Shown here: positions 1 to 64,000 of the stretch, piece by piece
How positions within the stretch are numbered: position 1 is the first letter of the stretch
How the letters are laid out: every line of letters starts with the position of its first letter
DNA from: Candidatus Bathyarchaeota archaeon
GTDB lineage: Archaea; Thermoproteota; Bathyarchaeia; Bathyarchaeales; Bathycorpusculaceae
Assembly (NCBI GenBank): GCA_026014745.1
Contig: JAOZHS010000001.1
Coordinates: 806,001-870,000 of the forward strand
Length of the DNA: 64,000 nt
Reading direction: 5' to 3'
The notes under the pieces: generated by a model
The model's input: only the letters and a program-made list of their open reading frames with translations
The model's database searches: none
What the model was told of the DNA's origin: nothing
Made by a program: the position numbers and the translations under genes

Positions 1-2
1 TA

Positions 3-875
3 ATCGGCGGCTTAACCCTAGGTTACTTCATTAAATCAAATCAAGGCATGAAAAACGTTTGCTACATTATGGCTGCCTGCGGATTGGCTGCCTCAATCGC
101 GGGTGTGATATTCGGCGAGTTTTTCGGAATGGAACTCGAATGGGCTTTAGTTAGACCAAGCGAAGATGTCTTTTCTTTCTTAATCTTCTCTCTCTTTGTG
201 GGTATAGTGCAGATATGCTGCGGCATAGTACTGGAAGGCATAAACTTTGCGCTAAAACACGATATGGCTGATGCGTTGCTGACTTCCTTGCCAAAGATTC
301 TTTTCTATGTCGGGGGCATCTATATAATCGCAACTTACCAGCTAAACTTTAGTGCATGGCTAAGTGGACCCATATTAGCCGCTATCATACCCTTCGTCAT
401 CTTGGTCGTTGGTAAACCAACGTATTTAGCCATAAAAAAACCAAAAGTGCACGCTACAGGCGAACACTCAGAAATGGACACCTTGTCTGGTCGCCTCTTT
501 GAGGGCGGAGACTTCTTTACACGCCTACTTAGCAACACCATATCGTACTCACGAATTCTCGCATTACTGATGGCTCACTGGGCATTGATGCTGGCAGTTT
601 ACAGCGTCGCAGGAATAATCGGCACAGGCAGCCTTCTCACGTCAATTGTTGCAGGAATCATCGTCGTGGGCGGCAACATTTTTGTTATGGCCCTTGAAGG
701 CTTAATCGTCTTCATCCACACCTTGAGATTACATTTCTATGAGTGGTTTAGCAAATTCTATGCAGGCACCGGCGTCGAGTTCAGCCCCTTTAAACAAAAC
801 TTTACACACACAAAGCTAACGCTCAAAAGAAAAACCGCCCCCGAAACCGCTACGCCTTCGGAAGGGTTAGAGTAA
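3..875 (+). CDS. atpI: A-type ATP synthase subunit I (a-subunit), 3' part
   Basis: C-terminal membrane part of the stator/proton-channel subunit of the archaeal A-type ATP synthase. The reading frame is open to the left edge, so the 5' end lies outside the window; an internal ATG at 48 is not the true start. About seven hydrophobic helices are visible. The conserved segment LLSNTISYSRILALLMAH carries the essential channel arginine (SYxR) that faces the proton- or sodium-binding ring in this family. The C-terminal block RLHFYEWFSKFYAGTGVEFSPF is the usual family ending, followed by a short Lys/Thr-rich tail. It converges on the subunit C gene and overlaps its 3' end by nine bases. The identification is firm; the ion used cannot be told from this part. 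Confidence 0.95.
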   Translation: MGGLTLGYFIKSNQGMKNVCYIMAACGLAASIAGVIFGEFFGMELEWALVRPSEDVFSFLIFSLFVGIVQICCGIVLEGINFALKHDMADALLTSLPKILFYVGGIYIIATYQLNFSAWLSGPILAAIIPFVILVVGKPTYLAIKKPKVHATGEHSEMDTLSGRLFEGGDFFTRLLSNTISYSRILALLMAHWALMLAVYSVAGIIGTGSLLTSIVAGIIVVGGNIFVMALEGLIVFIHTLRLHFYEWFSKFYAGTGVEFSPFKQNFTHTKLTLKRKTAPETATPSEGLE

Positions 876-1922
876 TAAAAGTTGGCTCCGAATAACCTCG
901 GATTTCACTCCACTGTCCACACCTAAACTTATGGATGTTAAGTTGTGGGCTTCTGCCTCTTTAAGAGTGAAAAACGCTAACGTTACCTCTATGTTGAAGA
1001 TTTCGCGAATAATGCTGCCCTTGGCGTGTTGAAGTATGGCTTTTCGGAAGGCTTTTTCAGCGTTCGCCACGGTTTCCTGTGGATCTTGGGTCTTCAAAAA
1101 GAATTTGCTATATGGGCTGTCAAGCACGATTTTTAGGGCGGCCTCATAATCTAACGCGGAGACTAGGGCTTCTACGGTTTCGGCTTTGAGTTTAAAGTGC
1201 TTTTGAGGAATCACCAGCCGTAGCCAGTTGGGGTCCAGATTGAGTATTTTGCCTCTAAGAAGCGTGAGCAACGTGAAGCTGTCAGTTGCCATAGCCGCGT
1301 AGAATTCGGCGTGACGCCGCTCTTTTCTAGGCAGCGCCGAGTAAGCTTCATAGAGCCGCTCAAAAAACAGCTTATCCAAAAACACATCAAAATGAGACGT
1401 GGAACCCGTTTCCTCAAAACTTTTCAGTCCCATATTGAGGGCTTGCCCGTAGGGTGTGTCCTTGAATACCTGAAGCACCTGTGACACTGACATCGCTTTG
1501 GCGGCGTCTTCAAAAACAAAATGCATCCCAAAGTGGTCCTCTACGCCGACATAGATTTTGGCGAGCTTCTGGTCAGTGGTTAAATTCACAGTGGTGGCTT
1601 TTAGAATCCCTTTAAGATGCTCTGTTTCGAGTCGCAGAAGGTAGGTTTCAAGGTATTTGGCGGGTTTTTTTGGAGAGTACTTTATGATTTTTAAGGCGGT
1701 TTCGATAAAGTTTTCGCGGAATGCCCGCTCAAGCTTGGTGCTCGTGAGAGGTGGGGTTAGGTGGAGGATTTGTTCTTGGTAGCTGGTGTCCCGCAACTGG
1801 GCTACCATATCTGAGAGGTTGCCGCTCTCCACGAGTCCCTTGATTTTGACGTCTTCAAGTAGCTCGCTGCGTTCAGCCCCGATTTTGGCAAGGACTGAGG
1901 CGTATTTTTGGGTTTGCGGCAA
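867..1922 (-). CDS. atpC: A-type ATP synthase subunit C (d-type stalk subunit)
   Basis: Central-stalk subunit that joins the rotor ring to the D/F shaft of the A-type ATP synthase. The 351-residue product is all alpha-helical in appearance and has the usual family length (about 340-360). The N-terminus resembles family members (KYASVLAKIGAERSELL). The start codon is TTG, two bases after the stop of subunit H, so the two genes are co-transcribed and probably co-translated. The 3' end overlaps the convergent subunit I gene. Related archaea usually have H-I-K-E-C-F-A-B-D in one direction; here H and C face I, so the cluster has been rearranged. Confidence 0.9.
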   Translation of the reverse strand: MPQTQKYASVLAKIGAERSELLEDVKIKGLVESGNLSDMVAQLRDTSYQEQILHLTPPLTSTKLERAFRENFIETALKIIKYSPKKPAKYLETYLLRLETEHLKGILKATTVNLTTDQKLAKIYVGVEDHFGMHFVFEDAAKAMSVSQVLQVFKDTPYGQALNMGLKSFEETGSTSHFDVFLDKLFFERLYEAYSALPRKERRHAEFYAAMATDSFTLLTLLRGKILNLDPNWLRLVIPQKHFKLKAETVEALVSALDYEAALKIVLDSPYSKFFLKTQDPQETVANAEKAFRKAILQHAKGSIIREIFNIEVTLAFFTLKEAEAHNLTSISLGVDSGVKSEVIRSQLLLL

Positions 1923-1924
1923 AG

Positions 1925-2236
1925 CTATTCCTCGAGGACTGCTTTGACGACGGTTTGGACTGCGTTGTCCATGTGTTTTTGGGCTTGGGTTTTGAGTTGG
2001 TTGGCGTTTTCTTGGTTGGCTTGGAGTTGTTGGTCGCGGGTGTGGTTGGCGTCGGCGACGGCTTTGGTGTAGATTTTTTGGCCTTCTTCTTGGGCGTAGG
2101 TTTTACCGTGGGCGATGAGTTTGTCAGCGTCTTGTTTGGCTTGTTGGGTCATTTTTTTGGCGTTTTCTTTGGCGTCTGTTTGGATTTGTTCGGCTTGGGC
2201 TTCGATTTTTTTGAGTTCATCCCAGACTTTTTCCAT
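1925..2236 (-). CDS. atpH: A-type ATP synthase subunit H (AhaH-like peripheral stalk)
   Basis: Small peripheral-stalk subunit. The product of about 103 residues is one long, highly charged coiled coil (repeated Ala, Gln, Lys, Asp and few bulky residues), as in the AhaH/EG stalk proteins. A GTG at 2245 is an alternative start three codons upstream; ATG at 2236 gives MEKVWDELKKIEAQ, which looks like the normal N-terminus. An AT-rich TATA-like stretch (about 2274-2285, read on the minus strand) lies 40-50 bases upstream and would give a very short leader. It is followed after two bases by subunit C. Low complexity makes the exact orthology less certain than for C and I. Confidence 0.8.
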   Translation of the reverse strand: MEKVWDELKKIEAQAEQIQTDAKENAKKMTQQAKQDADKLIAHGKTYAQEEGQKIYTKAVADANHTRDQQLQANQENANQLKTQAQKHMDNAVQTVVKAVLEE

Positions 2237-2396
2237 ACGCGTCACACGTGTCTTATAGCGTTAGTTTGCGTGTCTAAATAATATTTGTGGTTGTCTGGTT
2301 GTTTGGGACGGGAAGGGGATTGTTTTTTACGCAATTTGCATTCTGGGGAAAAGAAAATGTTAGTATCCAACCGCAACAATGTGCTACCTGATTGTT

Positions 2397-2573
2397 ATGC
2401 GGGAATATCTGGTCAAAACCAAAAAAATCGGCGATGCCCTCACTATAATCTTACCCAAAGAGCTTGTGCAAGCCGAGCAGATAGGCGGCGATATGGTTCT
2501 TAAGATAACCGTGCAGAAGTTTCAGCGTAAAGTGTCTTCTCCAGAGGATGACCCCTGGCGGCTGCTCGAATAA
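2397..2573 (+). CDS. AbrB/MazE-type swapped-hairpin DNA-binding protein
   Basis: A 58-residue protein beginning MREYLVKTKKIGDALTIILP and continuing with KELVQAEQI, the classic AbrB/SpoVT/MazE fold (basic strand, small-residue turn, then a hydrophobic-proline strand). Such proteins are transcriptional regulators or the antitoxin half of toxin-antitoxin pairs. No PIN or MazF partner is next to it, so a solitary regulator is more likely. An ATG at 2379 would add six residues (MCYLIV) that do not fit the family; 2397 is preferred. The stop codon abuts the 3' end of the convergent membrane-protein gene. Confidence 0.75.
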   Translation: MREYLVKTKKIGDALTIILPKELVQAEQIGGDMVLKITVQKFQRKVSSPEDDPWRLLE

Positions 2574-2957
2574 TTATTGGAAGGCGGCTTTGGAGGCAAC
2601 CATGCTTGCGACGCTTACGAGGGCGAGTCCAAGCATAGGTACCCCGTAGAAGTACAAAGGAAACGTCATCATCGCTCCAGCTGCTACCAGTAGGGCTGAA
2701 CCGACAAGCGCGAGTTTCCATCGCATGCGTTTTCTAGCAAAGTAACCTGCTGTTACCCCAAGCGCAAACGCCGCTACACCCACCGCTGCCGTTACGGCAT
2801 AGTAGATGGCGTACCAGTTTATGCCCCCTGCCCAACCCACGGTATAGGACCAGCTAACATTAGCTGCAAAAAAATAAATCAAGCTAACAGCCACACAGAG
2901 ACAGGCAGCCGCAAACGTAACTATCGAGGCTAAGTGGGACCAGGTCTGGGGATTCAT
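2574..2957 (-). CDS. Four-helix membrane protein, unknown function
   Basis: About 127 residues with four hydrophobic segments, a basic cytoplasmic loop (ARKRMRWK) between helices 3 and 4, and almost no charged residues elsewhere. I do not recognise the family. The ATG at 2957 overlaps the TGA of the upstream 38-codon gene in the ATGA arrangement, which argues for this start over the in-frame ATG at 2969 and for translational coupling to the small Cys-rich protein. Confidence 0.7.
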   Translation of the reverse strand: MNPQTWSHLASIVTFAAACLCVAVSLIYFFAANVSWSYTVGWAGGINWYAIYYAVTAAVGVAAFALGVTAGYFARKRMRWKLALVGSALLVAAGAMMTFPLYFYGVPMLGLALVSVASMVASKAAFQ

Positions 2958-3070
2958 CGTTTTACACATTTCCCGCTAGCGGGGTCAAAGTGGTTGGTGT
3001 CGCCGTAGTCGCAGGTTTTGCAGTCATTTGAGATGTCTTGCCCAAAGGGACAACCTTTCAAATCAGCCAT
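2954..3070 (-). CDS. Small Cys-rich protein (38 aa), probable metal-binding peptide
   Basis: A short reading frame translating to MADLKGCPFGQDISNDCKTC followed by DYGDTNHFDPASGKCVKR. Four cysteines (residues 7, 17, 20, 34) in a 38-residue chain, with a CxxC knuckle, suggest a zinc- or Fe-S-binding mini-protein. Its TGA overlaps the ATG of the next gene (ATGA), so the pair looks like a real coupled operon. The family is not recognised, and no strong Shine-Dalgarno is seen upstream. A GTG three codons upstream (VKFM...) is an alternative start. Confidence 0.6.
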   Translation of the reverse strand: MADLKGCPFGQDISNDCKTCDYGDTNHFDPASGKCVKR

Positions 3071-3147
3071 AAACTTCACCACACCCTTGAAGGGTGCCTC
3101 TGAGCTATTAATCTATTCTCCGACACCCGCGGCAAATGAGCGTAGGT

Positions 3148-3837
3148 TTAAGCAACCGCGTTTGAAGAGGTCAAACCCACCAAAACAGGCTCAAAATTCT
3201 GGTCCAAAACCACAATCTGGTCAACATCTGAGATAAACGCGGCTAAGGAAGCATACGTTTCAGAGTAAGAAAAGTCCATAACTATGACGTAGCAATCTGA
3301 GAAATTGAAATCGTATTCCCTCTCTATTTGGGTGTAGCTTGATTGGTTTTTGTAAAACAAATGCGAGTACCCGAAAGTTTTTGAGAGAACCTCTCCATCG
3401 GGTGTGGACATGAGGACGGTGTTGTTATTCCAAGGCTTGTAGATTCGGATTTGGGGGTACATGGTTGCGTTGGCTTGGTAGGTTAACCCAATTTGCCGTG
3501 GCAGTTCTTTGCCCTGTTGGTTGTCATATCTGGTTTGATAATAATTTAGGATGTCAGCGTCAATAAAATTCGCGTAAGTGTAAGATAGGCTGTTTTGGTA
3601 TTCTTCGGGATCGCTTGGATTTAAAAAGCGTTCCCGCCCAGAAATATAGGTGTAGTTGAGGGCTTCCGCTTTATTTAGGGCGTTTTCTTCTTCGGTGTTA
3701 TCAAAGTTTCGGGCGATACTTCGGTGGTAACTTCGGGGAATCTGGAAAGCATTGGCTGCACTCCATAAAACGAGCGACACAGCAATTACTGCAATAATGC
3801 ATGCTGTGAGCAGTATCAGAAGCGTTTTTTTACGCAT
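3148..3837 (-). CDS. Signal-anchored extracytoplasmic protein, unknown
   Basis: 229 residues. The N-terminus is a short basic stretch (MRKKT) and one hydrophobic helix of about 22 residues (LLILLTACIIAVIAVSLVLW), so the rest should be outside the membrane. The exported part is rich in Tyr, Asn and Asp, has several N-glycosylation-type sequons (NYT, NAT, NQS, NFS), and only one cysteine. No known domain is recognised. It stands alone, upstream of the Cys-rich/membrane protein pair on the same strand, and may be secreted or anchored. Confidence 0.65.
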   Translation of the reverse strand: MRKKTLLILLTACIIAVIAVSLVLWSAANAFQIPRSYHRSIARNFDNTEEENALNKAEALNYTYISGRERFLNPSDPEEYQNSLSYTYANFIDADILNYYQTRYDNQQGKELPRQIGLTYQANATMYPQIRIYKPWNNNTVLMSTPDGEVLSKTFGYSHLFYKNQSSYTQIEREYDFNFSDCYVIVMDFSYSETYASLAAFISDVDQIVVLDQNFEPVLVGLTSSNAVA

Positions 3838-3915
3838 CCGCCCATAACCTCAATTAACTATTTACTGTGGATAGCTTAAAAAACCGACTAAAAAACGCTA
3901 ATACATCTGGATTAG

Positions 3916-3991
3916 TGGTAGCCCGTGAGAGATTCGAACTCTCGTCAAGGGCTCCAGAGGCCCCTATGCTTGACCACTACACCAACGGGCT
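3916..3991 (-). tRNA. tRNA-Gln (CTG anticodon), CCA encoded
   Basis: Cloverleaf read on the minus strand: acceptor AGCCCGT pairs with ACGGGCT; anticodon stem GGGGC/GCCCT encloses loop CTCTGGA with anticodon CTG (Gln, codon CAG); T arm GAGAG-TTCGAAT-CTCTC; discriminator A followed by genomically encoded CCA (3918-3916). The D arm contains GTGTAGTGGTCAAGCAT. No intron is visible. Confidence 0.95.
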
Positions 3992-4164
3992 GCAAACAGA
4001 CTGAAATAGTGTTCAAATTATTAACTTTAACGTTGCGCTTCCCTAGGCTGTTTTGCTTCAAAGAGCATGCTAAAAGCCTCGCTTGAGCCTTGCATAGTTA
4101 GAGTTTAACTAAGGGAGGAGGGGGTAGAGTCTCATACTGCCTGTAGCAGCCCAAACCGCGAAAC

Positions 4165-4875
4165 CTATGGTTTTTTCATGGCTTCGGCTTTGAGTTCTTT
4201 AGGCATCAACTCAATCGCATACCGCAACGCCGTACGCGGCATAACCGCGCGATGAGCCACCACATATTCAAAAACTTCTTTTTGATGCAGTCGGCTTTCC
4301 TCTTTTAGCAGCCACCCATACCCTTTCTGCACCAAATCATCCCCATCCAGCAACAACACATCAGAAATCTCAAAGGCGTCCTTAAGAAATTTGCCTCGTT
4401 TGGCGGGTACAATAAGCGAGACGGCGGAGGCGCGTTTCATCCAGCGGTTGCTGCTGTGTGCCCAGCTTTTGATTTCGCCAATTATTTGGGGGTATTTCTG
4501 GAGGAGGTCGCCTATGGTGTGGTTGCAGAAACCGTCGCATTCGGCCCAGTTGCTGATGTAGGTTTCTATCCACCGTTTAAAGGTCGCCAAATCTTCAATG
4601 ACAAGGTTGTTGATGTAGTGGGGGAGCCACTCGGAAACTACAAAGGCTTCTTCCATAAAGCCCGATTGATAGAGGCTCTCGCATAAGTTAAAAATCTCTG
4701 GTTTGCTAAGTGCTTTAGCTTGGAGCCAGTATTTCTTGGCGATTTTGACGACCGTGGCGGTTTTTATGCCGTAAACCTTGATTTCTTCTTTAAAATATCG
4801 CTTGGCGCTTTGTTTGGTTTGTTCGTCTGCGTTGGCGTCTAAGTCGGCTCTTAACTCAGTAAGGATAGAGTTCAT
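4165..4875 (-). CDS. DNA alkylation repair protein, AlkD-like HEAT-repeat family
   Basis: 236 residues, all helical, matching the AlkD/PF08713 family of HEAT-like glycosylases that remove positively charged alkylated purines such as 3- and 7-methyl adducts. Typical family segments are visible: YGIKTATVVKIAKKYW near the N-terminus, GFMEEAFVVSEWLPHY, the W-x-x-C/D stretch SNWAECDGFCNHTIG, and KRASAVSLIVPAKRGKF. The Asp and Trp residues in the central repeats fit the AlkD DNA-cradling site. The ATG start at 4875 agrees with homologue length (about 230 residues). It is monocistronic, with about 170 bases separating it from tRNA-Gln. The family is clear; the exact substrate is not. Confidence 0.85.
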   Translation of the reverse strand: MNSILTELRADLDANADEQTKQSAKRYFKEEIKVYGIKTATVVKIAKKYWLQAKALSKPEIFNLCESLYQSGFMEEAFVVSEWLPHYINNLVIEDLATFKRWIETYISNWAECDGFCNHTIGDLLQKYPQIIGEIKSWAHSSNRWMKRASAVSLIVPAKRGKFLKDAFEISDVLLLDGDDLVQKGYGWLLKEESRLHQKEVFEYVVAHRAVMPRTALRYAIELMPKELKAEAMKKP

Positions 4876-4939
4876 GAAAAAGAATCAGTAGGCTCAAAAT
4901 ATGAGCCTTTCTAAAACACAACCTAAAGGGGGATTGGGG

Positions 4940-5218
4940 TTAGTAGTCTTCCATTTGATAGAGGTCTAGGTCTATGTTGAGGACTTTGTCAGGGCCTGTG
5001 TTGTTCTCTAGATTGTAGAGGTTGTTGGTGAGTCTTTCTAGTTCACATTTTTTTGTTGTCACTTTTGCCTTAACCATCCTCTTTTCGATTTTTTCTGTGT
5101 TTTCTGGGAGGACATGGGGAGCGGCGATGACGGCCGTGTTATCGATTAGTTTGGGGCAGACCTCGACTTTGAGGTCGTCAACTGCCGCGGATAGGGGGTC
5201 GTGGATGTGTTTAGTCAA
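4940..5218 (-). CDS. Small acidic protein coupled to a ribbon-helix-helix regulator
   Basis: 92 residues, TTG start, overlapping the end of the ribbon-helix-helix gene by eight bases, so the two are probably translationally coupled. The sequence starts with a short His/Pro-containing region, has a basic middle (EKIEKRMVKAKVTTKKC) and an acidic C-terminus (NIDLDLYQMEDY). No domain is recognised. An acidic peptide tail of this kind could be an interaction motif. A role alongside the DNA-binding partner is inference from context only. Confidence 0.55.
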   Translation of the reverse strand: MTKHIHDPLSAAVDDLKVEVCPKLIDNTAVIAAPHVLPENTEKIEKRMVKAKVTTKKCELERLTNNLYNLENNTGPDKVLNIDLDLYQMEDY

Positions 5219-5366
5219 CTCCGTTTCTCCTCCAGACTTCGGCGCTGATTAGGTCTCTTATTGCGACTCGTATGGCTTCGGCTCGGTTGGGGTAGAATCG
5301 TTCGTCCACCAACTGGTCTAAAGCTTTTATATACGTTTCAGGTAAGTACAGAGTGATTAGTTTCAT
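5211..5366 (-). CDS. Ribbon-helix-helix (CopG/MetJ-type) regulator, 51 aa
   Basis: Reading the minus strand from ATG at 5366 gives MKLITLYLPETYIKALDQLV and then DERFYPNRAEAIRVAIRDLI plus a short basic tail. This is a complete ribbon-helix-helix domain: the LITLYLP strand, two helices, and the conserved PNRAEAIR turn. It closely resembles the small archaeal RHH regulators found beside cell-division genes (CdrS type), a similarity stated from memory. A purine-rich AGGGAG lies a few bases upstream of the ATG. It is shorter than 60 codons. The downstream 92-residue gene overlaps its end. Confidence 0.85.
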   Translation of the reverse strand: MKLITLYLPETYIKALDQLVDERFYPNRAEAIRVAIRDLISAEVWRRNGVD

Positions 5367-5471
5367 TGAGGATCGGTCTCTCCCTTGCTTCTAATGAGTA
5401 TACAACGCTAATTGTCAGTTATACTTCTATATATCATGCATTAAATATGAGCATAACATGTTCGTCCATGT

Positions 5472-5480
5472 CTATATAAG
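5472..5480 (+). promoter_or_regulatory. TATA box upstream of the methylthiotransferase gene
   Basis: CTATATAAG, followed shortly by a second AT-rich stretch CATTTAAAA. An archaeal TATA box normally lies about 26 bases before the transcription start, which puts the start near 5500. This is inside the first possible codon (ATG at 5494), so a start at 5551 or 5575 is more likely for the downstream gene. Confidence 0.55.
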
Positions 5481-5550
5481 CATTTAAAACGGTATGTTGC
5501 ACCAACCTGTCAATATTAACATACCCGACATCACATTTATTGCCAAGACA

Positions 5551-6870
5551 ATGCAACTACCTACTGAACCTCCCATGCACCACATCATACACATCAAAAA
5601 CTACGGCTGCTCCTCCAACACTGCAGACGGCGAAACCCTATCCGGATGCTTAACCCAAGCAGGCTACACCCTAACCCCCAACGAAACCCAAGCCAACCTC
5701 ATAATCTACAACACCTGCGCAGTCAAAGGACCCACTGAAAACCACATCATCAACGACATAAAAATCGCCCCCCCAGACAAAAAAATCCTCATAACCGGCT
5801 GCCTCCCAAAAATCAGCTTCGAACGCCTGCTAAAAGAAGTCCGCTTCGACGCCGCCATTGGACCCGCCCCCGGACAAACAATCGTCGACATCGTAAAACG
5901 TGTCCTATCTGGAGAGCAAGTCGTTGATTTAACCAACGGCCAAGACAAACCTTCCCTCAATCTTCCCCGCGTAACCAGCAACCCCCTCGTAAGCATAATC
6001 CCCATCAATTACGGTTGCCTAGGAAGTTGCGCCTACTGCTGCGTCGTTCACGCTCGTGGCCACCTCCGCAGCTACCCTCAAAAAGAAATCATACACCGCA
6101 TAAAAAGCGACTTGGCGGCTGGGGTGAAAGAGTTTTGGGTGACCTCTCAGGACACCGCTGCGTATGGCTTAGACATCGGCACGGACCTCGCCGAATTATT
6201 AGCCAAGATCGGCCTTGTAGCGGGAGATTTCCATGTCCGCGTAGGCATGATGACGCCTAACCTCGTCACCGACATCCAAAACCGCCTTATCGAGGCTTTT
6301 GACAGCCCCAAAATCTTCCAGTTCCTCCATTTACCCGTACAGAGCGGCGACGACATGGTTCTGCAGTACATGCACCGATTCTACAGCGCCACAGAATTCG
6401 AAGGCATCATAGATACCTTCCGCGTGGATTTTCCAGAGTTAACACTTGCAACTGACGTTATTGTGGGGTTCCCTGGCGAAACTGAAGAAGCCTTCGAAAA
6501 CACCCTGCTGCTGTTGGAGAAAACCAAGCCCGACATCATCAATGTGTCAAAGTTTTTTGTGCGCCCCAAAACTTTCGCCGTCAACCTTAGCGAAGGGTTG
6601 GTGGATAAAGAGGAGATTAAGCGGCGTAGTGTGGTTGCTTCGGAGTTGGCTAAACGGCTCTCGGCCGAACGTAACCAGCGTTGGCTGGGCTGGAGCGGCG
6701 AGGTGTTCGTCGATGAGCAGGGTAAGCTGGAGGGTTCTTGGGTTGGACGCAACTTCGCTTATAAACCCATTGTGGTTGAAAGCTGCCAAAATCTGCTGGG
6801 CAAAACCCTGCATGTTACCATCAAAGAAGCTGCCGGCACCTACCTAAAAGCTACCATAGACGACGCTTAG
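5551..6870 (+). CDS. tRNA t6A methylthiotransferase (CDKAL1/MtaB-like, archaeal)
   Basis: Radical SAM methylthiotransferase of the MiaB/MtaB family; the archaeal branch (e-MtaB) converts t6A37 to ms2t6A37 in ANN-decoding tRNAs. Domains in order: N-terminal UPF0004 domain with NYGCSSN and TCAVKGPTEN cysteines plus ITGCLPK (three Fe-S ligands); radical SAM core with GCLGSCAYCCV (CxxxCxxC); C-terminal TRAM domain (EVFVDEQGKLEGSWVGRN). An ATG at 5494 would add 19 residues of unconserved sequence and probably lies upstream of the transcription start; ATG at 5575, just before HHIIHIKNYGC, is also possible. It is monocistronic and divergent from the RHH gene. Confidence 0.9.
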   Translation: MQLPTEPPMHHIIHIKNYGCSSNTADGETLSGCLTQAGYTLTPNETQANLIIYNTCAVKGPTENHIINDIKIAPPDKKILITGCLPKISFERLLKEVRFDAAIGPAPGQTIVDIVKRVLSGEQVVDLTNGQDKPSLNLPRVTSNPLVSIIPINYGCLGSCAYCCVVHARGHLRSYPQKEIIHRIKSDLAAGVKEFWVTSQDTAAYGLDIGTDLAELLAKIGLVAGDFHVRVGMMTPNLVTDIQNRLIEAFDSPKIFQFLHLPVQSGDDMVLQYMHRFYSATEFEGIIDTFRVDFPELTLATDVIVGFPGETEEAFENTLLLLEKTKPDIINVSKFFVRPKTFAVNLSEGLVDKEEIKRRSVVASELAKRLSAERNQRWLGWSGEVFVDEQGKLEGSWVGRNFAYKPIVVESCQNLLGKTLHVTIKEAAGTYLKATIDDA

Positions 6871-6953
6871 AGGCACACCGCTACAGTCACATATTTTTAT
6901 TAGCCCCCAGAATCGTCCCTAGCTTGACATTTTTTGTATTAGCTGGGACCGTA

Positions 6954-8633
6954 ATGGTTGAAACAGCAGAAATCATTCCAACATCTACCGAGTTAGCGGA
7001 CAGTATCTACTTCGGCGGAGACATCCTGACCATGGAAGGCGAATCCCCCACCTATGTAGAGGCACTCGCGGTGAGGGAGGGCAAAATTCTTCTTCTCGGT
7101 TCCAAGTCCGATGTCGAAAAAACACATGGCGACGCAACCCGGATGGTTGATTTGGAGGGCAAAACGCTTTTGCCAGGGTTTGTGGATGGACACAGCCACA
7201 TATTTCTCTTCGTGGCGACTCTGGACTTCGCTGACCTCAACCCCCCTCCCGTAGGGTCTACCCAAAATATCCCCGATATCATACGCGCCCTCAAAGCCAA
7301 AAAGGAGGAGCTAAAACTTGGCGACGGTGATTGGGTGATTGGCTGGGGCTACGACCCCGACTTGCTCGTGGAACATCGGCATCCGACCGCCGTCGACCTC
7401 GATTCCGCTTTTCCCACTAATCCCGTGCTTTTGATACATACCTCCCTGCACATGGTTGTCGCCAACTCAGCTGCCATGGCTGCCAAAAAGGTAACAGCCC
7501 AAACCAAAGATCCGCCCGGAGGCGTCATTGTGCGTAAGCCGGGTACGCAGGAGCCAGAGGGGTTGTTTGAGGAGGCTGCAGCGCAGGTGTTCTTTTCGGA
7601 TAAGATTACGGCGCGGGAACCCGTCGAGGTGGCTGCACAGAAGCTTCAGAGGGCGCAAGCGTATTATGCAAGCCACGGCATCACCACAGCTCAGGAGGGG
7701 GCGATGACTTCTGAGCAGATGGAAGTTGCCGAGTACGCTGCTGAGCGTGGGCAGCTTTTTTTGGATTTGGTGGGTTTGGTTTTTCAGCCGTTTGCCGAAA
7801 AAAAGCTCGACACAATCCCGTGGGGGGTTTACCGTCATGGGCTGCGATATGCGGGATTGAAGCTTGTTGTAGATGGTTCTCCTCAGGGCAAAACGGCGTA
7901 TCTTAGCCAACCCTACCTGACCCCTGTGCCGGGCTGCAAAGAAAACTGCTGCGGCGCCCCCGACCTGACCCAAGACCACGTCAACGACCTGTTCTTGAAA
8001 TGTTACAAACGCAAAATCCAAGTTTACTCTCACTGCAACGGCGACGCGTCTATCGACATGATGATTGCAGGCCACCAGTACGCAATCCAACACTTACCTG
8101 ACCAAACCGTTGATCGCCGCACCGTTATTGTGCACTCCCAGATTATGCGCCCTGAACAATTGGATGCCTACTTGCGGTATGGGCTGTTTGCTTCCTTTTT
8201 CACCAATCACACTTACTATTGGGGCGATGTGCATCTAAAAAATTTGGGGGCGGAGCGCGCCTCATTTATCAGCCCAATGCATTCCGCCATAAAACTGGGC
8301 ATCCGAGTGGCTAACCACACTGACTTTACGGTGACGCCGCTGAATCAGTTGTTTGTGGTTTGGTCTGCGGTTAATCGTTTGACCCGTAGCGGTAGGGTGC
8401 TTGGTCCCGATGAACGTGTCACTGCCTTTGAGGCTTTGCAGGCTATCACCCTTGGTAGTGCGTTCATGTGTTTTGAGGAGGATAGCAAGGGTTCGCTTAG
8501 GGCGGGGAAGTTGGCTGATTTGGTGATTTTGGATCAGAATCCGCTTAAGGTGAATCCACTGGCTATCAAGGACATTCAGGTTGTGAGTACCCTTAAGGGT
8601 GGTCGGGAGGTTTTTCGACGAATTGTTGGTTGA
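6954..8633 (+). CDS. YtcJ-type amidohydrolase (metal-dependent hydrolase family 3)
   Basis: About 559 residues, a metal-dependent amidohydrolase of the YtcJ/PF07969 class. Visible landmarks: N-terminal strand domain (DSIYFGGDILTMEG), the first metal motif FVDGHSHIFL, a mid-protein GLKLVVDGSPQGKTAYL, histidines in QVYSHCNGDASID and TVIVHSQIM, and NHTDFTVTPLN near the C-terminus with the late metal Asp. The C-terminal GKLADLVILDQNPL returns to the strand domain. Substrates of this family are rarely known (N-acyl or amide compounds). A TTG at 6924 would extend it by ten residues; ATG at 6954 with GGGA just upstream is preferred. It ends before a hairpin terminator. Confidence 0.85.
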   Translation: MVETAEIIPTSTELADSIYFGGDILTMEGESPTYVEALAVREGKILLLGSKSDVEKTHGDATRMVDLEGKTLLPGFVDGHSHIFLFVATLDFADLNPPPVGSTQNIPDIIRALKAKKEELKLGDGDWVIGWGYDPDLLVEHRHPTAVDLDSAFPTNPVLLIHTSLHMVVANSAAMAAKKVTAQTKDPPGGVIVRKPGTQEPEGLFEEAAAQVFFSDKITAREPVEVAAQKLQRAQAYYASHGITTAQEGAMTSEQMEVAEYAAERGQLFLDLVGLVFQPFAEKKLDTIPWGVYRHGLRYAGLKLVVDGSPQGKTAYLSQPYLTPVPGCKENCCGAPDLTQDHVNDLFLKCYKRKIQVYSHCNGDASIDMMIAGHQYAIQHLPDQTVDRRTVIVHSQIMRPEQLDAYLRYGLFASFFTNHTYYWGDVHLKNLGAERASFISPMHSAIKLGIRVANHTDFTVTPLNQLFVVWSAVNRLTRSGRVLGPDERVTAFEALQAITLGSAFMCFEEDSKGSLRAGKLADLVILDQNPLKVNPLAIKDIQVVSTLKGGREVFRRIVG

Positions 8634-8651
8634 TTGGTTTTTTTGCTTCTC

Positions 8652-8683
8652 GGTACCTCTGAGGGGTACCCCCTCCCTTTTTT
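8652..8683. terminator. Hairpin plus T-tract between convergent genes
   Basis: GGTACC (8652-8657) and GGTACC (8665-8670) pair across a seven-base loop and are followed by CCCCTCCC and TTTTTT (8678-8683). It sits between the converging amidohydrolase and Cache-protein genes. The stem is palindromic so it could act for either strand; the T-tract favours the plus strand. Confidence 0.6.
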
Positions 8684-8702
8684 AAACTACAACTAGGCTA
8701 CC

Positions 8703-9554
8703 TTAACTTAGTGTATGAATCACTACCAGCCGCCACTCTTGTCCATAGGCGTCTACGGTTGTCCAGTAGCATTCTTTCTCTGCAGGTGTTGTGGAGCCGT
8801 TGAGGGTGAAGGTGTACTTGCCATATCCCGAGGGTGCATCTGCAACTCTGTGCCCAAGTGCCAGTAGCGAAGTGTAATCGGCATATGCAGGGTCCGTGAA
8901 CATGTTTTTCCATTGCTGGGCAGGGTCGGAATCGTAAACCATCAAGCCATCCGTTTGCATTCCGATTATTTCATAGGGTTTATCCGCGACAGCAATTGAA
9001 ATTGAGTTTTGTATCAGGGTTAGGGGGTCAAAAATCACGCTGACAACGCCGATTAATTCTTTGTCGCTGTTAAAAACTGGGGCTGCTATCGCGTTGCCCA
9101 TCATGCCTGATTGCAAGGGAATTACTGGCGTCATAACGGGGGCTATTGGTCCGTAGGGGTTTGGGTTGAGGTAGGTTTGTTCGCCCACGTTTCTGCTTTC
9201 AATGCTGCTCCAATTTGAGGGTTCAACCGCCACGATTACGTTATCCAAGTTTTCGGTTGCAGCGTTAATAATGAAAGAACTGTTAGCTGCCAACGCGCCA
9301 AGAATCGAATCCGCTTGGTCACCCACAATTCCAACCAAGGATAGCTGCTCCGAAGCATAAACCAAACTCTCTCCAATCCTGTTTAGTTCGGTGGATATGC
9401 TTGTTTGTGCTTTTGATAATGTGGCAGTCATGTCGACTCTGGTGGCATCCGCGCTGTTTGGCGCTATGTTTTGGGTAGTAAGGTAAATGTTTGCAGATAA
9501 AGATGCGATTAATATGGCTACCAGAGTGACTGTGAGTGCTCTAAATTTATCCAC
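8703..9554 (-). CDS. Membrane-anchored Cache-domain sensor without output domain
   Basis: 283 residues, GTG start with GAAGAGGAAAC upstream. One N-terminal transmembrane helix (VTLVAILIASLSANIYL) is followed by an extracellular double-Cache-like sensor domain. Typical Cache signs are the proline-rich strand TPVIPLQSGMMGNAIAAPVF, the hairpin DKELIGVVSVIFDPLTL and the late strand WTTVDAYGQEWRLVV. Cache domains bind small ligands such as amino acids or carboxylates in chemoreceptors and kinases. Here there is no HAMP, kinase or methyl-accepting region, so it may be a ligand-binding subunit acting with a separate partner. No partner is next to it. Confidence 0.75.
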   Translation of the reverse strand: MDKFRALTVTLVAILIASLSANIYLTTQNIAPNSADATRVDMTATLSKAQTSISTELNRIGESLVYASEQLSLVGIVGDQADSILGALAANSSFIINAATENLDNVIVAVEPSNWSSIESRNVGEQTYLNPNPYGPIAPVMTPVIPLQSGMMGNAIAAPVFNSDKELIGVVSVIFDPLTLIQNSISIAVADKPYEIIGMQTDGLMVYDSDPAQQWKNMFTDPAYADYTSLLALGHRVADAPSGYGKYTFTLNGSTTPAEKECYWTTVDAYGQEWRLVVIHTLS

Positions 9555-9687
9555 GGTTGCTTGTTTCCTCTTCAGGATAGTGGCGGCGTTTGCATTTAGA
9601 TTTTGCTACGTTAAACAGAACACTATGGCAGGTTGACTATTTTTTGCGTAACAGCTTTGCCAGCTTGGGCTTGGCGCTGGTGAATGC

Positions 9688-9695
9688 TTATATAA
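9688..9695 (+). promoter_or_regulatory. TATA box of cysS
   Basis: TTATATAA centred about 27 bases before a predicted transcription start near 9718. That leaves a leader of only about ten bases before the GTG start at 9727, which is normal for archaeal housekeeping genes. Confidence 0.65.
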
Positions 9696-9726
9696 TTTCG
9701 GCTCCGTAGTTGTTTCGGCTGAGAAA

Positions 9727-11145
9727 GTGACCAATACCCAAACTAACATTTGCCTTTTTAACACCCTAACCCGCCAAAAAGAACCCTTTCACCCCCTCGA
9801 AGCGGGAAAAGTCAAAATCTACACCTGCGGACCAACAGTCTACGATTACGCCCACATCGGCAACTTCCGCGCTTTCCTCTTTGAAGACCTCTTCAAACGA
9901 TGGCTCCAATACCGCGGCTACAAAGTCCTACACGTCATGAACCTCACCGACATCGACGACAAAACCATCAAAGGCAGCCAAAAACAAGGTATCCCCCTGC
10001 GGCAATTCACAGATTTCTACGTCAAAGCCTTCTTTGAAGACATTAAAGCCCTAAACGTGGAACCCGCCGATGTCTATCCCCGCGCAACCGACCACATCCC
10101 TGAAATGGTCACCATAATCAAAACCCTCCTCGCAAAGGGCATTGCATATCGAGGCGAAGACGGCTCAATTTACTTCTCAGTCTACAAATTCCCCCCATAC
10201 GGGAAACTATCTCACCTCAAAGTGGACGAACTCAAAGCAGGCGCCCGAGTCTGCCAAGACGAATACTGCAAAGAAGAAGCCCAAGACTTCGCCCTTTGGA
10301 AAGCATGGACCCCCGAAGACGGCGACGTCCATTGGGAAACTGAACTGGGCAAGGGACGCCCCGGATGGCACATTGAATGCTCCGCCATGAGCATGAAGTA
10401 TCTGGGTGAAACCTTTGATATTCACTGCGGCGGCGTCGACAACATGTTCCCCCATCACGAAAACGAAATCGCCCAATCTGAAGCTGCCACAGGCAAAAAA
10501 TTCGTCGACATCTGGATGCACAACGAGCACCTCCAAGTCGAAGGCAAAAAAATGAGCAAACGCCTCGGCAACTTCTACACACTCCGCGACCTCCTCGCAA
10601 AAGGCTACGACCCAATTGCAATACGCTACCTGTTGATGTCGACGCATTATCGGCAACAATTCAACTTCACCTTCGAAGGCTTAGACGCAGCAAAAAGCGC
10701 AGTAGAGCGGTTACGAAACTTTGTGCGGCGACTCCATGAAGCCGACGGCAAAGACAGCGACGGCAAAGTCGCAGCCTTAACCCAAAAACTCGACTCTTGC
10801 TTCGGCGACGCTATGGACGACGACCTCAACGTCTCAATAGCACTCTCATCACTGTTCGATTTTGTCCGAGAAATCAACAGCCTACTCGACGCAGGCATGG
10901 TCAGCAAAGCAGAAGCAGCCGACGTCGGCGGCAAAATGATGCAACTTGACGATGTGTTAGGCGTTATCGGCAAGGTAGAAGCCGCAGAGGCATTGCCCAG
11001 CGAGATTGATGCTTTGGTTCAGAAGCGTGAAGCCGCGCGGAAAGCAAAAAACTGGAAGGAAGCCGACGCTATCCGCGCCCAACTCAAAGCCATGGGTATC
11101 GTGCTTGAGGATACGGCGCAGGGTATCCGATGGCACAAAGAGTAA
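9727..11145 (+). CDS. cysS: Cysteinyl-tRNA synthetase
   Basis: 472 residues, class I aminoacyl-tRNA synthetase charging tRNA-Cys. Landmarks: zinc ligand and catalytic start YTCGPTVYDYAHIGNFR (HIGN variant of HIGH), GWHIECSAM with the second zinc Cys, FPHHENEIAQSEA with zinc His/Glu, and KMSKRLGN (KMSKS loop). The C-terminal helical anticodon-binding region ends with a small domain (REAARKAKNWKEADAIRAQL). GTG start at 9727. Presence of CysS means the cell need not rely on the SepRS/SepCysS route for Cys-tRNA. Length and all motifs are intact. Confidence 0.97.
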   Translation: MTNTQTNICLFNTLTRQKEPFHPLEAGKVKIYTCGPTVYDYAHIGNFRAFLFEDLFKRWLQYRGYKVLHVMNLTDIDDKTIKGSQKQGIPLRQFTDFYVKAFFEDIKALNVEPADVYPRATDHIPEMVTIIKTLLAKGIAYRGEDGSIYFSVYKFPPYGKLSHLKVDELKAGARVCQDEYCKEEAQDFALWKAWTPEDGDVHWETELGKGRPGWHIECSAMSMKYLGETFDIHCGGVDNMFPHHENEIAQSEAATGKKFVDIWMHNEHLQVEGKKMSKRLGNFYTLRDLLAKGYDPIAIRYLLMSTHYRQQFNFTFEGLDAAKSAVERLRNFVRRLHEADGKDSDGKVAALTQKLDSCFGDAMDDDLNVSIALSSLFDFVREINSLLDAGMVSKAEAADVGGKMMQLDDVLGVIGKVEAAEALPSEIDALVQKREAARKAKNWKEADAIRAQLKAMGIVLEDTAQGIRWHKE

Positions 11146-11423
11146 GCCTAAGTTTCCTCTCTTCTTGATTTTTTCTTTATGTGGGTGTCGCGGTTTCTGC
11201 GGTGCCACAAGACTGGTTGTGTGGGTGGCTGCTTTTTGGATTTGCAATGTTTTTCTGCGTCTGTCATGATGTGTTAGCAGCGTTTTTCTTCACAAGAATA
11301 CATAGAAAACCTCGATTATGCATGTGGTGACATGTGGGGTTCGCCTTAGATTTAACAAGAAATTAAGCAATCAATGCCCCCTAAAAAGAGGCTTTGCAGG
11401 GCTTAGGTTTTGCCGCTCAATTT

Positions 11424-12182
11424 TCACTCTTGTGTTGAGTATTTTTCTTTGTAGAGTCTTTCTGCGGTTTCTTTTTCGGAGGCTGTTAGTTCGCCCTCTT
11501 GCAACTGGATTTTTAGGGTGGCTTTGAAGCCTTGAGCAAGCGCGTTGGCGACGGTGTTGGGGCTGATTTTGTGCCCCAGCTCGGTTTGGATGCTGGTGAT
11601 TTTTTGTTTGGCGATGTCGGCGGCTTGCATGCAGCTCGCGCCCCTGAGTTGGAGGAGCTCGAACATGCGGGGCAAATCCACGTTGACAAGGACGGTGCCG
11701 TGTTGGAGTACCACGCCGCGGCTGACGATTTGGCTGCTCCCCGATATTTTTTTGCCCGCCACGGTAAGGTTGGGACAGTTCTTTGCGTCGCCGCTACTAA
11801 AATCGGCTGGAACCCCCAAAAGGCGGAGGGCGTCGGTTATGGCGCCGTAGATTTTGACGTAAACGGCTGGGATGTCGCTGCCTAAATCGGCGGTTTTGGC
11901 GATGACGCTGTAGGTGACTTCGCCTTCGTAGTCGTGGTAGACGGTTCCGCCGCCGCTTATGCGCCGCACCACATCCACCCCAAGTTGCGCTGCCCTTTCG
12001 AGGTAGACCCACTCTGCGGGGTTCTGATTTCTGCCCACACTCACCGCACTTGGTTGCCAGCGATAAAACCGCAACGTATTCGGGACTTCGTCGGCGATTC
12101 GGGCATTCAAAATTGCTTCGTCAATTGCCATGTTCCATGCGGCACTTTGGGTTTGGAGCGGAAGATAACGCCAAGTATCCAT
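11424..12182 (-). CDS. lplA: Lipoate-protein ligase A, catalytic domain only
   Basis: 252 residues of the BPL/LplA/LipB family. Conserved features: RFYRWQPSAVSVGRNQN, the RRISGGGTVYHD lipoyl/nucleotide loop, and the lysine motif LTVAGKKISGSSQ. It attaches lipoate to E2 or GcvH proteins. Bacterial LplA has an extra C-terminal domain of about 90 residues needed for adenylation; it is missing here, as in the two-part archaeal enzymes (Thermoplasma LplA plus LplB). No LplB-like gene is in the window. LipM-type octanoyltransferase activity is an alternative reading. The 278-base gap before it (11146-11423) holds no gene that I can support. Confidence 0.85.
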   Translation of the reverse strand: MDTWRYLPLQTQSAAWNMAIDEAILNARIADEVPNTLRFYRWQPSAVSVGRNQNPAEWVYLERAAQLGVDVVRRISGGGTVYHDYEGEVTYSVIAKTADLGSDIPAVYVKIYGAITDALRLLGVPADFSSGDAKNCPNLTVAGKKISGSSQIVSRGVVLQHGTVLVNVDLPRMFELLQLRGASCMQAADIAKQKITSIQTELGHKISPNTVANALAQGFKATLKIQLQEGELTASEKETAERLYKEKYSTQE

Positions 12183-12242
12183 AACAGCTTCACATTCTCG
12201 TTAACTGAAGATTACCATTGCCTTCAACCCTAAAAGCCTAAC

Positions 12243-12737
12243 CTACCGCTGCAATTCTTTTAGATGCGCAGTTATGGCGGCGACGTTGCCGTCAACCATT
12301 TCCAGCCACTGCTTATTTTCCGCGGTATCGAGCCCCTTGTTGACGAAGATTTCTTTCGCACGCAAAAGAGCCTCAATCGCTTGGTCAAAACATCCAAGTG
12401 CCGCCAACGCGGTGCCCTGATTCACCTGCGCCATCAACCATCTACCCGTATCCGCAGGGCAACTTTCGCCGTGTTGGTCATAGAAGATTAAGGCTTTGTT
12501 GGCGGCTGCAAACCCCTCCAAATGCTTCCCCCAGCGCCCGTACGCTCCTGATAAGCCCGCGTAGCAAGAGGCTTCAAAACGGGCTTTGTCAAATTCTGTG
12601 TCGGAGGGAAGGGACTGGCAAAGTTGCAGGGCTTTGTTGTAGCATTCAACGGAGCCTTCGTAGTTGCCTTGGTGGAAGGCGTCGTCGGCGTCTTTGAAGG
12701 CTTTTTGCATATCCCTTAGTACGTGTGCCGTTTTCAT
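12243..12737 (-). CDS. Tetratricopeptide repeat protein
   Basis: About 164 residues made of TPR-like helix pairs: DADDAFHQGNYEGSVECYNK and a second set around QVNQGTALAALGCFDQAIEA, with the typical small residue at position 8 and Ala at 20. TPR proteins are protein-protein interaction scaffolds; the partner is unknown. GTG at 12746 is an alternative start three codons upstream; ATG at 12737 is preferred. An AAATATAAC TATA-like element lies just upstream on the minus strand. It diverges from prs with about 130 bases between. Confidence 0.75.
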   Translation of the reverse strand: MKTAHVLRDMQKAFKDADDAFHQGNYEGSVECYNKALQLCQSLPSDTEFDKARFEASCYAGLSGAYGRWGKHLEGFAAANKALIFYDQHGESCPADTGRWLMAQVNQGTALAALGCFDQAIEALLRAKEIFVNKGLDTAENKQWLEMVDGNVAAITAHLKELQR

Positions 12738-12874
12738 GGTTTGCACTAAGGGCTAGTTATATTTGGGTTTTATCAAGCTTTATCGACAATTCAAGGCGGT
12801 GACCCTTTTTTTGGTTTGAGCTTAGGTAAGCCTTAAAACCTAAACGTGCATTTCTACAAAGCAGAGGAAGCAGA

Positions 12875-13756
12875 ATGAAGATTATCTCAGGTCCATCATC
12901 CAAACCCCTCGCAGAAGCCGTATCAGCCCAAACCGGCATCCCAAACATATCCGTCTCCGCCAAGATTTTCCCTGACGGCGAATCCTACGTCCGCATCGAA
13001 GGAGACGTAGCAGGCGAAGAAGTCGCAATCATCCAAACCACCTGCCCACCAATGCAGGACGGCAGACTATTCCAATTATCTTTCCTTGCTGACGCTGCGC
13101 ATCGCGCTGGCGCCAAAAAAGTCACCGCAATCGTACCCTACCTTGCGTATGCAAGGCAGGACAAAATGTTCCTCTCAGGCGAGGGCATAAGCATCGAAAC
13201 CATCTCACGCATGCTCAAAGCCGCAGGCGTAGATGACCTCCTCACAGTCAACATTCACTCCGAAGCCTCCCTCGCCACGTTCCCCTTCCCCGCCCGAACC
13301 GTCAGCGCCATCCCCCTCATCGCCAAATACTTCGTCGAGAAAGGCTGCAAAGGCGCATTCGCACTCTCACCCGACAAAGGCGCCATGTACATCGCGCAGC
13401 AAGCGCAGGCAGTGCTGGGCGGCGATGCAGGTCACCTTAACAAAACCCGCGACCGCTATACTGGTCAAACCGTGCAAACCGCCGAAGGACTCAACGTGGC
13501 GGGACAGACAGTTATTATCCTTGACGACATCATCAGCACCGGCGGCACCATCGTTGGGGCAGCAAAAATCCTCCGCGAAAAAGGCGCCAAACATGTCTAC
13601 TGCGGCTGCGTCCACGGGCTCCTAATAGGCGACGCTGAAAAACGCATCCTCGACGCGGGCGTAGAGGAAATCATTGGCACCGACAGCGTACCTGGCTCGG
13701 TGAGTAAGGTTTCTTTGGCGCCGCTGCTTAGTGAAGCTCTCAAAGGCGCAGTTTAG
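12875..13756 (+). CDS. prs: Ribose-phosphate pyrophosphokinase (PRPP synthetase)
   Basis: 293 residues. It makes PRPP from ribose 5-phosphate and ATP for nucleotide and histidine synthesis. Seen in the sequence: N-terminal GPSSKPLAEAVSAQTG, flexible-loop region VPYLAYARQDKMF, metal-binding VNIHSE and SPDKGA, and the PRPP-binding signature VIILDDIISTGGTI. Length is that of the archaeal short form (about 285-295). ATG start after a purine-rich AGAGGAAGCAG. First gene of a three-gene operon whose members overlap by one base or so (prs, Trm-G10-like, rnz). Confidence 0.95.
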   Translation: MKIISGPSSKPLAEAVSAQTGIPNISVSAKIFPDGESYVRIEGDVAGEEVAIIQTTCPPMQDGRLFQLSFLADAAHRAGAKKVTAIVPYLAYARQDKMFLSGEGISIETISRMLKAAGVDDLLTVNIHSEASLATFPFPARTVSAIPLIAKYFVEKGCKGAFALSPDKGAMYIAQQAQAVLGGDAGHLNKTRDRYTGQTVQTAEGLNVAGQTVIILDDIISTGGTIVGAAKILREKGAKHVYCGCVHGLLIGDAEKRILDAGVEEIIGTDSVPGSVSKVSLAPLLSEALKGAV

Positions 13757-14802
13757 TGCCCAAACTCTTCTTTTTACTCTCAGGCGAGAACCAGACGCTG
13801 CCTGCAGCTGAGGTCAAGGCGATTTTGGAAGCCGAAGGCTACGGCTACACTGACCCGCAGGAATTGGACCAAGTTCTTCGCTTAGAATCCGCATTCGACA
13901 GCGTAAAAGTCGTGCAGCTCCGTTCGGCTTACACGCGGGTCTGCGCACAAGAACTCTTCCTATCCGACGCCAACATGGACGCCATAACCCAAGCCGTAGC
14001 AGAAACCGATTTCGGCGCAGTACTCAAGGCAGGCGAAAGCTTTGTGGTGCGCATCAACCGCATAAAAAATTACGCCGACACCGAACTCAACACTATGACG
14101 CTGGAAGGTCAGTTGGGGAAACTGATTTTAGGCAAAGTACCTGATGCCAAAGTGGACCTCAAAAGCGCCGACAAAACTTTCCTCGGAATAATCACCAGCG
14201 AAAAGCTGATTTTAGGACTCAAACTCACCGACATCACCAGCAAAACCTTCAGCGAACGGCGTCCACGTAAAAAACCATTCTTTCACCCCTCAGCGATGCC
14301 CTCAAAGATGGCCCGATGCATGGTAAACCTCACACATGCCAAAGCCGAATCAGTGTTACTGGACCCATTCTGCGGCACTGGTACCTCGCTAATTGAGGCG
14401 ACTTTCATCGGTTGCCGCGCGGTGGGGGTGGATGCGCAGAAGCGGATGGTTGTGGGCACCAAAAAGAACCTTGCACATTTCGGTATCTCGGCGGAGGGGC
14501 TGATTTGGGGTGATTCCCGCAAAATTCCCCTAACTAAAGTGGATGCTGTAGTCACTGACCCACCCTATGGGCGTTCTTCGAGCACTTTGAAGTCAACAAC
14601 TATGCAGCTGGTCATGGACGTTTTGGCTGTGGCGCATGGCTTGCTGGGGATGGGGCAACGGATTTGTATAGCTTCCCCTAAAACATTGAATATAACGCGG
14701 CTCGGCGAAGAGTTGGGCTTTCGGCATGTGGAATCCCACTTTGCCTATGTCCATGCGACGTTGACGCGGGAGATTGCAGTATTCGAAAAGGTGCAAAACT
14801 GA
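13756..14802 (+). CDS. tRNA (guanine10-N2)-methyltransferase, Trm-G10/Trm11-like
   Basis: 348 residues. N-terminal THUMP-type RNA-binding region (about residues 1-165) and a C-terminal Rossmann methylase. Methylase motifs: LLDPFCGTGTSLIEA (SAM loop), VGVDAQKRMVVGTKKN, and the catalytic amino-methyltransferase motif VVTDPPYGRSS. This architecture matches archaeal aTrm-G10, which makes m2G/m2,2G at position 10 of tRNA. GTG start at 13756 overlaps the TAG of prs (TAGTG). Its own TGA overlaps the rnz start. Neighbouring rnz also acts on tRNA. Confidence 0.9.
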   Translation: MPKLFFLLSGENQTLPAAEVKAILEAEGYGYTDPQELDQVLRLESAFDSVKVVQLRSAYTRVCAQELFLSDANMDAITQAVAETDFGAVLKAGESFVVRINRIKNYADTELNTMTLEGQLGKLILGKVPDAKVDLKSADKTFLGIITSEKLILGLKLTDITSKTFSERRPRKKPFFHPSAMPSKMARCMVNLTHAKAESVLLDPFCGTGTSLIEATFIGCRAVGVDAQKRMVVGTKKNLAHFGISAEGLIWGDSRKIPLTKVDAVVTDPPYGRSSSTLKSTTMQLVMDVLAVAHGLLGMGQRICIASPKTLNITRLGEELGFRHVESHFAYVHATLTREIAVFEKVQN

Positions 14803-15722
14803 TGAGTATGCGTGTGGTGTTTTTGGGGACTGGCGGTGCCGTGCCTACTCTAAAACGCAGTTTGCCCTCTTTTGTAGTGGTGTGCCCCAAAGACCAGTGG
14901 ATGTTCGACTGTGGAGAAAACGTCCAGCGACAAATGCTCGCAGCAAAAGTTAGTTTTCACCGAAAAATGAAAATCTTCATCACCCATCTGCACGGTGACC
15001 ATGTTTTGGGTTTGCCTGGGCTGCTGCAGACGATGGCGCTTATGGACCGCAAAGAACCAGTCCAAATCTATGGCCCTGTCGGTCTCAAAGAATATCTGCT
15101 CTCCACCAAAAGTACGCTTAACTTTGGCTTAACCTACCCTGTAGAAATCTACACCATACTCTCGGAAGGTGTCGTTTGCGACCATAAAGAATACCTTGTT
15201 GTAGCCCAAAAATCCAACCACTCCATCGACGGCTACGCCTACGCCTTTGAGGAGAAACCGCGTCCCGGCAAATTTTATCCCAAAAAAGCCACTGCCCTTG
15301 GAGTGCCAGCGGGCGAGTTGTGGGGCAGGCTGCAGGGCGGCGAGGAAATTAAGCTTTCAGAAGGCAAAGTTGTGAAACCCTCCGACGTTATGGGTCCGCC
15401 ACGGACTGGTAGAAAAATCGTTTACACAGGCGACACCAAACCCTACGAAGCCTTTGCAGCGTTTGCGCATGGAGCGGATTTGGTGATTCATGACTGCACC
15501 TTCGACGATTCCCTTGTGGATAAAGCAGGTGTTGATGGGCATTCGACGCCTAGTCAAGCAGCGGCGCAGGCTAAAGCTGCAGATGCACAGCAGTTGGTGC
15601 TTTTTCACATCAGCGCACGGTACTCTGATGCGTCTTTGTTGTTGGAGCAGGCGAAAAAAATCTTTCCCAACACGATTCTTGCTGAGGACTTTTTGGAGTT
15701 AGAGTTGCCCCTACCCAAGTAG
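14802..15722 (+). CDS. rnz: Ribonuclease Z (tRNA 3' processing)
   Basis: 306 residues, metallo-beta-lactamase fold enzyme that removes 3' trailers from tRNA precursors. The zinc motif THLHGDHVLGLPGLL is at about residues 61-75. Other ligands are visible in IVYTGDTKPYE and a late HISARYSD region; VIHDCTFDD supplies the metal-bridging Asp. Length matches archaeal RNase Z. ATG start in the overlap TGATGAGTATG with the upstream methyltransferase gene; a second ATG two codons later (MRVVFLGTGG) is equally possible. The 3' end overlaps the convergent TIM-barrel gene by 12 bases. Confidence 0.93.
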   Translation: MSMRVVFLGTGGAVPTLKRSLPSFVVVCPKDQWMFDCGENVQRQMLAAKVSFHRKMKIFITHLHGDHVLGLPGLLQTMALMDRKEPVQIYGPVGLKEYLLSTKSTLNFGLTYPVEIYTILSEGVVCDHKEYLVVAQKSNHSIDGYAYAFEEKPRPGKFYPKKATALGVPAGELWGRLQGGEEIKLSEGKVVKPSDVMGPPRTGRKIVYTGDTKPYEAFAAFAHGADLVIHDCTFDDSLVDKAGVDGHSTPSQAAAQAKAADAQQLVLFHISARYSDASLLLEQAKKIFPNTILAEDFLELELPLPK

Positions 15723-16493
15723 CTGTTTGAGTTTTTGGATGCTCTCAGGTACGTGGTTGGTGGATTCGATGATTACGAATTTGTCATAGCTGATTTTGTG
15801 CAGGGTTTCGGCGAACCAGTCGTAGTCTATGGTTCCGTAGCCGATGCCGTTGTGTTCGTCGTTGTCGCCGTGGTTGTCGCTGGCGTGGATGTGGATGATT
15901 TTGTCGGCTAGCAGGTTGAAGAAGGGCTGAATTTGTTTTTCGAGGTGGGCGTGGCCAATGTCTAGGGTTATGCCTATGGGGAGGTTGGTTTCACGGTACA
16001 GGCGCATGTACTCTTCGGGGGTGCTCATCAAGAACCAGTATTTTCCGGGAAGATTCTCCAAAGCCATGTTTACGCCTAGGTTTTCTGCTTCTGCGTAGAG
16101 TTCTTTGATGCTTTGGCAGGTGACTTTGAAGTCTGCGTCTGGGTAAAATTGACCGATTCCCGTTTTTTGTCCGGGGTGGAAGACCCAGATTTTGGCGTCG
16201 ATGGCTGCGGCGTTTTGAAGGGATACTTTGAGGCGTTTTAAGGATGCGTTGAGCATGGTTTTGTTGGGGGAACCGATGTTTACGTCGGCGAATGGCGCGT
16301 GGATGGAGTATTGGAGTTCATAGGATTTGGCGGCTTCTCGGAGTTGGGTTACGCGGGCTTTGTTAAGGTCATGGGTTCCGTCGTCGAGGATTTCGACGGT
16401 TTGGGTGCCCAAGCTGTCTAGGTGTTTGACCATGCGGTTGAAGGGTTCGCCAAGTAAGTAGAGGGTTGAAACGCCGACTTTGGGTTTAGCCAT
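15711..16493 (-). CDS. Sugar phosphate isomerase/epimerase-like TIM barrel (AP endonuclease 2 superfamily)
   Basis: 260 residues of the xylose-isomerase-like/endonuclease IV superfamily (PF01261). Signs are YSIHAPFADVNIGSPN near strand 2-3, WVFHPGQKTG, VNMALENLPG with a metal-binding Glu, GITLDIGHAHL with Asp/His, IIHIHASDNHGDNDEHNGIGYG with clustered His/Asp, and FVIIESTN at the end. The family includes sugar isomerases, hydroxypyruvate isomerase and endonuclease IV. This one lacks the full set of nine zinc ligands of endonuclease IV by eye, so an isomerase/epimerase role is favoured; the substrate is unknown. Confidence 0.8.
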   Translation of the reverse strand: MAKPKVGVSTLYLLGEPFNRMVKHLDSLGTQTVEILDDGTHDLNKARVTQLREAAKSYELQYSIHAPFADVNIGSPNKTMLNASLKRLKVSLQNAAAIDAKIWVFHPGQKTGIGQFYPDADFKVTCQSIKELYAEAENLGVNMALENLPGKYWFLMSTPEEYMRLYRETNLPIGITLDIGHAHLEKQIQPFFNLLADKIIHIHASDNHGDNDEHNGIGYGTIDYDWFAETLHKISYDKFVIIESTNHVPESIQKLKQLLG

Positions 16494-16604
16494 AGTATTT
16501 CCTCAGTATAGTGGATTGTTGGGTTAAGAGGATGCGTTCCTAAAGAACTTAATCCTAAAAAGAAGTTGGACCTGCGGGAATGGCTTTTTGTTTTAGGAAT
16601 GAAG

Positions 16605-16612
16605 CTTATAAG
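16605..16612 (+). promoter_or_regulatory. TATA box of a small membrane-protein gene
   Basis: CTTATAAG lies about 27 bases before a predicted transcription start near 16634. The transcript would start just before a strong GGAGAAGGAAGG ribosome-binding site (16635-16646). Confidence 0.5.
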
Positions 16613-16650
16613 CAGCTTTCAATCATTTTGGCTTGGAGAAGGAAGGCTTA

Positions 16651-16809
16651 ATGGATTTTGCACTTGCCAAGATGTGCCTACGTTCACTGCAAAGAGAATT
16701 CGCCTGCTATTACGACACAATTTTTTCCCGAAAAGCAGCCTCACCTATCTGCATAGTTTTGTGCAGTACAATAATAGTAACCTATGTTTTGAGCCAAATA
16801 GGAATCTAA
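16651..16809 (+). CDS. Small membrane protein (52 aa)
   Basis: ATG preceded by GGAGAAGGAAGG at a spacing of four bases, and by a TATA box. Translation begins MDFALAKMCLRSLQREFACY, has a basic middle (FSRKAASP) and ends in one hydrophobic helix (ICIVLCSTIIVTYVLSQIGI). The transcription and translation signals are better than for the longer overlapping frame at 16566 (TTG start, no ribosome-binding site). No family is recognised; it could be a single-pass regulatory peptide. Real expression is unproven. Confidence 0.5.
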   Translation: MDFALAKMCLRSLQREFACYYDTIFSRKAASPICIVLCSTIIVTYVLSQIGI

Positions 16810-16856
16810 ACTAATTTCAAAATTAAAAAAATAAAAGAGATGGTTATCCCCTGCAT

Positions 16857-19800
16857 TTAGTTTGCAGGAGTTAACTTGCCTCGTCGTGTGTAGAGCCCAT
16901 AGAGCACAATGCCCAAGATGATTATGGCGACTACTAAGGGCAATACTAAGCTGTTGGTTTGGGTTTGTTGTTGTGTTGGTGTTGTGGTTGGTTGAGTGGT
17001 GGGAGTTGGTGTTACTGTTGGTGTTGGCGTCGGAGTTAATGTTGGGGTTGGTGTTTCTGTTGGAGTTGAGGTGTCTGTAGTTTGGGTGGCTTCGTTTGCC
17101 AATCTTATGATGGGTATGTAGAAGATGAATACGTACTCCGTTTCAATTTCGATTTCGGCTGTTTCTACTTCGGTGGAGAATGTTCCTGAAAGTGGTACAA
17201 CTGAGGTGAAGCCGTCGGGTAGCGTGATTGTGTAATTGTAATCGCCCATATGGACTTCAAAGGTTATGGTTTCATTTGTAGAGGTGATGGTTTGTCCGTT
17301 TAGGGTGACGCTCCAGTTGGTTCCTGAGGGTAATCCTGTTTGGGTGAAAGTTACGTTGAAGACATAGTTGGGGTCTATGGCGAATACGGGTGTGATGGTC
17401 ATGTTTTCGGTCAAAGTCAACGTTAGGGTTTGATTGGTGTTTGTTGTGGTGCCGATTGTCCAATTAGCCAATAGGTAGCCTGGTCTTGGAGTTGCTGTTA
17501 TGTTGAGTTCTGTGCCGTAGTCATAGGTGTAGTTGCCGTATGCTGGGTTGGTTGCTCCGCCTAATGCATCGATTATGTTGAGTTGTACCTGTGTGGTGGT
17601 GATGTATATGTCTAATGTGTGGTTTTGATTCATCAATATTGAGTAGGAAGTCCCAGTTTGGATTTCGCCATCGATTACTAGGTGGTCAAAGGTCCACTCA
17701 GGCGGCAAAGCGCTCTCAAAGTTGGTTTCTCGTCGTGTTCCGTCTTTGCAATCATAATCTTTGTAGCTTAATTGTTCGCCGTCAAGGTAGACTGTAACTC
17801 CCAAGTTGTATAGGCGCACGAAGTTGGCTGTTACAGTCATGTTTCTGCTTATGGTTATACTGGTCGTGGCTTCTCCAGATGCGTCTCCGCTCCAGCCGTT
17901 GAAAGCCCAGCCAGAAGCTGCGATAGCTTCCAAGTCGACATCTGTTCCATAGAGGTAGGTTTGGTTGCCGGGTGTGACTGATCCTTGACCGACGGTTGTC
18001 ATGGTTAGGCTATGGCTGTTGTGGGTGAAGGTTGCAATGACCGTGAAGTTGCCCGTCATGGTTAGGGTGGTGTTGGTGGTGCCAGATGCGCTGCCTGTCC
18101 AGTTAGCAAAACTCCAGCCCTCGTTAGCTATGGCTTTAAGATCAACAGAGTCGCCGTAGTAGTAAGTAGCGTTGCCGGGAAGCACACTGCCCTCGCCATC
18201 GGTTTTCATAGTTAAGATGCAAACGTCTCTCTCGAAGGTGGCGATTACGGTTTTGTTGCCATCCAGCAGAATACTAGTTGGGTTTGTTGAACCAGACAGA
18301 TTACCAGTCCAGTTAACAAAGTGCCAGCCTGTACTGCCTGTAGCGGAGAGGTCAACAGTGGTGCCTGAGAGGAAAGTTGCGTTGGCATTGGTTACGCTGC
18401 CCTGACCAGTAGTGATTATCGTCAGGAGATAGTTGTCTTGGGTGAAGGTTGCGGTGACTGTTAGGTTGCCTGTCAGGGTTAGGGTGGTGTTTGTTGTGCC
18501 TGAAGCTGCGCCTCCCCAACCGCTAAAGGTCCATCCTTGGTCGGCTATAGCGGTGAGGTTAACGATTGTGCCTGAAAGGTAGCTGCTGTTGCCGGGGGAA
18601 ACAGTGCCGTTGCCTGAGGTAATGACTGTTAAGGTGTATGTGTCCTGTGTGAAAGTTACAGTTATGGTTCTGTTGCTATCAATTGTCATGATTAATGGAT
18701 TGTCTGTGCTGTGGAATTTTGCTCCTCGCCATTCGGTAAAGCTCCAGCCTGCATCAGGAACTGCTGTGAAGTTAACTGTTTGACCATAAAGGTACGCTCC
18801 AGTTGCGTTTCGGATAACCGTGCCGTTGCCAACTACATCAAAATCTATGTAGTAGACGTTTTGGGTGAACGTTGCAGTGACTGTTTTGTTGCCATCTATC
18901 AGTATGTAACCGATGTTTTCTGAACCTGAAAGGTCACCTGTCCATTCCTTAAATGTCCAGCCTACTCCGTCTTGGGCGGTTAGGGTAACGTTGGTTCCAT
19001 AAGTATATGTCCTGTTGCCGCCTTCCACTGTTCCCTGTCCAATGGTGATAATGGTTAAGGTAAAGTTGTTCGGGGTGAAGGTTGCTGTTACCGTTTTGTT
19101 TGCGTTCATGGTTATGCTGGTGTTCGATGTTCCAGATGCGTCTCCGCTCCAGCCGCTAAATCTCCAGTCTTGCATGTTAATCGCTTGCAGATCCACTTCC
19201 TCACCGTACACGTAGGTGCGGTTGCCTGGAAGAACAGTGCCTTGACCAACAGTGTGTATGGTTAGGGTGTAGCTGTTTTGGTTGAACACCGCGGATAATG
19301 TGTGGTTTGCTAGCATTTGAAGTTGGAAGGTGCTGTCGGTTGAGTTAACTTCGCCATCCAGTAGCCAGTATGAGAAGCTGTATCCAGCGTTGGGGGTCGC
19401 GGTAACGTTGGCTATATCGCCATACGTGTATGTCGTGGTTCCGTTTTCAGGTGTGGTTGTTCCGTTAACACTGCTAAGGATTAGCTGGAAGGTTGTTGGG
19501 ATTGCGTAGGCTTTGATTGTGTAGTCTTGGTTCATTATGACGGTTACTGAACTGTTGTAGCCGATTGCTCCGTTAAGGTCCCAGTGTTCAAGCGTTAAAG
19601 ATGCAGGTAACCCCAGATATTCAGCGGTCAAGTTCTTTTCAGAGTTAACAGAATATGTCCATACTCTGGTGCTTTGGAGGTCTCCGCTAATGTATACTTG
19701 GGCGGTTAAATTGTAGCTGTCTCTGACAAACGTTGCAGTGACAGTTTTGTTAGAATCCATACGTATCGTTGTGTTAGTAGAGTCTGTTGAATCTCCGCTC

Positions 19801-21800
19801 CAACCGCTAAAAGCCCAACCCGTGCCGTTTATGGCTTGAATATCCACTGATGTCCCTGAAAGGTAGGATTGGTTACCGGGCAACACGGAGCCTTCACCGA
19901 TTGTTGTCATCGTCAGCGTATAGTTATCTTGGGTGAAAGTCGCAGTAACGGTTTTGTTGCTGTCCATGGTTAGGGTTGTGTTGCTTTCGCCAGAGGCGTC
20001 TCCACTCCAACCGCTAAAGCTCCATCCTGCATCGGGAATAGCAACCAAATCTACGTTGGTTCCTGCGTAATAAGTTTGGTTGCCGGGCTGTACTGTGCCG
20101 TTTCCTTCGGTTGTCATGGTCAAAGAGTGTTGATCTAGCGTTCCAAATGCGTAAATGCTGCTGTACCTCATTATGTCGGCTGAAACTGTATAGATGATTC
20201 CGTTTGCAATTATGGGTGAGCCATAACTCATGTAATTGCGAATGTTATAATTCCAGATTGCTTCGCCAGTTGTCGCATTTAAGGCCTGCAGTGTGGAGGA
20301 GCCTTGAAAATAGACCACATCATATGCAACCATTGGTGCCATTCTATATGCATTGGTTTGATATGTCCATATCTGGGCACCTGTTGTAGCGTTTAAAGCG
20401 TAACTGTATCCATCATTAGTTGCGGTAAAATATGCAATGCCGTTAGCAACAGTAACTGGACAATAAGCTGTCTTGCTAACCGTCCAAATCTCTTGGCCTG
20501 TTGTGGCATTTAGGGCAAAGACACTACCACTCGTCGAGCTAGAGTATATGGATGCATAAACTATACCGTTTTCAACGCAAGGTGCTGCGTTATTATAGTT
20601 ACCTGTTGCTGAATAGTTCCAAACTTGAACGCCTGTCTGAGCGTTAAGCGCATAGAGTTTCCCATCTTCAGAACCAAAAAAGACCAGTCCTTTTGAAACC
20701 GCCGGTGAAGAATTAACATTTCCACCGGTGGTAAACGACCAAAGTAGAGTACCTGTGGTTGCATTCAAAGCATAGAGGTTATCGTCAACTGAACCCACAT
20801 AGAGTACGCCGTTCGTTATTGCTGGAGAACTCGATATGCCTGATCCAGTTGTGTAGTTCCAGATGGTGTCTCCTGAAGTGACGTTTAGCGCTATGACCTT
20901 GCCGTCTCCTGTGCCGACATACAAGATGTCATTTACTATTGCGGGAGATGCGGATGAAGAGGAAATCCATGAGGAACCTAACGAATAAGTTCTAATCAGG
21001 CTGCCGTTAGCTGGATTTAGAGCAAATATGGTGGATGATCCCCCAAAATAGAGAACTCCATTAGCTATTACAGGTGACGTGAGAAATGTGCTGCGCAATC
21101 CTTCAAGGTCCCAAGTGTTCTTGGACCATAGCAAGTTGCTTGTTAGCGGCCCCATTGACGATGAGTACCCGGTATGGCCTAAGCCGTTTCCCATCATCCA
21201 CCAAGTGCCCTGTTGAGCCACAAACGCTACAGATTGATACGCGTTTGCCCCATCAACGGTTATGGTTCCAGACGTCACTGACGCGTCATAGCCTGTGGGA
21301 ACATCGATGACGTAGTCATAGACGCCGTTTGGTATGTCTTCAAACACGTTGGTTGGGGTTATGCTGCCTGTTGTTGTGCCGTTTAAGGTAACTGTCCAGA
21401 AGGTGCCTTCGGGTAAGCCTGATTCAGTGAAGACAACATCATATGCTGGCGGTGCTGAAGCCGTGAAATCAACGTAGATGTCTCTGGTCTGCATTGCGCT
21501 TACGTATGCGGTGCCGCTTAGTGTTGATGTTGTCGTGTATCCTGCTGGTACGTAGACTGTCCAAGGACAAGGTAAATCTCTCAGCCAGGACGTGGAATAA
21601 TAGGTTGAGGTTACTGTATGATTTGTTCCTTGAATGTTTACTGTCCAGCTTGTGCCAGACGCTAAACCTGTTTCGTGAAACACTATTGTGCCGTTCATAG
21701 TATTTACTGCGGCTGCAGGCTCCACTTTAAACAAGCCCGCGGCCGAAGAGAGCACTAATAAGCTAATAACGAATATCGTTAACGTTTTATTTGATTGCAT
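16857..21800 (-). CDS. Giant cell-surface protein: beta-propeller plus about 13 InlB-type repeats
   Basis: About 1647 residues. Start chosen at ATG 21800 (MQSNKTLTIFVISLLVLSSA), a clear signal peptide with AGGT upstream; the open frame runs further to 21950. Then come two thermopsin-like beta domains (VVFTESGLPEGTFWTVTLNG), a PQQ/WD-type propeller of about seven blades (repeated ALNATTG.. and ..YVGSVDDNLYALNATTG motifs), an array of about 13 divergent InlB-B-like repeats of about 68 residues with GWSFSGWSGDASG and KTVTATFTQD cores, one more thermopsin-like domain, a Thr/Pro stalk, and a membrane helix ending in TRRGK. It should be anchored outside the cell, probably for adhesion or polymer binding. 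It stands alone, and many sequons predict heavy N-glycosylation. Confidence 0.9.
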   Translation of the reverse strand: MQSNKTLTIFVISLLVLSSAAGLFKVEPAAAVNTMNGTIVFHETGLASGTSWTVNIQGTNHTVTSTYYSTSWLRDLPCPWTVYVPAGYTTTSTLSGTAYVSAMQTRDIYVDFTASAPPAYDVVFTESGLPEGTFWTVTLNGTTTGSITPTNVFEDIPNGVYDYVIDVPTGYDASVTSGTITVDGANAYQSVAFVAQQGTWWMMGNGLGHTGYSSSMGPLTSNLLWSKNTWDLEGLRSTFLTSPVIANGVLYFGGSSTIFALNPANGSLIRTYSLGSSWISSSSASPAIVNDILYVGTGDGKVIALNVTSGDTIWNYTTGSGISSSPAITNGVLYVGSVDDNLYALNATTGTLLWSFTTGGNVNSSPAVSKGLVFFGSEDGKLYALNAQTGVQVWNYSATGNYNNAAPCVENGIVYASIYSSSTSGSVFALNATTGQEIWTVSKTAYCPVTVANGIAYFTATNDGYSYALNATTGAQIWTYQTNAYRMAPMVAYDVVYFQGSSTLQALNATTGEAIWNYNIRNYMSYGSPIIANGIIYTVSADIMRYSSIYAFGTLDQHSLTMTTEGNGTVQPGNQTYYAGTNVDLVAIPDAGWSFSGWSGDASGESNTTLTMDSNKTVTATFTQDNYTLTMTTIGEGSVLPGNQSYLSGTSVDIQAINGTGWAFSGWSGDSTDSTNTTIRMDSNKTVTATFVRDSYNLTAQVYISGDLQSTRVWTYSVNSEKNLTAEYLGLPASLTLEHWDLNGAIGYNSSVTVIMNQDYTIKAYAIPTTFQLILSSVNGTTTPENGTTTYTYGDIANVTATPNAGYSFSYWLLDGEVNSTDSTFQLQMLANHTLSAVFNQNSYTLTIHTVGQGTVLPGNRTYVYGEEVDLQAINMQDWRFSGWSGDASGTSNTSITMNANKTVTATFTPNNFTLTIITIGQGTVEGGNRTYTYGTNVTLTAQDGVGWTFKEWTGDLSGSENIGYILIDGNKTVTATFTQNVYYIDFDVVGNGTVIRNATGAYLYGQTVNFTAVPDAGWSFTEWRGAKFHSTDNPLIMTIDSNRTITVTFTQDTYTLTVITSGNGTVSPGNSSYLSGTIVNLTAIADQGWTFSGWGGAASGTTNTTLTLTGNLTVTATFTQDNYLLTIITTGQGSVTNANATFLSGTTVDLSATGSTGWHFVNWTGNLSGSTNPTSILLDGNKTVIATFERDVCILTMKTDGEGSVLPGNATYYYGDSVDLKAIANEGWSFANWTGSASGTTNTTLTMTGNFTVIATFTHNSHSLTMTTVGQGSVTPGNQTYLYGTDVDLEAIAASGWAFNGWSGDASGEATTSITISRNMTVTANFVRLYNLGVTVYLDGEQLSYKDYDCKDGTRRETNFESALPPEWTFDHLVIDGEIQTGTSYSILMNQNHTLDIYITTTQVQLNIIDALGGATNPAYGNYTYDYGTELNITATPRPGYLLANWTIGTTTNTNQTLTLTLTENMTITPVFAIDPNYVFNVTFTQTGLPSGTNWSVTLNGQTITSTNETITFEVHMGDYNYTITLPDGFTSVVPLSGTFSTEVETAEIEIETEYVFIFYIPIIRLANEATQTTDTSTPTETPTPTLTPTPTPTVTPTPTTQPTTTPTQQQTQTNSLVLPLVVAIIILGIVLYGLYTRRGKLTPAN
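17368..20126 (-). repeat. Tandem array of about 13 InlB-B-like coding repeats
   Basis: Coding repeats of about 204-213 bases inside the giant surface protein. Most units follow the scheme xLTxxTxGxGxVxPGNxTYxxGxxVDLxAI, then GWxFxGWSGDASG, then KTVTATFTQD. Two units (near 19500-19720 and 17560-17820) are a different variant with EHWDLNG or FDHLVIDG and no GWSG core. The variants alternate, which suggests duplication of multi-unit blocks. Confidence 0.85.
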
Positions 21801-22014
21801 TTTAATACCTGATAAAAGTAGGCGTAAAATTTTTGATTTAAACATTATTTTCTGCGAATATGTATCATTGCTCAACAATTGTTGGTTTAAATGCTTGGTT
21901 AATTTTGGAAAGTGCTCAAAAAAGTCGAGAAAACGTGAAACTTGGCTCACATTTTGGCAGTTATGTTAAAAATTAAAAAAATGTACGTACTCCTAAAGCA
22001 TACCAAAGGTAACG

Positions 22015-22533
22015 CTACCTGTCCCCAAACCCAACAAAAACTCCTGCACCGCGAACAGCATTATTCCGCGTAGTTTTATACTGCACCTCTCGAACACCCA
22101 ACGCTAACTCCGCAAACTCCGGTACCGTATTGTAACGAAACTCCCAACTTGGCGTCCCATACCGCAACCCACTACACATGTTGTCTCCATAAATGTAGAG
22201 CCGAGCTCCGCGGTAATCAAACGCAGCCAATTTTTCTTCGCCATATTTGGGTTCTGCCAACACCTTAAACGGCCAGATTTTACAGGCTTCCGGCTTCATA
22301 TTCTGCAAGCCACAAAAATAATTACGCGCGTTGTTGCAAAGAAAAGCACAAGAACCATCGCTGCCCCGTTTAATATAGAAACGGTTTAAGCCAGCCACGG
22401 TAGTCTCGGAGCCAAAGCTTTTGGTAAGGTTGAGCCATTCCGTGAAGCCTAACACGACGCTGTAGAGTTTACAGCAGTAACCGCAGGCTTTGCAGTGCCA
22501 ATCAGCGATGTTTTGCCAAGGTACAAACTGCAA
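22015..22533 (-). CDS. YkgJ-family Cys-cluster protein
   Basis: 172 residues with the PF03692 (YkgJ) signature: CKACGYCC near the N-terminus, an FLCNNARNYFCGLQ cysteine pair, and KPEACKIWPF. These cysteines are thought to hold zinc or an Fe-S cluster; biochemical roles in the family are mostly unknown. The start is TTG at 22533 with GGGGAG six bases upstream. It is followed by a C-terminal extension with many aromatic residues. A second YkgJ protein is encoded at 56467-57021. Confidence 0.85.
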   Translation of the reverse strand: MQFVPWQNIADWHCKACGYCCKLYSVVLGFTEWLNLTKSFGSETTVAGLNRFYIKRGSDGSCAFLCNNARNYFCGLQNMKPEACKIWPFKVLAEPKYGEEKLAAFDYRGARLYIYGDNMCSGLRYGTPSWEFRYNTVPEFAELALGVREVQYKTTRNNAVRGAGVFVGFGDR

Positions 22534-22602
22534 CTTTAGCTCCCCTTTTTGGAGGCATCAAGAAGCAATAGATTAAAACCTTTCGAGGCACCCATAAAAA
22601 AC

Positions 22603-23079
22603 CTATGGTTTATGATAAAGATAAATCGTGTGTGAAGGGTAACCTAATTGGGGGTTTTCGCAGAAATTCTCGATTTTTTGGGGACGCCAACCCACAATCT
22701 CGTAGTCATGAGAAACCACCCGCGCGCCCTTTTTTAGGTCACTTTCGAGTTTTGGCCTGATTTTCTCATTAGCACTTGTAGTCAAATACAGGTAAACAAC
22801 ATCTGCAGATGACAAATTCACACTAAACATGTCACCATTCACGATTGTCACGCGATCTTCAAGCCCATTCTCATGGATGTTGCTTAACGCCTTTTTAGCA
22901 AGGTCCTCACGTAATTCGATGCCGACACCGCGTGCCCCAAAGGTTTTCGCTGCCATAATCACGGTTCTGCCATCTCCTGAACCCATATCAAAAAGGACTT
23001 CGCCTGCCTTCAAATTAGCCAATTTCAACATGTACTCTACTACACTATTGGGGCTTGGGACAAAAGGAGCAATAAACAT
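22603..23079 (-). CDS. aKMT-like protein lysine methyltransferase (class I MTase)
   Basis: 158 residues, small seven-strand methyltransferase. Motif I is LFDMGSGDGRTVIMAAKTFG, motif II GVGIELREDLA, motif III VTIVNGDMF, and the catalytic region DVVYLYLTTSANEKIRPKLE is followed by GARVVSHDYEIVGWRP. From memory this closely matches Sulfolobus aKMT4, the broad-specificity archaeal lysine methyltransferase (about 160 residues) that methylates Cren7 and many other proteins. ATG at 23079 follows GAGGAGGAAACGGG; an upstream in-frame ATG at 23100 lies before that ribosome-binding site and is rejected. The Cys-rich 110-residue gene lies 38 bases upstream on the same strand. Confidence 0.85.
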   Translation of the reverse strand: MFIAPFVPSPNSVVEYMLKLANLKAGEVLFDMGSGDGRTVIMAAKTFGARGVGIELREDLAKKALSNIHENGLEDRVTIVNGDMFSVNLSSADVVYLYLTTSANEKIRPKLESDLKKGARVVSHDYEIVGWRPQKIENFCENPQLGYPSHTIYLYHKP

Positions 23080-23117
23080 CCCGTTTCCTCCTCTAAACAT
23101 AATGGTTCTACCCCTTG

Positions 23118-23450
23118 TTATGCAACATACGCGTCGTCATTCTTGGGTTGTCTTGGCCTGCGGGCTTCGCCGCATTTAACGCAGCTCTGAGCGCACAACT
23201 CTAGATATTTCGCTTCATCTCCACTGCCGATTGCCTCTGCTGCTTTGCTGCACAAATCGCTGGGTTCTTGGCAACCTTCTTCTCTGCATAACTTTGAAAT
23301 GTATTGGCAAATCTCTTCTACATCTTGCGGTTCTAAAACAGCTCTGTTAGTGCGTACCAGCAAACATAGTTCACGCGCCATAACACAGGTTTTGACGTAT
23401 TTGATGCGTTCCAAAACTTCAGTGCGCAAGTTCTTTCGGCTAATTTCCAC
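23118..23450 (-). CDS. Cys-rich helical protein, possible metal binder
   Basis: 110 residues with nine cysteines (22, 29, 48, 55, 60, 67, 86, 90, 93). The spacing of seven and the C-terminal CAQSCVKC motif place the Cys on one face of helices, like four-helix-bundle copper-storage proteins or other metal carriers. That similarity is only by pattern; no family is recognised. It lies upstream of the aKMT-like gene with 38 bases between, so they are likely in one operon. The C-terminus is charged and disordered. Confidence 0.6.
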   Translation of the reverse strand: MEISRKNLRTEVLERIKYVKTCVMARELCLLVRTNRAVLEPQDVEEICQYISKLCREEGCQEPSDLCSKAAEAIGSGDEAKYLELCAQSCVKCGEARRPRQPKNDDAYVA

Positions 23451-23559
23451 GCTTCATTCTCCTATTGACATAACAAGCAGATAACCAAAAGTAAGAAGTT
23501 CTTGACTTAAAAAGTTGCTGTTATTTGTCCTAAACCGTTGTTTTCAAAAAAGAAGCCCG

Positions 23560-26436
23560 TTATTTGAAACGTTTGCTTAGTGCTTTGCGTTCCGCTTCCA
23601 AAACAAGCTCGTAGAATTTGTCTGAAAGCTTGGGTTCCTTCTCCAAAACCGCCGCAGCCTCTGCCACGTAAACCCGCCGTGCACTCAAAACAACCGCAGC
23701 CGCTTTTCCATACTTCTCAACTAACTCCGCCGTCGCTTTTGCGTGCGTCTGCATTTTTTCTTCACGCTTGGCTAAGTGTTCGCCCTTCTTTTCCAATAGT
23801 GGCAAAGCTTTTTCCTCCTCCACTTTTAGTATGCCAATGGCATGAGAGCCACAGTGGGGACATTGGGGCTTGTCCGGAAGGTCCTTTATGCGTATCATTT
23901 CCATGTAATCCCAGCAGTTGGTGCAAACAAAGTTGCCTGTCTCGTTTAGCAAGCGCGCTTTTGCCGACTCCACCAACACTGCCCGCATTTGTTCGGGTGG
24001 AATCAAATCGGTTTTCATGCTAACCCGCTCTAAGCCCACACGCGCCACAGGGCTCACATTACCGCCTAGGTCTATTAACTGTAACCGTGTTAATCCATCT
24101 TTGAGCCTTCCCAGAACCATAACTAAACCGTCAGCGTCGAGGTCTTTGCTATAAACCTCCTTAAGCCCCTCCTCATAGATGGGTGTCCCCTCAAAACTTG
24201 AAATCAACTTCTGAATACTGATGCTACTAAAGTCTGCCCACTTTTTAAGAGCCCCAAACCGCCGCGCTACCTGAATAACCCGACGCTTAAACAACCCCGT
24301 CTTCACAGTGGACGTCGTAAGTGTACTTCGTATGGCTTGTTCGCTCATTATTTTTATTTCACCTACAACCTCCTTGAGACGCTCAGCCGTCATGGCGCCC
24401 ATGGTTTGAACAAACACGCGGTAGGGGTCATGCTGAACCACGATGCCACGACCCAGAATGTCAGAAAGCACCTGTCCCAACAACTGAGCAAAGGCACGGT
24501 TAATGTTTGAGCCAAAATTAGAATGAATGATTACAAACTCGCCCCACTCCTCAATCACGATACGCTCAGGCGTAGGCACAGGGAAACCGCTATGCACCTG
24601 CTCAAGCGTCTCGGTCAAAGCCCGCAAAATAGTCTCAGCATCTGCAGGATACTTCTCTGCAAGTTTGGCGCTGATTTCTTGGGCGCTGGCGCCACGTTGA
24701 TTTTCTGCTTCGACAAAGCCGCGGATTTCCGCAAGGTCCTGCGCCACCTCGTAGGGCACGGGTATTTCTTCACCGATCCAACTAGGTATACTGCCGGTTG
24801 GGTCCTCGACGGGGCGCACATAAACTTTGTCTTCAGTGGTATGTATGATTTGCCAAGGGCTACCGCGGATGATGAATTTGGTTCCAGGTTTACCGTATTC
24901 CGCCATAAACGCCTCATCAAGCACCCCTATCGAGGCGTCTGCGGTTTGGTCAATAACGAGAAACTGTTTCTCAACAGGAATCATCGACAGATTATCAAAA
25001 TAATACTCAAACAACGCTTTGGTACGTTGAGGTCGCAGTACCACTTGGTCCTCAAACGACGCCCACGCCAACCGCGGGAACCGTTGATGCATGTATTTGA
25101 TGATTTTCTCTACATCAGCGATGTTGAGGTCTGCAAAGGGCGCCGCATTCTTGCAAATGTCGAGGATTTCACTAAAAGTTAAGCGACGATTTTTAAGCAG
25201 TAACCCCGCGATTTGATGTGCCAATACATCGTAGGGTTTATCGGGAATTTCCAGCGGCTCCAATTGCTCGTTTAATGCTCTTCGGGCAATTACCAACGCT
25301 TCTAGGGTGTCGTCGGAGTCCATGCCAATAATTAACCCCTCTGAAAGGTAACCGTAGGTGTGTCCTGCTCTACCCACGCGTTGGATAAGCCTCGAAACTT
25401 GCCGTGGACTCATGTATTGGATGACGAGGTCTATGCTGCCTACGTCAATGCCTAGTTCGAGGCTGCTCGTGGCAATCAAGCCTTTTAGTGCACCTTTTTT
25501 GAGTCCTGTTTCTGCGGCGAGGCGAGATGTTTTTGCCAGTGAGCCGTGGTGGATGGAGATGGGGAAGTCGACGTCCCAGACTTTGAAGCGTGACGCCAAA
25601 ACCTCAGAGATGGAACGAGTGTTGGTGAATAGTAGGACGGATTTTCGTTTGTTCATGTAGTCGCGGATTATGCGGAGGCGGGCGGCGACTTCGGGGTGCG
25701 TGTAGATTTTGGAGGCAAACTGTGCGTCTTGTTCGGTGGGTTTGGGGTAGATGACTTGGAGCTTCACCATCTTGGCAACTGAAACACGCACCGTTTCAAC
25801 GATTCGTTTTTCGCCGACGAGGAATCGCGCCACGTTTTCAGGGCTACCCACTGTTGCGGATAACCCGACCATCTGAAAATCCCGTCCAATCAAGCCTCTT
25901 ATGCGTTCCAGTGCTAAGGAGAGTTGACTGCCCCGTTTGTTGTCCGCTAATTCGTGGACTTCGTCAATGACTACCCATTTTAGGGCTTGCAGATGCTGCC
26001 GAAGCACCCACCCTGAGAGTATAGCTTGCAAGGTTTCGGGGGTGGTTATGAGGATGTCGGGTGGGCATTGCGATTGGCGGGTGCGTTCTTTGGTTTCGGT
26101 GTCGCCGTGACGTACTGCTAGTTTAATGTCGAGGTTGTTGCACCACCATTGTAGTCGTTCAAGTAAATCCCTGTTTAATGCCCGAAGGGGTGTGATGTAG
26201 AGGACTTTTATGCCGGGGGTTTTTGGTTGCTGCAGAAGCATGCTGAGGATGGGTAGGAAGGCGGATTCGGTTTTGCCCGTGGCAGTTGGCGAAATCAACA
26301 GCACGTTTTTGCCGTCAAGGATTTTGGGGATGACTTTTTCTTGGGGTTCGGTGGGTTTTTGGAATCCCTTCTGTTCAATTAGCCTTCGAATGGGCTTAAC
26401 AAGTAACTCAAAAGCGTTTTCGCCTGCAGTTTGCAA
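23560..26436 (-). CDS. lhr: Lhr-type superfamily 2 DNA/RNA helicase with zinc-finger tail
   Basis: 958 residues. Walker A SPTATGKTES (49-58), DEVH box (158-161), SAT motif (193-195), helicase motif VI QRVGRAGHTYG. After the two RecA domains comes the winged-helix and beta-barrel Lhr core (KFIIRGSPWQIIHTTEDKVYV) and a large C-terminal region. Near the C-terminus CTNCWDY...CPHCGSH is a four-Cys zinc finger, followed by a helical tail. Archaeal Lhr enzymes unwind forked DNA and RNA:DNA hybrids and act in replication-coupled repair. The start is TTG at 26436, which fits the family N-terminus (LLVKPIRRLIEQKGFQKPTEPQ). It diverges from the zinc-ribbon gene. Confidence 0.92.
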   Translation of the reverse strand: MQTAGENAFELLVKPIRRLIEQKGFQKPTEPQEKVIPKILDGKNVLLISPTATGKTESAFLPILSMLLQQPKTPGIKVLYITPLRALNRDLLERLQWWCNNLDIKLAVRHGDTETKERTRQSQCPPDILITTPETLQAILSGWVLRQHLQALKWVVIDEVHELADNKRGSQLSLALERIRGLIGRDFQMVGLSATVGSPENVARFLVGEKRIVETVRVSVAKMVKLQVIYPKPTEQDAQFASKIYTHPEVAARLRIIRDYMNKRKSVLLFTNTRSISEVLASRFKVWDVDFPISIHHGSLAKTSRLAAETGLKKGALKGLIATSSLELGIDVGSIDLVIQYMSPRQVSRLIQRVGRAGHTYGYLSEGLIIGMDSDDTLEALVIARRALNEQLEPLEIPDKPYDVLAHQIAGLLLKNRRLTFSEILDICKNAAPFADLNIADVEKIIKYMHQRFPRLAWASFEDQVVLRPQRTKALFEYYFDNLSMIPVEKQFLVIDQTADASIGVLDEAFMAEYGKPGTKFIIRGSPWQIIHTTEDKVYVRPVEDPTGSIPSWIGEEIPVPYEVAQDLAEIRGFVEAENQRGASAQEISAKLAEKYPADAETILRALTETLEQVHSGFPVPTPERIVIEEWGEFVIIHSNFGSNINRAFAQLLGQVLSDILGRGIVVQHDPYRVFVQTMGAMTAERLKEVVGEIKIMSEQAIRSTLTTSTVKTGLFKRRVIQVARRFGALKKWADFSSISIQKLISSFEGTPIYEEGLKEVYSKDLDADGLVMVLGRLKDGLTRLQLIDLGGNVSPVARVGLERVSMKTDLIPPEQMRAVLVESAKARLLNETGNFVCTNCWDYMEMIRIKDLPDKPQCPHCGSHAIGILKVEEEKALPLLEKKGEHLAKREEKMQTHAKATAELVEKYGKAAAVVLSARRVYVAEAAAVLEKEPKLSDKFYELVLEAERKALSKRFK

Positions 26437-26627
26437 TAAGGAGTGGACCCCGACTGTTAGAGATAAGCTTTGGTTGTGGTATAAAAAATTGTTGCGCCAA
26501 TTTTGTAATCAAGCGGGTTTAAAAGGGTTTAATATGTTGAAGTTAGTGTCTGCTTTTTAGACAAGTGTCTGTTTTGCTTTTTTCGGGTGCTGATTATGTG
26601 TTGAAAATCTATGGAAAGTTTTTTATG

Positions 26628-26639
26628 TTATCGCGATAA
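26628..26639. promoter_or_regulatory. Perfect 12-bp palindrome, candidate operator
   Basis: TTATCGCGATAA is a perfect inverted repeat. It lies between a TTTTTTATG TATA-like stretch and the ribosome-binding site of the zinc-ribbon gene, i.e. close to the expected transcription start. The position suits a repressor site. The regulator is unknown. Confidence 0.45.
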
Positions 26640-26670
26640 AGCATGGAAGCGATGATACGGAGGAAAAATC

Positions 26671-26841
26671 GTGGCTAAATGTCCAAAATGTTCAACCGAA
26701 GTAGCAAAGCCCAAAAAGACTTGGAAAATGGCAGGTCGCCCAGACAAAGCTGGCAAACGCATGCAACTAGAAATCGGACTCTACGAATGCCCCAAATGCG
26801 GTAACGTTTTCCGCGAAGTCCTAAGCAAAAACAAGATCTAA
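26671..26841 (+). CDS. Small double-CxxC zinc-ribbon protein (56 aa)
   Basis: GTG start at 26671 with ACGGAGGA at 26657-26664. It reads MAKCPKCSTEVAKPKKTWKM, then AGRPDKAGKRMQLEIGLYEC, then PKCGNVFREVLSKNKI. Two CPKC knuckles 36 residues apart make one zinc ribbon; the lysine-rich linker (KPKKTWKMAGRPDKAGKR) suggests nucleic-acid binding. Conserved small proteins of this look occur in Thermoproteota and are sometimes annotated as chromatin proteins; that is from memory and unproven. It is followed by a hairpin terminator, so it is monocistronic and probably well expressed. Confidence 0.85.
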   Translation: MAKCPKCSTEVAKPKKTWKMAGRPDKAGKRMQLEIGLYECPKCGNVFREVLSKNKI

Positions 26842-26866
26842 GCCCCTTATTGTAGAGTCGATTGAT

Positions 26867-26898
26867 AGTGCATTTTGCACTCTCTATTTTTCTTTTTT
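26867..26898 (+). terminator. Hairpin and T-rich terminator after the zinc-ribbon gene
   Basis: AGTGCA (26867-26872) and TGCACT (26876-26881) form a perfect six-pair stem with a TTT loop, followed by CTCTATTTTTCTTTTTTT. Archaeal termination mainly needs the T-tract; both are present. Confidence 0.65.
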
Positions 26899-26960
26899 TG
26901 CAGTTGATTAGCGGTAATTTTAAAATCCTTCACCTTCTAAACAGTCTCTGAGATTACGAC

Positions 26961-27581
26961 GTGTTAGCTGTAAACAGGTTATGGCGAAAGAGTACCTTCA
27001 AAATTTTAGTTGGCATAGGCTTAGCGGCGGCGCTTGTTTTGTGTGTCTGGGTCGGGTTACGAGTTGGTCTTAATACGGCTTATCCCGTTTTGTATGTGGA
27101 AAGCGGCAGTATGTGTGTTCCTCAGGGCGGCGGTTGCGATGGATGGAGTCATCTTTTTGAGCCGACGCTGCATGTGGGTGACCTGTTAATTATTGAAGGT
27201 GTTAACCCAAGTGATCTCAACGCCAATTATCCGAACAGCGACATTATTGTTTTCCGTGACCCCGCGCGTGATCGGCTTATTGTTCATCGTATAGTGTATG
27301 AGCAGAACATCAATGGCACGTTTTATTTTAAGACTAAGGGTGATGGTAATGGACCTGTTTTTTGGCCCGATTTGCCTTTTGATTTTGATGATATTCCTGA
27401 TGAGCGGGGTGTGCCGCAGGATTTGGTTGTGGGTAAGGTGATTTTGCGTGTTCCTTTGGTTGGTTGGGTGCCGTTGTTTGTGGCTGAGAGTTCTTGGGGT
27501 GTTTTTCTACTGGTTGGTGTTGTGTTTTTGGTTGGTTTTGTGTTGTTTGTGTTGCCAATGCTGAGAAAGAAGAGGCTATAG
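26961..27581 (+). CDS. Type I signal peptidase, archaeal S26 family
   Basis: 206 residues. An N-terminal transmembrane helix (ILVGIGLAAALVLCVWVGL) is followed by an extracellular catalytic domain. The nucleophile is Ser in LYVESGSMCV; DRLIVHRIVYE supplies the His that replaces the bacterial Lys in archaeal (ER-type) enzymes; FKTKGDGN provides the late Asp. A second hydrophobic helix near the C-terminus (FLLVGVVFLVGFVLFVLPML) anchors it. It cleaves signal peptides of exported proteins such as the large surface proteins in this window. GTG start at 26961. An insert with a Cys pair (MCVPQGGGCDGW) after the Ser is unusual. Confidence 0.88.
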   Translation: MLAVNRLWRKSTFKILVGIGLAAALVLCVWVGLRVGLNTAYPVLYVESGSMCVPQGGGCDGWSHLFEPTLHVGDLLIIEGVNPSDLNANYPNSDIIVFRDPARDRLIVHRIVYEQNINGTFYFKTKGDGNGPVFWPDLPFDFDDIPDERGVPQDLVVGKVILRVPLVGWVPLFVAESSWGVFLLVGVVFLVGFVLFVLPMLRKKRL

Positions 27582-27593
27582 TTCATAGATGTA

Positions 27594-27601
27594 TTTATAA
27601 A
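27594..27601 (+). promoter_or_regulatory. TATA box of tbp
   Basis: TTTATAAA, predicted transcription start near 27624, with AGAGGGGA (27638-27645) as ribosome-binding site before the GTG at 27650. This is a strong consensus archaeal promoter. Confidence 0.7.
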
Positions 27602-27649
27602 GTAAACAACCGATAAATTACTATTTGAGAGCGATATAGAGGGGAACGA

Positions 27650-28210
27650 GTGCCAAAAGTAAAAGCAACTGTTAGCATTGAGAACGTTGTCGCTTCAGCC
27701 ACGCTCAACCAAAAAGTCGACCTTAACTCTGTTGTTAAAGGTTACCCCGGCGTCGAATATCGCCCTGAACAGTTTCCTGGTCTCGTTTTTCGGCTTAAAC
27801 GTCCCAAGACTGCTACTTTGATTTTTAATTCTGGAAAAATGGTTTGTACAGGCGCTAAATCGGAAAAAGAAGCTAAACGCGCCGTCATGAAAGTTATAAA
27901 GGAACTCAAGAAAAGTGGCATAATCATCATCGGCAAACCTGAACTAAAAATCCAAAATATAGTCGCTTCGGGCAGCTTTGGCGGAATGATAGACCTTGAA
28001 CGAGCCGCCTATAGTCTGGGTCACGCGATGTATGAGCCTGAGCAGTTTCCGGGCTTAATTTATCGTATGGAAGAGCCTAAAGTGGTGATTCTGCTTTTTG
28101 CAAGCGGCAAATTTGTCTGTACGGGCGGTAAAAAAGAACCCAGCGTGTTTGAGGCTGTTGAATTGTTGCATGGGTTGTTGGAAGAAACCAGCCTGATTTA
28201 TTACGAGTAA
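27650..28210 (+). CDS. tbp: TATA-box-binding protein
   Basis: 186 residues made of two imperfect direct repeats of about 90 residues, the TBP saddle. Repeat signatures: IENVVASATLNQKVDL / IQNIVASGSFGGMIDL, YRPEQFPGLVFRLKRPK / YEPEQFPGLIYRMEEPK, and LIFNSGKMVCTGAKSE / LLFASGKFVCTGGKKE. It recruits TFB and RNA polymerase to promoters. GTG start with AGAGGGGA upstream. The short C-terminal tail lacks the acidic extension of some species. It is convergent with pyrE, three bases apart. Confidence 0.98.
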   Translation: MPKVKATVSIENVVASATLNQKVDLNSVVKGYPGVEYRPEQFPGLVFRLKRPKTATLIFNSGKMVCTGAKSEKEAKRAVMKVIKELKKSGIIIIGKPELKIQNIVASGSFGGMIDLERAAYSLGHAMYEPEQFPGLIYRMEEPKVVILLFASGKFVCTGGKKEPSVFEAVELLHGLLEETSLIYYE

Positions 28211-28213
28211 TTG

Positions 28214-28804
28214 TTAGTGTTTTTTTATTTGTTTGCGGATGGTTTTTAGGTTTTCTTCGTCTATGGCTCCGATTTCAAAAAGTGTGTTGGCTATCTCGCT
28301 GATTTCTAGTAGGGGATAAAGTGTTACGCCGTCTTTTTCGAGGATTTGTTTGCCGCCTTCTTCGCGGTCTAAAAACGCGACTGCTTTTGTTACGATTCCG
28401 CCTTCTGCTCGTACTGCATCCGCGGCAGCCTTCAGAGATAACCCCGTGGTTACCAAGTCGTCGACGAGGAGCACTTTTTCGCCGCTGACTAGTACGCCTT
28501 CGACTCTGCGTTCTCGTCCATGCAGGTGGGCGCCTTTGCGGACGTATAGGAAGGGTTTGCGTAGGTTATAGGCGATTTGGGATGCAAATGGGATGCCTGC
28601 AAGCGGTATGCCTGCGATGCGGTCGAAGTTTCCAAGTCCAATCTGTTCGGTTATGTATTGGGCGTAGAAGTCGCATATTTCTCGGAAGGCATCAGGAAAA
28701 CTGGGGATAACGCGGAGGTCAATGTAGTAGGGGCTGGCTTTGCCGCTGGATAACTCGAATACGCCGAATTTTACGGCGTCAATTTTGAAGAGGATGTTTG
28801 CCAT
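28214..28804 (-). CDS. pyrE: Orotate phosphoribosyltransferase
   Basis: 196 residues. It makes OMP from orotate and PRPP in pyrimidine synthesis. Visible: N-terminal FGVFELSSGKASPYYIDLR, the flexible loop FLYVRKGAHLHGRERRVEG, and the PRPP-binding motif KVLLVDDLVTTGLSLKAA. ATG start at 28804; length matches the family. It uses the PRPP made by prs in this window but is not in an operon with it. Confidence 0.95.
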   Translation of the reverse strand: MANILFKIDAVKFGVFELSSGKASPYYIDLRVIPSFPDAFREICDFYAQYITEQIGLGNFDRIAGIPLAGIPFASQIAYNLRKPFLYVRKGAHLHGRERRVEGVLVSGEKVLLVDDLVTTGLSLKAAADAVRAEGGIVTKAVAFLDREEGGKQILEKDGVTLYPLLEISEIANTLFEIGAIDEENLKTIRKQIKKH

Positions 28805-28952
28805 GCGGGTTTTTCGGTCAAGGTTTACGTTTTGAGTTTTCAGTTTTTCACTTCCATTTTTTTTATTTGATTTGATTCCACAAATTTACTATGCATGGTG
28901 CGTTTAAAAGAAGTTGCGTAAGGCCAATTTTTGAAACGGGGATGTCTATTGA

Positions 28953-29129
28953 TTTTCAACATGTTAATGCGGCTTGTTTTGTGCTAATACTGACCTACCC
29001 CTCTATAGTTTCTGCATAGAACCACTAATAGGATCCAAATAGACTGCAAATAGGTTCGTTGACAACAAAAGAAAACAATGAACAGCAATGTTAGCGCAAT
29101 GCAGTCGGGCACTAGCAGGGCCCATTCAG
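28953..29129. repeat. Dispersed intergenic repeat, copy A (longest)
   Basis: Longest copy of a four-member intergenic family. It starts TTTTCAACATGTTAATG, continues through CTAATACTGACCTACCCC, TCTGCATAGAACCACTAATA, GGATCCAAATAGACTGCAAA and ends near GGGCACTAGCAGGGCCC. Copy B at 48639 is nearly identical over about 80 bases. Indels between copies are not multiples of three, so it does not code for protein. Its GGATCC centre lies in an imperfect palindrome (CTAATAGGATCCAAATAG). Confidence 0.85.
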
Positions 29130-29243
29130 TAGAGGTTAGTCATGTCTCACCCAAAAACTCTCCACCCGCCCTACGCCTATAAAGAATCCCGCGGCTCAAA
29201 AAGCATTAAACAAAACAACCTGCAAAACCAGCCAAACTACTAA

Positions 29244-29310
29244 ATTTCAACATATTAATGGCTCTGTTTTCAGCCAATACCGACCTACCCCCCTTAGGCT
29301 TTTGCAGATT
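29244..29310. repeat. Dispersed intergenic repeat, copy D (truncated)
   Basis: AAATTTCAACATATTAATGG, then CCAATACCGACCTACCCCCC and TTAGGCTTTTGCAGATTG align with the first half of copy A. The GGATCC half is missing. It lies about 80 bases upstream of tRNA-Arg. Confidence 0.7.
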
Positions 29311-29387
29311 GAGTTTCGGGGTGAGGGATTGGCGGAAAGCAATAGGTAAAATTATATGTGGATGTGTTGCATTTACTCTGCCAATGT

Positions 29388-29465
29388 GGGTCCGTGGCGC
29401 AGTACGGATAGCGCGTCAGCCTTCTAAGCTGAAAGTCAAGGGTTCAAATCCCTTCGGACCCGCCA
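29388..29465 (+). tRNA. tRNA-Arg (TCT anticodon), CCA encoded
   Basis: Acceptor GGGTCCG pairs with CGGACCC; anticodon stem TCAGC/GCTGA with loop CTTCTAA gives anticodon TCT (Arg, AGA); T arm CAAGGG/CCCTT with TTCAAAT; discriminator G and encoded CCA at 29463-29465. An ATTATATG box about 33 bases upstream fits its promoter. The AT-rich accessory block begins directly downstream. Confidence 0.95.
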
Positions 29466-29495
29466 TTGTTCTTTTAAAGTTAGATCCTGCTTTTT

Positions 29496-29744
29496 CTAGG
29501 TCAACGTTTTTCCTTGACCAAATTGCCCAATATGACCAATTTCTAAGTTAGGTACTTCTCTAAGTTTACTCTGAATGTAATCTGCTGATTGTTGATGATA
29601 TTCAAATTGTGGTTTGTTATTCACTCTGCCTATATAGTGCCTAGCTCTAGCGTACTTTATTGTTTCACTTTTGTTATAGAAAACTTGGGTAGTTGCCATT
29701 TTACTGCAAACTTCACACTCACACTTTACACATTTGATTTTCAT
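29496..29744 (-). CDS. Small zinc-knuckle protein next to tRNA-Arg
   Basis: 82 residues. It starts MKIKCVKCECEVCSK, two closely spaced CxxC/CxC knuckles, then YARARHYIGRVNNKPQFEYH, a conserved-looking strand region, and a helix QSADYIQSKLREV. The second half resembles short archaeal zinc proteins with RYxRVRHY...FEYH motifs that I have seen as stand-alone genes or near recombinases; that is weak memory. ATG start at 29744. It converges on tRNA-Arg and diverges from the TIR gene. No integrase is visible. Confidence 0.6.
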   Translation of the reverse strand: MKIKCVKCECEVCSKMATTQVFYNKSETIKYARARHYIGRVNNKPQFEYHQQSADYIQSKLREVPNLEIGHIGQFGQGKTLT

Positions 29745-29777
29745 ACTCTCACTAGCTTGGAGTTGGAGAGCTATACG

Positions 29778-29787
29778 TTGTATACAA
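29778..29787. promoter_or_regulatory. Palindrome TTGTATACAA in a divergent promoter region
   Basis: A perfect ten-base palindrome in the 139-base region between the zinc-knuckle gene (minus) and the TIR gene (plus). It may be an operator, but a palindrome of this length can occur by chance in AT-rich DNA. Confidence 0.3.
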
Positions 29788-29883
29788 TGACCATTAAGAA
29801 CTATTTTTGGAGCGTAAGTTGCAACAAAAAAGTTATAGCTGATATCAAAAGTAACTAATTGTCAAATCAAGGGATGGCGCGCT

Positions 29884-30621
29884 TTGAACAGACACGACTT
29901 CTACATAGTGGACCCTTATTACATTTTCATCTCATATGCTAGTGCAGATAACAACTTGGCGCAACTTCTCTGTGATTCACTAGGAAGAATAGTTCAGTTT
30001 AGACCATACAAAGCAGAAAACTATCCAAGTTTTGAGGTGGGGTTTAAGCAACGCATTCAAAGTGCAATCATTAACAGCTTCTTTGTTATTGCTCTGTTAA
30101 CAGAAAGTGGGAAGTCCTCTCAATTTGTTAACCAAGAATTGGGTTTTGCATTAGCTGTCAAATTTTATAATAAAAATGTGGTGAAAGCTAAGTTAGACCC
30201 CAACAAGGATATACCTATAATTATCCCAATCAGCCGAAAAAATGTAGATTTAAGAGGCTTCATCACTAAAGATTCAGATGATATTCTATTTCTAGAGAAT
30301 TTTAATTCAAAAGAACTTTTAGCAGCAAATGTGATATTCTCACTTAGAAAATCAATTTATAAAGGATTTCAGGGGAAAACTCTGGACTTAAACGTGTATT
30401 GTACCAATTGTCACGATAACAAGGGATTGTCTACCGGGTTTACAGTTAATCTTCCCCCAGTAGAAATTATCAATGATTTAATTCAAAAGAATAAAGCGCT
30501 AAAGTGTAAATGTCCTAAGTGTGGAAAAATAATACGGATTGATGCAAGGACTTTTTTGCCTTTAGAGGAAAGCATTTTTGAAGATGTTGATGATGACGAG
30601 TCAGTAATTGGAAAACGTTAA
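29884..30621 (+). CDS. TIR-domain protein with C-terminal zinc ribbon
   Basis: 245 residues, TTG start. N-terminal TIR domain (about residues 10-160): YYIFISYASADNNLAQLLCD, AIINSFFVIALLTESG, and SSQFVNQELGFAL with Glu85 in the position of the catalytic glutamate of NAD-cleaving TIRs. C-terminal ribbon with CTNC (174-177) and CPKC (211-214), then an acidic tail. TIR enzymes in prokaryotes mostly act in anti-phage defence (Thoeris, TIR-STING, short Argonaute) or deplete NAD. The zinc ribbon may sense or bind a target. It is in an AT-rich block beside tRNA-Arg with a second TIR-type gene 700 bases away. Confidence 0.8.
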   Translation: MNRHDFYIVDPYYIFISYASADNNLAQLLCDSLGRIVQFRPYKAENYPSFEVGFKQRIQSAIINSFFVIALLTESGKSSQFVNQELGFALAVKFYNKNVVKAKLDPNKDIPIIIPISRKNVDLRGFITKDSDDILFLENFNSKELLAANVIFSLRKSIYKGFQGKTLDLNVYCTNCHDNKGLSTGFTVNLPPVEIINDLIQKNKALKCKCPKCGKIIRIDARTFLPLEESIFEDVDDDESVIGKR

Positions 30622-30972
30622 CCTAATGCACTATATATTCAATCTGTCCTATTTGGACAAAAGTTCATTCATTCATAACAGCTAGTTACTTGATGCTTCT
30701 CTGTGTATCTATTTGGCGCTATTTTCTTATTAGGACACAAACAAATTTGTCTATGGGGTAATCTCTTGCCAATATGAAAACTTGTTCTACTCCACTAAAA
30801 ACTTGGTTGTTGGTCAATAAATAATTTGACACTCAGCTTCTAAAGCTGGATGTCGTGACTTACATTTTAGTGGCTGTAATCGCTCTAAAAAAGTAATTAC
30901 TCCATTGCTGATTTTTCAAAGTTTGAGGGTCGTTCAAGTACTGAGACTGGGGGAAATATTGCTGTTCTTATC
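30622..30972. other. AT-rich spacer with no gene seen
   Basis: 351 bases between the TIR gene and the Cys-rich gene that converges on it. No reading frame with a credible start and ribosome-binding site, no tRNA, and no strong hairpin is seen. At 30834-30850 CAGCTTCTAAAGCTG looks like the anticodon arm of tRNA-Arg, but flanks do not match, so it is not called an attachment site. Confidence 0.5.
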
Positions 30973-31230
30973 TTATCCTTGTATTACCCGTTTAGCACAA
31001 GGTGGATTACCAGAAAGTAGAGCAAGCGCACTTTCTGAGTTATCAGCCTCATTTTTAAATGGAGGTTGAGGTCTTGTTGAGAATTTACTACAGCTTATTT
31101 CCTCATTCATTTCAAAAGCACAGTATGTCGATTCTTTGGAGTTATGAAACGCCTTGCAAAGAAAGCATTTTTTACCTGTCGAAGAGTCAGTTACAACTTT
31201 GCAATATATGCAATCAATGCATTTTACCAT
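30973..31230 (-). CDS. Cys-rich small protein (85 aa)
   Basis: 85 residues. The first 50 hold eight cysteines (MVKCIDCIYCKVV, GKKCFLCKAF, STYCAF, EEISCSKF), arranged like a small treble-clef or double zinc-binding unit; the rest is Pro/Ala/Ser-rich and probably disordered. Proteins with this CxxCxxC...CxxC look are frequent in archaea as unlinked small genes. No function is known. It sits just downstream of, and on the same strand as, the second TIR-type gene, with 51 bases between. Confidence 0.6.
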   Translation of the reverse strand: MVKCIDCIYCKVVTDSSTGKKCFLCKAFHNSKESTYCAFEMNEEISCSKFSTRPQPPFKNEADNSESALALLSGNPPCAKRVIQG

Positions 31231-31281
31231 ATTCCTATAGTCGAATTATGATGTAAAAACTTTGTTAAAGAAATATTTTCT

Positions 31282-32082
31282 TTAACTAAGCATCGAATAA
31301 GATGGAAGGATATTTGCCGCTTTTAATTCCCCTATGATTGTATCTTTGACCTCATTTACTGATTCATTGAAGTGTAAGTAACATATCCCATGCATGTCTG
31401 AAGGTAACTCGATGTTGCCCTTATACAAACAGCAAACCCTGTTTCTTTTAAGCCGTCCTATAAAGTAGCCAAATTCAAGAATAACATTTTGCCTTGCTCT
31501 GCGCTTGAATAGTGTAGCTAATTGCAAGGACACATCTAATCCTGATTTGTTAGATAATAACGGAGTTAGCCACGCAAGGTTAGATTCTGAAGGCACCGCA
31601 GCATCATCAGGTGTTAATATAACAAATGCAAAGTCTACCTTGGAGTATTTCTCAAGTTTCTCAATGATGGTATTACTAGCGCCCGGAAGGTCTTCAAGAA
31701 CTAAAGGCTTAAGCCCAACATTACTAAGAATTTCTTTCAATTCCTCAACGGGTTTGCGGTCTGTTCCATGTACTATGAATACTCTACTTGATCCATTCTC
31801 ATTTTTTTCACTTGATTTTAATTCTGATAGAATAGTATCAGTGATTTGAAGATATCTTAGAATTGTATCTTCTATTACTTTTTTATTTCCTTCCTCGTCA
31901 AGCGGAAATATTACCTTACCCATCTGTCTAAGATAATCACTATCATAACCAAAATATCGCTTAATCAAAACATACGTTTCCCTTTTAATATCTTCCAGTT
32001 GGATTAAATCATCTAATGCTATCGCCCTTTCCGCAAGATCCTCCAATTTGTTAATCATTTCTTCGGAGTTCATTGTAACCAT
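31282..32082 (-). CDS. TIR-like nucleotide-binding protein (CAP12/Pycsar-effector TIR family)
   Basis: 266 residues. N-terminal helical region of about 95 residues, then a TIR-like domain of the PF10137 type: SRVFIVHGTDRKPVEELKEIL, LEDLPGASNTIIEKLEKYSK, FAFVILTPDD, and RQNVILEFGYFIGRLKRNRV with Glu203 at the conserved catalytic position. Relatives serve as CBASS/Pycsar effectors that break down NAD after binding cyclic nucleotides, or are single-gene. An insert of about 35 residues between TPDD and RARQNV is longer than in typical members. No cyclase gene is in the window, so the activator, if any, is elsewhere. ATG at 32082; ATG at 32073 is an alternative. Confidence 0.8.
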   Translation of the reverse strand: MVTMNSEEMINKLEDLAERAIALDDLIQLEDIKRETYVLIKRYFGYDSDYLRQMGKVIFPLDEEGNKKVIEDTILRYLQITDTILSELKSSEKNENGSSRVFIVHGTDRKPVEELKEILSNVGLKPLVLEDLPGASNTIIEKLEKYSKVDFAFVILTPDDAAVPSESNLAWLTPLLSNKSGLDVSLQLATLFKRRARQNVILEFGYFIGRLKRNRVCCLYKGNIELPSDMHGICYLHFNESVNEVKDTIIGELKAANILPSYSMLS

Positions 32083-32237
32083 AATTCACTGATTGGACTC
32101 AAAAGCTTTCCTCTACAAGAGGTTTTGCGTTCTAACATCTGTTTATGAAACTTTTTCGAATTTGACTCTCTAGCATAGTTAAATAACATTTTTCTCGTTC
32201 TTGAAATAATGCTTCGCGATCTATACACAAAGTTGTG

Positions 32238-32267
32238 GATGTAAAACCTCATAAGGCAACAGTAACC
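32238..32267 (+). promoter_or_regulatory. Shared promoter element, copy 1
   Basis: GATGTAAAACCTCATAAGGC followed by AACAGTAACC. It matches 35333-35363 at about 27 of 31 positions, upstream of another membrane-anchored surface protein. The spacing to the start codon is similar in both. TCATAAGG could be a weak TATA box; the start would be about 25 bases later, giving a short leader before GGTGG and the ATG. Confidence 0.6.
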
Positions 32268-32284
32268 AATGAGAATAGGTGGAT

Positions 32285-33280
32285 ATGAGAAGGGCAGCTT
32301 TAGTGACTGCAATTATACTTATAATTGTTCTAATGGTGCCTTTGGAGCAAGGGGTAATTGTAAAAGCAAATTTCATTAGAGTACATTCCATAACAATAGA
32401 ATCTCCAATGAATCAAGAATACAAAACATCAACCATTGGTATTTCAGTAGTAGTCATAACATTTGGGACAGGGTATCATTTGTCAAATCTTACCTACTCT
32501 TTAGATGGAGAACCACCTATCCCCTTAAGGTTATCAGACCATATTGGACCATCGGGATATCCAGATGGTAACATTGGAACAAGGACCTTGATCAACTTAG
32601 CTGATGGCTACCACAACCTAGAGATTACGGCTCATTCAGGTAATGTGGCTTCAGCTTCTGTTATGTTCTTAGTGAATACAACAGGCTATCATTCACTTGA
32701 GCTACTTTCTCCATTGAATACCACTTACAGCAAAAACAATGTACCCTTAACATATACCTGCGAAGATAACAAGTATTCAGTCTACTATAAGTTAGATAAC
32801 TCAAACTGCACTTCCATAAATTGTAACACTACCTTATCAGACCTTTCAATGGGGCAACACACAATCAGTATCAGAGCAATAAATGAAGGCAGATTATACT
32901 CAGAGCAGATAACCAATTTTACTGTATCTCCAGAATTACTTCTGTCTCCATTAGATGCTAATTATACACAAAACAATGTTCCCTTAACGTATACTGTTAA
33001 TAACCCCAAATATCTGGTGTACTACAAGATAGATAACTCAACCTTCATGTCCTCAACGAGCAATATCACCTTATCCGGTCTTGCGGAAGGTAACCATACA
33101 ATCACAGTCAAAGCAACTGACAGATATGGAACAACTCTATATGCCGAACAAACAGCCCACTTCACTGTAGACACAACAATGCAGACCTTAACAACTGTTG
33201 TTGCCATCACGTTAGGCATATTGGCAATAGGCGCTGTCTTAGCTGTAACTTATAGAAGAAGAAAGAGAGTTAGCAAGTAA
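32285..33280 (+). CDS. Membrane-anchored surface protein with Ig-like repeats
   Basis: About 331 residues. Signal peptide (MRRAALVTAIILIIVLMVPL), then three beta-sandwich repeats. The last two are clear duplicates (LSPLNTTYSKNNVPLTYTCE and LSPLDANYTQNNVPLTYTVN) with many N-glycosylation sequons, and a C-terminal membrane helix followed by YRRRKRVSK. This layout is common in bathyarchaeal and methanogen surface proteins. GTG at 32279 is in frame two codons earlier, but the GGTGGAT sequence is better read as ribosome-binding site for ATG 32285. A shorter relative is at 35381 with the same upstream element. Confidence 0.75.
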   Translation: MRRAALVTAIILIIVLMVPLEQGVIVKANFIRVHSITIESPMNQEYKTSTIGISVVVITFGTGYHLSNLTYSLDGEPPIPLRLSDHIGPSGYPDGNIGTRTLINLADGYHNLEITAHSGNVASASVMFLVNTTGYHSLELLSPLNTTYSKNNVPLTYTCEDNKYSVYYKLDNSNCTSINCNTTLSDLSMGQHTISIRAINEGRLYSEQITNFTVSPELLLSPLDANYTQNNVPLTYTVNNPKYLVYYKIDNSTFMSSTSNITLSGLAEGNHTITVKATDRYGTTLYAEQTAHFTVDTTMQTLTTVVAITLGILAIGAVLAVTYRRRKRVSK

Positions 33281-33418
33281 GCAATGTTAACTAGTAATTG
33301 AAAAGTTTCTCCTAAAGGAAAAATTCCCACAAACCATCTATCCCTAAATTGAATACATCAACCATAATACTTATCAATTTACGAAAATTACAGTTTTAGC
33401 GAATGGAGCTGAAGGTCT

Positions 33419-33793
33419 ATGAGTCAATTTTCAAAAAAGGGATTTCTATTTCACGAGTTGATGACAACCAATGTCGAGAAGGCCAAGGAGTTCTACCAGA
33501 AGGTCACAGGGCTGACAGCGACTTCTGGACCTTATCCAACACTTATGGATGGGTCCCAAATATTAGCTGGCTTAGTAGGACCAAGAGCGGAGGGCGCTGG
33601 GTGGCCATCCGGGGGTCCAGAGGCACATTGGATTGCCTATATTGGGGTGGAAGACGTTAATGCAGCTGCCAAAAAAGCCGAGGAGATGGGCGGTAAGATT
33701 CTGCTTCCTCCTACTGAAGTTCCAGGGTTTGGACGCGCAGCAGTCATCAGAGACCCACAAGGAGCAGCTTTTGGTATTTTCACCCCCCTTTAG
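33419..33793 (+). CDS. VOC (glyoxalase/dioxygenase-fold) family protein
   Basis: 124 residues, a two-module vicinal-oxygen-chelate fold: KKGFLFHELMTTNVEKAKEF with the first metal His, EAHWIAYIGVEDVNAAAKKA with the second His, and AAVIRDPQGAAFGIFTP with the family-ending DPxGxxFG. Enzymes of this group include glyoxalases, dioxygenases and resistance proteins; which applies is not visible. ATG at 33419 starts within the overlapping frame at 33403, which is a shadow. A hairpin (33808-33827) follows. Confidence 0.88.
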   Translation: MSQFSKKGFLFHELMTTNVEKAKEFYQKVTGLTATSGPYPTLMDGSQILAGLVGPRAEGAGWPSGGPEAHWIAYIGVEDVNAAAKKAEEMGGKILLPPTEVPGFGRAAVIRDPQGAAFGIFTPL

Positions 33794-33807
33794 TAGCACT
33801 TAGCATT

Positions 33808-33835
33808 ACAAAATTGAGGGGTTTTGTTATCTTTT
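33808..33835. terminator. Bidirectional-looking hairpin between VOC and MFS genes
   Basis: ACAAAA (33808-33813) pairs with TTTTGT (33822-33827) around TTGAGGGG, with ATCTTTT after it. It sits between two convergent genes. Confidence 0.45.
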
Positions 33836-33843
33836 AGTCGTGA

Positions 33844-35160
33844 TTAATTCTCTTGTGTTGAGAGGTTGATGCTTACTTTTGGATTTCGCGTTAATGTCAG
33901 CAGCCACACCGAAACTATTAGGCACGCTGCCGAAATCATGAATGTGACGGGGAAGCCTAAGTAGAAGGCTAAAAACCCCGCGGCAAAAGACCCTAACATC
34001 GTTGCGGCGCCCGCCAACGCGCTGTAAACCCCCAGCGATGACCCGTTGCGTCTGGGGCTAAGCGTGTTAAACACCATGGTGTTAGACGCCGTGTAATATA
34101 CTGAGTAGGAAACTCCAACGACAAGCGGATAGAGAAGTAACGCTGGAATTATCAACCAAACCCCAGTCAACAAGTAAGCCGAGAGTCCTATTAGCCCCAA
34201 GGCGACGGCTCGCAGCACAAGACCTTCTATGGCGCTTTTCATTGGTGACTTATTTTCTGTATAGGAACCTGCAAATCGGAAACAAACAATCTGCACAACC
34301 ATGCCAATTATCAATACCGCGAAAATCAGCAGAGCTGATAAACCATTTGAGTTTAAAAGCGGAACCATCGCGGTGTTAAAGATGCCTGATGAGAGGAAGA
34401 AACCAAACATTGCAAGATAGAGCAGGGTAGTGTAGCGGATTAGTCCTTGGGGCATTTTACGGAAGATGCGTTTGAAATCATTTTTGCTGGGAACTTTTAG
34501 GAACAAGTAGGGCGAGTGGCTGAGCCTATGAAAGAAACTCTGCTTGTCCATAACTAGCATTTGGCGTTCAAACACCATCGGGGGTTCCTTGATTAGAAAA
34601 GCCGCCAACACCGTGGAAGCTAAGGAGAAAACAGCCAGCGGAATCACCAGATACTCTATGGGAACATAAAGCGACCACACCATCCCCAGTCCCAATCCAA
34701 CGGTTTGTCCGATGCTTGAAATCATTGAGAAGGCGGCGAATGCTGAAGCCCACTTAGGCTTATGCTCAGTTTCCATAACCAGCAAGTTAAGCGGGGTGGT
34801 TGAAGCGGTTATGGCAATGGAGATTAAAGCGTAGAGGAAGGAAACCATGTAGGTTGTTTGGGCAAACAGAAATAGCACCAGAAGCAGGGGGGTTACCAGA
34901 AAACTTAGCAGTACGAAGCGTTTTCGGCGCTGAAATCGGTCTACGACAAACCCCCAGAATAACGCGGCGGGGATGCTGACTGCGTTAAAGAGGGTAACTG
35001 CCAAGCCAACCTCCAATACTGTGCCGTTGAGGTTTAAAATCAGCAACTGAACCATAGTTGAAATGGGACCCAACGCGATGTTGAAAGGCAGAACCGCGCT
35101 AATCCAGATGGACCTATTGCCGTCTCCGAAAACGCTTGAATTCAATGCGATTGCTCCCAT
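33844..35160 (-). CDS. Major facilitator superfamily transporter
   Basis: 438 residues, about 12 transmembrane helices. The cytoplasmic loop after helix 2, GFVVDRFQRRKRFVLLS, is the MFS motif A (GxxxDRxxRRK). A long basic central loop (QSFFHRLSHSPYLFLKVPSKNDFKRIFRKM) separates the halves, as expected. The second half has the matching FAGSYTENKSPMKSAIEG loop. Substrate unknown; drug/sugar or lipid-like exporters are possible. ATG start at 35160 follows directly on a hydrophobic N-terminus with few extra residues. It stands alone. Confidence 0.85.
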   Translation of the reverse strand: MGAIALNSSVFGDGNRSIWISAVLPFNIALGPISTMVQLLILNLNGTVLEVGLAVTLFNAVSIPAALFWGFVVDRFQRRKRFVLLSFLVTPLLLVLFLFAQTTYMVSFLYALISIAITASTTPLNLLVMETEHKPKWASAFAAFSMISSIGQTVGLGLGMVWSLYVPIEYLVIPLAVFSLASTVLAAFLIKEPPMVFERQMLVMDKQSFFHRLSHSPYLFLKVPSKNDFKRIFRKMPQGLIRYTTLLYLAMFGFFLSSGIFNTAMVPLLNSNGLSALLIFAVLIIGMVVQIVCFRFAGSYTENKSPMKSAIEGLVLRAVALGLIGLSAYLLTGVWLIIPALLLYPLVVGVSYSVYYTASNTMVFNTLSPRRNGSSLGVYSALAGAATMLGSFAAGFLAFYLGFPVTFMISAACLIVSVWLLTLTRNPKVSINLSTQEN

Positions 35161-35332
35161 GTGAGAAGAACAGTGGCTTTTGTTCTTCCCTTGCCACCGT
35201 TAGAGTCATGGGCAGAACAGCAATTGCATCATAATTAAAATTTTTTTCAAAACAGCGCCAACCCGAAAAATCGTCTGTTTAGATCACTAATCGAACTTCA
35301 AGATATTGTGCTGATATTTGTCAAAAACCTTT

Positions 35333-35363
35333 AGATGTAAAACTTCATAAGCTAACAGCAACC
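35333..35363 (+). promoter_or_regulatory. Shared promoter element, copy 2
   Basis: GATGTAAAACTTCATAAGCT followed by AACAGCAACC, matching the element at 32238-32267. It is 18 bases before the ATG at 35381; the GGTGGATATG context at the start codon is also the same in both genes. Confidence 0.6.
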
Positions 35364-35380
35364 TCTTGTTTTTGGTGGAT

Positions 35381-35956
35381 ATGCGGAAGGCATTGTTACT
35401 CTGCGTAACCATTCTAATGATACTGGTTATTTTGGAAGCTGCCCCCATGGCTGGAGCCTCAAATCCCATGTGCTCAACCACCATTAAATCCCCCACCAAC
35501 CGCACCTACAACACAAATTTAATTGTGCTGGAGACCCTTAGTGACGGGTTGAGTGGAAAAAATATCTACTACACTTTTCTCTACAGTGTAGATGGAAAAG
35601 CAAATGTAACTTTGCCTGTCACAACTGAGTCCCATGAAAAGTCTTTTCAAATAACTATGAGGGGAGCAGCGACGTTACCTGAGCTATCTTGGGGTCCCCA
35701 CAACCTGACTGTCTATCAAAAAGTTGAAGCCGACTCCACGCCGCCTATGCTTTATTGGGATAGCTACGTCGTAAACTTTACCGTTTGCGTAGAGGGACAA
35801 AATTCTCAAGTAACGCCTCCGTCGAACTCAGAACAAACTATAGCAGTCAATAACCCATCTAATCCAATAATGCTAACTACACTGGCTTTTGCCATCGCAG
35901 CAGTAGCTGTTGTTACGTCTTTGATTATTTTTGTGAAACAGAAAAGAAAGCAGTGA
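35381..35956 (+). CDS. Membrane-anchored surface protein, short relative of the 32285 gene
   Basis: About 191 residues. Signal peptide (MRKALLLCVTILMILVILEA), one beta-sandwich domain (TTIKSPTNRTYNTNLIVLET ... YYTFLYSVDGKANVTLPV), a Ser/Pro/Asn linker, a membrane helix (TLAFAIAAVAVVTSLIIFV) and KQKRKQ at the end. Organisation and upstream sequence resemble the 32285 gene, with only one repeat. Probably paralogous cell-surface proteins regulated together. An ATG at 35366 would add five residues (MFLVD); 35381 fits the ribosome-binding site. Confidence 0.75.
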   Translation: MRKALLLCVTILMILVILEAAPMAGASNPMCSTTIKSPTNRTYNTNLIVLETLSDGLSGKNIYYTFLYSVDGKANVTLPVTTESHEKSFQITMRGAATLPELSWGPHNLTVYQKVEADSTPPMLYWDSYVVNFTVCVEGQNSQVTPPSNSEQTIAVNNPSNPIMLTTLAFAIAAVAVVTSLIIFVKQKRKQ

Positions 35957-36045
35957 CCTCGCTGACGCCTCTTTTTTCGATGCTTCAATCCGCCTTAACG
36001 TATCTGGTTGGGTATCGCTGTGCTGTCTACTCTTTAGAACAGCTC

Positions 36046-37074
36046 TTAGAAGGTGGTTATTGGCGTGCGTCTAGGTGGCCAAATATTGTAGACCTGTCCA
36101 AAACAGGTTTCGATTCTCTTGATGTAGGGAATTTTTTCTATATCTTTGTGGATGCTTGCTATGTCGTAGCAGTCTTTGACGTGAACCACAATTTCCAAAT
36201 CAAAGACGCCGCTTAACCTGATGATGTCGTGGACTCCTGATACTTTGGAGAGTTCATCCACCATTTCGTTGATGTAGCCTTTCATTGACAATTCGATTAG
36301 GATTAAGAGGTAGCCTTGGTAGCCCAATTTCTGGGGGTCAATTTGCAAAACGGATCGAATGTAATTGTTCTTTTTAAGCCGCTCGTATCTTCGAGTTACG
36401 GTATCTGTGGAAATTCCTATTTCTTTTGCGATTTTTCCGAATGGTATCCGTCCGTCTTCGCTTAATTTTTCAACTATTTTCATATCCCAGTCGTCGAGCT
36501 TTAACAATTCATAATGTTGGGGGTCGGCTGTTTCTTTGGAATTTTTGTCCTCTTCAGATTGTGGGGGGGAATAGTTGATGATTTTTTCGGGGATGGCTCT
36601 GGTGTCCACCCAGAGGTTCGTGTCGAATCCATTGATGGGGTGCTGCTTTGAGATTATTTCTTTGACTTTTTCTAATGCGCCTAAAGATTTGAAGATAACA
36701 AAGACGCTTATGGTGTACGGGGTTCCGAAGAGTCGAGATACCCCTTTTGCGCCTTCTCCGGTTTGAGGCCAAAGGTTGAGTGAGTCTAAAACCTTTGCGC
36801 CCATACCGATGAAGGGCCAACTTTGAAGGGAGTCTAAAACTGGGTCTATATTTTGTGATTCTACATTTAGGCGGACTGCAGCTACTGCTGAGTAGCCGAA
36901 AAGCCTGTAATTGTATTGTATGGTGGCTCCTGTGATTATGCCTTTTTTCTGCATTTCTTTGTAGCGTTTCCAGATGGTGTCCTCGGAGACGTCGTTTTCT
37001 TTAGCGATGGCTGTGAAGCTTTTTCTTCCGTCCCTTAGGAGGTCCCATAGTATACGCTTGTCCAGGTTATCCAT
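36046..37074 (-). CDS. Tandem Lrp/AsnC-type transcription regulator
   Basis: 342 residues with two winged-helix AsnC domains. First HTH: MDNLDKRILWDLLRDGRKSF ... VSEDTIWKRYKEM. Second HTH around residue 195: LDDWDMKIVEKLSEDGRIPF ... ISTDTVTRRYERL. Each is followed by an effector-type ferredoxin-like domain; the second is complete (YLLILIELSMKGYINEMVDEL). In the middle DSLQSWPFIGMGAKVLDSL is followed by DSLNLWPQTGEGAKG, a short internal duplication. It diverges from the large propeller protein at 37295 with 220 bases between, which makes it a candidate regulator of that gene or of itself. Confidence 0.85.
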   Translation of the reverse strand: MDNLDKRILWDLLRDGRKSFTAIAKENDVSEDTIWKRYKEMQKKGIITGATIQYNYRLFGYSAVAAVRLNVESQNIDPVLDSLQSWPFIGMGAKVLDSLNLWPQTGEGAKGVSRLFGTPYTISVFVIFKSLGALEKVKEIISKQHPINGFDTNLWVDTRAIPEKIINYSPPQSEEDKNSKETADPQHYELLKLDDWDMKIVEKLSEDGRIPFGKIAKEIGISTDTVTRRYERLKKNNYIRSVLQIDPQKLGYQGYLLILIELSMKGYINEMVDELSKVSGVHDIIRLSGVFDLEIVVHVKDCYDIASIHKDIEKIPYIKRIETCFGQVYNIWPPRRTPITTF

Positions 37075-37294
37075 GTTTACCGCCCACTAGCTTCCCTAAT
37101 AATTATGGGTTGGCTCTATTATCTTTTCGCATCTATGCCTTTTAATTTTTACGATGCTTGCTAAGTTAAAACTATCGGTATTATCGACTTTTAATGTTCA
37201 AAATCGGAGATTTACGAAACACTTATATCTCGTTAACTAGGCTGTTTAGTTTACCGTACAATACGGAAAACAAGTATTAAGGAGAAACAAACAT

Positions 37295-39892
37295 TTGAAC
37301 GGCAATCTAAACATAAAATCTAAGAAAGTAGCAACTTCTACTCTATTGATTCTATTGATCGCTTTCTCAACCATCGCAGCCTCCATCTCCTTCGCAGACG
37401 CTCACGATCCAGCATGGCAAATACAACCATACCTATACATCACTGCCACTCCAAACCCAGTCGGTGTCGGCCAACAAGCCACAGTCGTTTTCTGGCTTAA
37501 CTACATCCCACCAACTGCAATGGGCAGCGCAGGTGACAGATGGATCTTCTACCTCGACATCACCAAACCAGACAACACAACCGAAACCGTCGGTCCACTT
37601 ACCTCCGACTCAGTCGGCGGAAGCTACTACCTCTTCACCCCAGAGCAAATCGGCAAATACTCATTCACAGCACGCTTCGGTCCACAAGTATTAACCGGAA
37701 GCAACGGAACAGGCATACCCAACACCTCCTCTCTCTACGGCGGCACCAACGCTTACTTAAACGACACATTCCTATCTGCAAGCGGCACAACCTCAATCGT
37801 CGTCCAAGAAGAACAACTTCCTACCATTCCAACCTACCCACTTCCAACCGACTACTGGACACGCCCCATTGAAGGACAGAACGAAGAATGGTACACCATT
37901 GCATCAAACTGGCTCGGCTTCCAACAAGCAGTAAGATACCAAGCAGACGGAACAGCCCCCAACAGCGCCCACATCATGTGGACTAAAACACTCATTGATG
38001 GCGGTGTTGTCGGCGGAACCAACACTGGCACAGACGGTATCACTTACTACGACGGAACAGCATACGAAGGCAGATTCGGCAACCCACTCGTCATTAACGG
38101 ACGACTCTACTATGCAGTACCAAGAAGTGACGCAGTATCTGGCGTTTTCGGCAGCACAACTCCAGACAACGGATATGCATGCGTTGACCTACGAACAGGC
38201 GAAGTCCTATACACAGTAAATGCAACCATGCCCAAATTTGGCCAACTCTACGATTACGAATCATTCAACCAACACGGTGTTATCCCCAACGGCTACCTCT
38301 GGAGTGTCTCTGGAAGTACCTGGACAGCATATGATTCCTTAACCGGCAACTGGCTATTTACTCTCACCAACGTACCCAGCGGCGCAGGTTCATCACTAGG
38401 CGTTACAACAATCTATGGTTCTAGAGGCGAAATTCTCTACTACCAACTAAACAATGCACAACACTTTCTAGCACTCTGGAACAACACTGCAGCAAGTGGC
38501 GAAACAGCAGCAACTAGCCCAGCAGACACAACCAGCACAGGCGCAAACCAATGGCGACCAGTCGGCAAGACCATCAACGCAAGCCTAGCATACTCATGGA
38601 ACGTAACCATACCCACCCTACCCGGAACACCTTCAATCGTCAAAGTTATCCCTGACGACATGATCATTGGCACAAGCTCCACTTTCGCAAACCTACTTAG
38701 CTGGGGCACACCTGATCCCTGGACTATGTGGGCAATCAGCCTCAAACCAGAAAGCATGGGTCAACTCTTATGGCTAAAGAACTACACTGCACCCACTGGC
38801 AACCAAACCCTCTACTTAGGTCCAGTTGATGCAACAACCCGCACCTTCACCGTATGGTCAAGAGACGGCTTAACCGTTTCAGGCTACAGCATTGACAACG
38901 GCGCCAAACTATGGACCTCCGAACCAGAAGATGCTTGGGGCTTCTACAGCACCGGCTTCTCTGTTGCAGACGGTCTACTCTACCACAGCGGCTACGGCAC
39001 AATCTACTGCTATGACCTCACAGACGGCTCAACCGTTTGGAACTTCAGCGCACCCAGCGGCCTTGCAACACCCTACACCAACTACCCACTCGGTATCCAA
39101 ACTGTCGCTGACGGCAAAGTCTTCGTAGGCGCAGTTGAACACTCACGCAACGCACCCTACTGGAAAGACTCCAAAGTATTCGCTCTAAACGCAACCACCG
39201 GCGACGTAGTCTGGTCACTCGATGCATCTACACCTTCAGGCGCTCTTGGTCTAGGCCAAGAAACAAACGGCTTCGCAATCGCAGACGGTTACTACTCATA
39301 CCTCAACCTCTACGACATGCAAATATACACCATCGGCAAAGGCCCAAGCCAAACTTCAATCACTGCATCACCTAAAGTATCAGTACAAGGCAGCAGTGTA
39401 CTCATCGAAGGCACAGTCATCGACTTAGCTACCGGCACAACACAAAATGAACAAGCAGCAAGATTCCCAACTGGCGTTCCAGCAGTCTCTGACGAAAGCA
39501 TGAGCGACTGGATGCAATACGTCTACATGCAAAAACCCATGCCAACCGATGTCACTGGTGTTAATGTCCAATTAGCAGTCATTGACGCTAACGGCAACTA
39601 CCGCAGCATCGGCGAAGCAACAAGCGACGCAAACGGCCACTACAGCTACCAATGGTGCCCAGACATCACAGGCAAATACACAATCATTGCAACCTTCGCA
39701 GGCACTGAATCATACTATCCATCACACTCTGAAACTGCAGTCGCAGTCGACGAACCAGCACCAACCACAACACCAACACCAGCACCAGTCTCAATCGCTG
39801 ACGAATACTTCATCCCCGCAGTCGTAGGCATAATCGTCATCATAGCAATCGGCTTTGCAATGACGATCCTTGTCCTCAAAAAACGCCCATAA
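37295..39892 (+). CDS. Large secreted PQQ-propeller surface protein
   Basis: 865 residues. TTG start with AAGGAGAAAC at eight bases spacing. Signal peptide (STLLILLIAFSTIAASISFA), N-terminal Ig-like domain (TATPNPVGVGQQATVVFWLN, DRWIFYLDITKPDNTTETVG), a linker with LPTDYWTRPIEGQNEEW, a PQQ/WD-like beta-propeller (AADGLLYHSGYGTIYCYDLTDG-type blades), a second Ig-like domain (YSYQWCPDITGKYTIIATF), a Thr/Pro-rich stalk and a C-terminal membrane helix followed by LKKRP. Codon use strongly favours C-ending codons, unlike its neighbours, so it is probably one of the most abundant proteins. It may act as S-layer-like coat or bind a polymer. A paralogue is at 43161. Confidence 0.88.
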   Translation: MNGNLNIKSKKVATSTLLILLIAFSTIAASISFADAHDPAWQIQPYLYITATPNPVGVGQQATVVFWLNYIPPTAMGSAGDRWIFYLDITKPDNTTETVGPLTSDSVGGSYYLFTPEQIGKYSFTARFGPQVLTGSNGTGIPNTSSLYGGTNAYLNDTFLSASGTTSIVVQEEQLPTIPTYPLPTDYWTRPIEGQNEEWYTIASNWLGFQQAVRYQADGTAPNSAHIMWTKTLIDGGVVGGTNTGTDGITYYDGTAYEGRFGNPLVINGRLYYAVPRSDAVSGVFGSTTPDNGYACVDLRTGEVLYTVNATMPKFGQLYDYESFNQHGVIPNGYLWSVSGSTWTAYDSLTGNWLFTLTNVPSGAGSSLGVTTIYGSRGEILYYQLNNAQHFLALWNNTAASGETAATSPADTTSTGANQWRPVGKTINASLAYSWNVTIPTLPGTPSIVKVIPDDMIIGTSSTFANLLSWGTPDPWTMWAISLKPESMGQLLWLKNYTAPTGNQTLYLGPVDATTRTFTVWSRDGLTVSGYSIDNGAKLWTSEPEDAWGFYSTGFSVADGLLYHSGYGTIYCYDLTDGSTVWNFSAPSGLATPYTNYPLGIQTVADGKVFVGAVEHSRNAPYWKDSKVFALNATTGDVVWSLDASTPSGALGLGQETNGFAIADGYYSYLNLYDMQIYTIGKGPSQTSITASPKVSVQGSSVLIEGTVIDLATGTTQNEQAARFPTGVPAVSDESMSDWMQYVYMQKPMPTDVTGVNVQLAVIDANGNYRSIGEATSDANGHYSYQWCPDITGKYTIIATFAGTESYYPSHSETAVAVDEPAPTTTPTPAPVSIADEYFIPAVVGIIVIIAIGFAMTILVLKKRP

Positions 39893-39948
39893 GCAGGAAG
39901 ACATGACAAAAAAATCTTCCCCCTTTATTTTTTTTGTTAAAAATATGA

Positions 39949-40251
39949 ATGGATTTGATTAACATGATAGTTCAGCCTCCTCTAAAAAAAGAAGAAACCT
40001 CCGACGAGGAACTTTGCCCAGCGGTACCTCTGGAATCGGAAACGAGCTACAAAGTTAAGCCACGCGCTATAATTCTTAGAGCTCGTGACAAAGACTTTGA
40101 TAAAGTAAGAAAACTGATAAAAAACGAGTTTCCAGAAGTTGAAATCATATACATCACGACGGGTCCAACCGCCAGTATCCTTAGAGTTGTAAAGTCTCTG
40201 CCCCTAGAGAAGCAAGACTCTGCGGCTCAACCGTTCTACAGTGTTGAATAA
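39949..40251 (+). CDS. Small protein, unknown
   Basis: 100 residues. The first 35 are acidic and probably disordered (KKEETSDEELCPAVPLESET). The rest is one alpha/beta unit: KPRAIILRARDKDFDKVRKL, then EVEIIYITTGPTASILRVVK. Such a beta-alpha-beta unit could be a ferredoxin-like or ACT-like half-domain. No family recognised. It follows the propeller protein by 56 bases on the same strand. Confidence 0.5.
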   Translation: MDLINMIVQPPLKKEETSDEELCPAVPLESETSYKVKPRAIILRARDKDFDKVRKLIKNEFPEVEIIYITTGPTASILRVVKSLPLEKQDSAAQPFYSVE

Positions 40252-40294
40252 CCGTCGATTTTTTCTAACCCTACTCTTAGGTCTATTTCAGAAA

Positions 40295-42493
40295 TTAGCT
40301 GTTGTTAATTGTTTTGTTTTCCTCTAGCTGCCGTTTTAGGTTGTCAAACTGTTCTTGGATGCGCAGAATTAGTTCGCGGTCTTCTTTTTGTGACAGACCA
40401 ACGTATTTGGCTTTGTTGTATTCTCCGCAGTAGGATAGGACGTCTTCGACGGAGTTTTGTTTTTCGTAGAGTTGTTTGATTTTTTGAGCTTCGACATCTT
40501 TTTTGTCAATGGCTAACACGGAGTACATGATTGCACAGGCGGCTCCAAACTCTAACCCTATGGTTTCTAAGCCGTGTTTTCGAGCAAGGTGGATTGAGCC
40601 GATTACACGTTCTCCCGCGTGAAGTTTTCTCATAGGGTCTCTTCCTACGCGTATGCATTCGTCTTTGAAGGAGGCGCGGCAGCGTTTGATAAAGTTTGAA
40701 GCTATCGCGTTAATGTAGGGTTTGGCATGAGGGTTCTCTGCTAAAAGGGCAGGTTTGATTTCGTTTTTGATTATGCTCTCAGCGAGTTTTGAGACTCTGT
40801 AGTCACCCATGCCTTGACCGATGGTTTTGTATCCCAGAATCGCGGAGTACCAAGCAATTATAGCGTGGGTTCCGTTTGAGAGTTTGTTTTTGATTTCCTG
40901 CATAGTTTTTATGTTCTCAACAGTCACTACTTGTCTTAGTCGTTCCAGTAGCGGGCTGCCTTTGCTGGCATAAATTGGCATGTCTGGTTCGCTGCTAAAC
41001 AGGGTAACGTTTAGTTTTGAGAGTTCTTCTGCGAATTGTGTTACAACCGTGACATTGTCCGCGATGTTAATTGTTTGATAAATTGCTTTGTTCTCGATTT
41101 TGGCTGGCTCGTTCTGTTTTGTGGAATCCATGTCTTCTAGGTAGGTTTCTGAGAACTCGAAAATCTCCTTCATTTTTCCCTGATAAGCAACGATGGTTTT
41201 ATGCATCCACTGTAATTCGTTTTGTATCTTCGCGAGAACTTGGTCATCGGGGATTTTCGCGACCATGCGGTTAACGACGGTTTCGCTGAAATACGTTTTT
41301 TTCATAATTTCTTTGGCTAACTCTTCGCCTGCGATGTGTTTGATGGCGTTTTCAACGTGGTTTTTTACGAATTTGGCTGAGTTAACCTTGTTCATGACGA
41401 TAAGTATGGTGAGGTTTTCGCCTGTGCATTTGTGTCTTTCTAATAGAGCCTTGCCGATTAACTTTGATTGTGTGCGAATCGCCTGTTCGGGGAGAGATAG
41501 TCCGATTATCTGAGATTTCTTGTACATCTCAATCATCTGGGCTTCTTCATCCATGTCAATGATGGCTACGTGACTTATCGTCTGGAAGTACGCTAAGCTC
41601 TCGTATTTCACTCGATATTTTCCCAGGGCGTTAACTAGTTGGCGCATGAGGCTATTGTTTGTGGCTCCAATTATTTCTCGAGGTCGAGTGTATCCGTCCC
41701 AATGCGAAAAAATCTGTGCTAAATATCCGCCTCCTATCGCGCCAAACCCATGAATACCCGCAACGTGGTAGCCTATGCTCTGGGGAAAATGCTCGTTGAG
41801 CGCGGGCGGATGCATTTTAGGCATCTGAGCGATGAGTTCTTCGAGAAAATCCGTCATTTTTTCATATGAATTAAACGCAAGGGCTTTGACTTCAGGGTCA
41901 GGTTCCTTTATGTCTTTAATGAATATGGGTATTCCGCCCGCCGCGCTTGCTGCTAAGAGGCCGTTTTGGGAGTCTTCAAAGATAACGCAGCTGCCGGGTT
42001 CACAGTTTAATTCACTTGCAGCTTTAAGAAATATCTCTGGGTCAGGCTTTCCTTTCTCTACTTCTTCGCCACAGACCATTATGTCAAAAAACCGCTGCAC
42101 CTTCGCGTTTAGGAGATATTCTTCCGCGATTTCCCTGCGGCTAGACGTTGCCAACGCTATGAGGACACCTGTTTTCTTGAGACGTTCAAGCAGGTTGTAG
42201 AGGCCGTCTTTGACGGGTACGCCGTATTCCCTTACGTAGCTTCTTTCAAGTTCGTCTGCGCGGGCTCGAATTTGTTTATAGGGGTAATTTTGTCCGTAGA
42301 CTTTTTTCGCGATTTTTTCTGCGGTTACAGCGCTTACCCCGAAGGAGTCATAGAGGATTTGGTCTGAGATTTCGGTTCCGTAGATTTCTTTGGAGGCTTG
42401 CTTTAACATTTTAAGGCGTAGCCTTTCTGTGTCAAACATTGTGCCATCCATGTCAAAAATGGCGCCTTCTACGGATTTACTTTTAAAAAGCAT
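40295..42493 (-). CDS. mtlD: HAD phosphatase / mannitol-1-phosphate dehydrogenase fusion
   Basis: 732 residues, two enzymes in one chain. Residues 1-215 are a beta-phosphoglucomutase-type HAD domain: FDMDGTMFDTE (Asp14, Asp16), LATSSRREIAEEYL, GKPDPEIFLKA and IFEDSQNGLLAA. Residues 240-725 are a long-chain polyol dehydrogenase: Rossmann motif GIHGFGAIGGGYLAQ and catalytic KLSNGTHAIIAWY (Lys537, Asn540, His543). The same order occurs in Acinetobacter baylyi MtlD (from memory), which makes mannitol from fructose 6-phosphate as a compatible solute. A SemiSWEET gene lies upstream on the same strand. Other polyol phosphates are possible substrates. Confidence 0.85.
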   Translation of the reverse strand: MLFKSKSVEGAIFDMDGTMFDTERLRLKMLKQASKEIYGTEISDQILYDSFGVSAVTAEKIAKKVYGQNYPYKQIRARADELERSYVREYGVPVKDGLYNLLERLKKTGVLIALATSSRREIAEEYLLNAKVQRFFDIMVCGEEVEKGKPDPEIFLKAASELNCEPGSCVIFEDSQNGLLAASAAGGIPIFIKDIKEPDPEVKALAFNSYEKMTDFLEELIAQMPKMHPPALNEHFPQSIGYHVAGIHGFGAIGGGYLAQIFSHWDGYTRPREIIGATNNSLMRQLVNALGKYRVKYESLAYFQTISHVAIIDMDEEAQMIEMYKKSQIIGLSLPEQAIRTQSKLIGKALLERHKCTGENLTILIVMNKVNSAKFVKNHVENAIKHIAGEELAKEIMKKTYFSETVVNRMVAKIPDDQVLAKIQNELQWMHKTIVAYQGKMKEIFEFSETYLEDMDSTKQNEPAKIENKAIYQTINIADNVTVVTQFAEELSKLNVTLFSSEPDMPIYASKGSPLLERLRQVVTVENIKTMQEIKNKLSNGTHAIIAWYSAILGYKTIGQGMGDYRVSKLAESIIKNEIKPALLAENPHAKPYINAIASNFIKRCRASFKDECIRVGRDPMRKLHAGERVIGSIHLARKHGLETIGLEFGAACAIMYSVLAIDKKDVEAQKIKQLYEKQNSVEDVLSYCGEYNKAKYVGLSQKEDRELILRIQEQFDNLKRQLEENKTINNS

Positions 42494-42678
42494 CCTTGCT
42501 TCTCTCTTCTGTTTTCGGTTATACTGTTAGGATCTCTTATAAGTTTTTTCACGTAATTCTCGAATAAAAATGCACTAAAATCAGCAAATTCTGAATGTTC
42601 ATATAATTTTTACAAAAATTTGTGGTGCTTGCCTAAAGACTCTCGATTATAGGCATCTTCAGGCAATTGTCTTGTTGG

Positions 42679-42942
42679 CTACTTGAATTTCGTTTTAAAT
42701 GCCAGCATCGTGACTGATTGCGCAAACGCTGCCGCATTTGCCATTATGATTGGTAAATCTTTTACGATTATTCCGTAGGTAAACCATAGGATTACTCCTC
42801 CGCAGAAGAGTCTAAACATCCCTGAGGAAACATCCTTGGCTGATTTTGTTTTCCAGACTTTGAGGATTTGTGGAAGCAGCGAAATTGTTGAGAAAACCGC
42901 CGCTGCTAAACCCAATATTGTGATGACTTCTGTCGTCCCCAT
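42679..42942 (-). CDS. SemiSWEET / PQ-loop sugar transporter
   Basis: About 87 residues, three transmembrane helices with the PQ-loop motif: VFSTISLLPQILKVWKTKSAKDVS, then GVILWFTYGIIVKDLPIIMANA with the conserved Trp/Asn of the sugar-binding site. Two such chains form one SWEET-like uniporter. ATG at 42942 (MGTTEVITILGLAAAVF) fits the family; the open frame extends to 43047 with a non-family N-terminus. The GGAGAG directly before the ATG is closely spaced. It precedes the polyol dehydrogenase fusion gene, so sugar or polyol passage is a fair guess. Confidence 0.85.
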   Translation of the reverse strand: MGTTEVITILGLAAAVFSTISLLPQILKVWKTKSAKDVSSGMFRLFCGGVILWFTYGIIVKDLPIIMANAAAFAQSVTMLAFKTKFK

Positions 42943-43160
42943 CTCTCCGTTTTGTGTGAGTCTTCGATACTGCACATGGTGGATTATTAGGCTTTCGATT
43001 TCAAAAAATATGGTTTCAAGCAGATGTGTTTTGATATTTTTAGGCATTTAAACGTTAAATTGTATGCATATTCCTAACGTTTGTGTGTGGGTATGCGCCC
43101 TTGGGTGTGGGGCAATTAACAAAATTCGGGAAATAAAAAAGGGAGAGGAATGAGAGGTGT

Positions 43161-45980
43161 TTAGGGTCGTTTTTTGAGGACTAAAATGATTGCTGCTGCT
43201 GCAATGGCTACCGCGATGATGATTGCGATTGTGCTGCCTATGAAGTACATTTCGTTAGCTGGGACAGTAATCTGGGCTGCTGGTGATGGGGTGGCTGAGG
43301 GTTCAGAGACGCTCATGTAGGTTTGTGCAAATGAACTGCCGTAGGCGTAGGAGCCGGGGAAGGTTGCGATTATCTGGTAGGTTCCGGGAACTTCAGGTGT
43401 CCAGTTAAGTCCGTAGGTGCCTGTGACGTCGCTTGTAGTGTTGCCGATGGTGATGTAGTTGCCGTTGGGGTCAATCGCAGTCAATATGACTGGGACTCCT
43501 TGGGCGTTTTGTGGCATGGGACGCTGCTGGTACATGTACTCCATCCATGCTGCCATGTCCTCATCTGAGATGGCGGGGGTGCCTTTGAGGGTGAAGTCTA
43601 CGCTGCCTGCAATGTTAATTCTGCCTGAATCTGTCTGGTCAGTGACGGTTCCGACGAGGGTTACGCTTGAGCCAAGGATTGGGTTGAGTTGAGGTGCCGA
43701 TACTGTGGTTGCGCTGGGTCCACGTCCGAGTTGGTAGATGTTGTCGTCGCGTGCATCGAGGTAGATGATGCGGCTGTCCGAGATGACGACTTTACAGGAG
43801 CCTTCAGGGTTGGGGTAAGCTTCCAATCTCCAGACCATCTCGCCCGTGTCGCAGTCTATGCAGATAAGAGCGCTGTCACGTCTGATTGGAACGGTTTGAC
43901 CCGCCCATCCTGTTGAGCCGTCAACGTACATGTATGTGTGTCCCGTAATAGGGTCGTCAACGAAGAATTGGAATTCCAGCGGCGTGTAGGTTGAGCCTTG
44001 GCTCTCGAGATATCCAATGTCTGGCGCTGTGAAGTTCCATAGGAATTGTCCAGTGGTGGCGTTAAAGCAGGTTATAATGCCGAAGGCACATTCAGAGTTT
44101 GCTCCGCCTGGGCCAGTTGTGTAGGCTTTGCCGTTGTGGAATTGCATTGGTGCGCCATAGTAGGACCAAGCTGAATCAATGGTGTTTGTCCATAATTCTT
44201 GTCCAGTGGTGAGGCTGTAAACCCATTGTTTACCCGTAACTGCTTCAGAGAACCAGAAGGTGTTTGTGTATGAGTCTGCTCCGCCGAAAGTCACACCGCC
44301 ATTATAGGTTGAGTTGGGGAAGGTATCTGAGGCTGCGGGAGGCGTGAAAGTAGTGGTCCAAAGCGTTTGCCCCCAAGTGTTGGGTGCTAAGCTGTAAGCG
44401 CGTATGTAACCTTGAACGGTTCCACGTCCGTCGTTTTGTCCGCCGCATCCAACCAGCACAAATTCATCAGGTACTATCTGAAGAATACTGCCTGTTTGGT
44501 TAACAACGGGGTTTCTGGGTCCATTAATGTCAGCGACAGATACGTTCATTGAGTATCCGTAGGTGCCGTCGTAGACTTTGCCGTAACCTGTTGCGCCAAA
44601 TTGCCCAACTGCTGCTGAGCCTGGTCGCCACATCCAGTAGTCGTTGCCTGTGTCCGTCATGGCTATGTTGGTTGTGCCGTTAGGAAGCGTTGCAGGAGGG
44701 TAGACTCCGTATTCGGGTCGCCACCATATAGCGTAGGTGGTGTTCCAGATTTGCATGAAATACTTCGGAGCTGCATCCGTGCCTAAATTGGCAAAGTTAA
44801 GGTAGCATATTCCGCCCCATGTATCAGCGAATTGTGTTCCAGTTGCTCCCGTGCTAAGAACGGATGGCCCAAAGAATGAATAAACATAAACTGGCTGTCC
44901 GTTTCTCAGCAAAGGCTGCGTTACGTTAGCGATTTTTAGAATAGCTTTTCCGGTGTAGCCGTCTAGCATTTCATAAGTGCTTGTGCTTGTGCTGCCTGCG
45001 GGAACCGTGACTCCGGATGTTCGCCACAGATATGAGAAGCCGCCGCCTTGGTTGGGGCTTTCATAGTTGAGGATTTGACCCATGGCAGGTATTGTGTATT
45101 GACCATTGGTGTTGTTTTCAAAGTAGATTGTTTGTCCATTGTAGAGGTTAATGCAGAACCAGCCTTGACGAGGCGGGTTATTCACCGCATAGTAGCCCAT
45201 GCCGTCTAAGCAGACCAAAGGACTTGAGAAAGTCTCGTATGCAATGCCATTATAGAAGGATGCATCGCCGTAGCCGCCCATGACGCCGCCTGTCCATGCA
45301 GGGCGAGTCCAAAGAACGTGGGGGCTAAGCACTGCAGCCTGATTTTGGACGCCGACTGTTCGGCTAAGTGTGGTATCCCAAGGTTGACCCAGCCATTGAC
45401 CCATAACTGCATCTCCCCAGCCACGGTTCGCGTCATAAATTGGGCGAGTCCAATAGTCGGTTGGTAGAGGTGTTTCTTGATAGTTAGGTATGGGGTCCTC
45501 TTGGACTTCGAAGTAGGCGGGTTTGCTTGTGCTGGCGGCGTAGGTGTTGTTTACGTATTGGCTGTTTGTGTTGCCGGGTACGCCTGTTAAGGTTTGACCT
45601 GGAAATCGGGATACACAGGTGTATTTGCCGACTGCGTCGGGGACATAGGACATGTATCCCCCGCCCACTGAGTCAGAGGTAAGCGGACCAAAGGTTTCGT
45701 TGGTTCCGTCTGGTTTTATGATGTCTATGTAGCCAATCCATCGGTCTCCGATGGCGCCTGCAGCGGTTGGCGGTAGCGCGTTTAGCCACCAGACGATGAG
45801 AACTTGTTGTCCGACGCCGACAAGTGGTGGGGATGCTGCGACGTAGTTGTAGGTTGAGTAGTGGATGGGTGGGTAATTGCCTATTGCTGTTGGCAGTATC
45901 ATTAGTGTAGAAGCCATGGCAAATATTAGAAGCAATGTGAGGGTTGTTGATGTTTTCCTGTTAAAGTTTGGTTTTCTCAT
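43161..45980 (-). CDS. Large secreted PQQ-propeller surface protein, paralogue
   Basis: 939 residues with the same plan as the 37295 gene: signal peptide (STTLTLLLIFAMASTLMILP), Ig-like domain with PLVGVGQQVLIVWWLNALPP and DRWIGYIDIIKPDGTNETFG, LPTDYWTRPIYDANRGW, a large propeller, a second Ig-like domain (TYGLNWTPEVPGTYQIIATF), Ser/Pro linker and a membrane helix ending ILVLKKRP. ATG start with AAAGGAGAAAAAC. A CTTATATAAG TATA box is 48 bases upstream. The gene diverges from a TrmB-type regulator at 46126. Most likely a surface coat or binding protein under specific regulation. Confidence 0.88.
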   Translation of the reverse strand: MRKPNFNRKTSTTLTLLLIFAMASTLMILPTAIGNYPPIHYSTYNYVAASPPLVGVGQQVLIVWWLNALPPTAAGAIGDRWIGYIDIIKPDGTNETFGPLTSDSVGGGYMSYVPDAVGKYTCVSRFPGQTLTGVPGNTNSQYVNNTYAASTSKPAYFEVQEDPIPNYQETPLPTDYWTRPIYDANRGWGDAVMGQWLGQPWDTTLSRTVGVQNQAAVLSPHVLWTRPAWTGGVMGGYGDASFYNGIAYETFSSPLVCLDGMGYYAVNNPPRQGWFCINLYNGQTIYFENNTNGQYTIPAMGQILNYESPNQGGGFSYLWRTSGVTVPAGSTSTSTYEMLDGYTGKAILKIANVTQPLLRNGQPVYVYSFFGPSVLSTGATGTQFADTWGGICYLNFANLGTDAAPKYFMQIWNTTYAIWWRPEYGVYPPATLPNGTTNIAMTDTGNDYWMWRPGSAAVGQFGATGYGKVYDGTYGYSMNVSVADINGPRNPVVNQTGSILQIVPDEFVLVGCGGQNDGRGTVQGYIRAYSLAPNTWGQTLWTTTFTPPAASDTFPNSTYNGGVTFGGADSYTNTFWFSEAVTGKQWVYSLTTGQELWTNTIDSAWSYYGAPMQFHNGKAYTTGPGGANSECAFGIITCFNATTGQFLWNFTAPDIGYLESQGSTYTPLEFQFFVDDPITGHTYMYVDGSTGWAGQTVPIRRDSALICIDCDTGEMVWRLEAYPNPEGSCKVVISDSRIIYLDARDDNIYQLGRGPSATTVSAPQLNPILGSSVTLVGTVTDQTDSGRINIAGSVDFTLKGTPAISDEDMAAWMEYMYQQRPMPQNAQGVPVILTAIDPNGNYITIGNTTSDVTGTYGLNWTPEVPGTYQIIATFPGSYAYGSSFAQTYMSVSEPSATPSPAAQITVPANEMYFIGSTIAIIIAVAIAAAAIILVLKKRP

Positions 45981-46027
45981 TTCGTTTTTCTCCTTTATTC
46001 GGAGACTAAGAGGTTGCCTGGATTGTG

Positions 46028-46037
46028 CTTATATAAG
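46028..46037 (-). promoter_or_regulatory. TATA box of the 43161 surface-protein gene
   Basis: CTTATATAAG, itself a palindrome, gives a predicted start near 46006 and a leader of about 25 bases containing AAGGAG. It lies in the 145-base region shared with the divergent TrmB-type regulator gene. Confidence 0.6.
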
Positions 46038-46125
46038 GTGGTAAGTGGGGGTTCTACTTACATTTGCGAAAATTTTAAATCAAAACTGAATCAATTTAAG
46101 CAATTGCGGTTGTATTCAACTGGGG

Positions 46126-46950
46126 GTGGTCTTACTGAAAAGCTCCGAAAAAATAGAAACCCTCACTGAACTAGGTTTAACCAACAACCAAGCCAGAACC
46201 TACCTTACCCTTCTTCAAACCGCAGGTCACCTTACCGCCAAAGAACTCGCTGATACCTCAAAAATCGCTCGTCCCGACATCTACCGAATTCTTCCAGCGC
46301 TTCAAAAAGCAGGGTTAGTCGAACAAATCATGACTCGACCTGCCAGTTACGAAGCTATCTCTCCTCTGCAAGTTTTGCCTTTTCTGCTCGAACAGAAAAC
46401 TACTCAACAGCAAGAACTCAAAAAGAAAACCCGCGCGCTATTAAACGACATTAACACAAATCCTGCCAAAAAAGAATGTGAAACCGCTGCCGAGTTCATT
46501 CTGGTGCCCCAACATAAAGCCCTGATTGAAAAACTCAAAGACGCCCTTTTGCAAGCCCAAACAAGCGTAAGCGTGGTAACTTCAAGCAGCCGTTTCAAGG
46601 CGGCTTTGGTGACTTTTCGGGGAGACTTTCGAAAAGCGCTCGATAGTGGTGTGAAAATTCAGGTTGTCACGGATTATTTTGTGCCAAAATTGGAAGCTCA
46701 AAAAACCCTTCAAGCGCTCTTGAAGTATCCGACGTTTGAAATTCGATACTTGGCTGATGCCCCGCCCGCCATTGTGGGGTTATATGATTGCAAGGAGGTC
46801 CTTGTCTCTTTGTCTCCTCTTGGGCAGTTGGGTGTGGGCCCCAGCCTTTGGTCGAATAATCCAAGCTTTGTTGTTCTGGTACAGAACTATTTTGAAAATT
46901 ACTGGCACCACACATCAGACGCCTATGGGCATCAACCGTTGATTATTTAA
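46126..46950 (+). CDS. TrmB-family transcription regulator
   Basis: 274 residues. GTG start at 46126. N-terminal TrmB winged helix: LTELGLTNNQARTYLTLLQT, LTAKELADTSKIARPDIYRIL, then a coiled-coil dimerisation helix (QKTTQQQELKKKTRALLND), then a PLD-like effector domain (SVVTSSSRFKAALV, VQVVTDYFV). TrmB proteins are sugar-responsive regulators in archaea. It diverges from a large surface protein and is a likely regulator of it. It lacks the extra sugar-binding domain of long TrmB proteins, so the ligand may differ. Confidence 0.85.
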   Translation: MVLLKSSEKIETLTELGLTNNQARTYLTLLQTAGHLTAKELADTSKIARPDIYRILPALQKAGLVEQIMTRPASYEAISPLQVLPFLLEQKTTQQQELKKKTRALLNDINTNPAKKECETAAEFILVPQHKALIEKLKDALLQAQTSVSVVTSSSRFKAALVTFRGDFRKALDSGVKIQVVTDYFVPKLEAQKTLQALLKYPTFEIRYLADAPPAIVGLYDCKEVLVSLSPLGQLGVGPSLWSNNPSFVVLVQNYFENYWHHTSDAYGHQPLII

Positions 46951-46959
46951 GAAAAGTTG

Positions 46960-47391
46960 TTAGGTGACGGGTCCGGTGGGGTAGCGGCCTAGGGCGTCGA
47001 GGATTTCTTCGGTGGTGGTTTTTTTGCCGACGTTTCGGACGAAGTCTGAGGCGACTACGATGCCGACGAGTTTGTTGTTTTTTAGGACGGGGAGGCGGCG
47101 GATTTTGTTGGTGGACATGACGCGTGCGGCTTCTCGGAGGGATGTGTCGGGGTCGATGGTGATGAGGCTTTTGGTCATGACTTCGGTTACTTTGAGGTCG
47201 AGTGAGGCGCGTTTGGCTACGATTCTGCGGACTATGTCGCGTTCGGTGATTATTCCGACGGGGAAGGCTTGGATGACTACGATTAGGCAGCCTAATCCGC
47301 TTTTTGCCATGAGTTCGGCGGCTTCAAAGACGGTTTTGCTGGTTTCGATGGTGACTACATCTTTGGTCATGATGTCTTTAACTGCGGGCAT
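46960..47391 (-). CDS. CBS-pair protein
   Basis: 143 residues: two CBS domains and nothing else. Repeat 1: VKDIMTKDVVTIETSKTVFE, GIITERDIVRRIVAK. Repeat 2: VTEVMTKSLITIDPDTSLREA, RRLPVLKNNKLVGIVVASDFVR. A Bateman module that binds adenosine nucleotides or SAM and usually regulates a partner protein. No partner is fused, and neighbours do not tell its target. ATG at 47391. Confidence 0.9.
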   Translation of the reverse strand: MPAVKDIMTKDVVTIETSKTVFEAAELMAKSGLGCLIVVIQAFPVGIITERDIVRRIVAKRASLDLKVTEVMTKSLITIDPDTSLREAARVMSTNKIRRLPVLKNNKLVGIVVASDFVRNVGKKTTTEEILDALGRYPTGPVT

Positions 47392-47605
47392 AAATCATCA
47401 GTATAGGAGAAATGTTTTGGTGATAAAAGGGTTGCCATAGGTCTCTGCCTGCCTTTGGTTTATGTTCGAAGGTTTGCTTGTGGGGGAAAAAGCCCTTAAA
47501 CGATAACTTGCTTTCCTACGGTGTAACTGTACCTTAGCAGTCACATACCGTTAAAAGGCTGCTGAATTGACCAATAAACAGGCTCCTTGCGTTTGATGTG
47601 AAATC

Positions 47606-48610
47606 ATGAAAGCCCAACTCTTAACCCGAATTGACAAAATCGAAAACCACCCCCTCATCTACACCACCGTCCCCAATCCCGTCCCCACATCTGATCAGGT
47701 GCTTGTAAAAATCAAAGCCTGCGGGGTCTGTTACAGCAATCTGCACATGATCGAGGGCGAGCTCAAGGCGTTTGGGGTTCCCGCAAAGTTGCCCATTATT
47801 CCGGGGCATGAAATCACTGGGGTGGTGGAGGAGGTTGGTTGTGACGTGACGGAGTTTGCGCCGGGCGATCGGGTGGGGATGCAGGTTTTGTGGCATACGG
47901 ATGGGACTTGCGAGTTTTGTCTTACGGGACGCGAGAACCTTTGCCTCAAACGCCAAACCACTGGCGAGACCGTTGATGGGGGTTATGCTGAGTATGTGGT
48001 GGCGCCGGCTGCGTTTGTGTATCGGTTGCCCAACAATTTGGGGTTTGAGGAGAGTGCGTCGTTGTTTTGTCCGGGGGTTACGGCGTATCATGCTGTGCAG
48101 CGGGCTAATGTGCGTATTGGGCAGAAGGTGGCGGTTATTGGCATCGGCGGTGTGGGGCACATGACGCTGCAGTTTGCCAAGTTGGCGGGCGCGGAGACGA
48201 TTGCGGTGGATACGTCGGAGGAGAAGTTGCGGCTGGCACAAGACATTGGTAGCGACCACGCCTTGACCTCCGCAGAGTTGGATCAATTCATCCTTGACCA
48301 CGGACGCCCGGACATCGTCATGGTACACGCACCCAGCCAACGCGCGGTAGACCAAGCCATGCGGGTAGTGAAACGCGGCGGAACCGTCTTGATGGGCGTG
48401 TTTGGCAACATATCAGTGCAGTTCCCCGAAGAACACAGCATCATCGGCAGCGTAATAGGCACGCGGGAAGCGATGATTGAAACATTGCGATTGGCTTCGA
48501 TGGGCAAAATACGCGTCGACTGGAACGTATATCGCCTAAGCGAAGCCGAAGACGTGTTGATTAGGCTAAAGCAGGGCAAAATCGTGGGCCGCGCGGTGCT
48601 GGTTCCTTAA
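47606..48610 (+). CDS. Zinc-dependent alcohol dehydrogenase (MDR family)
   Basis: 334 residues. Catalytic zinc: CGVCYSNLHMIEGE and PIIPGHEITG. Cofactor Rossmann: VAVIGIGGVGHMTLQFAKLAG. The structural-zinc lobe reads TDGTCEFCLTGRENLC, so the first of the four usual cysteines (CGxCxxC..C) is an Asp or missing. Members oxidise primary or secondary alcohols or reduce aldehydes with NAD(P). ATG at 47606. It stands alone; a non-coding spacer with repeat copy B follows. Confidence 0.9.
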   Translation: MKAQLLTRIDKIENHPLIYTTVPNPVPTSDQVLVKIKACGVCYSNLHMIEGELKAFGVPAKLPIIPGHEITGVVEEVGCDVTEFAPGDRVGMQVLWHTDGTCEFCLTGRENLCLKRQTTGETVDGGYAEYVVAPAAFVYRLPNNLGFEESASLFCPGVTAYHAVQRANVRIGQKVAVIGIGGVGHMTLQFAKLAGAETIAVDTSEEKLRLAQDIGSDHALTSAELDQFILDHGRPDIVMVHAPSQRAVDQAMRVVKRGGTVLMGVFGNISVQFPEEHSIIGSVIGTREAMIETLRLASMGKIRVDWNVYRLSEAEDVLIRLKQGKIVGRAVLVP

Positions 48611-48966
48611 GCTGAAAAGACAATAGAAGTCCAACAGGCTAATGGACTGTTTCTGCGCTAATACTGACCTACCCCTCTATAGTTTCTGCATAGAACCACT
48701 AATAGGATCCAAATAGACAGCAAATAGATTCGTGAACGCAAAAGAAAGCAGCGAACAGCACAATGCAAGCGGGCACTAGCATGGCCCAAACAGGCAAAAA
48801 CACCGCCACCACCCCACAAACCAACCCACCCATAAAAACAAACTTCACAATAAAAAAACAAAATAAAACAAGCCATATACAACACTGCGTACAAGACATA
48901 AATAGTGAAACGGGCAGTACTTGTCATAAATAAGTAGTTACACTTGAAAAAAATGAGAGAACAATA
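48611..48966. other. Spacer holding repeat copy B and the promoter region of the toxin-antitoxin operon
   Basis: 356 bases. The left half is the repeat. The right half (48794-48966) is very AT-rich, with poly-A runs and GAGAGAACAATAATG before the start of the operon. A minus-strand frame with hydrophobic translation crosses the repeat but is not supported (see rejected list). Confidence 0.6.
48639..48793. repeat. Dispersed intergenic repeat, copy B
   Basis: GCTAATACTGACCTACCCCT, CTATAGTTTCTGCATAGAAC, CACTAATAGGATCCAAATAG match copy A base for base over about 70 positions. Differences are single bases plus one seven-base gap near 48760. The right end GGGCACTAGCATGGCCC is also shared. The first TTTCAACAT part of copy A is absent. 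It lies between the alcohol dehydrogenase gene and the toxin-antitoxin operon. Confidence 0.85.
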
Positions 48967-49554
48967 ATGGACAAGCATAGTCTCCCTGCCATAGACGACC
49001 TTTCGTTAACTCAAAAAATCAGTATACTTCTTCTGGGAGGCAATTGTTCAGAACAGCTTAAGGGCAAACTGTGGTTTCAAAAGGAGTTATTTCTAATCGC
49101 GCAGAATCTTCCAGAACTTGAAGAAGAAACTGATTTTGAGGCAGATTTCATTGGCCCTTATAGTGAAATAGCTGATGAAGAGTTAGATCATCTACGGATA
49201 GAAGGCATTGTTGATAGAACTAAAGAGAAACTAACCCCTATAGGCGAGAAAATCAGGGAGCGCGTAGACCTAGAATTCTCTGAGGATATAAAGAAATTTA
49301 TTACTGAAATCAAAACATTTTTGAACGATCTGTCGAGAGACGAATTGCTCGGTTTTATCTACTATACATATCCGAAAATGAGAGTTGAGTCAGTTGAATT
49401 TGAGCGTATTTCAAAAATTCGTAAGGAAATTGCAATTTGCCTATTTAGAAAAAGCAAAGTTAGTCTTGGTAAAGCTGCCCAAATAGCTGGTGTTATACAG
49501 GAAGATTTCATTAATTTACTCCACCTTAACGGCATAAAGGTTTACTCGGCGTGA
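48967..49554 (+). CDS. Panacea-like / UPF0175 fusion, probable antitoxin
   Basis: 195 residues. Residues about 10-100 look like a Panacea (SocA/DUF4065-type) domain: LLGGNCSEQLKGKLWFQKEL then ADFIGPYSEIADEELDHLR and KLTPIGEKIRERV. The C-terminus (about 150-195) matches UPF0175 antitoxins: IAICLFRKSKVSLGKAAQIA and VIQEDFINLLHLNGIKVYSA, an HTH-like unit often paired with PIN toxins. Panacea domains neutralise many unrelated toxins in bacteria. ATG at 48967 after AGAGAACAATA. A PIN gene starts four bases after its stop. The fusion of two antitoxin modules is unusual; both assignments are by pattern. Confidence 0.7.
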   Translation: MDKHSLPAIDDLSLTQKISILLLGGNCSEQLKGKLWFQKELFLIAQNLPELEEETDFEADFIGPYSEIADEELDHLRIEGIVDRTKEKLTPIGEKIRERVDLEFSEDIKKFITEIKTFLNDLSRDELLGFIYYTYPKMRVESVEFERISKIRKEIAICLFRKSKVSLGKAAQIAGVIQEDFINLLHLNGIKVYSA

Positions 49555-49558
49555 TAAC

Positions 49559-50056
49559 ATGGTTTTGCTCATTTTAGATTCATCTGTTATCATTGCTTTT
49601 ATGACCGAGATGGATGATGGAGATTATCTAAAGGCATTATGTTCAATGGGCTTTAGAGTAACAGTTACCTCTGGTGTAATTGAGGAAGTTAAAAAAGAAC
49701 CTGGAAAAAGCCGACTTGCAAAAGCAGTTGAAGAACACTGGATCGAAGTTCAGGAAATACCTGAAGATGAGTTCACATTTTTCAAAAAAAGATACCCCAT
49801 GCTAGACTATGCAGAGGTTGAGGTTATTCAGAAGGGAATTGAACTAAAACATCTGGGTATTGACTATTGTTGTATTATCGATGAGGGTGCTGGGCGAAAA
49901 ATTGCAGATGCCTTAGGTTTGGAGAAAATGGGAACTGAGGGTTTATTGAATAGAATGAACCATTTGGGTGTTATCGACGCATCGCTTAAGGAAAAGCTTT
50001 TCAAGAAATTGTACCAATCATCATTCAGGCCATCAAATTCGAGTGTACGGCGATGA
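49559..50056 (+). CDS. PIN-domain nuclease, probable VapC-type toxin
   Basis: 165 residues. Starts MVLLILDSSVIIAFMTEMDD, the PIN-domain opening with catalytic Asp7. A mid Glu is in RYPMLDYAEVEVIQKG and the late acidic cluster is in CCIIDEGAGRKIADALGLEK, as in the DUF3368-type PIN group that pairs with UPF0175 antitoxins. PIN toxins cut RNA. Four bases separate it from the upstream antitoxin gene, and its TGA overlaps the ATG of the next gene (ATGA), so all three are coupled. Basic C-terminus FRPSNSSVRR. Confidence 0.8.
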   Translation: MVLLILDSSVIIAFMTEMDDGDYLKALCSMGFRVTVTSGVIEEVKKEPGKSRLAKAVEEHWIEVQEIPEDEFTFFKKRYPMLDYAEVEVIQKGIELKHLGIDYCCIIDEGAGRKIADALGLEKMGTEGLLNRMNHLGVIDASLKEKLFKKLYQSSFRPSNSSVRR

Positions 50057-51243
50057 CAAAGCTTTCAGTTCACCCAATTGACACAGATAAAGGTGATGAA
50101 TCACTTTACATAACAAAAGAAATTCGCACAAGCGGACAATCTATAAGGACACCAATAGTTGCCTATAATAACAATTTAATTCGAAATGATGAACAAGTAG
50201 CTCCAATAACAAGAGGCCTAAATGAAATTTATTGTGAAATTGAAACTCAAAAAACACCTTTAGAAAAATTAGTGCGGAACACAGCGGCAACCAATAATTT
50301 CGATCAGAGGATAAAATCCCAACTTAGGAAGTCATCAAGTAACGAAATAAATTTGTGCATCTTAGAGTGTAATCTCCAAACGTATCCTTCGTCCCAAAGT
50401 TGGGAGTTCGTGCTTGATACAGCTCACGCAAATTCAGAAATTGTTCCCGTACCAAACACGCCCGAAATTGTTTCCAATATAATTGGGTCTCAGGATAAAT
50501 TCGAAACATACCTTTCTTTTTTAAAACAATCAATCGATTACCTCAGAGTGATTAATGAAAAGCCCATAATGGGTGTTATCCCAACGCTCTCTTACACAAA
50601 CACAAGGCAGTTAATGGAATTTTACATTGACTATGGCATTAATGCTTTCTATGTCGATTTTTCAGCGCGTAATATGATCACTGCAAAAAGAGATTGTATG
50701 AACGTTCTAAAGGTTCTTAAGAGGCATGAAATGATAGAGAGCAGCTTTTTGTATGCATATAACTTAAACTCAGGTAGACTAACAAAAACTACCGATGCTG
50801 TAGCAGCCAAAGACATAATCGCCTTTGGATTTGGTTTTAATGCATTTGGACGAAAGCACAAGCGCCCAAAGGTCGATGCAAGCGTGTGGCGGCAGATTAA
50901 CACAATGCCCAACAAGGTTCGTATCTTTAACAAGAAAGACTATGGTTATTATCGAGTAATTAACTCTGATAAAATATCTACTTTTTATCCACCCGATTCC
51001 TGTTTTACTGCTGAACAATTTAGTCATTTTCTTAGCTTAAGCACAACTGAAATACGACGCTGTGAAGCCTTATTTAACACAGAACAGCTTAATATGGAAG
51101 CCTTTAGGTTACGGCAGATAATTAAAGATGATAAACCTGTCGATTACTTGTCACGTAAGGCATATGTTCGAAAAGAAGACATAAAAACTATGCGAAATTT
51201 CAAAGCTAAAGTGTCTTCTAAATCCGAAAGTACTGATTCATGA
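50053..51243 (+). CDS. Unrecognised 396-aa protein in the toxin-antitoxin operon
   Basis: 396 residues, starting in the ATGA overlap with the PIN gene. The N-terminus (ITKEIRTSGQSIRTPIVAYN) faintly recalls the opening of tRNA-guanine transglycosylase barrels (G..IxTPxFxPV). The middle has strand-helix alternation typical of a TIM barrel (KPIMGVIPTLSYTNTRQLME, NAFYVDFSARN, DIIAFGFGFNAFGRKHKRP). No zinc-binding Cys cluster and no certain active site is visible. C-terminal 60 residues are charged. Codon use is AT-rich like the two genes before it. A base- or nucleic-acid-modifying enzyme is one guess; it is not established. Confidence 0.55.
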   Translation: MTKLSVHPIDTDKGDESLYITKEIRTSGQSIRTPIVAYNNNLIRNDEQVAPITRGLNEIYCEIETQKTPLEKLVRNTAATNNFDQRIKSQLRKSSSNEINLCILECNLQTYPSSQSWEFVLDTAHANSEIVPVPNTPEIVSNIIGSQDKFETYLSFLKQSIDYLRVINEKPIMGVIPTLSYTNTRQLMEFYIDYGINAFYVDFSARNMITAKRDCMNVLKVLKRHEMIESSFLYAYNLNSGRLTKTTDAVAAKDIIAFGFGFNAFGRKHKRPKVDASVWRQINTMPNKVRIFNKKDYGYYRVINSDKISTFYPPDSCFTAEQFSHFLSLSTTEIRRCEALFNTEQLNMEAFRLRQIIKDDKPVDYLSRKAYVRKEDIKTMRNFKAKVSSKSESTDS

Positions 51244-51323
51244 TTCAGTTTAGCAACATTTTAGCTCATTCACTATTTCAGCAATGAAGACAGATGCATT
51301 TTAATTGCATTTCTATGGTTGTG

Positions 51324-51671
51324 TTATATGTTGTAGTTGTCGCCTGTGGTGTTTTCTTCGGTTTCATAAAAGGTGACGCATAGTTTGCAGAAGTCTTCGG
51401 TTACTTTTTCCCATGTGGTTTCTTGGTGGGCAAGCTGGTTGGCGACTTGTTTGGCGGTGGTTTGGATTTTGGGGACGATGTCGTTGAAGTCTTGGGTGCC
51501 TTTGGTGGCGCGTTTGGCGTTTAGGTATTGGCTGACGGCGGCTTGGGTGGTTTTGAGTTTCTGCGCGGCTTCCACTTGGGTGAGGTGGTAGGTGTTAACT
51601 AGTTCTTTGGCTACTTCGGCGCGGAAGACGGGCAGCACGTATTTGCCTATGGTTTCGCATCGGGCGCTCAT
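51324..51671 (-). CDS. HTH regulator of the archaeal COG2522 type
   Basis: About 115 residues. N-terminal helix-turn-helix: ELVNTYHLTQVEAAQKLKTT and QAAVSQYLNAKR, then a helical tail with two Cys (EDFCKLCVTFYE). The conserved lead MSARCETIGKYVLPVFRAEV is typical of this archaeal regulator group. ATG at 51671; three more residues are possible from 51680. An operator-like sequence (51688-51700) shared with the metY promoter lies directly upstream. Confidence 0.75.
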   Translation of the reverse strand: MSARCETIGKYVLPVFRAEVAKELVNTYHLTQVEAAQKLKTTQAAVSQYLNAKRATKGTQDFNDIVPKIQTTAKQVANQLAHQETTWEKVTEDFCKLCVTFYETEENTTGDNYNI

Positions 51672-51687
51672 AACTGTCAAGATGGAT

Positions 51688-51700
51688 ATAACGGCATTAT
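51688..51700. promoter_or_regulatory. Operator-like palindrome, copy 2
   Basis: ATAACGGCATTAT differs from the perfect palindrome at 52333 (ATAACGCCGTTAT) at two bases, one of them the central spacer. It sits between the start of the COG2522-type gene and the end of the XRE-CBS gene. Confidence 0.5.
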
Positions 51701-51717
51701 AATTAAAATATATGCGC

Positions 51718-52272
51718 CTAAAGCATGCGTAGCAGGTCTGCTTTGGTTATGATTCCGACGATGACTCCTTTTTTGGATGCGAGCACGGCGGGGTAGGTTT
51801 GCAGAAGGCTGGTGATGAGTGAGATGGGGGCGTCGTCGCTAATCTGGGGGAAGGCTTCGTCCATGATTTGTTCGGTGGACATGGTGGAGAGGTCTTCTAG
51901 TTCTTTGCCGGCGAGGATTTCTCGCATAATCGTTTTTTCGCTTATGCTGCCTACGGAGTGTTTGCCGTCGAAGACTGGGATTTGGCTGTAGCCATGGGTT
52001 TTCATGAGTTGGACGACGTTGGAGACGGGTTCGGTTTTTTGGACGGTGACGACTTCGTTGTGGACGACTTTTTCGGTTTGGATTTTGGTTTTGAATTCGA
52101 GGCGGTCTAGGACGTCGAAGATGGTTTTGACTTTGGTGTAGCTGGAGTCTATGGTGCCTGCTTCGAGTTTGGCTATGAGGGATTGGCTGACGCCTGCGGC
52201 TTTGGCGAGTTCGTTTTGTTTGAGGCCGAGTTGGCGGCGTCTTCTGCCGATGTCTTCTACGGTGGGGAACAT
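51718..52272 (-). CDS. XRE-type HTH regulator with CBS pair
   Basis: 184 residues. N-terminal XRE HTH: IGRRRRQLGLKQNELAKAAG and SQSLIAKLEAGTIDSSYTKV. C-terminal two CBS domains: VHNEVVTVQKTEPVSNVVQL, YSQIPVFDGKHSVGSISEKT, and the second ending VIVGIITKADLLRML. CBS pairs bind adenosine derivatives (AMP, ATP, SAM). Divergent with metY: the shared 104-base region holds ATAACGCCGTTAT. The most economical reading is a SAM- or nucleotide-sensing repressor of metY-metX-metW, which is inference from position and palindrome. Confidence 0.85.
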   Translation of the reverse strand: MFPTVEDIGRRRRQLGLKQNELAKAAGVSQSLIAKLEAGTIDSSYTKVKTIFDVLDRLEFKTKIQTEKVVHNEVVTVQKTEPVSNVVQLMKTHGYSQIPVFDGKHSVGSISEKTIMREILAGKELEDLSTMSTEQIMDEAFPQISDDAPISLITSLLQTYPAVLASKKGVIVGIITKADLLRML

Positions 52273-52332
52273 GGGGTTGTATTGTGCGGCAGCGGTTATA
52301 TTCTTTTTGGAATATTTTTCGCAAAAATCAAT

Positions 52333-52345
52333 ATAACGCCGTTAT
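52333..52345. promoter_or_regulatory. Operator-like palindrome in the metY/XRE-CBS intergenic region
   Basis: ATAACG-C-CGTTAT, a perfect six-plus-six inverted repeat with one central base. Further left, GCGGTTATATT (about 52289) and AATATAACGCC (52330) form a longer inverted repeat around TTCTTTTTGG. It is 32 bases before the metY start codon, overlapping the likely transcription start. Confidence 0.6.
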
Positions 52346-52361
52346 CCAACCATGTAGCTAA

Positions 52362-53657
<1,296 letters not shown>

Positions 53658-53678
53658 CCCAACTCGGAGGCACAAAAA

Positions 53679-54794
53679 ACGCAAACCCCCACCCCCCAAA
53701 CCTACACCTTCGCCACATCACCCAACGAGTTCAGGCTAGAGTCAGGCGAAACCCTCGGCCCCGTAACGTTGGCGTACGAGACGTTTGGCGAATTAAACAA
53801 AGACAAATCCAACGCTGTCCTTGTTTTGCATGCGTTAAGCGGCGACAGCCACGTCTCAGGTGAGGGGGGCTGGTGGAGCAACCTCATCGGACCAGGCTTA
53901 GGCATCGACACAAATCGGTTTTTTGTTGTGTGCTCTAACGTTTTGGGGGGCTGCCGCGGCTCCACAGGACCCTCCTCGCTCAATCCAGAGACAGGCAGAG
54001 CCTACGGCACAGGCTTCCCTGCGGTATCCATCGGTGACATCGTCCATGCCCAGCGGCACCTAATTGACCATTTGGGTATTGAGAAGTTGCTTGCAGTCGT
54101 CGGGGGTTCCATGGGGGGCATGCAAGTGCTGCAGTGGATGACCAGCTACCCCAACCGCATCCGCGCAGCCGTCCCCATCGCTACTACGCTTAAGCATACT
54201 CCTCAGCAAATCGCCTTCAACGAAGTCGGGCGCCAAGCCATCCTCTCCGACCCCGACTGGCAAAACGGAAACTACCCCTCTGCTTCTCCGCCTACACGTG
54301 GGTTGGCGTTGGCAAGGATGATTGGACACATAACCTACATGAGCGACGCTTCGATGGCAGAAAAGTTTGGCAGACGCACCCGCCCCGACAAGGCGCCGTT
54401 TAAGTTTAGCGCTGAATACGAAGTCGAAGGTTACTTGCATAGCCGCAGCGACAGCTTCGTTAAACGCTTCGACGCCAACAGCTACCTCTACCTCACCAAG
54501 GCACTTGACAACTTTAACCTCCTAAACGGCAACAGAAACTTAGCCGACATCTTTGGGGGTTTGGCGGCGAAGGTGCTGGTGATTGCCTTCAAATCGGATT
54601 GGCTCTACCCCACCTATCAGTCACGTGACATCGCGCGGGCATGCAAACTCGGGGGCGTTGAGGCATCCTACTGTGAATTGGACTCAACCTATGGACATGA
54701 CGCATTCCTACTCGAAACCGAGCAAGAAGCCCGCTTAATCGGGCACTTCCTATCAGCAGTCGCCAACGGCTACAACGGAGGCAGCAACAATTGA
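53679..54794 (+). CDS. metX: Homoserine O-acetyltransferase, apparent ACG start
   Basis: 371 residues if started at ACG 53679. Alpha/beta hydrolase: nucleophile Ser in VVGGSMGGMQVLQW, Asp in LVIAFKSDWLYP, His in TYGHDAFLLE. Upstream of the first ordinary start (TTG 53769) the frame continues with family-specific sequence (YTFATSPNEFRLESGETLGP) back to the metY stop at 53657, and no ATG, GTG or TTG exists in between. GGAGG at 53666-53670 lies eight bases before ACG. So a non-standard start, or an error in the assembly, is likely. It makes O-acetylhomoserine for MetY. O-succinyl specificity cannot be excluded. Confidence 0.88.
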   Translation, partial: TQTPTPQTYTFATSPNEFRLESGETLGPVTLAYETFGELNKDKSNAVLVLHALSGDSHVSGEGGWWSNLIGPGLGIDTNRFFVVCSNVLGGCRGSTGPSSLNPETGRAYGTGFPAVSIGDIVHAQRHLIDHLGIEKLLAVVGGSMGGMQVLQWMTSYPNRIRAAVPIATTLKHTPQQIAFNEVGRQAILSDPDWQNGNYPSASPPTRGLALARMIGHITYMSDASMAEKFGRRTRPDKAPFKFSAEYEVEGYLHSRSDSFVKRFDANSYLYLTKALDNFNLLNGNRNLADIFGGLAAKVLVIAFKSDWLYPTYQSRDIARACKLGGVEASYCELDSTYGHDAFLLETEQEARLIGHFLSAVANGYNGGSNN

Positions 54795-55390
54795 AATCAA
54801 CCCTAACCGACTACAAAATCATACTGGGCTGGGTCAAAGAGGGTGCTTCCGTGCTGGATCTTGGTTGCGGAGACGGCGAACTCCTCACCCTGCTATCCGC
54901 CCAAAAACAGGTACATGCACAGGGGATTGAACTCTGCGAAGCCGCCATACAACGCTGCGTCGCCTCGGGGCTGAGTGTTTATCAGCAAGACATCGACTCG
55001 GGACTCTCGGAATACGCCGACAACACCTTTGACTACGTTATCCTAAACCAGACCCTGCAACAGGTCAAAAAGCCCGATTACGCTTTGACGGAGGCGTTAC
55101 GGGTGGGGAAAAACGTCATCGTGGGGTTCCCCAACTTCGTCCATCTCTCTGCGCGGCTCCAGATGCTCCGCGGTAAAGTCCCCGTAACCGCAGCCCTTCC
55201 CTATCCTTGGTATGATACGCCTAACCTGCATTTTTTGGGTATAGCGGATTTCCAAGCCTACTGTAAACAGAGAAGCATCCGCATCGACGCGGCAGCATAC
55301 GTGAGAAAGAACAGCCAAGTGCGGGTGCTGCCGAATTTGTTGGCAGAGACGGGGCTTTTTTTGTTATCTTCAAGCGTCAAGATGCCCTGA
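54791..55390 (+). CDS. metW: MetW-like methyltransferase-fold protein
   Basis: 199 residues. SAM-binding fold with VLDLGCGDGELLTLLSAQKQ, ELCEAAIQRCVASGLSVYQQ and FDYVILNQTLQQVKKPDYAL; this run is the MetW signature. Bacterial MetW forms a complex with MetX and helps homoserine acetylation. TTG start at 54791 in the overlap with the metX stop (AATTGA). A typical metXW pair. It ends the operon. Confidence 0.9.
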   Translation: MKSTLTDYKIILGWVKEGASVLDLGCGDGELLTLLSAQKQVHAQGIELCEAAIQRCVASGLSVYQQDIDSGLSEYADNTFDYVILNQTLQQVKKPDYALTEALRVGKNVIVGFPNFVHLSARLQMLRGKVPVTAALPYPWYDTPNLHFLGIADFQAYCKQRSIRIDAAAYVRKNSQVRVLPNLLAETGLFLLSSSVKMP

Positions 55391-55474
55391 TATGGGTGTT
55401 TGAGGTGCAGATTTTACTGTTGGTTAGCGGTTTTTGATTTTGGCGTGATTTAGGAAAAGGCATTTAAAAGGTCC

Positions 55475-56470
55475 ATGCACTGTACGTTGCAGGTTAACGT
55501 TTACATGGTCGATGCCGAAAACACTGAAGCCGAAACACCCAAGCAAAAAATATCCTTTGACTACCATTCCTCGCGGTTCTTCTCACTGCTTTTCCCAGCC
55601 CTGTACCTGATAGCGATAACCATCTTCTGCCTCACCTACCATATTATCCCTGGACCTGAATTGCTGGTTTTAGGCATCCTTATCTATGCAGCTTATAATC
55701 AGCGGACTTGGCGGGTAGTGAAGGATTGGCTACCGTTCATCACGGTTTTCATCTCCTACGAAATCATGTACAGCGTAGTCGGAACCATATCTAACAACCT
55801 CCACTTGGGACCCTTCAACGTCGACTTAGGCATCTTTGGACAAATCCCAAGCTTAACGCTTCAAGAAACCATCCGCGCACCCTTCCTCGACTACATGGGC
55901 GCCTTCTTCTACTCCATTTACTTCTTTGTTCCCACCCTCTTCGCCTTTGTGCTCTGGAAGAAAAGCCCCAAAAACTACTGGAAATACATCGTCGCCTTCG
56001 GCATCTGCACCTACGCCGCCCTGATAACTTTCCTCTTCTACCCCGTCGCGCCACCATGGATAGAAATGAGCTCAACCTACAACGTCGCCTACGCAGGACC
56101 CCAAGTTCTTCGGGTTCTAACTGGCTCAGTTGATGTTAGCCTTGGCATACCTGTCTACAAGACGCTCTTCGATTTCCTCAGCCCCAACCTTTACGCGGCA
56201 TTTCCCAGCATGCACTCAGCTATTCCTTGGCTAGTGTTCCTGTTTGCGTTCAAAGTTTGGCGGTGGAAAGCTTTGCCTGTTGCAGCGATTCCTGTGGGAA
56301 CATGGTTTAGCGCCGTCTACTTGGGTGAACACTATGTTGTGGACGTTTTAGGCGGCATCCTCTACGCGACTGTCGCATTTTGGGCGGTTGAAAAACTGCT
56401 GCCTGTCCTCTCCCAGCATATTGGGGTGCTGCGTAGGCATACCCCTTCAGCGTTAACTGAGGCTTCTTAG
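55475..56470 (+). CDS. PAP2-type phosphatase / AUR1-like lipid transferase
   Basis: 331 residues with about seven membrane helices. Active-site motifs C2 and C3 of the PAP2 superfamily: AAFPSMHSAIPWLVFL and FSAVYLGEHYVVDVLGG. A PWIEMSSTY loop and PVYKTLFDFLS precede them, as in inositol-phosphoceramide-synthase-like (AUR1) members. Role probably in lipid or headgroup transfer or dephosphorylation at the membrane. ATG at 55475; ATG at 55505 (MVDAENTEAETPKQK) could also be used. A TTTAAAAG element about 20 bases upstream suggests a very short leader. The last four bases overlap the convergent YkgJ gene. Confidence 0.85.
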   Translation: MHCTLQVNVYMVDAENTEAETPKQKISFDYHSSRFFSLLFPALYLIAITIFCLTYHIIPGPELLVLGILIYAAYNQRTWRVVKDWLPFITVFISYEIMYSVVGTISNNLHLGPFNVDLGIFGQIPSLTLQETIRAPFLDYMGAFFYSIYFFVPTLFAFVLWKKSPKNYWKYIVAFGICTYAALITFLFYPVAPPWIEMSSTYNVAYAGPQVLRVLTGSVDVSLGIPVYKTLFDFLSPNLYAAFPSMHSAIPWLVFLFAFKVWRWKALPVAAIPVGTWFSAVYLGEHYVVDVLGGILYATVAFWAVEKLLPVLSQHIGVLRRHTPSALTEAS

Positions 56471-57021
56471 GGATTTAGTGTCTCAAAAAGAGCCAACTCA
56501 TCAGCTGTTGCGCCTGCTTTTTTTAGTTTGGTTATGCAGGTTTGGTATTGTTTTTGGTTGAATCTACTGGACTGATGCGGTTCGGTGTCGGTGAAGTGGA
56601 GGCTTTCTTGTGTGGTTCTGCCGCGTTTTAAGGCGATGCGTTGCTGTCTAAAACGGTCTAAAGCTTCGCAGTGGTCTGCTTGCATGCCAAAGAGCGTGTT
56701 GGGGAATCGTCTGCAGCCTTCGGGTCGAATTTCATAGATGCTGCAGATTTTGTTGCTAAGAAACGGGCAGGGCGTGTGCAGGGTGTAGTTGTCGTATTGT
56801 TCTTCGCCCTCTTCAATTAGGTCTGCAAGTTTGTCGTAGAGTGATTTGAGTTTGGCGGCGACTTCGGGGGGTACACCAGACTTGGATACTAGGGGACCCG
56901 CGGTTAAGAAATCGTCAAGGATGCAGCATACGCCGCATTTAGTGCAGAGGAAAGGCAGATTGATTGACCAGCCGCCTTCTTTACGGGGGAATTCTAAATG
57001 TAAATAAACTGTGTCCACCAT
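56467..57021 (-). CDS. YkgJ-family Cys-cluster protein (second copy)
   Basis: About 184 residues. LCTKCGVCCILDDF and a central CPFLSNKICSIYEIRPEGCRRFP give the YkgJ cluster pattern (CxxCxxCC...CxF...CxIYxxRPxxCRxFP). ATG at 57021 (MVDTVYLHLEFP) is chosen; a longer frame to 57102 would leave only 17 bases to the divergent kinase. A C-terminal tail of about 60 residues is charged. Confidence 0.85.
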   Translation of the reverse strand: MVDTVYLHLEFPRKEGGWSINLPFLCTKCGVCCILDDFLTAGPLVSKSGVPPEVAAKLKSLYDKLADLIEEGEEQYDNYTLHTPCPFLSNKICSIYEIRPEGCRRFPNTLFGMQADHCEALDRFRQQRIALKRGRTTQESLHFTDTEPHQSSRFNQKQYQTCITKLKKAGATADELALFETLNP

Positions 57022-57119
57022 GCTACATCGCTGGTTATCTTTACTTTGTAGGGTTTTCAATCTTTCTGTCTGAAAGCCAAATTTTAAAAGCGGATTATCC
57101 AATAGTTATGTAACGATTT

Positions 57120-58970
57120 ATGTGGCAAAATAAAAGTTTGCTTGAAGTTCTTTCTCGCATACAAGACAGTGTGATAGCGCTAGATAACAATTCCATAATC
57201 ACATATGTTAATCCAGCATTCGCCAGAGTTTTTAATCTGCAAATTGAGCGTGTAGTGGGCAAAAACATCTGCGACCTTTTGCCTCAAGCCAAAGGAACAA
57301 TCATTTACCAAAATGTAATGGCTGCGATTGCCAAAAAAGAAATGCGCCGATTCGAGTGGCGTGGTGTTTCTGGAACTGCTTATTTAGAAACAACAATTTT
57401 TCCCTCGGAGGATGGGGTAACCGTAATCACAAAAGACATTTCCGCGCACAAAAAAGCTTCAGATGCGTTGCAGCAAAGTGAAGAACGCTTCCGGACCATT
57501 TTTGAGCAGACGACACTTGGTATTGCAGTTGGCGATATGGAAGGTCGCATTATCGATGTTAACTCAGCGTTGGAGCATATGGTGGGCTTTAGTAAAGAGG
57601 AGCTTGTGGGTAAACGGTACTCGGAGGTTTCCAGTTACTGTGACTCTGCGCTTGCGGAATCTTTGGTACAGGAGTTAAAAACGGGGAAAAAAACCCATTT
57701 CAGTGTCGAAAGACACTGCAAACGTAAAGACGGCAAAGACATCTGGTTTAACCTCTCAGGAACCATAGTGTCTGATGCCAACAGGGAACCCCAATTTTGT
57801 ATAGCAACTGTTGAAGACATCACCCAACGCAAATACCAGAGCGACAAACTACAAGATTACACCCGTAGTTTAGAGTTGATAGATGAGGAGCGTGCCAAAA
57901 AAATTGAGCAAGCCTCCCAATACACCCGCAGCCTTTTTGAAGCTAGCCTTGACCCCATAGTCACAATTAACCCTGAAGGAAAAATCACGGACGTCAACCA
58001 CGCTACCGTGCTCGTGACAGGATGTACTCGAAAAGAATTAGTCGGCAGCGACTTCTCTGAATACTTTACTGACCCCCAAAAAGCTCAACGTGGATACAAA
58101 CGTGTTATTTTGCAGGGTAAAATTCGAGATTTCCCCTTAGCAATGAAACATAAATCTGGCGCAATAACTGAAGTTATGTATAATGCTGCGGTTTTGAAGA
58201 ATAAGGCAGGTGAAATTCAAGGCGTTTTTGCGGCTGCCCGAGACGTGACAGACCTAAAAAGAGCTGAGGCAGAGGCGCGTGAAACCGCCAAAAAACTCCA
58301 AGTTGCGGAACGTTTAGCAGTTATCGGCGCCACCGCAGGCATGGTGGGGCATGACATACGTAACCCTCTTCAAGCAATTGTTAGCGATGTTTACCTTATC
58401 AAAATGGATTTAGCTAATATACCCGAAATAGAATCAAAAATTAGCGTACTTGAAAGTTTAAACAGCATTGAAGAAAACATCACCTACATCAACAAAATCG
58501 TTGCAGACCTCCAAGACTTCGCCCGTCCCCTTTACCCTGAAAAAACCCGTGTTGATTTGCCCAACCTAATCTGCGGGGTTGTTCAGCCCTTAAAACTTCC
58601 CGGCAACATAAATCTAAGACTCAACGCCTCGGAGGTTAGGATTTTGGAGACCGACGAAACCTTCCTGCGACGTGCCCTAACCAACCTAGTTATAAATGCG
58701 ATTCAGGCTATGCCAGACGGCGGCGACTTAGCCGTCATCACCTCAACCAACGGCAAAACCTGTTTAATTGTCATTGAAGACAGTGGAGTAGGTATTCCTG
58801 AGGATGTTAAGCCTAAACTTTTCACGCCAATGGTGACAACTAAATCTAAGGGTCAAGGCTTAGGTTTAGCTGTGGTGAAGCGCCTTGTCGAGGCATTAGA
58901 CGGCACCGTCACGTTTGAAAGCGTCATGGGCAAAGGCACAAAATTCACCGTTACCCTGCCCATCAAATAG
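57120..58970 (+). CDS. Soluble sensor histidine kinase with three PAS domains
   Basis: 616 residues, no membrane helix. PAS1 about 5-112 (IQDSVIALDNNSIITYVNPA), PAS2 about 120-238 (TTLGIAVGDMEGRIIDVNSA), PAS3 about 268-380 (ASLDPIVTINPEGKITDVNH), each ending in a PAC-type strand. DHp with phospho-acceptor His411 in AGMVGHDIRNPLQAI; ATPase N box LVINAIQAMPDGG, G1 DSGVGIP, G2 GQGLGLAVV. It probably senses redox, light or a small ligand in the cytoplasm and feeds a response regulator that is not in the window. The ATG at 57120 has no clear ribosome-binding site. Confidence 0.92.
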   Translation: MWQNKSLLEVLSRIQDSVIALDNNSIITYVNPAFARVFNLQIERVVGKNICDLLPQAKGTIIYQNVMAAIAKKEMRRFEWRGVSGTAYLETTIFPSEDGVTVITKDISAHKKASDALQQSEERFRTIFEQTTLGIAVGDMEGRIIDVNSALEHMVGFSKEELVGKRYSEVSSYCDSALAESLVQELKTGKKTHFSVERHCKRKDGKDIWFNLSGTIVSDANREPQFCIATVEDITQRKYQSDKLQDYTRSLELIDEERAKKIEQASQYTRSLFEASLDPIVTINPEGKITDVNHATVLVTGCTRKELVGSDFSEYFTDPQKAQRGYKRVILQGKIRDFPLAMKHKSGAITEVMYNAAVLKNKAGEIQGVFAAARDVTDLKRAEAEARETAKKLQVAERLAVIGATAGMVGHDIRNPLQAIVSDVYLIKMDLANIPEIESKISVLESLNSIEENITYINKIVADLQDFARPLYPEKTRVDLPNLICGVVQPLKLPGNINLRLNASEVRILETDETFLRRALTNLVINAIQAMPDGGDLAVITSTNGKTCLIVIEDSGVGIPEDVKPKLFTPMVTTKSKGQGLGLAVVKRLVEALDGTVTFESVMGKGTKFTVTLPIK

Positions 58971-59781
58971 TCGACTGCTGTTTTTGTCCGCAGCGAATGC
59001 AGTAGGTAGCGTCGGATGGGTTTTGGGCTCCGCAGTGGCTGCAATAAGAAACCTCCGACGCGGGGTTTAACACCTGCTGGGGTGGTGGTTTGATTCTGAA
59101 AAATGCAAAGGCTAACACTACCCAACCCGCTTGCTGAACTAATCCGCCCGGCGCCCCTAATATGGACAACATGCGATAATCTAGGGAGCCAGTTGCGGCG
59201 AAAACCGCAAACGTAACACCAATAGCCACAGATAAGACTGATCCAGTCAACAGAATTAAGCCGCCCATCCTGAATAGGGGTACCTCTGATTTTTTAGCTA
59301 ACAGCCTGAATGCCAAAACCTCCAAAACAACAAGAGCCACCCCGACTACTGCGAAAACAGCTATAATCGGCGTTATGGATGGTAAGATTTGGGACATGAT
59401 ATCGGATTGTGACGGTGGCTGGGAAGGGTCAAAGCTGGGTATTAAGGCTGCTATATTGCTGAACAAGACCATGAACATAACGCCGAGCGCCACTACCGCC
59501 GAGATGATGGCGGCGATGATGCCGTAGATAATGTAGCTGAATATGCGGCGCTCTTGATAGTCATTGGAGAAGCCATACATGGCAATCAAAAACAGGATAA
59601 ACCCGATAAACGCGACGAACCCCGCTACGCCAGAGACAGCAGACAGCCCCAAACTGGTCGATGTTATGCCGCCTGCAGATAAATCTCCATACGAAAACAA
59701 AGATATGACGGTGCCGACTGCTCCGACCACTGTGAATGCTGCGCCGACGCCGCCTAACATGCGGTTAGTTTCAACAGGCAA
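58963..59781 (-). CDS. Membrane protein with C-terminal zinc ribbon (DUF996-like)
   Basis: 272 residues with about six membrane helices; the FIGFILFLIAMYGFSNDYQERRIFSY stretch resembles the DUF996 archaeal membrane family. The C-terminus is a zinc ribbon (YCSHCGAQNPSDATYCIRCGQ). Such zinc-ribbon membrane proteins are common in archaea and of unknown role. ATG at 59781. The end overlaps the kinase gene by eight bases. Confidence 0.7.
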   Translation of the reverse strand: MPVETNRMLGGVGAAFTVVGAVGTVISLFSYGDLSAGGITSTSLGLSAVSGVAGFVAFIGFILFLIAMYGFSNDYQERRIFSYIIYGIIAAIISAVVALGVMFMVLFSNIAALIPSFDPSQPPSQSDIMSQILPSITPIIAVFAVVGVALVVLEVLAFRLLAKKSEVPLFRMGGLILLTGSVLSVAIGVTFAVFAATGSLDYRMLSILGAPGGLVQQAGWVVLAFAFFRIKPPPQQVLNPASEVSYCSHCGAQNPSDATYCIRCGQKQQSTI

Positions 59782-59833
59782 GCCCTAAACCCCACAGCAT
59801 ATATGTCGCGGTTAGGGGATAAATTTTTTGCAG

Positions 59834-60844
59834 TTACAGCTTGAATTTTTGGTAGCTTACCCGTAGCTTATCCACATCTGTCCGCGAAGGCACCGAAACC
59901 AAAATAGACTTGTCAAGGCAGGCACGACCGTACTTTACCGATACTTCCCCCGTTTTAGCGTCGGAATAAGAGGCGGTTAGCTCCGCGGCGGTTTTGATGG
60001 CTTGCTTGGTTTTGGGCCCCTGCAGCAACGTGTTAGGTCCCATGTTGGATGCGGCTTCAAAGTAAAAGTCAAGGGGGACTTTATGTGCGATTAAATACTT
60101 GTTTTCTTCTTCGTTGCGGCCTACGATGAACTTGTTTTTGCCCACCCTAAAATGCCTGCCAAACCTCAGCAACGCCACATCCGCCGCTGAAACCCGTGTT
60201 TTGTGCTCAAAGAGGTCGCCTAGCTTTTTGGCGTATTCCTCACAGGTTAAAAGGCAACCCCCCGCAGGAGACGGATACGTCGTGATGCCGTATTCCTTGG
60301 CTAACGCGAATTGGGGTTTGCGGGAACGCCCCGAAATCGCAAGCAGCCTGCTTCGGTCCACCAGCCCCTTCTTTTCCGCCTCGGTCTCCGCCATCAACTT
60401 CGCTGAAAGCGGTCTCAGAAGCTTTCCTGTTAGTCCTGCTTTTTGTGCTATGGTTTTTAGGGCGGGTCCATGTTGGCTCATGGGGCGCTCACCCAGAACT
60501 TCGCCTGTGAAGAGAAAGTCGGCGCCGACTTCGCGAGCGTATTGTTTGGCTTTTTTTAGGATGAAGATTTTGCAGTCTACGCAGGGGTTGAGGTTTTTGC
60601 CATATCCATGTTTAGGGTGCCTCAGCATCCGAATGTAGTCTGATTCGACGTTTTGGATTTTGAGGGGGACGCCGAGTTGTTCTGCGGCTTGTTCGGCTTC
60701 GGTTTTGCCGTCTTTTTTGGGGATGCCAAAAGGGGTTTTGACGTTAAACGCAATGACTTCTATGCCTTGACGCCGTATGAGTTCGGTGGCAAGTATGCTG
60801 TCAAGTCCGCCTGAAAATAAGCTGATAGCCTTAACCTTAGTCAT
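59834..60844 (-). CDS. PP-loop ATPase, tRNA thiolation candidate
   Basis: 336 residues. N-terminal PP-loop: AISLFSGGLDSILATELIRR (SGGxDS). Two catalytic-type cysteines: NLNPCVDCKIFILKKAKQYA and TYPSPAGGCLLTCEEYAKKL, as in MnmA/ThiI-like sulfur transferases, which adenylate a uridine and transfer sulfur. The C-terminal domain after about 215 (FGRHFRVGKNKFIVGRNEEE) is like an RNA-binding NFACT-R-type domain seen in archaeal members. Probable product is a thiolated tRNA uridine; which position is unclear. ATG at 60844. Confidence 0.75.
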   Translation of the reverse strand: MTKVKAISLFSGGLDSILATELIRRQGIEVIAFNVKTPFGIPKKDGKTEAEQAAEQLGVPLKIQNVESDYIRMLRHPKHGYGKNLNPCVDCKIFILKKAKQYAREVGADFLFTGEVLGERPMSQHGPALKTIAQKAGLTGKLLRPLSAKLMAETEAEKKGLVDRSRLLAISGRSRKPQFALAKEYGITTYPSPAGGCLLTCEEYAKKLGDLFEHKTRVSAADVALLRFGRHFRVGKNKFIVGRNEEENKYLIAHKVPLDFYFEAASNMGPNTLLQGPKTKQAIKTAAELTASYSDAKTGEVSVKYGRACLDKSILVSVPSRTDVDKLRVSYQKFKL

Positions 60845-61028
60845 AGCAAGAGTAGCATCTCTTGCCGTTAAATAATAATTTACCTACCACAAAACGGAAA
60901 AAACTCGAAAAATTATCCGAGTCGCCTGCTTTTTCCCGTATTTTGACGTTTCAGAGAGCGCTTGGTCGCTCTTTTTTTAGAATAATTTAAAAAGGCAGTT
61001 GTCAATAGCAAACTGTATCTTTCGTTCA

Positions 61029-62156
61029 ATGGGGATGGCAGTGGACACCGACATCAGCATATTCATCCCGGTATTCAGGGAGTCCAGTCAGATAGCAGGG
61101 ATGCTTGATGAATTGGCAGCCCAAAACGTGTCCAAAGAGATCTTTGTCACCGTAGACCAACCCACTGACGCTTTCCTAGAAGAAATCAAAACCCTTGAGC
61201 GCCCCAACGTTCAATTTGTCGTTAACAAGGAACGCGTCGGCAAAGCAAACGCGCTCAACAGTACCGTAAAGTTATCTAGCGGTAAAGTGCTGGTTTTCTT
61301 AGACTCCGACGTCAGCATCCCAAACGACCCCGATTACCTGCGAAAAATCGTCATGAAAACCCAAACCGCCGACGTTGTCGACATCAAAAAACGTGTCACT
61401 AAAGACAAGTCTTTCCTCTCCAAAATGGCATACTACGAATACTTAACCTTCAACATTAGCTCATGGCTTGCCAGCCGTTATATGCATAAATGTCCAGCTG
61501 TCAACGGCGCAGCCTTCGCGATTAAACGTGAAACCTTCGAGAAAGTCCATGGCTTCCGCAAAGTCGTCGCCGAAGACATCGACATCGCTACTCGGGCTTT
61601 TCTTGAAGACAGCAGCTTCGCCTATACTCATGATGTGGAAGTCCAAAACGTTGTGCATTCGGATTGGAAGAAATGGTTCACGCAACGTCGAAGGTGGGCT
61701 ATTGGACAGGCATTGTGGCTTAAAGACTGGTGGCGCGACTTGGTTGGGCGGTTTGTGAAGAAGCCGCAGGTTTTCTTGCCCAGCCTATTTTTCCTCTATC
61801 CCTCGGTGGCTGTGTTTATGCTCAGCGCCATGATTCCGAGCCTCTGGATGTATAATGGCTTGCTGGTTTTCTCCCTGTTCCTCTCAGTAAAATTCAACAT
61901 CGCCCTGCCCATCTTTCTGCTTTCGTTAGCGACGGCAGACATACTAAAAATCCTCTTAATCTCCATGACTGGGTTCGCCATAACCGCCGCGGTTTTCTAT
62001 GGGTTTTCGCGAAAACTCGGTTTTAGAGAAGTCAAGCTACATGAACTCTTCGTGTATTACTTCTTCTACTCCTCGATATGGATGATAATTATCGTAATTG
62101 GGCACATCCAAGTGTTGGCGTTAGGCAAGAAAGCTGGACCCGACTGGAAAACCTAA
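61029..62156 (+). CDS. Membrane family 2 glycosyltransferase
   Basis: About 375 residues. GT-A domain: ISIFIPVFRESSQIAGMLDE, FLDSDVSIPNDPDY (DxD), VNGAAFAIKRETFEKVHG, VAEDIDIATRAF and TQRRRWAIGQALWL (QxxRW, a processive-type signature). The C-terminal part has about four to five membrane helices. It should transfer sugar to a lipid or growing polymer at the membrane. ATG at 61029 or 61035; an upstream TTG at 60999 is less likely. It stands alone. Confidence 0.9.
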   Translation: MGMAVDTDISIFIPVFRESSQIAGMLDELAAQNVSKEIFVTVDQPTDAFLEEIKTLERPNVQFVVNKERVGKANALNSTVKLSSGKVLVFLDSDVSIPNDPDYLRKIVMKTQTADVVDIKKRVTKDKSFLSKMAYYEYLTFNISSWLASRYMHKCPAVNGAAFAIKRETFEKVHGFRKVVAEDIDIATRAFLEDSSFAYTHDVEVQNVVHSDWKKWFTQRRRWAIGQALWLKDWWRDLVGRFVKKPQVFLPSLFFLYPSVAVFMLSAMIPSLWMYNGLLVFSLFLSVKFNIALPIFLLSLATADILKILLISMTGFAITAAVFYGFSRKLGFREVKLHELFVYYFFYSSIWMIIIVIGHIQVLALGKKAGPDWKT

Positions 62157-62194
62157 ACCCTTCCGTTTTTTCCATTAACGCGTTTTTAGCACAG

Positions 62195-62319
62195 TTTTTC
62201 AACATACTATTAACGCTAAAAACAGTCAATAGGACCTACCCCTCTTAGGGAATAGACCCCTCCTCTATCGTTTCTGCATGGATTGGCTATTAGGATCCAA
62301 ATAGGCTACAAATAGGGTT
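62195..62319. repeat. Dispersed intergenic repeat, copy C
   Basis: TTTTTCAACATACTATTAAC, AGGACCTACCCCTCTTAGGG, TCTATCGTTTCTGCATGGAT and CTATTAGGATCCAAATAGGC correspond to copy A. It has an inserted near-duplicate, AATAGACCCCTCC, in the middle and lacks the right end. It lies between two convergent genes. Confidence 0.8.
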
Positions 62320-62333
62320 GCCCAGACCCTTGT

Positions 62334-62744
62334 TTATAGTAGGTTTTTTCGGATTTTTTGTGCGTCAGCATCTAAAAGTTCCGAACTACGGTTTCCGTCG
62401 CTATGACGGTACATGTCGCCTTCATTCATGGGGATGATGTGCAGGTGGATGTGGAACACGACTTGTCCTGCGGTTTCGCCGTTGTTTTGCACAATGCGGA
62501 TGCCTGTGGTTTGGGTGGCGTCGCGGACGGCGTGGGTTAAGCGTTTGGTTATTTTGAAGAGGTAAGCAGCTTCTTCTTCGGGGATTTCGTAGAGGTCTGC
62601 GTAGTGTTTTTTGGGAACCACCAACGTGTGCCCCAAGGTTATGGGGCGATGGCTCAGAAACGCGATGACTTGGTCGTCTTCGTAGACTATGCTTGAGGGT
62701 GCTTGTTTGTTTATGATGCGGCAGAACACGCAGTTTTGTGACAT
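62334..62744 (-). CDS. HIT-family nucleotide hydrolase
   Basis: 136 residues. Opening CVFCRIINKQAPSSIVYEDD with CxxC zinc pair, LGHTLVVPKKHYADLYEIPE in the middle, and the histidine triad VVFHIHLHIIPMNEGD. HIT proteins cleave phosphoramidates such as adenosine 5'-phosphoramidate. ATG at 62744. It diverges from the MetE-like gene. Confidence 0.93.
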   Translation of the reverse strand: MSQNCVFCRIINKQAPSSIVYEDDQVIAFLSHRPITLGHTLVVPKKHYADLYEIPEEEAAYLFKITKRLTHAVRDATQTTGIRIVQNNGETAGQVVFHIHLHIIPMNEGDMYRHSDGNRSSELLDADAQKIRKNLL

Positions 62745-62820
62745 AAAACATACCTTTCAAAGGTTTGTTGGTTGGATAGCACTTTAATACCATTTTCAGG
62801 TCAATATCTTTTATGGAAAC

Positions 62821-63834
62821 TTGGTTGATGACGTCGGCAGTTTTCCTTTGCCAAATCAGATTAAACGTGAGGTTTACGCCAAAGCCTACGAAGCCGCCCG
62901 AAACGCCATACGTAACCACCAAGCCCCCGAAGACGACGAGTTTATTCGACAAAACTTCTACGATGTGGTGGTGGAGGCTTTTAAGAAAAAACTCGACACG
63001 GGTCTTGACGTTGTCAATTTTCCGTCGATATTTAGCGGTCTTCGACAAGTCGGAGACGCCATACGCGCAGCCATGGAAAACGGCTCCTTTCTCGTAAACA
63101 AAAACGAAGCATTTCTCCCCGAAATATACCCAATAGCTCAAGAAGCCAAACGCTTAAGCGAGGAATACGGCAAAAAAATCCTGCTCCGCGTCTGCATGTT
63201 TGGTCCCATTGAGCAGTACCTCAACATAGTCGGTGCAACCCCCTACCCCGACGTGTTAGATGGGTTCACACAAACCATCAACCGCTTCGCAAAAAACAGT
63301 ATCTTAAACAACAAATACATCGAAACAGCGGTGGTTTCGATTGATGAACCCAGTTATGGGCATAGCAGCTTCCAAGGTTCATCCGAGTTGATTCGGGAGA
63401 CCTTTGAGAAAGCCTACGCTTTTGAGGGGACAACTAAGCAGCTTCATCTGCATTTTGCGTCAGGAATTTATGACTTGTTGCCCGTTCAAGGTATTGATGT
63501 GTTGTCTTTTGAGTATGGGGCTTCACCCAAAAACATAGACTCCGTCTCTAAGAGTATGCTTCAAAAGGCCGACAAACGCATCCGCGTAGGCATCACTCGA
63601 ACGGATATTGATAGTCTCTGGGCGGAACAATACGAAAAAGGCATAACCAACCCATCTGCCCAAGACCTAGTTGACTCCTTAGCCGTCATTCAGAAGCGGT
63701 ATCGGTTTGCCAAAGAAAAATATGGGGAACTATTGGAGTTCACGGGTCCTGACTGCGGGTTAGGCAGTTGGCCCAGTCAAGACACCGCAGCTTATCTGCT
63801 GAAAAGCACCGTGGAAGCGGTAAAAACCGCTTAA
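62821..63834 (+). CDS. Core-MetE-like cobalamin-independent methyltransferase
   Basis: 337 residues, UROD/MetE superfamily barrel as in short archaeal methionine synthases. Start TTG gives MVDDVGSFPLPNQIKREVYA, the VGSFP opening. The C-terminal ESTGPDCGLGSWPSQ-like motif (FTGPDCGLGSWP) supplies a zinc Cys. The other canonical ligands, His-x-Cys, read LHLHFASG here, i.e. HxH. It would make methionine from homocysteine (which MetY could provide) using a methyl donor, or act in corrinoid methyl transfer. Upstream of the TTG the frame stays open without ATG/GTG for at least seven codons. Confidence 0.82.
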   Translation: MVDDVGSFPLPNQIKREVYAKAYEAARNAIRNHQAPEDDEFIRQNFYDVVVEAFKKKLDTGLDVVNFPSIFSGLRQVGDAIRAAMENGSFLVNKNEAFLPEIYPIAQEAKRLSEEYGKKILLRVCMFGPIEQYLNIVGATPYPDVLDGFTQTINRFAKNSILNNKYIETAVVSIDEPSYGHSSFQGSSELIRETFEKAYAFEGTTKQLHLHFASGIYDLLPVQGIDVLSFEYGASPKNIDSVSKSMLQKADKRIRVGITRTDIDSLWAEQYEKGITNPSAQDLVDSLAVIQKRYRFAKEKYGELLEFTGPDCGLGSWPSQDTAAYLLKSTVEAVKTA

Positions 63835-63849
63835 CCTACGGGCGCTTGG

Positions 63850-63999
63850 CTATGGTTGTGGCCGTTTAGCATTTGGTTTCTGTGGGGGTTTATGTTCGGG
63901 GTTGCCTGTGGGGATTTCTTTTAAGCCATAAGTGCCCACGGGTGGCCAACCAGCTTCAGGCATATTTGCCGGCACCAGCATGATGGTGTTTGTGCCCGC
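63850..63999 (-). CDS. C-terminal end of a gene running off the right edge
   Basis: Minus-strand frame open to the edge; the last 49 codons read AGTNTIMLVPANMPEAGWPP and then VGTYGLKEIPTGNPEHKPPQ with a Lys/Pro/Asn-rich end. Stop TAG at 63850-63852. Not recognised; a surface or membrane-associated protein with a charged tail is possible. It converges on the MetE-like gene. Confidence 0.6.
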   Translation of the reverse strand, partial: AGTNTIMLVPANMPEAGWPPVGTYGLKEIPTGNPEHKPPQKPNAKRPQP

Positions 64000-64000
64000 T

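Follow-up and report, generated by a model that had tools for sequence, protein, structure and literature searches.

The locus described here raises the question of what a third gene, which belongs to no recognized family, does behind a toxin–antitoxin pair. In the window, i.e., the whole 64,000-nucleotide stretch of Bathyarchaeota DNA that was analyzed, the three open reading frames of the trio, designated g1, g2, and g3, lie at 48967-51243, all on the plus strand. Their coordinates and those of associated features are given in Table 1.

Table 1. Coordinates of the trio and associated features in the window
Feature	Position	Strand	Remarks
g1, antitoxin	48967..49554	+	195 aa; Panacea-like/DarG-CTD-like N-domain + UPF0175
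UPF0175 part of g1	49402..49545	+	aa 146-193; Pfam match coordinates
g2, predicted PIN/DUF3368 RNase toxin	49559..50056	+	165 aa; PADLOC PDC-S70, homologue matches
g3, predicted TGT-fold protein, constant partner of g1	50053..51243	+	396 aa; AlphaFold, Foldseek, profile match, recurrence
Dispersed intergenic repeat	48632..48788	.	upstream of g1; 52 matching places in own genome

Layout of the locus and its genomic setting

The three genes are as tightly packed as a previous sequence-only reading of this DNA had proposed. g1 and g2 are separated by 4 bases (taac), and g2 and g3 share an ATGA overlap. The same reading had described the trio as AT-rich unlike its neighbors. This was borne out by a GC content of 36 to 39%, compared to approximately 50 to 60% in the flanking genes, which suggests recent acquisition. 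The dispersed repeat noticed in front of the trio is present as well. Since it matches 52 places in the genome, it is a general genome repeat rather than a feature peculiar to this operon, and it is probably not a part of the module. The neighboring XRE-CBS gene is kept in 14 genomes of the same genus, and the metY and wHTH genes in most of them, whereas g3 was absent from the retrieved flanks of all 14 (1.5 kb on either side). The trio is therefore accessory.

The antitoxin and its N-terminal domain

The product of g1 had been interpreted as a fusion of Panacea and UPF0175. The second part of this assignment stood: UPF0175 (PF03683) matches the C-terminal end of g1 with an E value of 9.9e-11, over the Pfam cut-off. 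The first part was retained as a remote relationship only. The N-terminal domain, comprising approximately aa 1 to 140, is fused to UPF0175 in g1 and likewise in its homologues. Pfam Panacea (PF13274) yielded no match in g1 of the window. SocA_Panacea weakly matched 6 of 25 g1 homologues (best E value, 0.0021), whereas UPF0175 matched 23 of the 25. A relative consisting of the N-terminal domain only (L128:4993-5502), recovered by the g1 profile with an E value of 4.4e-24, matched SocA_Panacea with an E value of 4.4e-5 and 24.8 bits, just below the cut-off of 25.7. The PADLOC model PDC-M19A, a name not found in the literature searched, covers aa 25 to 191 of g1 (E = 5e-9).

In Panacea, the GPV signature has been reported to be critical for neutralization (PMC8832971). 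At the corresponding place, g1 has GPYS (residues 63 to 66); in the homologue alignment, G63 is invariant and the motif mostly reads GP(Y/F)S. The sequence comparisons remotely support a domain that would be distantly Panacea-like but not Panacea proper.

The AlphaFold (AF2) model of g1 reached a pLDDT of 92.9. Closest to it among PDB folds are the chains of DarG in 7yk3, a complex with DarT (probability, 0.84 to 0.91; TM score, 0.45 to 0.49), with an E value of only about 0.3 for the fold match. By this comparison, the modeled N-terminal domain resembles the C-terminal (toxin-binding) domain of DarG, its nearest solved fold. The module differs from DarTG in that g1 is a helical domain with UPF0175 and has a PIN partner, with neither a macrodomain nor DarT.

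The predicted toxin

The assignment of g2 as a PIN toxin of the type pairing with UPF0175 was corroborated. g2 matches PDC-S70 models in PADLOC with an E value of 5e-16; the window copy has no significant match to a Pfam family. A close homologue in L009 matches the PIN-associated domain DUF3368 with an E value of 1.6e-5, just below the cut-off, and other g2 homologues match PIN or DUF3368 in Pfam. An alignment of three g2 sequences shows conservation of D7, E43, E86/E88, and D108, all of them acidic. UPF0175 was already listed as a PIN partner in a toxin–antitoxin survey of 2009 (PMC2701414). With a UPF0175 antitoxin adjoining a PIN toxin in one operon, the locus has the layout of a type II toxin–antitoxin system. 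The C terminus of the antitoxin and the type of toxin are those of known UPF0175-PIN pairs, whereas the N-terminal domain and g3 are additional.

The third gene: a predicted TGT fold with apparently altered catalytic positions

g3 had no match in Pfam, NCBIfam, PADLOC, or PHROG families or among PDB sequences, and the tRNA-guanine transglycosylase (TGT) family PF01702 gave no Pfam match among 16 members of the g3 family. Neither viral contigs nor phage records yielded a homologue of g3. A faint TGT-like pattern had been noted before, and it is backed by both structure prediction and profile comparison. With the 16-sequence alignment as input, the AlphaFold model of g3 reached a pLDDT of 84.9 and a pTM of 0.87. 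The best 13 Foldseek matches in the PDB were all TGTs, ahead of other TIM barrels, with E values from 4.6e-8 to 2.2e-5 and TM scores from 0.52 to 0.58; the best one had a probability of 1.00. Local profile scores of g3 against archaeal TGT were 35.8 to 38.2, compared to 12.6 to 17.8 for column-shuffled or reversed controls, and the global profile comparison yielded values of 1.7e-7 to 3.5e-6, compared to 0.17 to 0.94 for the controls. Two signatures are common to g3 and TGT: an N-terminal strand ending in TP and a C-terminal N...E...I...L helix. Judged by model and profiles, g3 is a strongly altered relative with a TGT fold.

Residues E58, P134, P177, Y191, D202, N237, D254, G266, Y299, N342, and E349 are invariant in all 27 g3 sequences (27/27). 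Of these, G266 would take the position of the nucleophilic Asp of TGT, as read from the alignment and the predicted strand order. In the alignment, the general-base position is variable, and no cysteine motif corresponds to the TGT zinc site (CxCxxC...H), the best Cys column amounting to 10 of 27 sequences. g3 thus seems to lack the canonical residues of TGT, namely, the nucleophile, the general base, and the ligands for zinc. A joint alignment had suggested the motif FNxxDYGYY as the nucleophile site; this was rejected, since by the modeled strand order the motif falls in the hairpin after strand 8. The invariant E58, D202, N237, and D254 could equally form a new active site. In relation to the base-exchange enzymes TGT and DpdA (the comparison was made with TGT alone), g3 has the fold and the terminal signatures of the former but differs in that the catalytic Asp and the Zn ligands were not found and in its toxin–antitoxin context.

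Linkage of g3 to the antitoxin

To what g3 is linked can be read from its distribution. The g3 profile search recovered 9 of 257 genomes of the class and 19 of 398 genomes of the phylum, a few remnants included. A pattern scan detected g3 in Freyarchaeota, ANME-2, Methanoperedens, Nanoarchaeota, Nitrososphaeria, and one contig of a metagenome-assembled genome (MAG) labeled Terriglobia. In the neighborhood survey, 30 loci, spread over several archaeal phyla including Thermoproteota, had g3 next to a homologue of g1, far more than chance would explain; a weak g3 match in L055 was excluded from these counts. The expectation of a conserved third gene and a recurring trio thus held. The layout is divergent in 19 of the 30 loci and codirectional in 11, the window trio being codirectional.

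Searching 398 Thermoproteota genomes with g1 gave the same picture: for all 15 strong full-length matches (E ≤ 1e-54), g3 was adjacent (15/15). The g1–g3 association is thereby demonstrated. Weaker g1 matches included two decayed loci (G402 and G307), g1 with PIN and a divergent g3 (G050), g1 with PIN but without g3 (G320), and g1 alone (G520); stand-alone UPF0175 matches were many. The locus L123, with a g1-type protein and PIN but no g3, shows that g3 is not required in every case. In the decayed loci L122 and L125, g3 is already gone while remnants of g1 persist. A g3 homologue without g1 lies on a Haloarcula plasmid (L167; CP050016.1, 6956-8170), where it adjoins an Eco57I-type restriction-modification enzyme.

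The Terriglobia-labeled MAG contig (L062; JAIQGC010000141.1) carries a trio whose g3 shares 71% identity with that of the window. It may represent lateral transfer or a misbinned archaeal contig.

Toxin exchange beside a constant N-terminal domain and g3

Downstream of g1, a PIN or PIN-like gene is present in 23 of the 30 loci (two by eye only) and a ParE/RelE gene in 4 (L010, L041, L067, and L069; Pfam ParE_toxin, E = 2e-7 to 2.5e-11). Two loci (L014 and L053) have broken MazF-like frames, recognized from translations only, and one (L050) has an 88-aa gene of no recognized family. In the g3 tree, L012 (PIN), L014 (MazF), and L041 (ParE) form one clade with a support of 100/100, and the remaining three ParE loci fall into a separate clade (100/99). 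Since one well-supported g3 clade contains three toxin families, it is the N-terminal domain of the antitoxin, rather than the PIN toxin, to which g3 is tied. In five distinct Nitrososphaeria-type loci, a member of a distantly g3-like family (hhalign against g3, E = 1.2e-8) immediately follows an N-domain protein that lacks UPF0175 and has no RNase toxin. What the loci have in common is the N-terminal domain together with g3.

The sequence-only reading had fixed the third gene to the PIN toxin and had named its occurrence apart from PIN genes as evidence against itself. g3 does occur apart from them, next to ParE/RelE and MazF-like genes and, in its distant relatives, with the N-terminal domain alone, so that the coupling to PIN fails by that reading's own standard. 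Overall, the reading is partly supported: g3 is linked to the antitoxin, not to the toxin.

In the pairs of a Panacea-like protein without UPF0175 and a following g3-like gene (L132:4546-6787, L127:3766-5478, and L164-L166), no RNase toxin was recognized, and a small Cys-rich (CxxC) protein often precedes the pair.

Restriction and abortive-infection genes in the neighborhood

The trio was located between HsdS and HsdM, i.e., within a type I restriction-modification operon, in L060 and, according to our reading of the open reading frames, also in L061. HsdM lies close downstream of the trio in L058, and in L059 the trio stands behind an HsdR fragment. Other copies are near GmrSD (L009), AbiEi/AbiEii (L057), or an Eco57I-type enzyme (L062). 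With restriction and abortive-infection genes near several loci, the earlier suggestion of a defense variant is plausible; the neighborhood of these listed loci, taken by itself, would fit a defense role of the module.

Proposed mechanism and alternatives

We hypothesized that the locus is an archaeal tripartite toxin–antitoxin module, most likely for defense of the abortive-infection type, in which the constant g3 acts on the antitoxin as its sensor or regulator; we assign this reading a probability of roughly 0.5. g2 would be the toxin; as a PIN RNase, it is predicted to cleave RNA and so halt growth. g1 would be the antitoxin, whose UPF0175 part, or elsewhere another C-terminal extension, would fit the toxin present, with the Panacea-like/DarG-CTD-like N-terminal domain as a constant hub. 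g3, having the TGT fold without TGT chemistry but with a conserved pocket kept, would act with this N-terminal domain. At rest, the toxin would be held inactive by g3 together with g1. Binding of a g3 ligand, perhaps a base or a nucleic acid that is viral or damaged, would shift the hold on g1 and free the toxin. Since, across archaea, toxins are exchanged while g3 remains linked to the antitoxin, it is probably g3 that decides when the toxin is released.

Archaeal toxin–antitoxin and defense systems are little understood, and how toxin–antitoxin systems are triggered is an open question in the field. A third protein of enzyme fold that remains constant as toxins are repeatedly exchanged directs attention to the control part and offers a testable trigger. 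If g3 is a sensor or regulator, the TGT fold would have a role outside base exchange.

An alternative that we consider rather unlikely is that g3 is a working nucleic-acid enzyme, performing an altered base exchange or a glycosylase or ligase-like reaction, which modifies host RNA and thereby shields it against the toxin, or which repairs or marks the product of the toxin. The TGT fold with its retained N- and C-terminal signatures would agree with this, as would the polar residues invariant in 27/27 sequences, several of which (E58, D202, N237, and D254) lie at C-terminal strand ends of the predicted barrel. The glycine at the nucleophile position, the unconserved general base, and the lack of conserved cysteines argue against it. 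Furthermore, because PIN, ParE/RelE, and MazF toxins differ in their RNA targets and the same g3 accompanies them, one protective mark made by g3 is unlikely; shielding of the toxin's RNA target was ranked lower for this reason.

A specific form of the sensor reading is more doubtful. g3 might be a TGT enzyme turned receptor, whose old base/tRNA pocket would sense a nucleic-acid signal of infection, whereupon the Panacea-like hub would free the attached RNase toxin. Candidate signals are perhaps cleaved or modified tRNA or 7-deazaguanine-modified viral DNA. If true, g3 would represent a plug-in immune sensor common to PIN, ParE, and MazF effectors across archaea.

Less credible still is that g3 is itself an effector, with a divergent promoter and g1 controlling both the RNase toxin and g3, so that g1 would be antitoxin or repressor for both. 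The divergent promoter region that g3 has to itself in 19 of 30 loci and the existence of N-domain/g3-like pairs with no recognizable RNase toxin would be explained in this way. However, in 11 loci g3 is codirectional with the toxin or middle gene and lies behind it, and it was g3 that the decayed loci L122 and L125 lost first, with g1 remnants remaining. Finally, we regard it as very improbable that g3 is a passenger of an ordinary UPF0175-PIN addiction pair: such pairs are known without g3 (PMC2701414), and stand-alone UPF0175 matches are numerous in the genomes searched, but a passenger would not be expected to stay linked in 30 loci from different phyla, in either orientation and despite exchange of the toxin.

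Relation to known systems

In TAC systems, a third protein, a SecB-like chaperone, controls the antitoxin. CmdTAC is an example in which the third part controls antitoxin activity (PMC11618068). Similarly to TAC, the third gene studied here is tied to one part of the antitoxin while the toxins vary. The third protein has a SecB fold in TAC, however, and a predicted TGT fold in g3; in addition, the proposed hub is the N-terminal Panacea-like domain, transcription is mostly divergent, and the module is archaeal. Given the TGT fold of g3, the module is not a member of TAC, although the logic is comparable.

Panacea (PanA-PanT) systems likewise combine a single antitoxin domain with many toxin families, and the GP of their GPV motif may be matched by that of GPYS in g1, but the N-terminal domain of g1 remains under the Pfam cut-off and is fused to UPF0175. 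Moreover, the Panacea survey reported accessory third genes in small fractions of genomes only (PMC8832971), whereas g3 was adjacent at 15/15 strong full-length g1 matches. In the literature searched, which left most subscription papers and bioRxiv outside, only two papers mention UPF0175, no account of a matching module was found, and neither was a TGT-like protein linked to one.

Other arrangements of the Panacea-like domain

A four-gene cassette (L128:4993-7692 and L133:4585-7219) encodes a Panacea-like protein, a two-helix membrane-type protein, a nuclease-like protein of 137 to 139 aa, and a protein of 404 to 415 aa with CxCxxC. Among 121 searched genomes of the family, only 2 contained it. 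The 404- to 415-aa protein was rejected as a g3 or TGT relative, since profile comparison with both was not significant.

The Panacea-like domain of L128:4993-5502 and L127:4927-5478 has a further match, to the C-terminal portion of a type I specificity-subunit model in PADLOC (E of approximately 1e-12 to 1e-11), a hint of possible HsdS fusions. In L130:4670-5764, it is fused to ankyrin repeats. A second Panacea-like antitoxin, accompanied by another PIN toxin and without g3, is encoded a few kilobases upstream of the trio in both L060 (3761-4741) and L061 (3544-4524).
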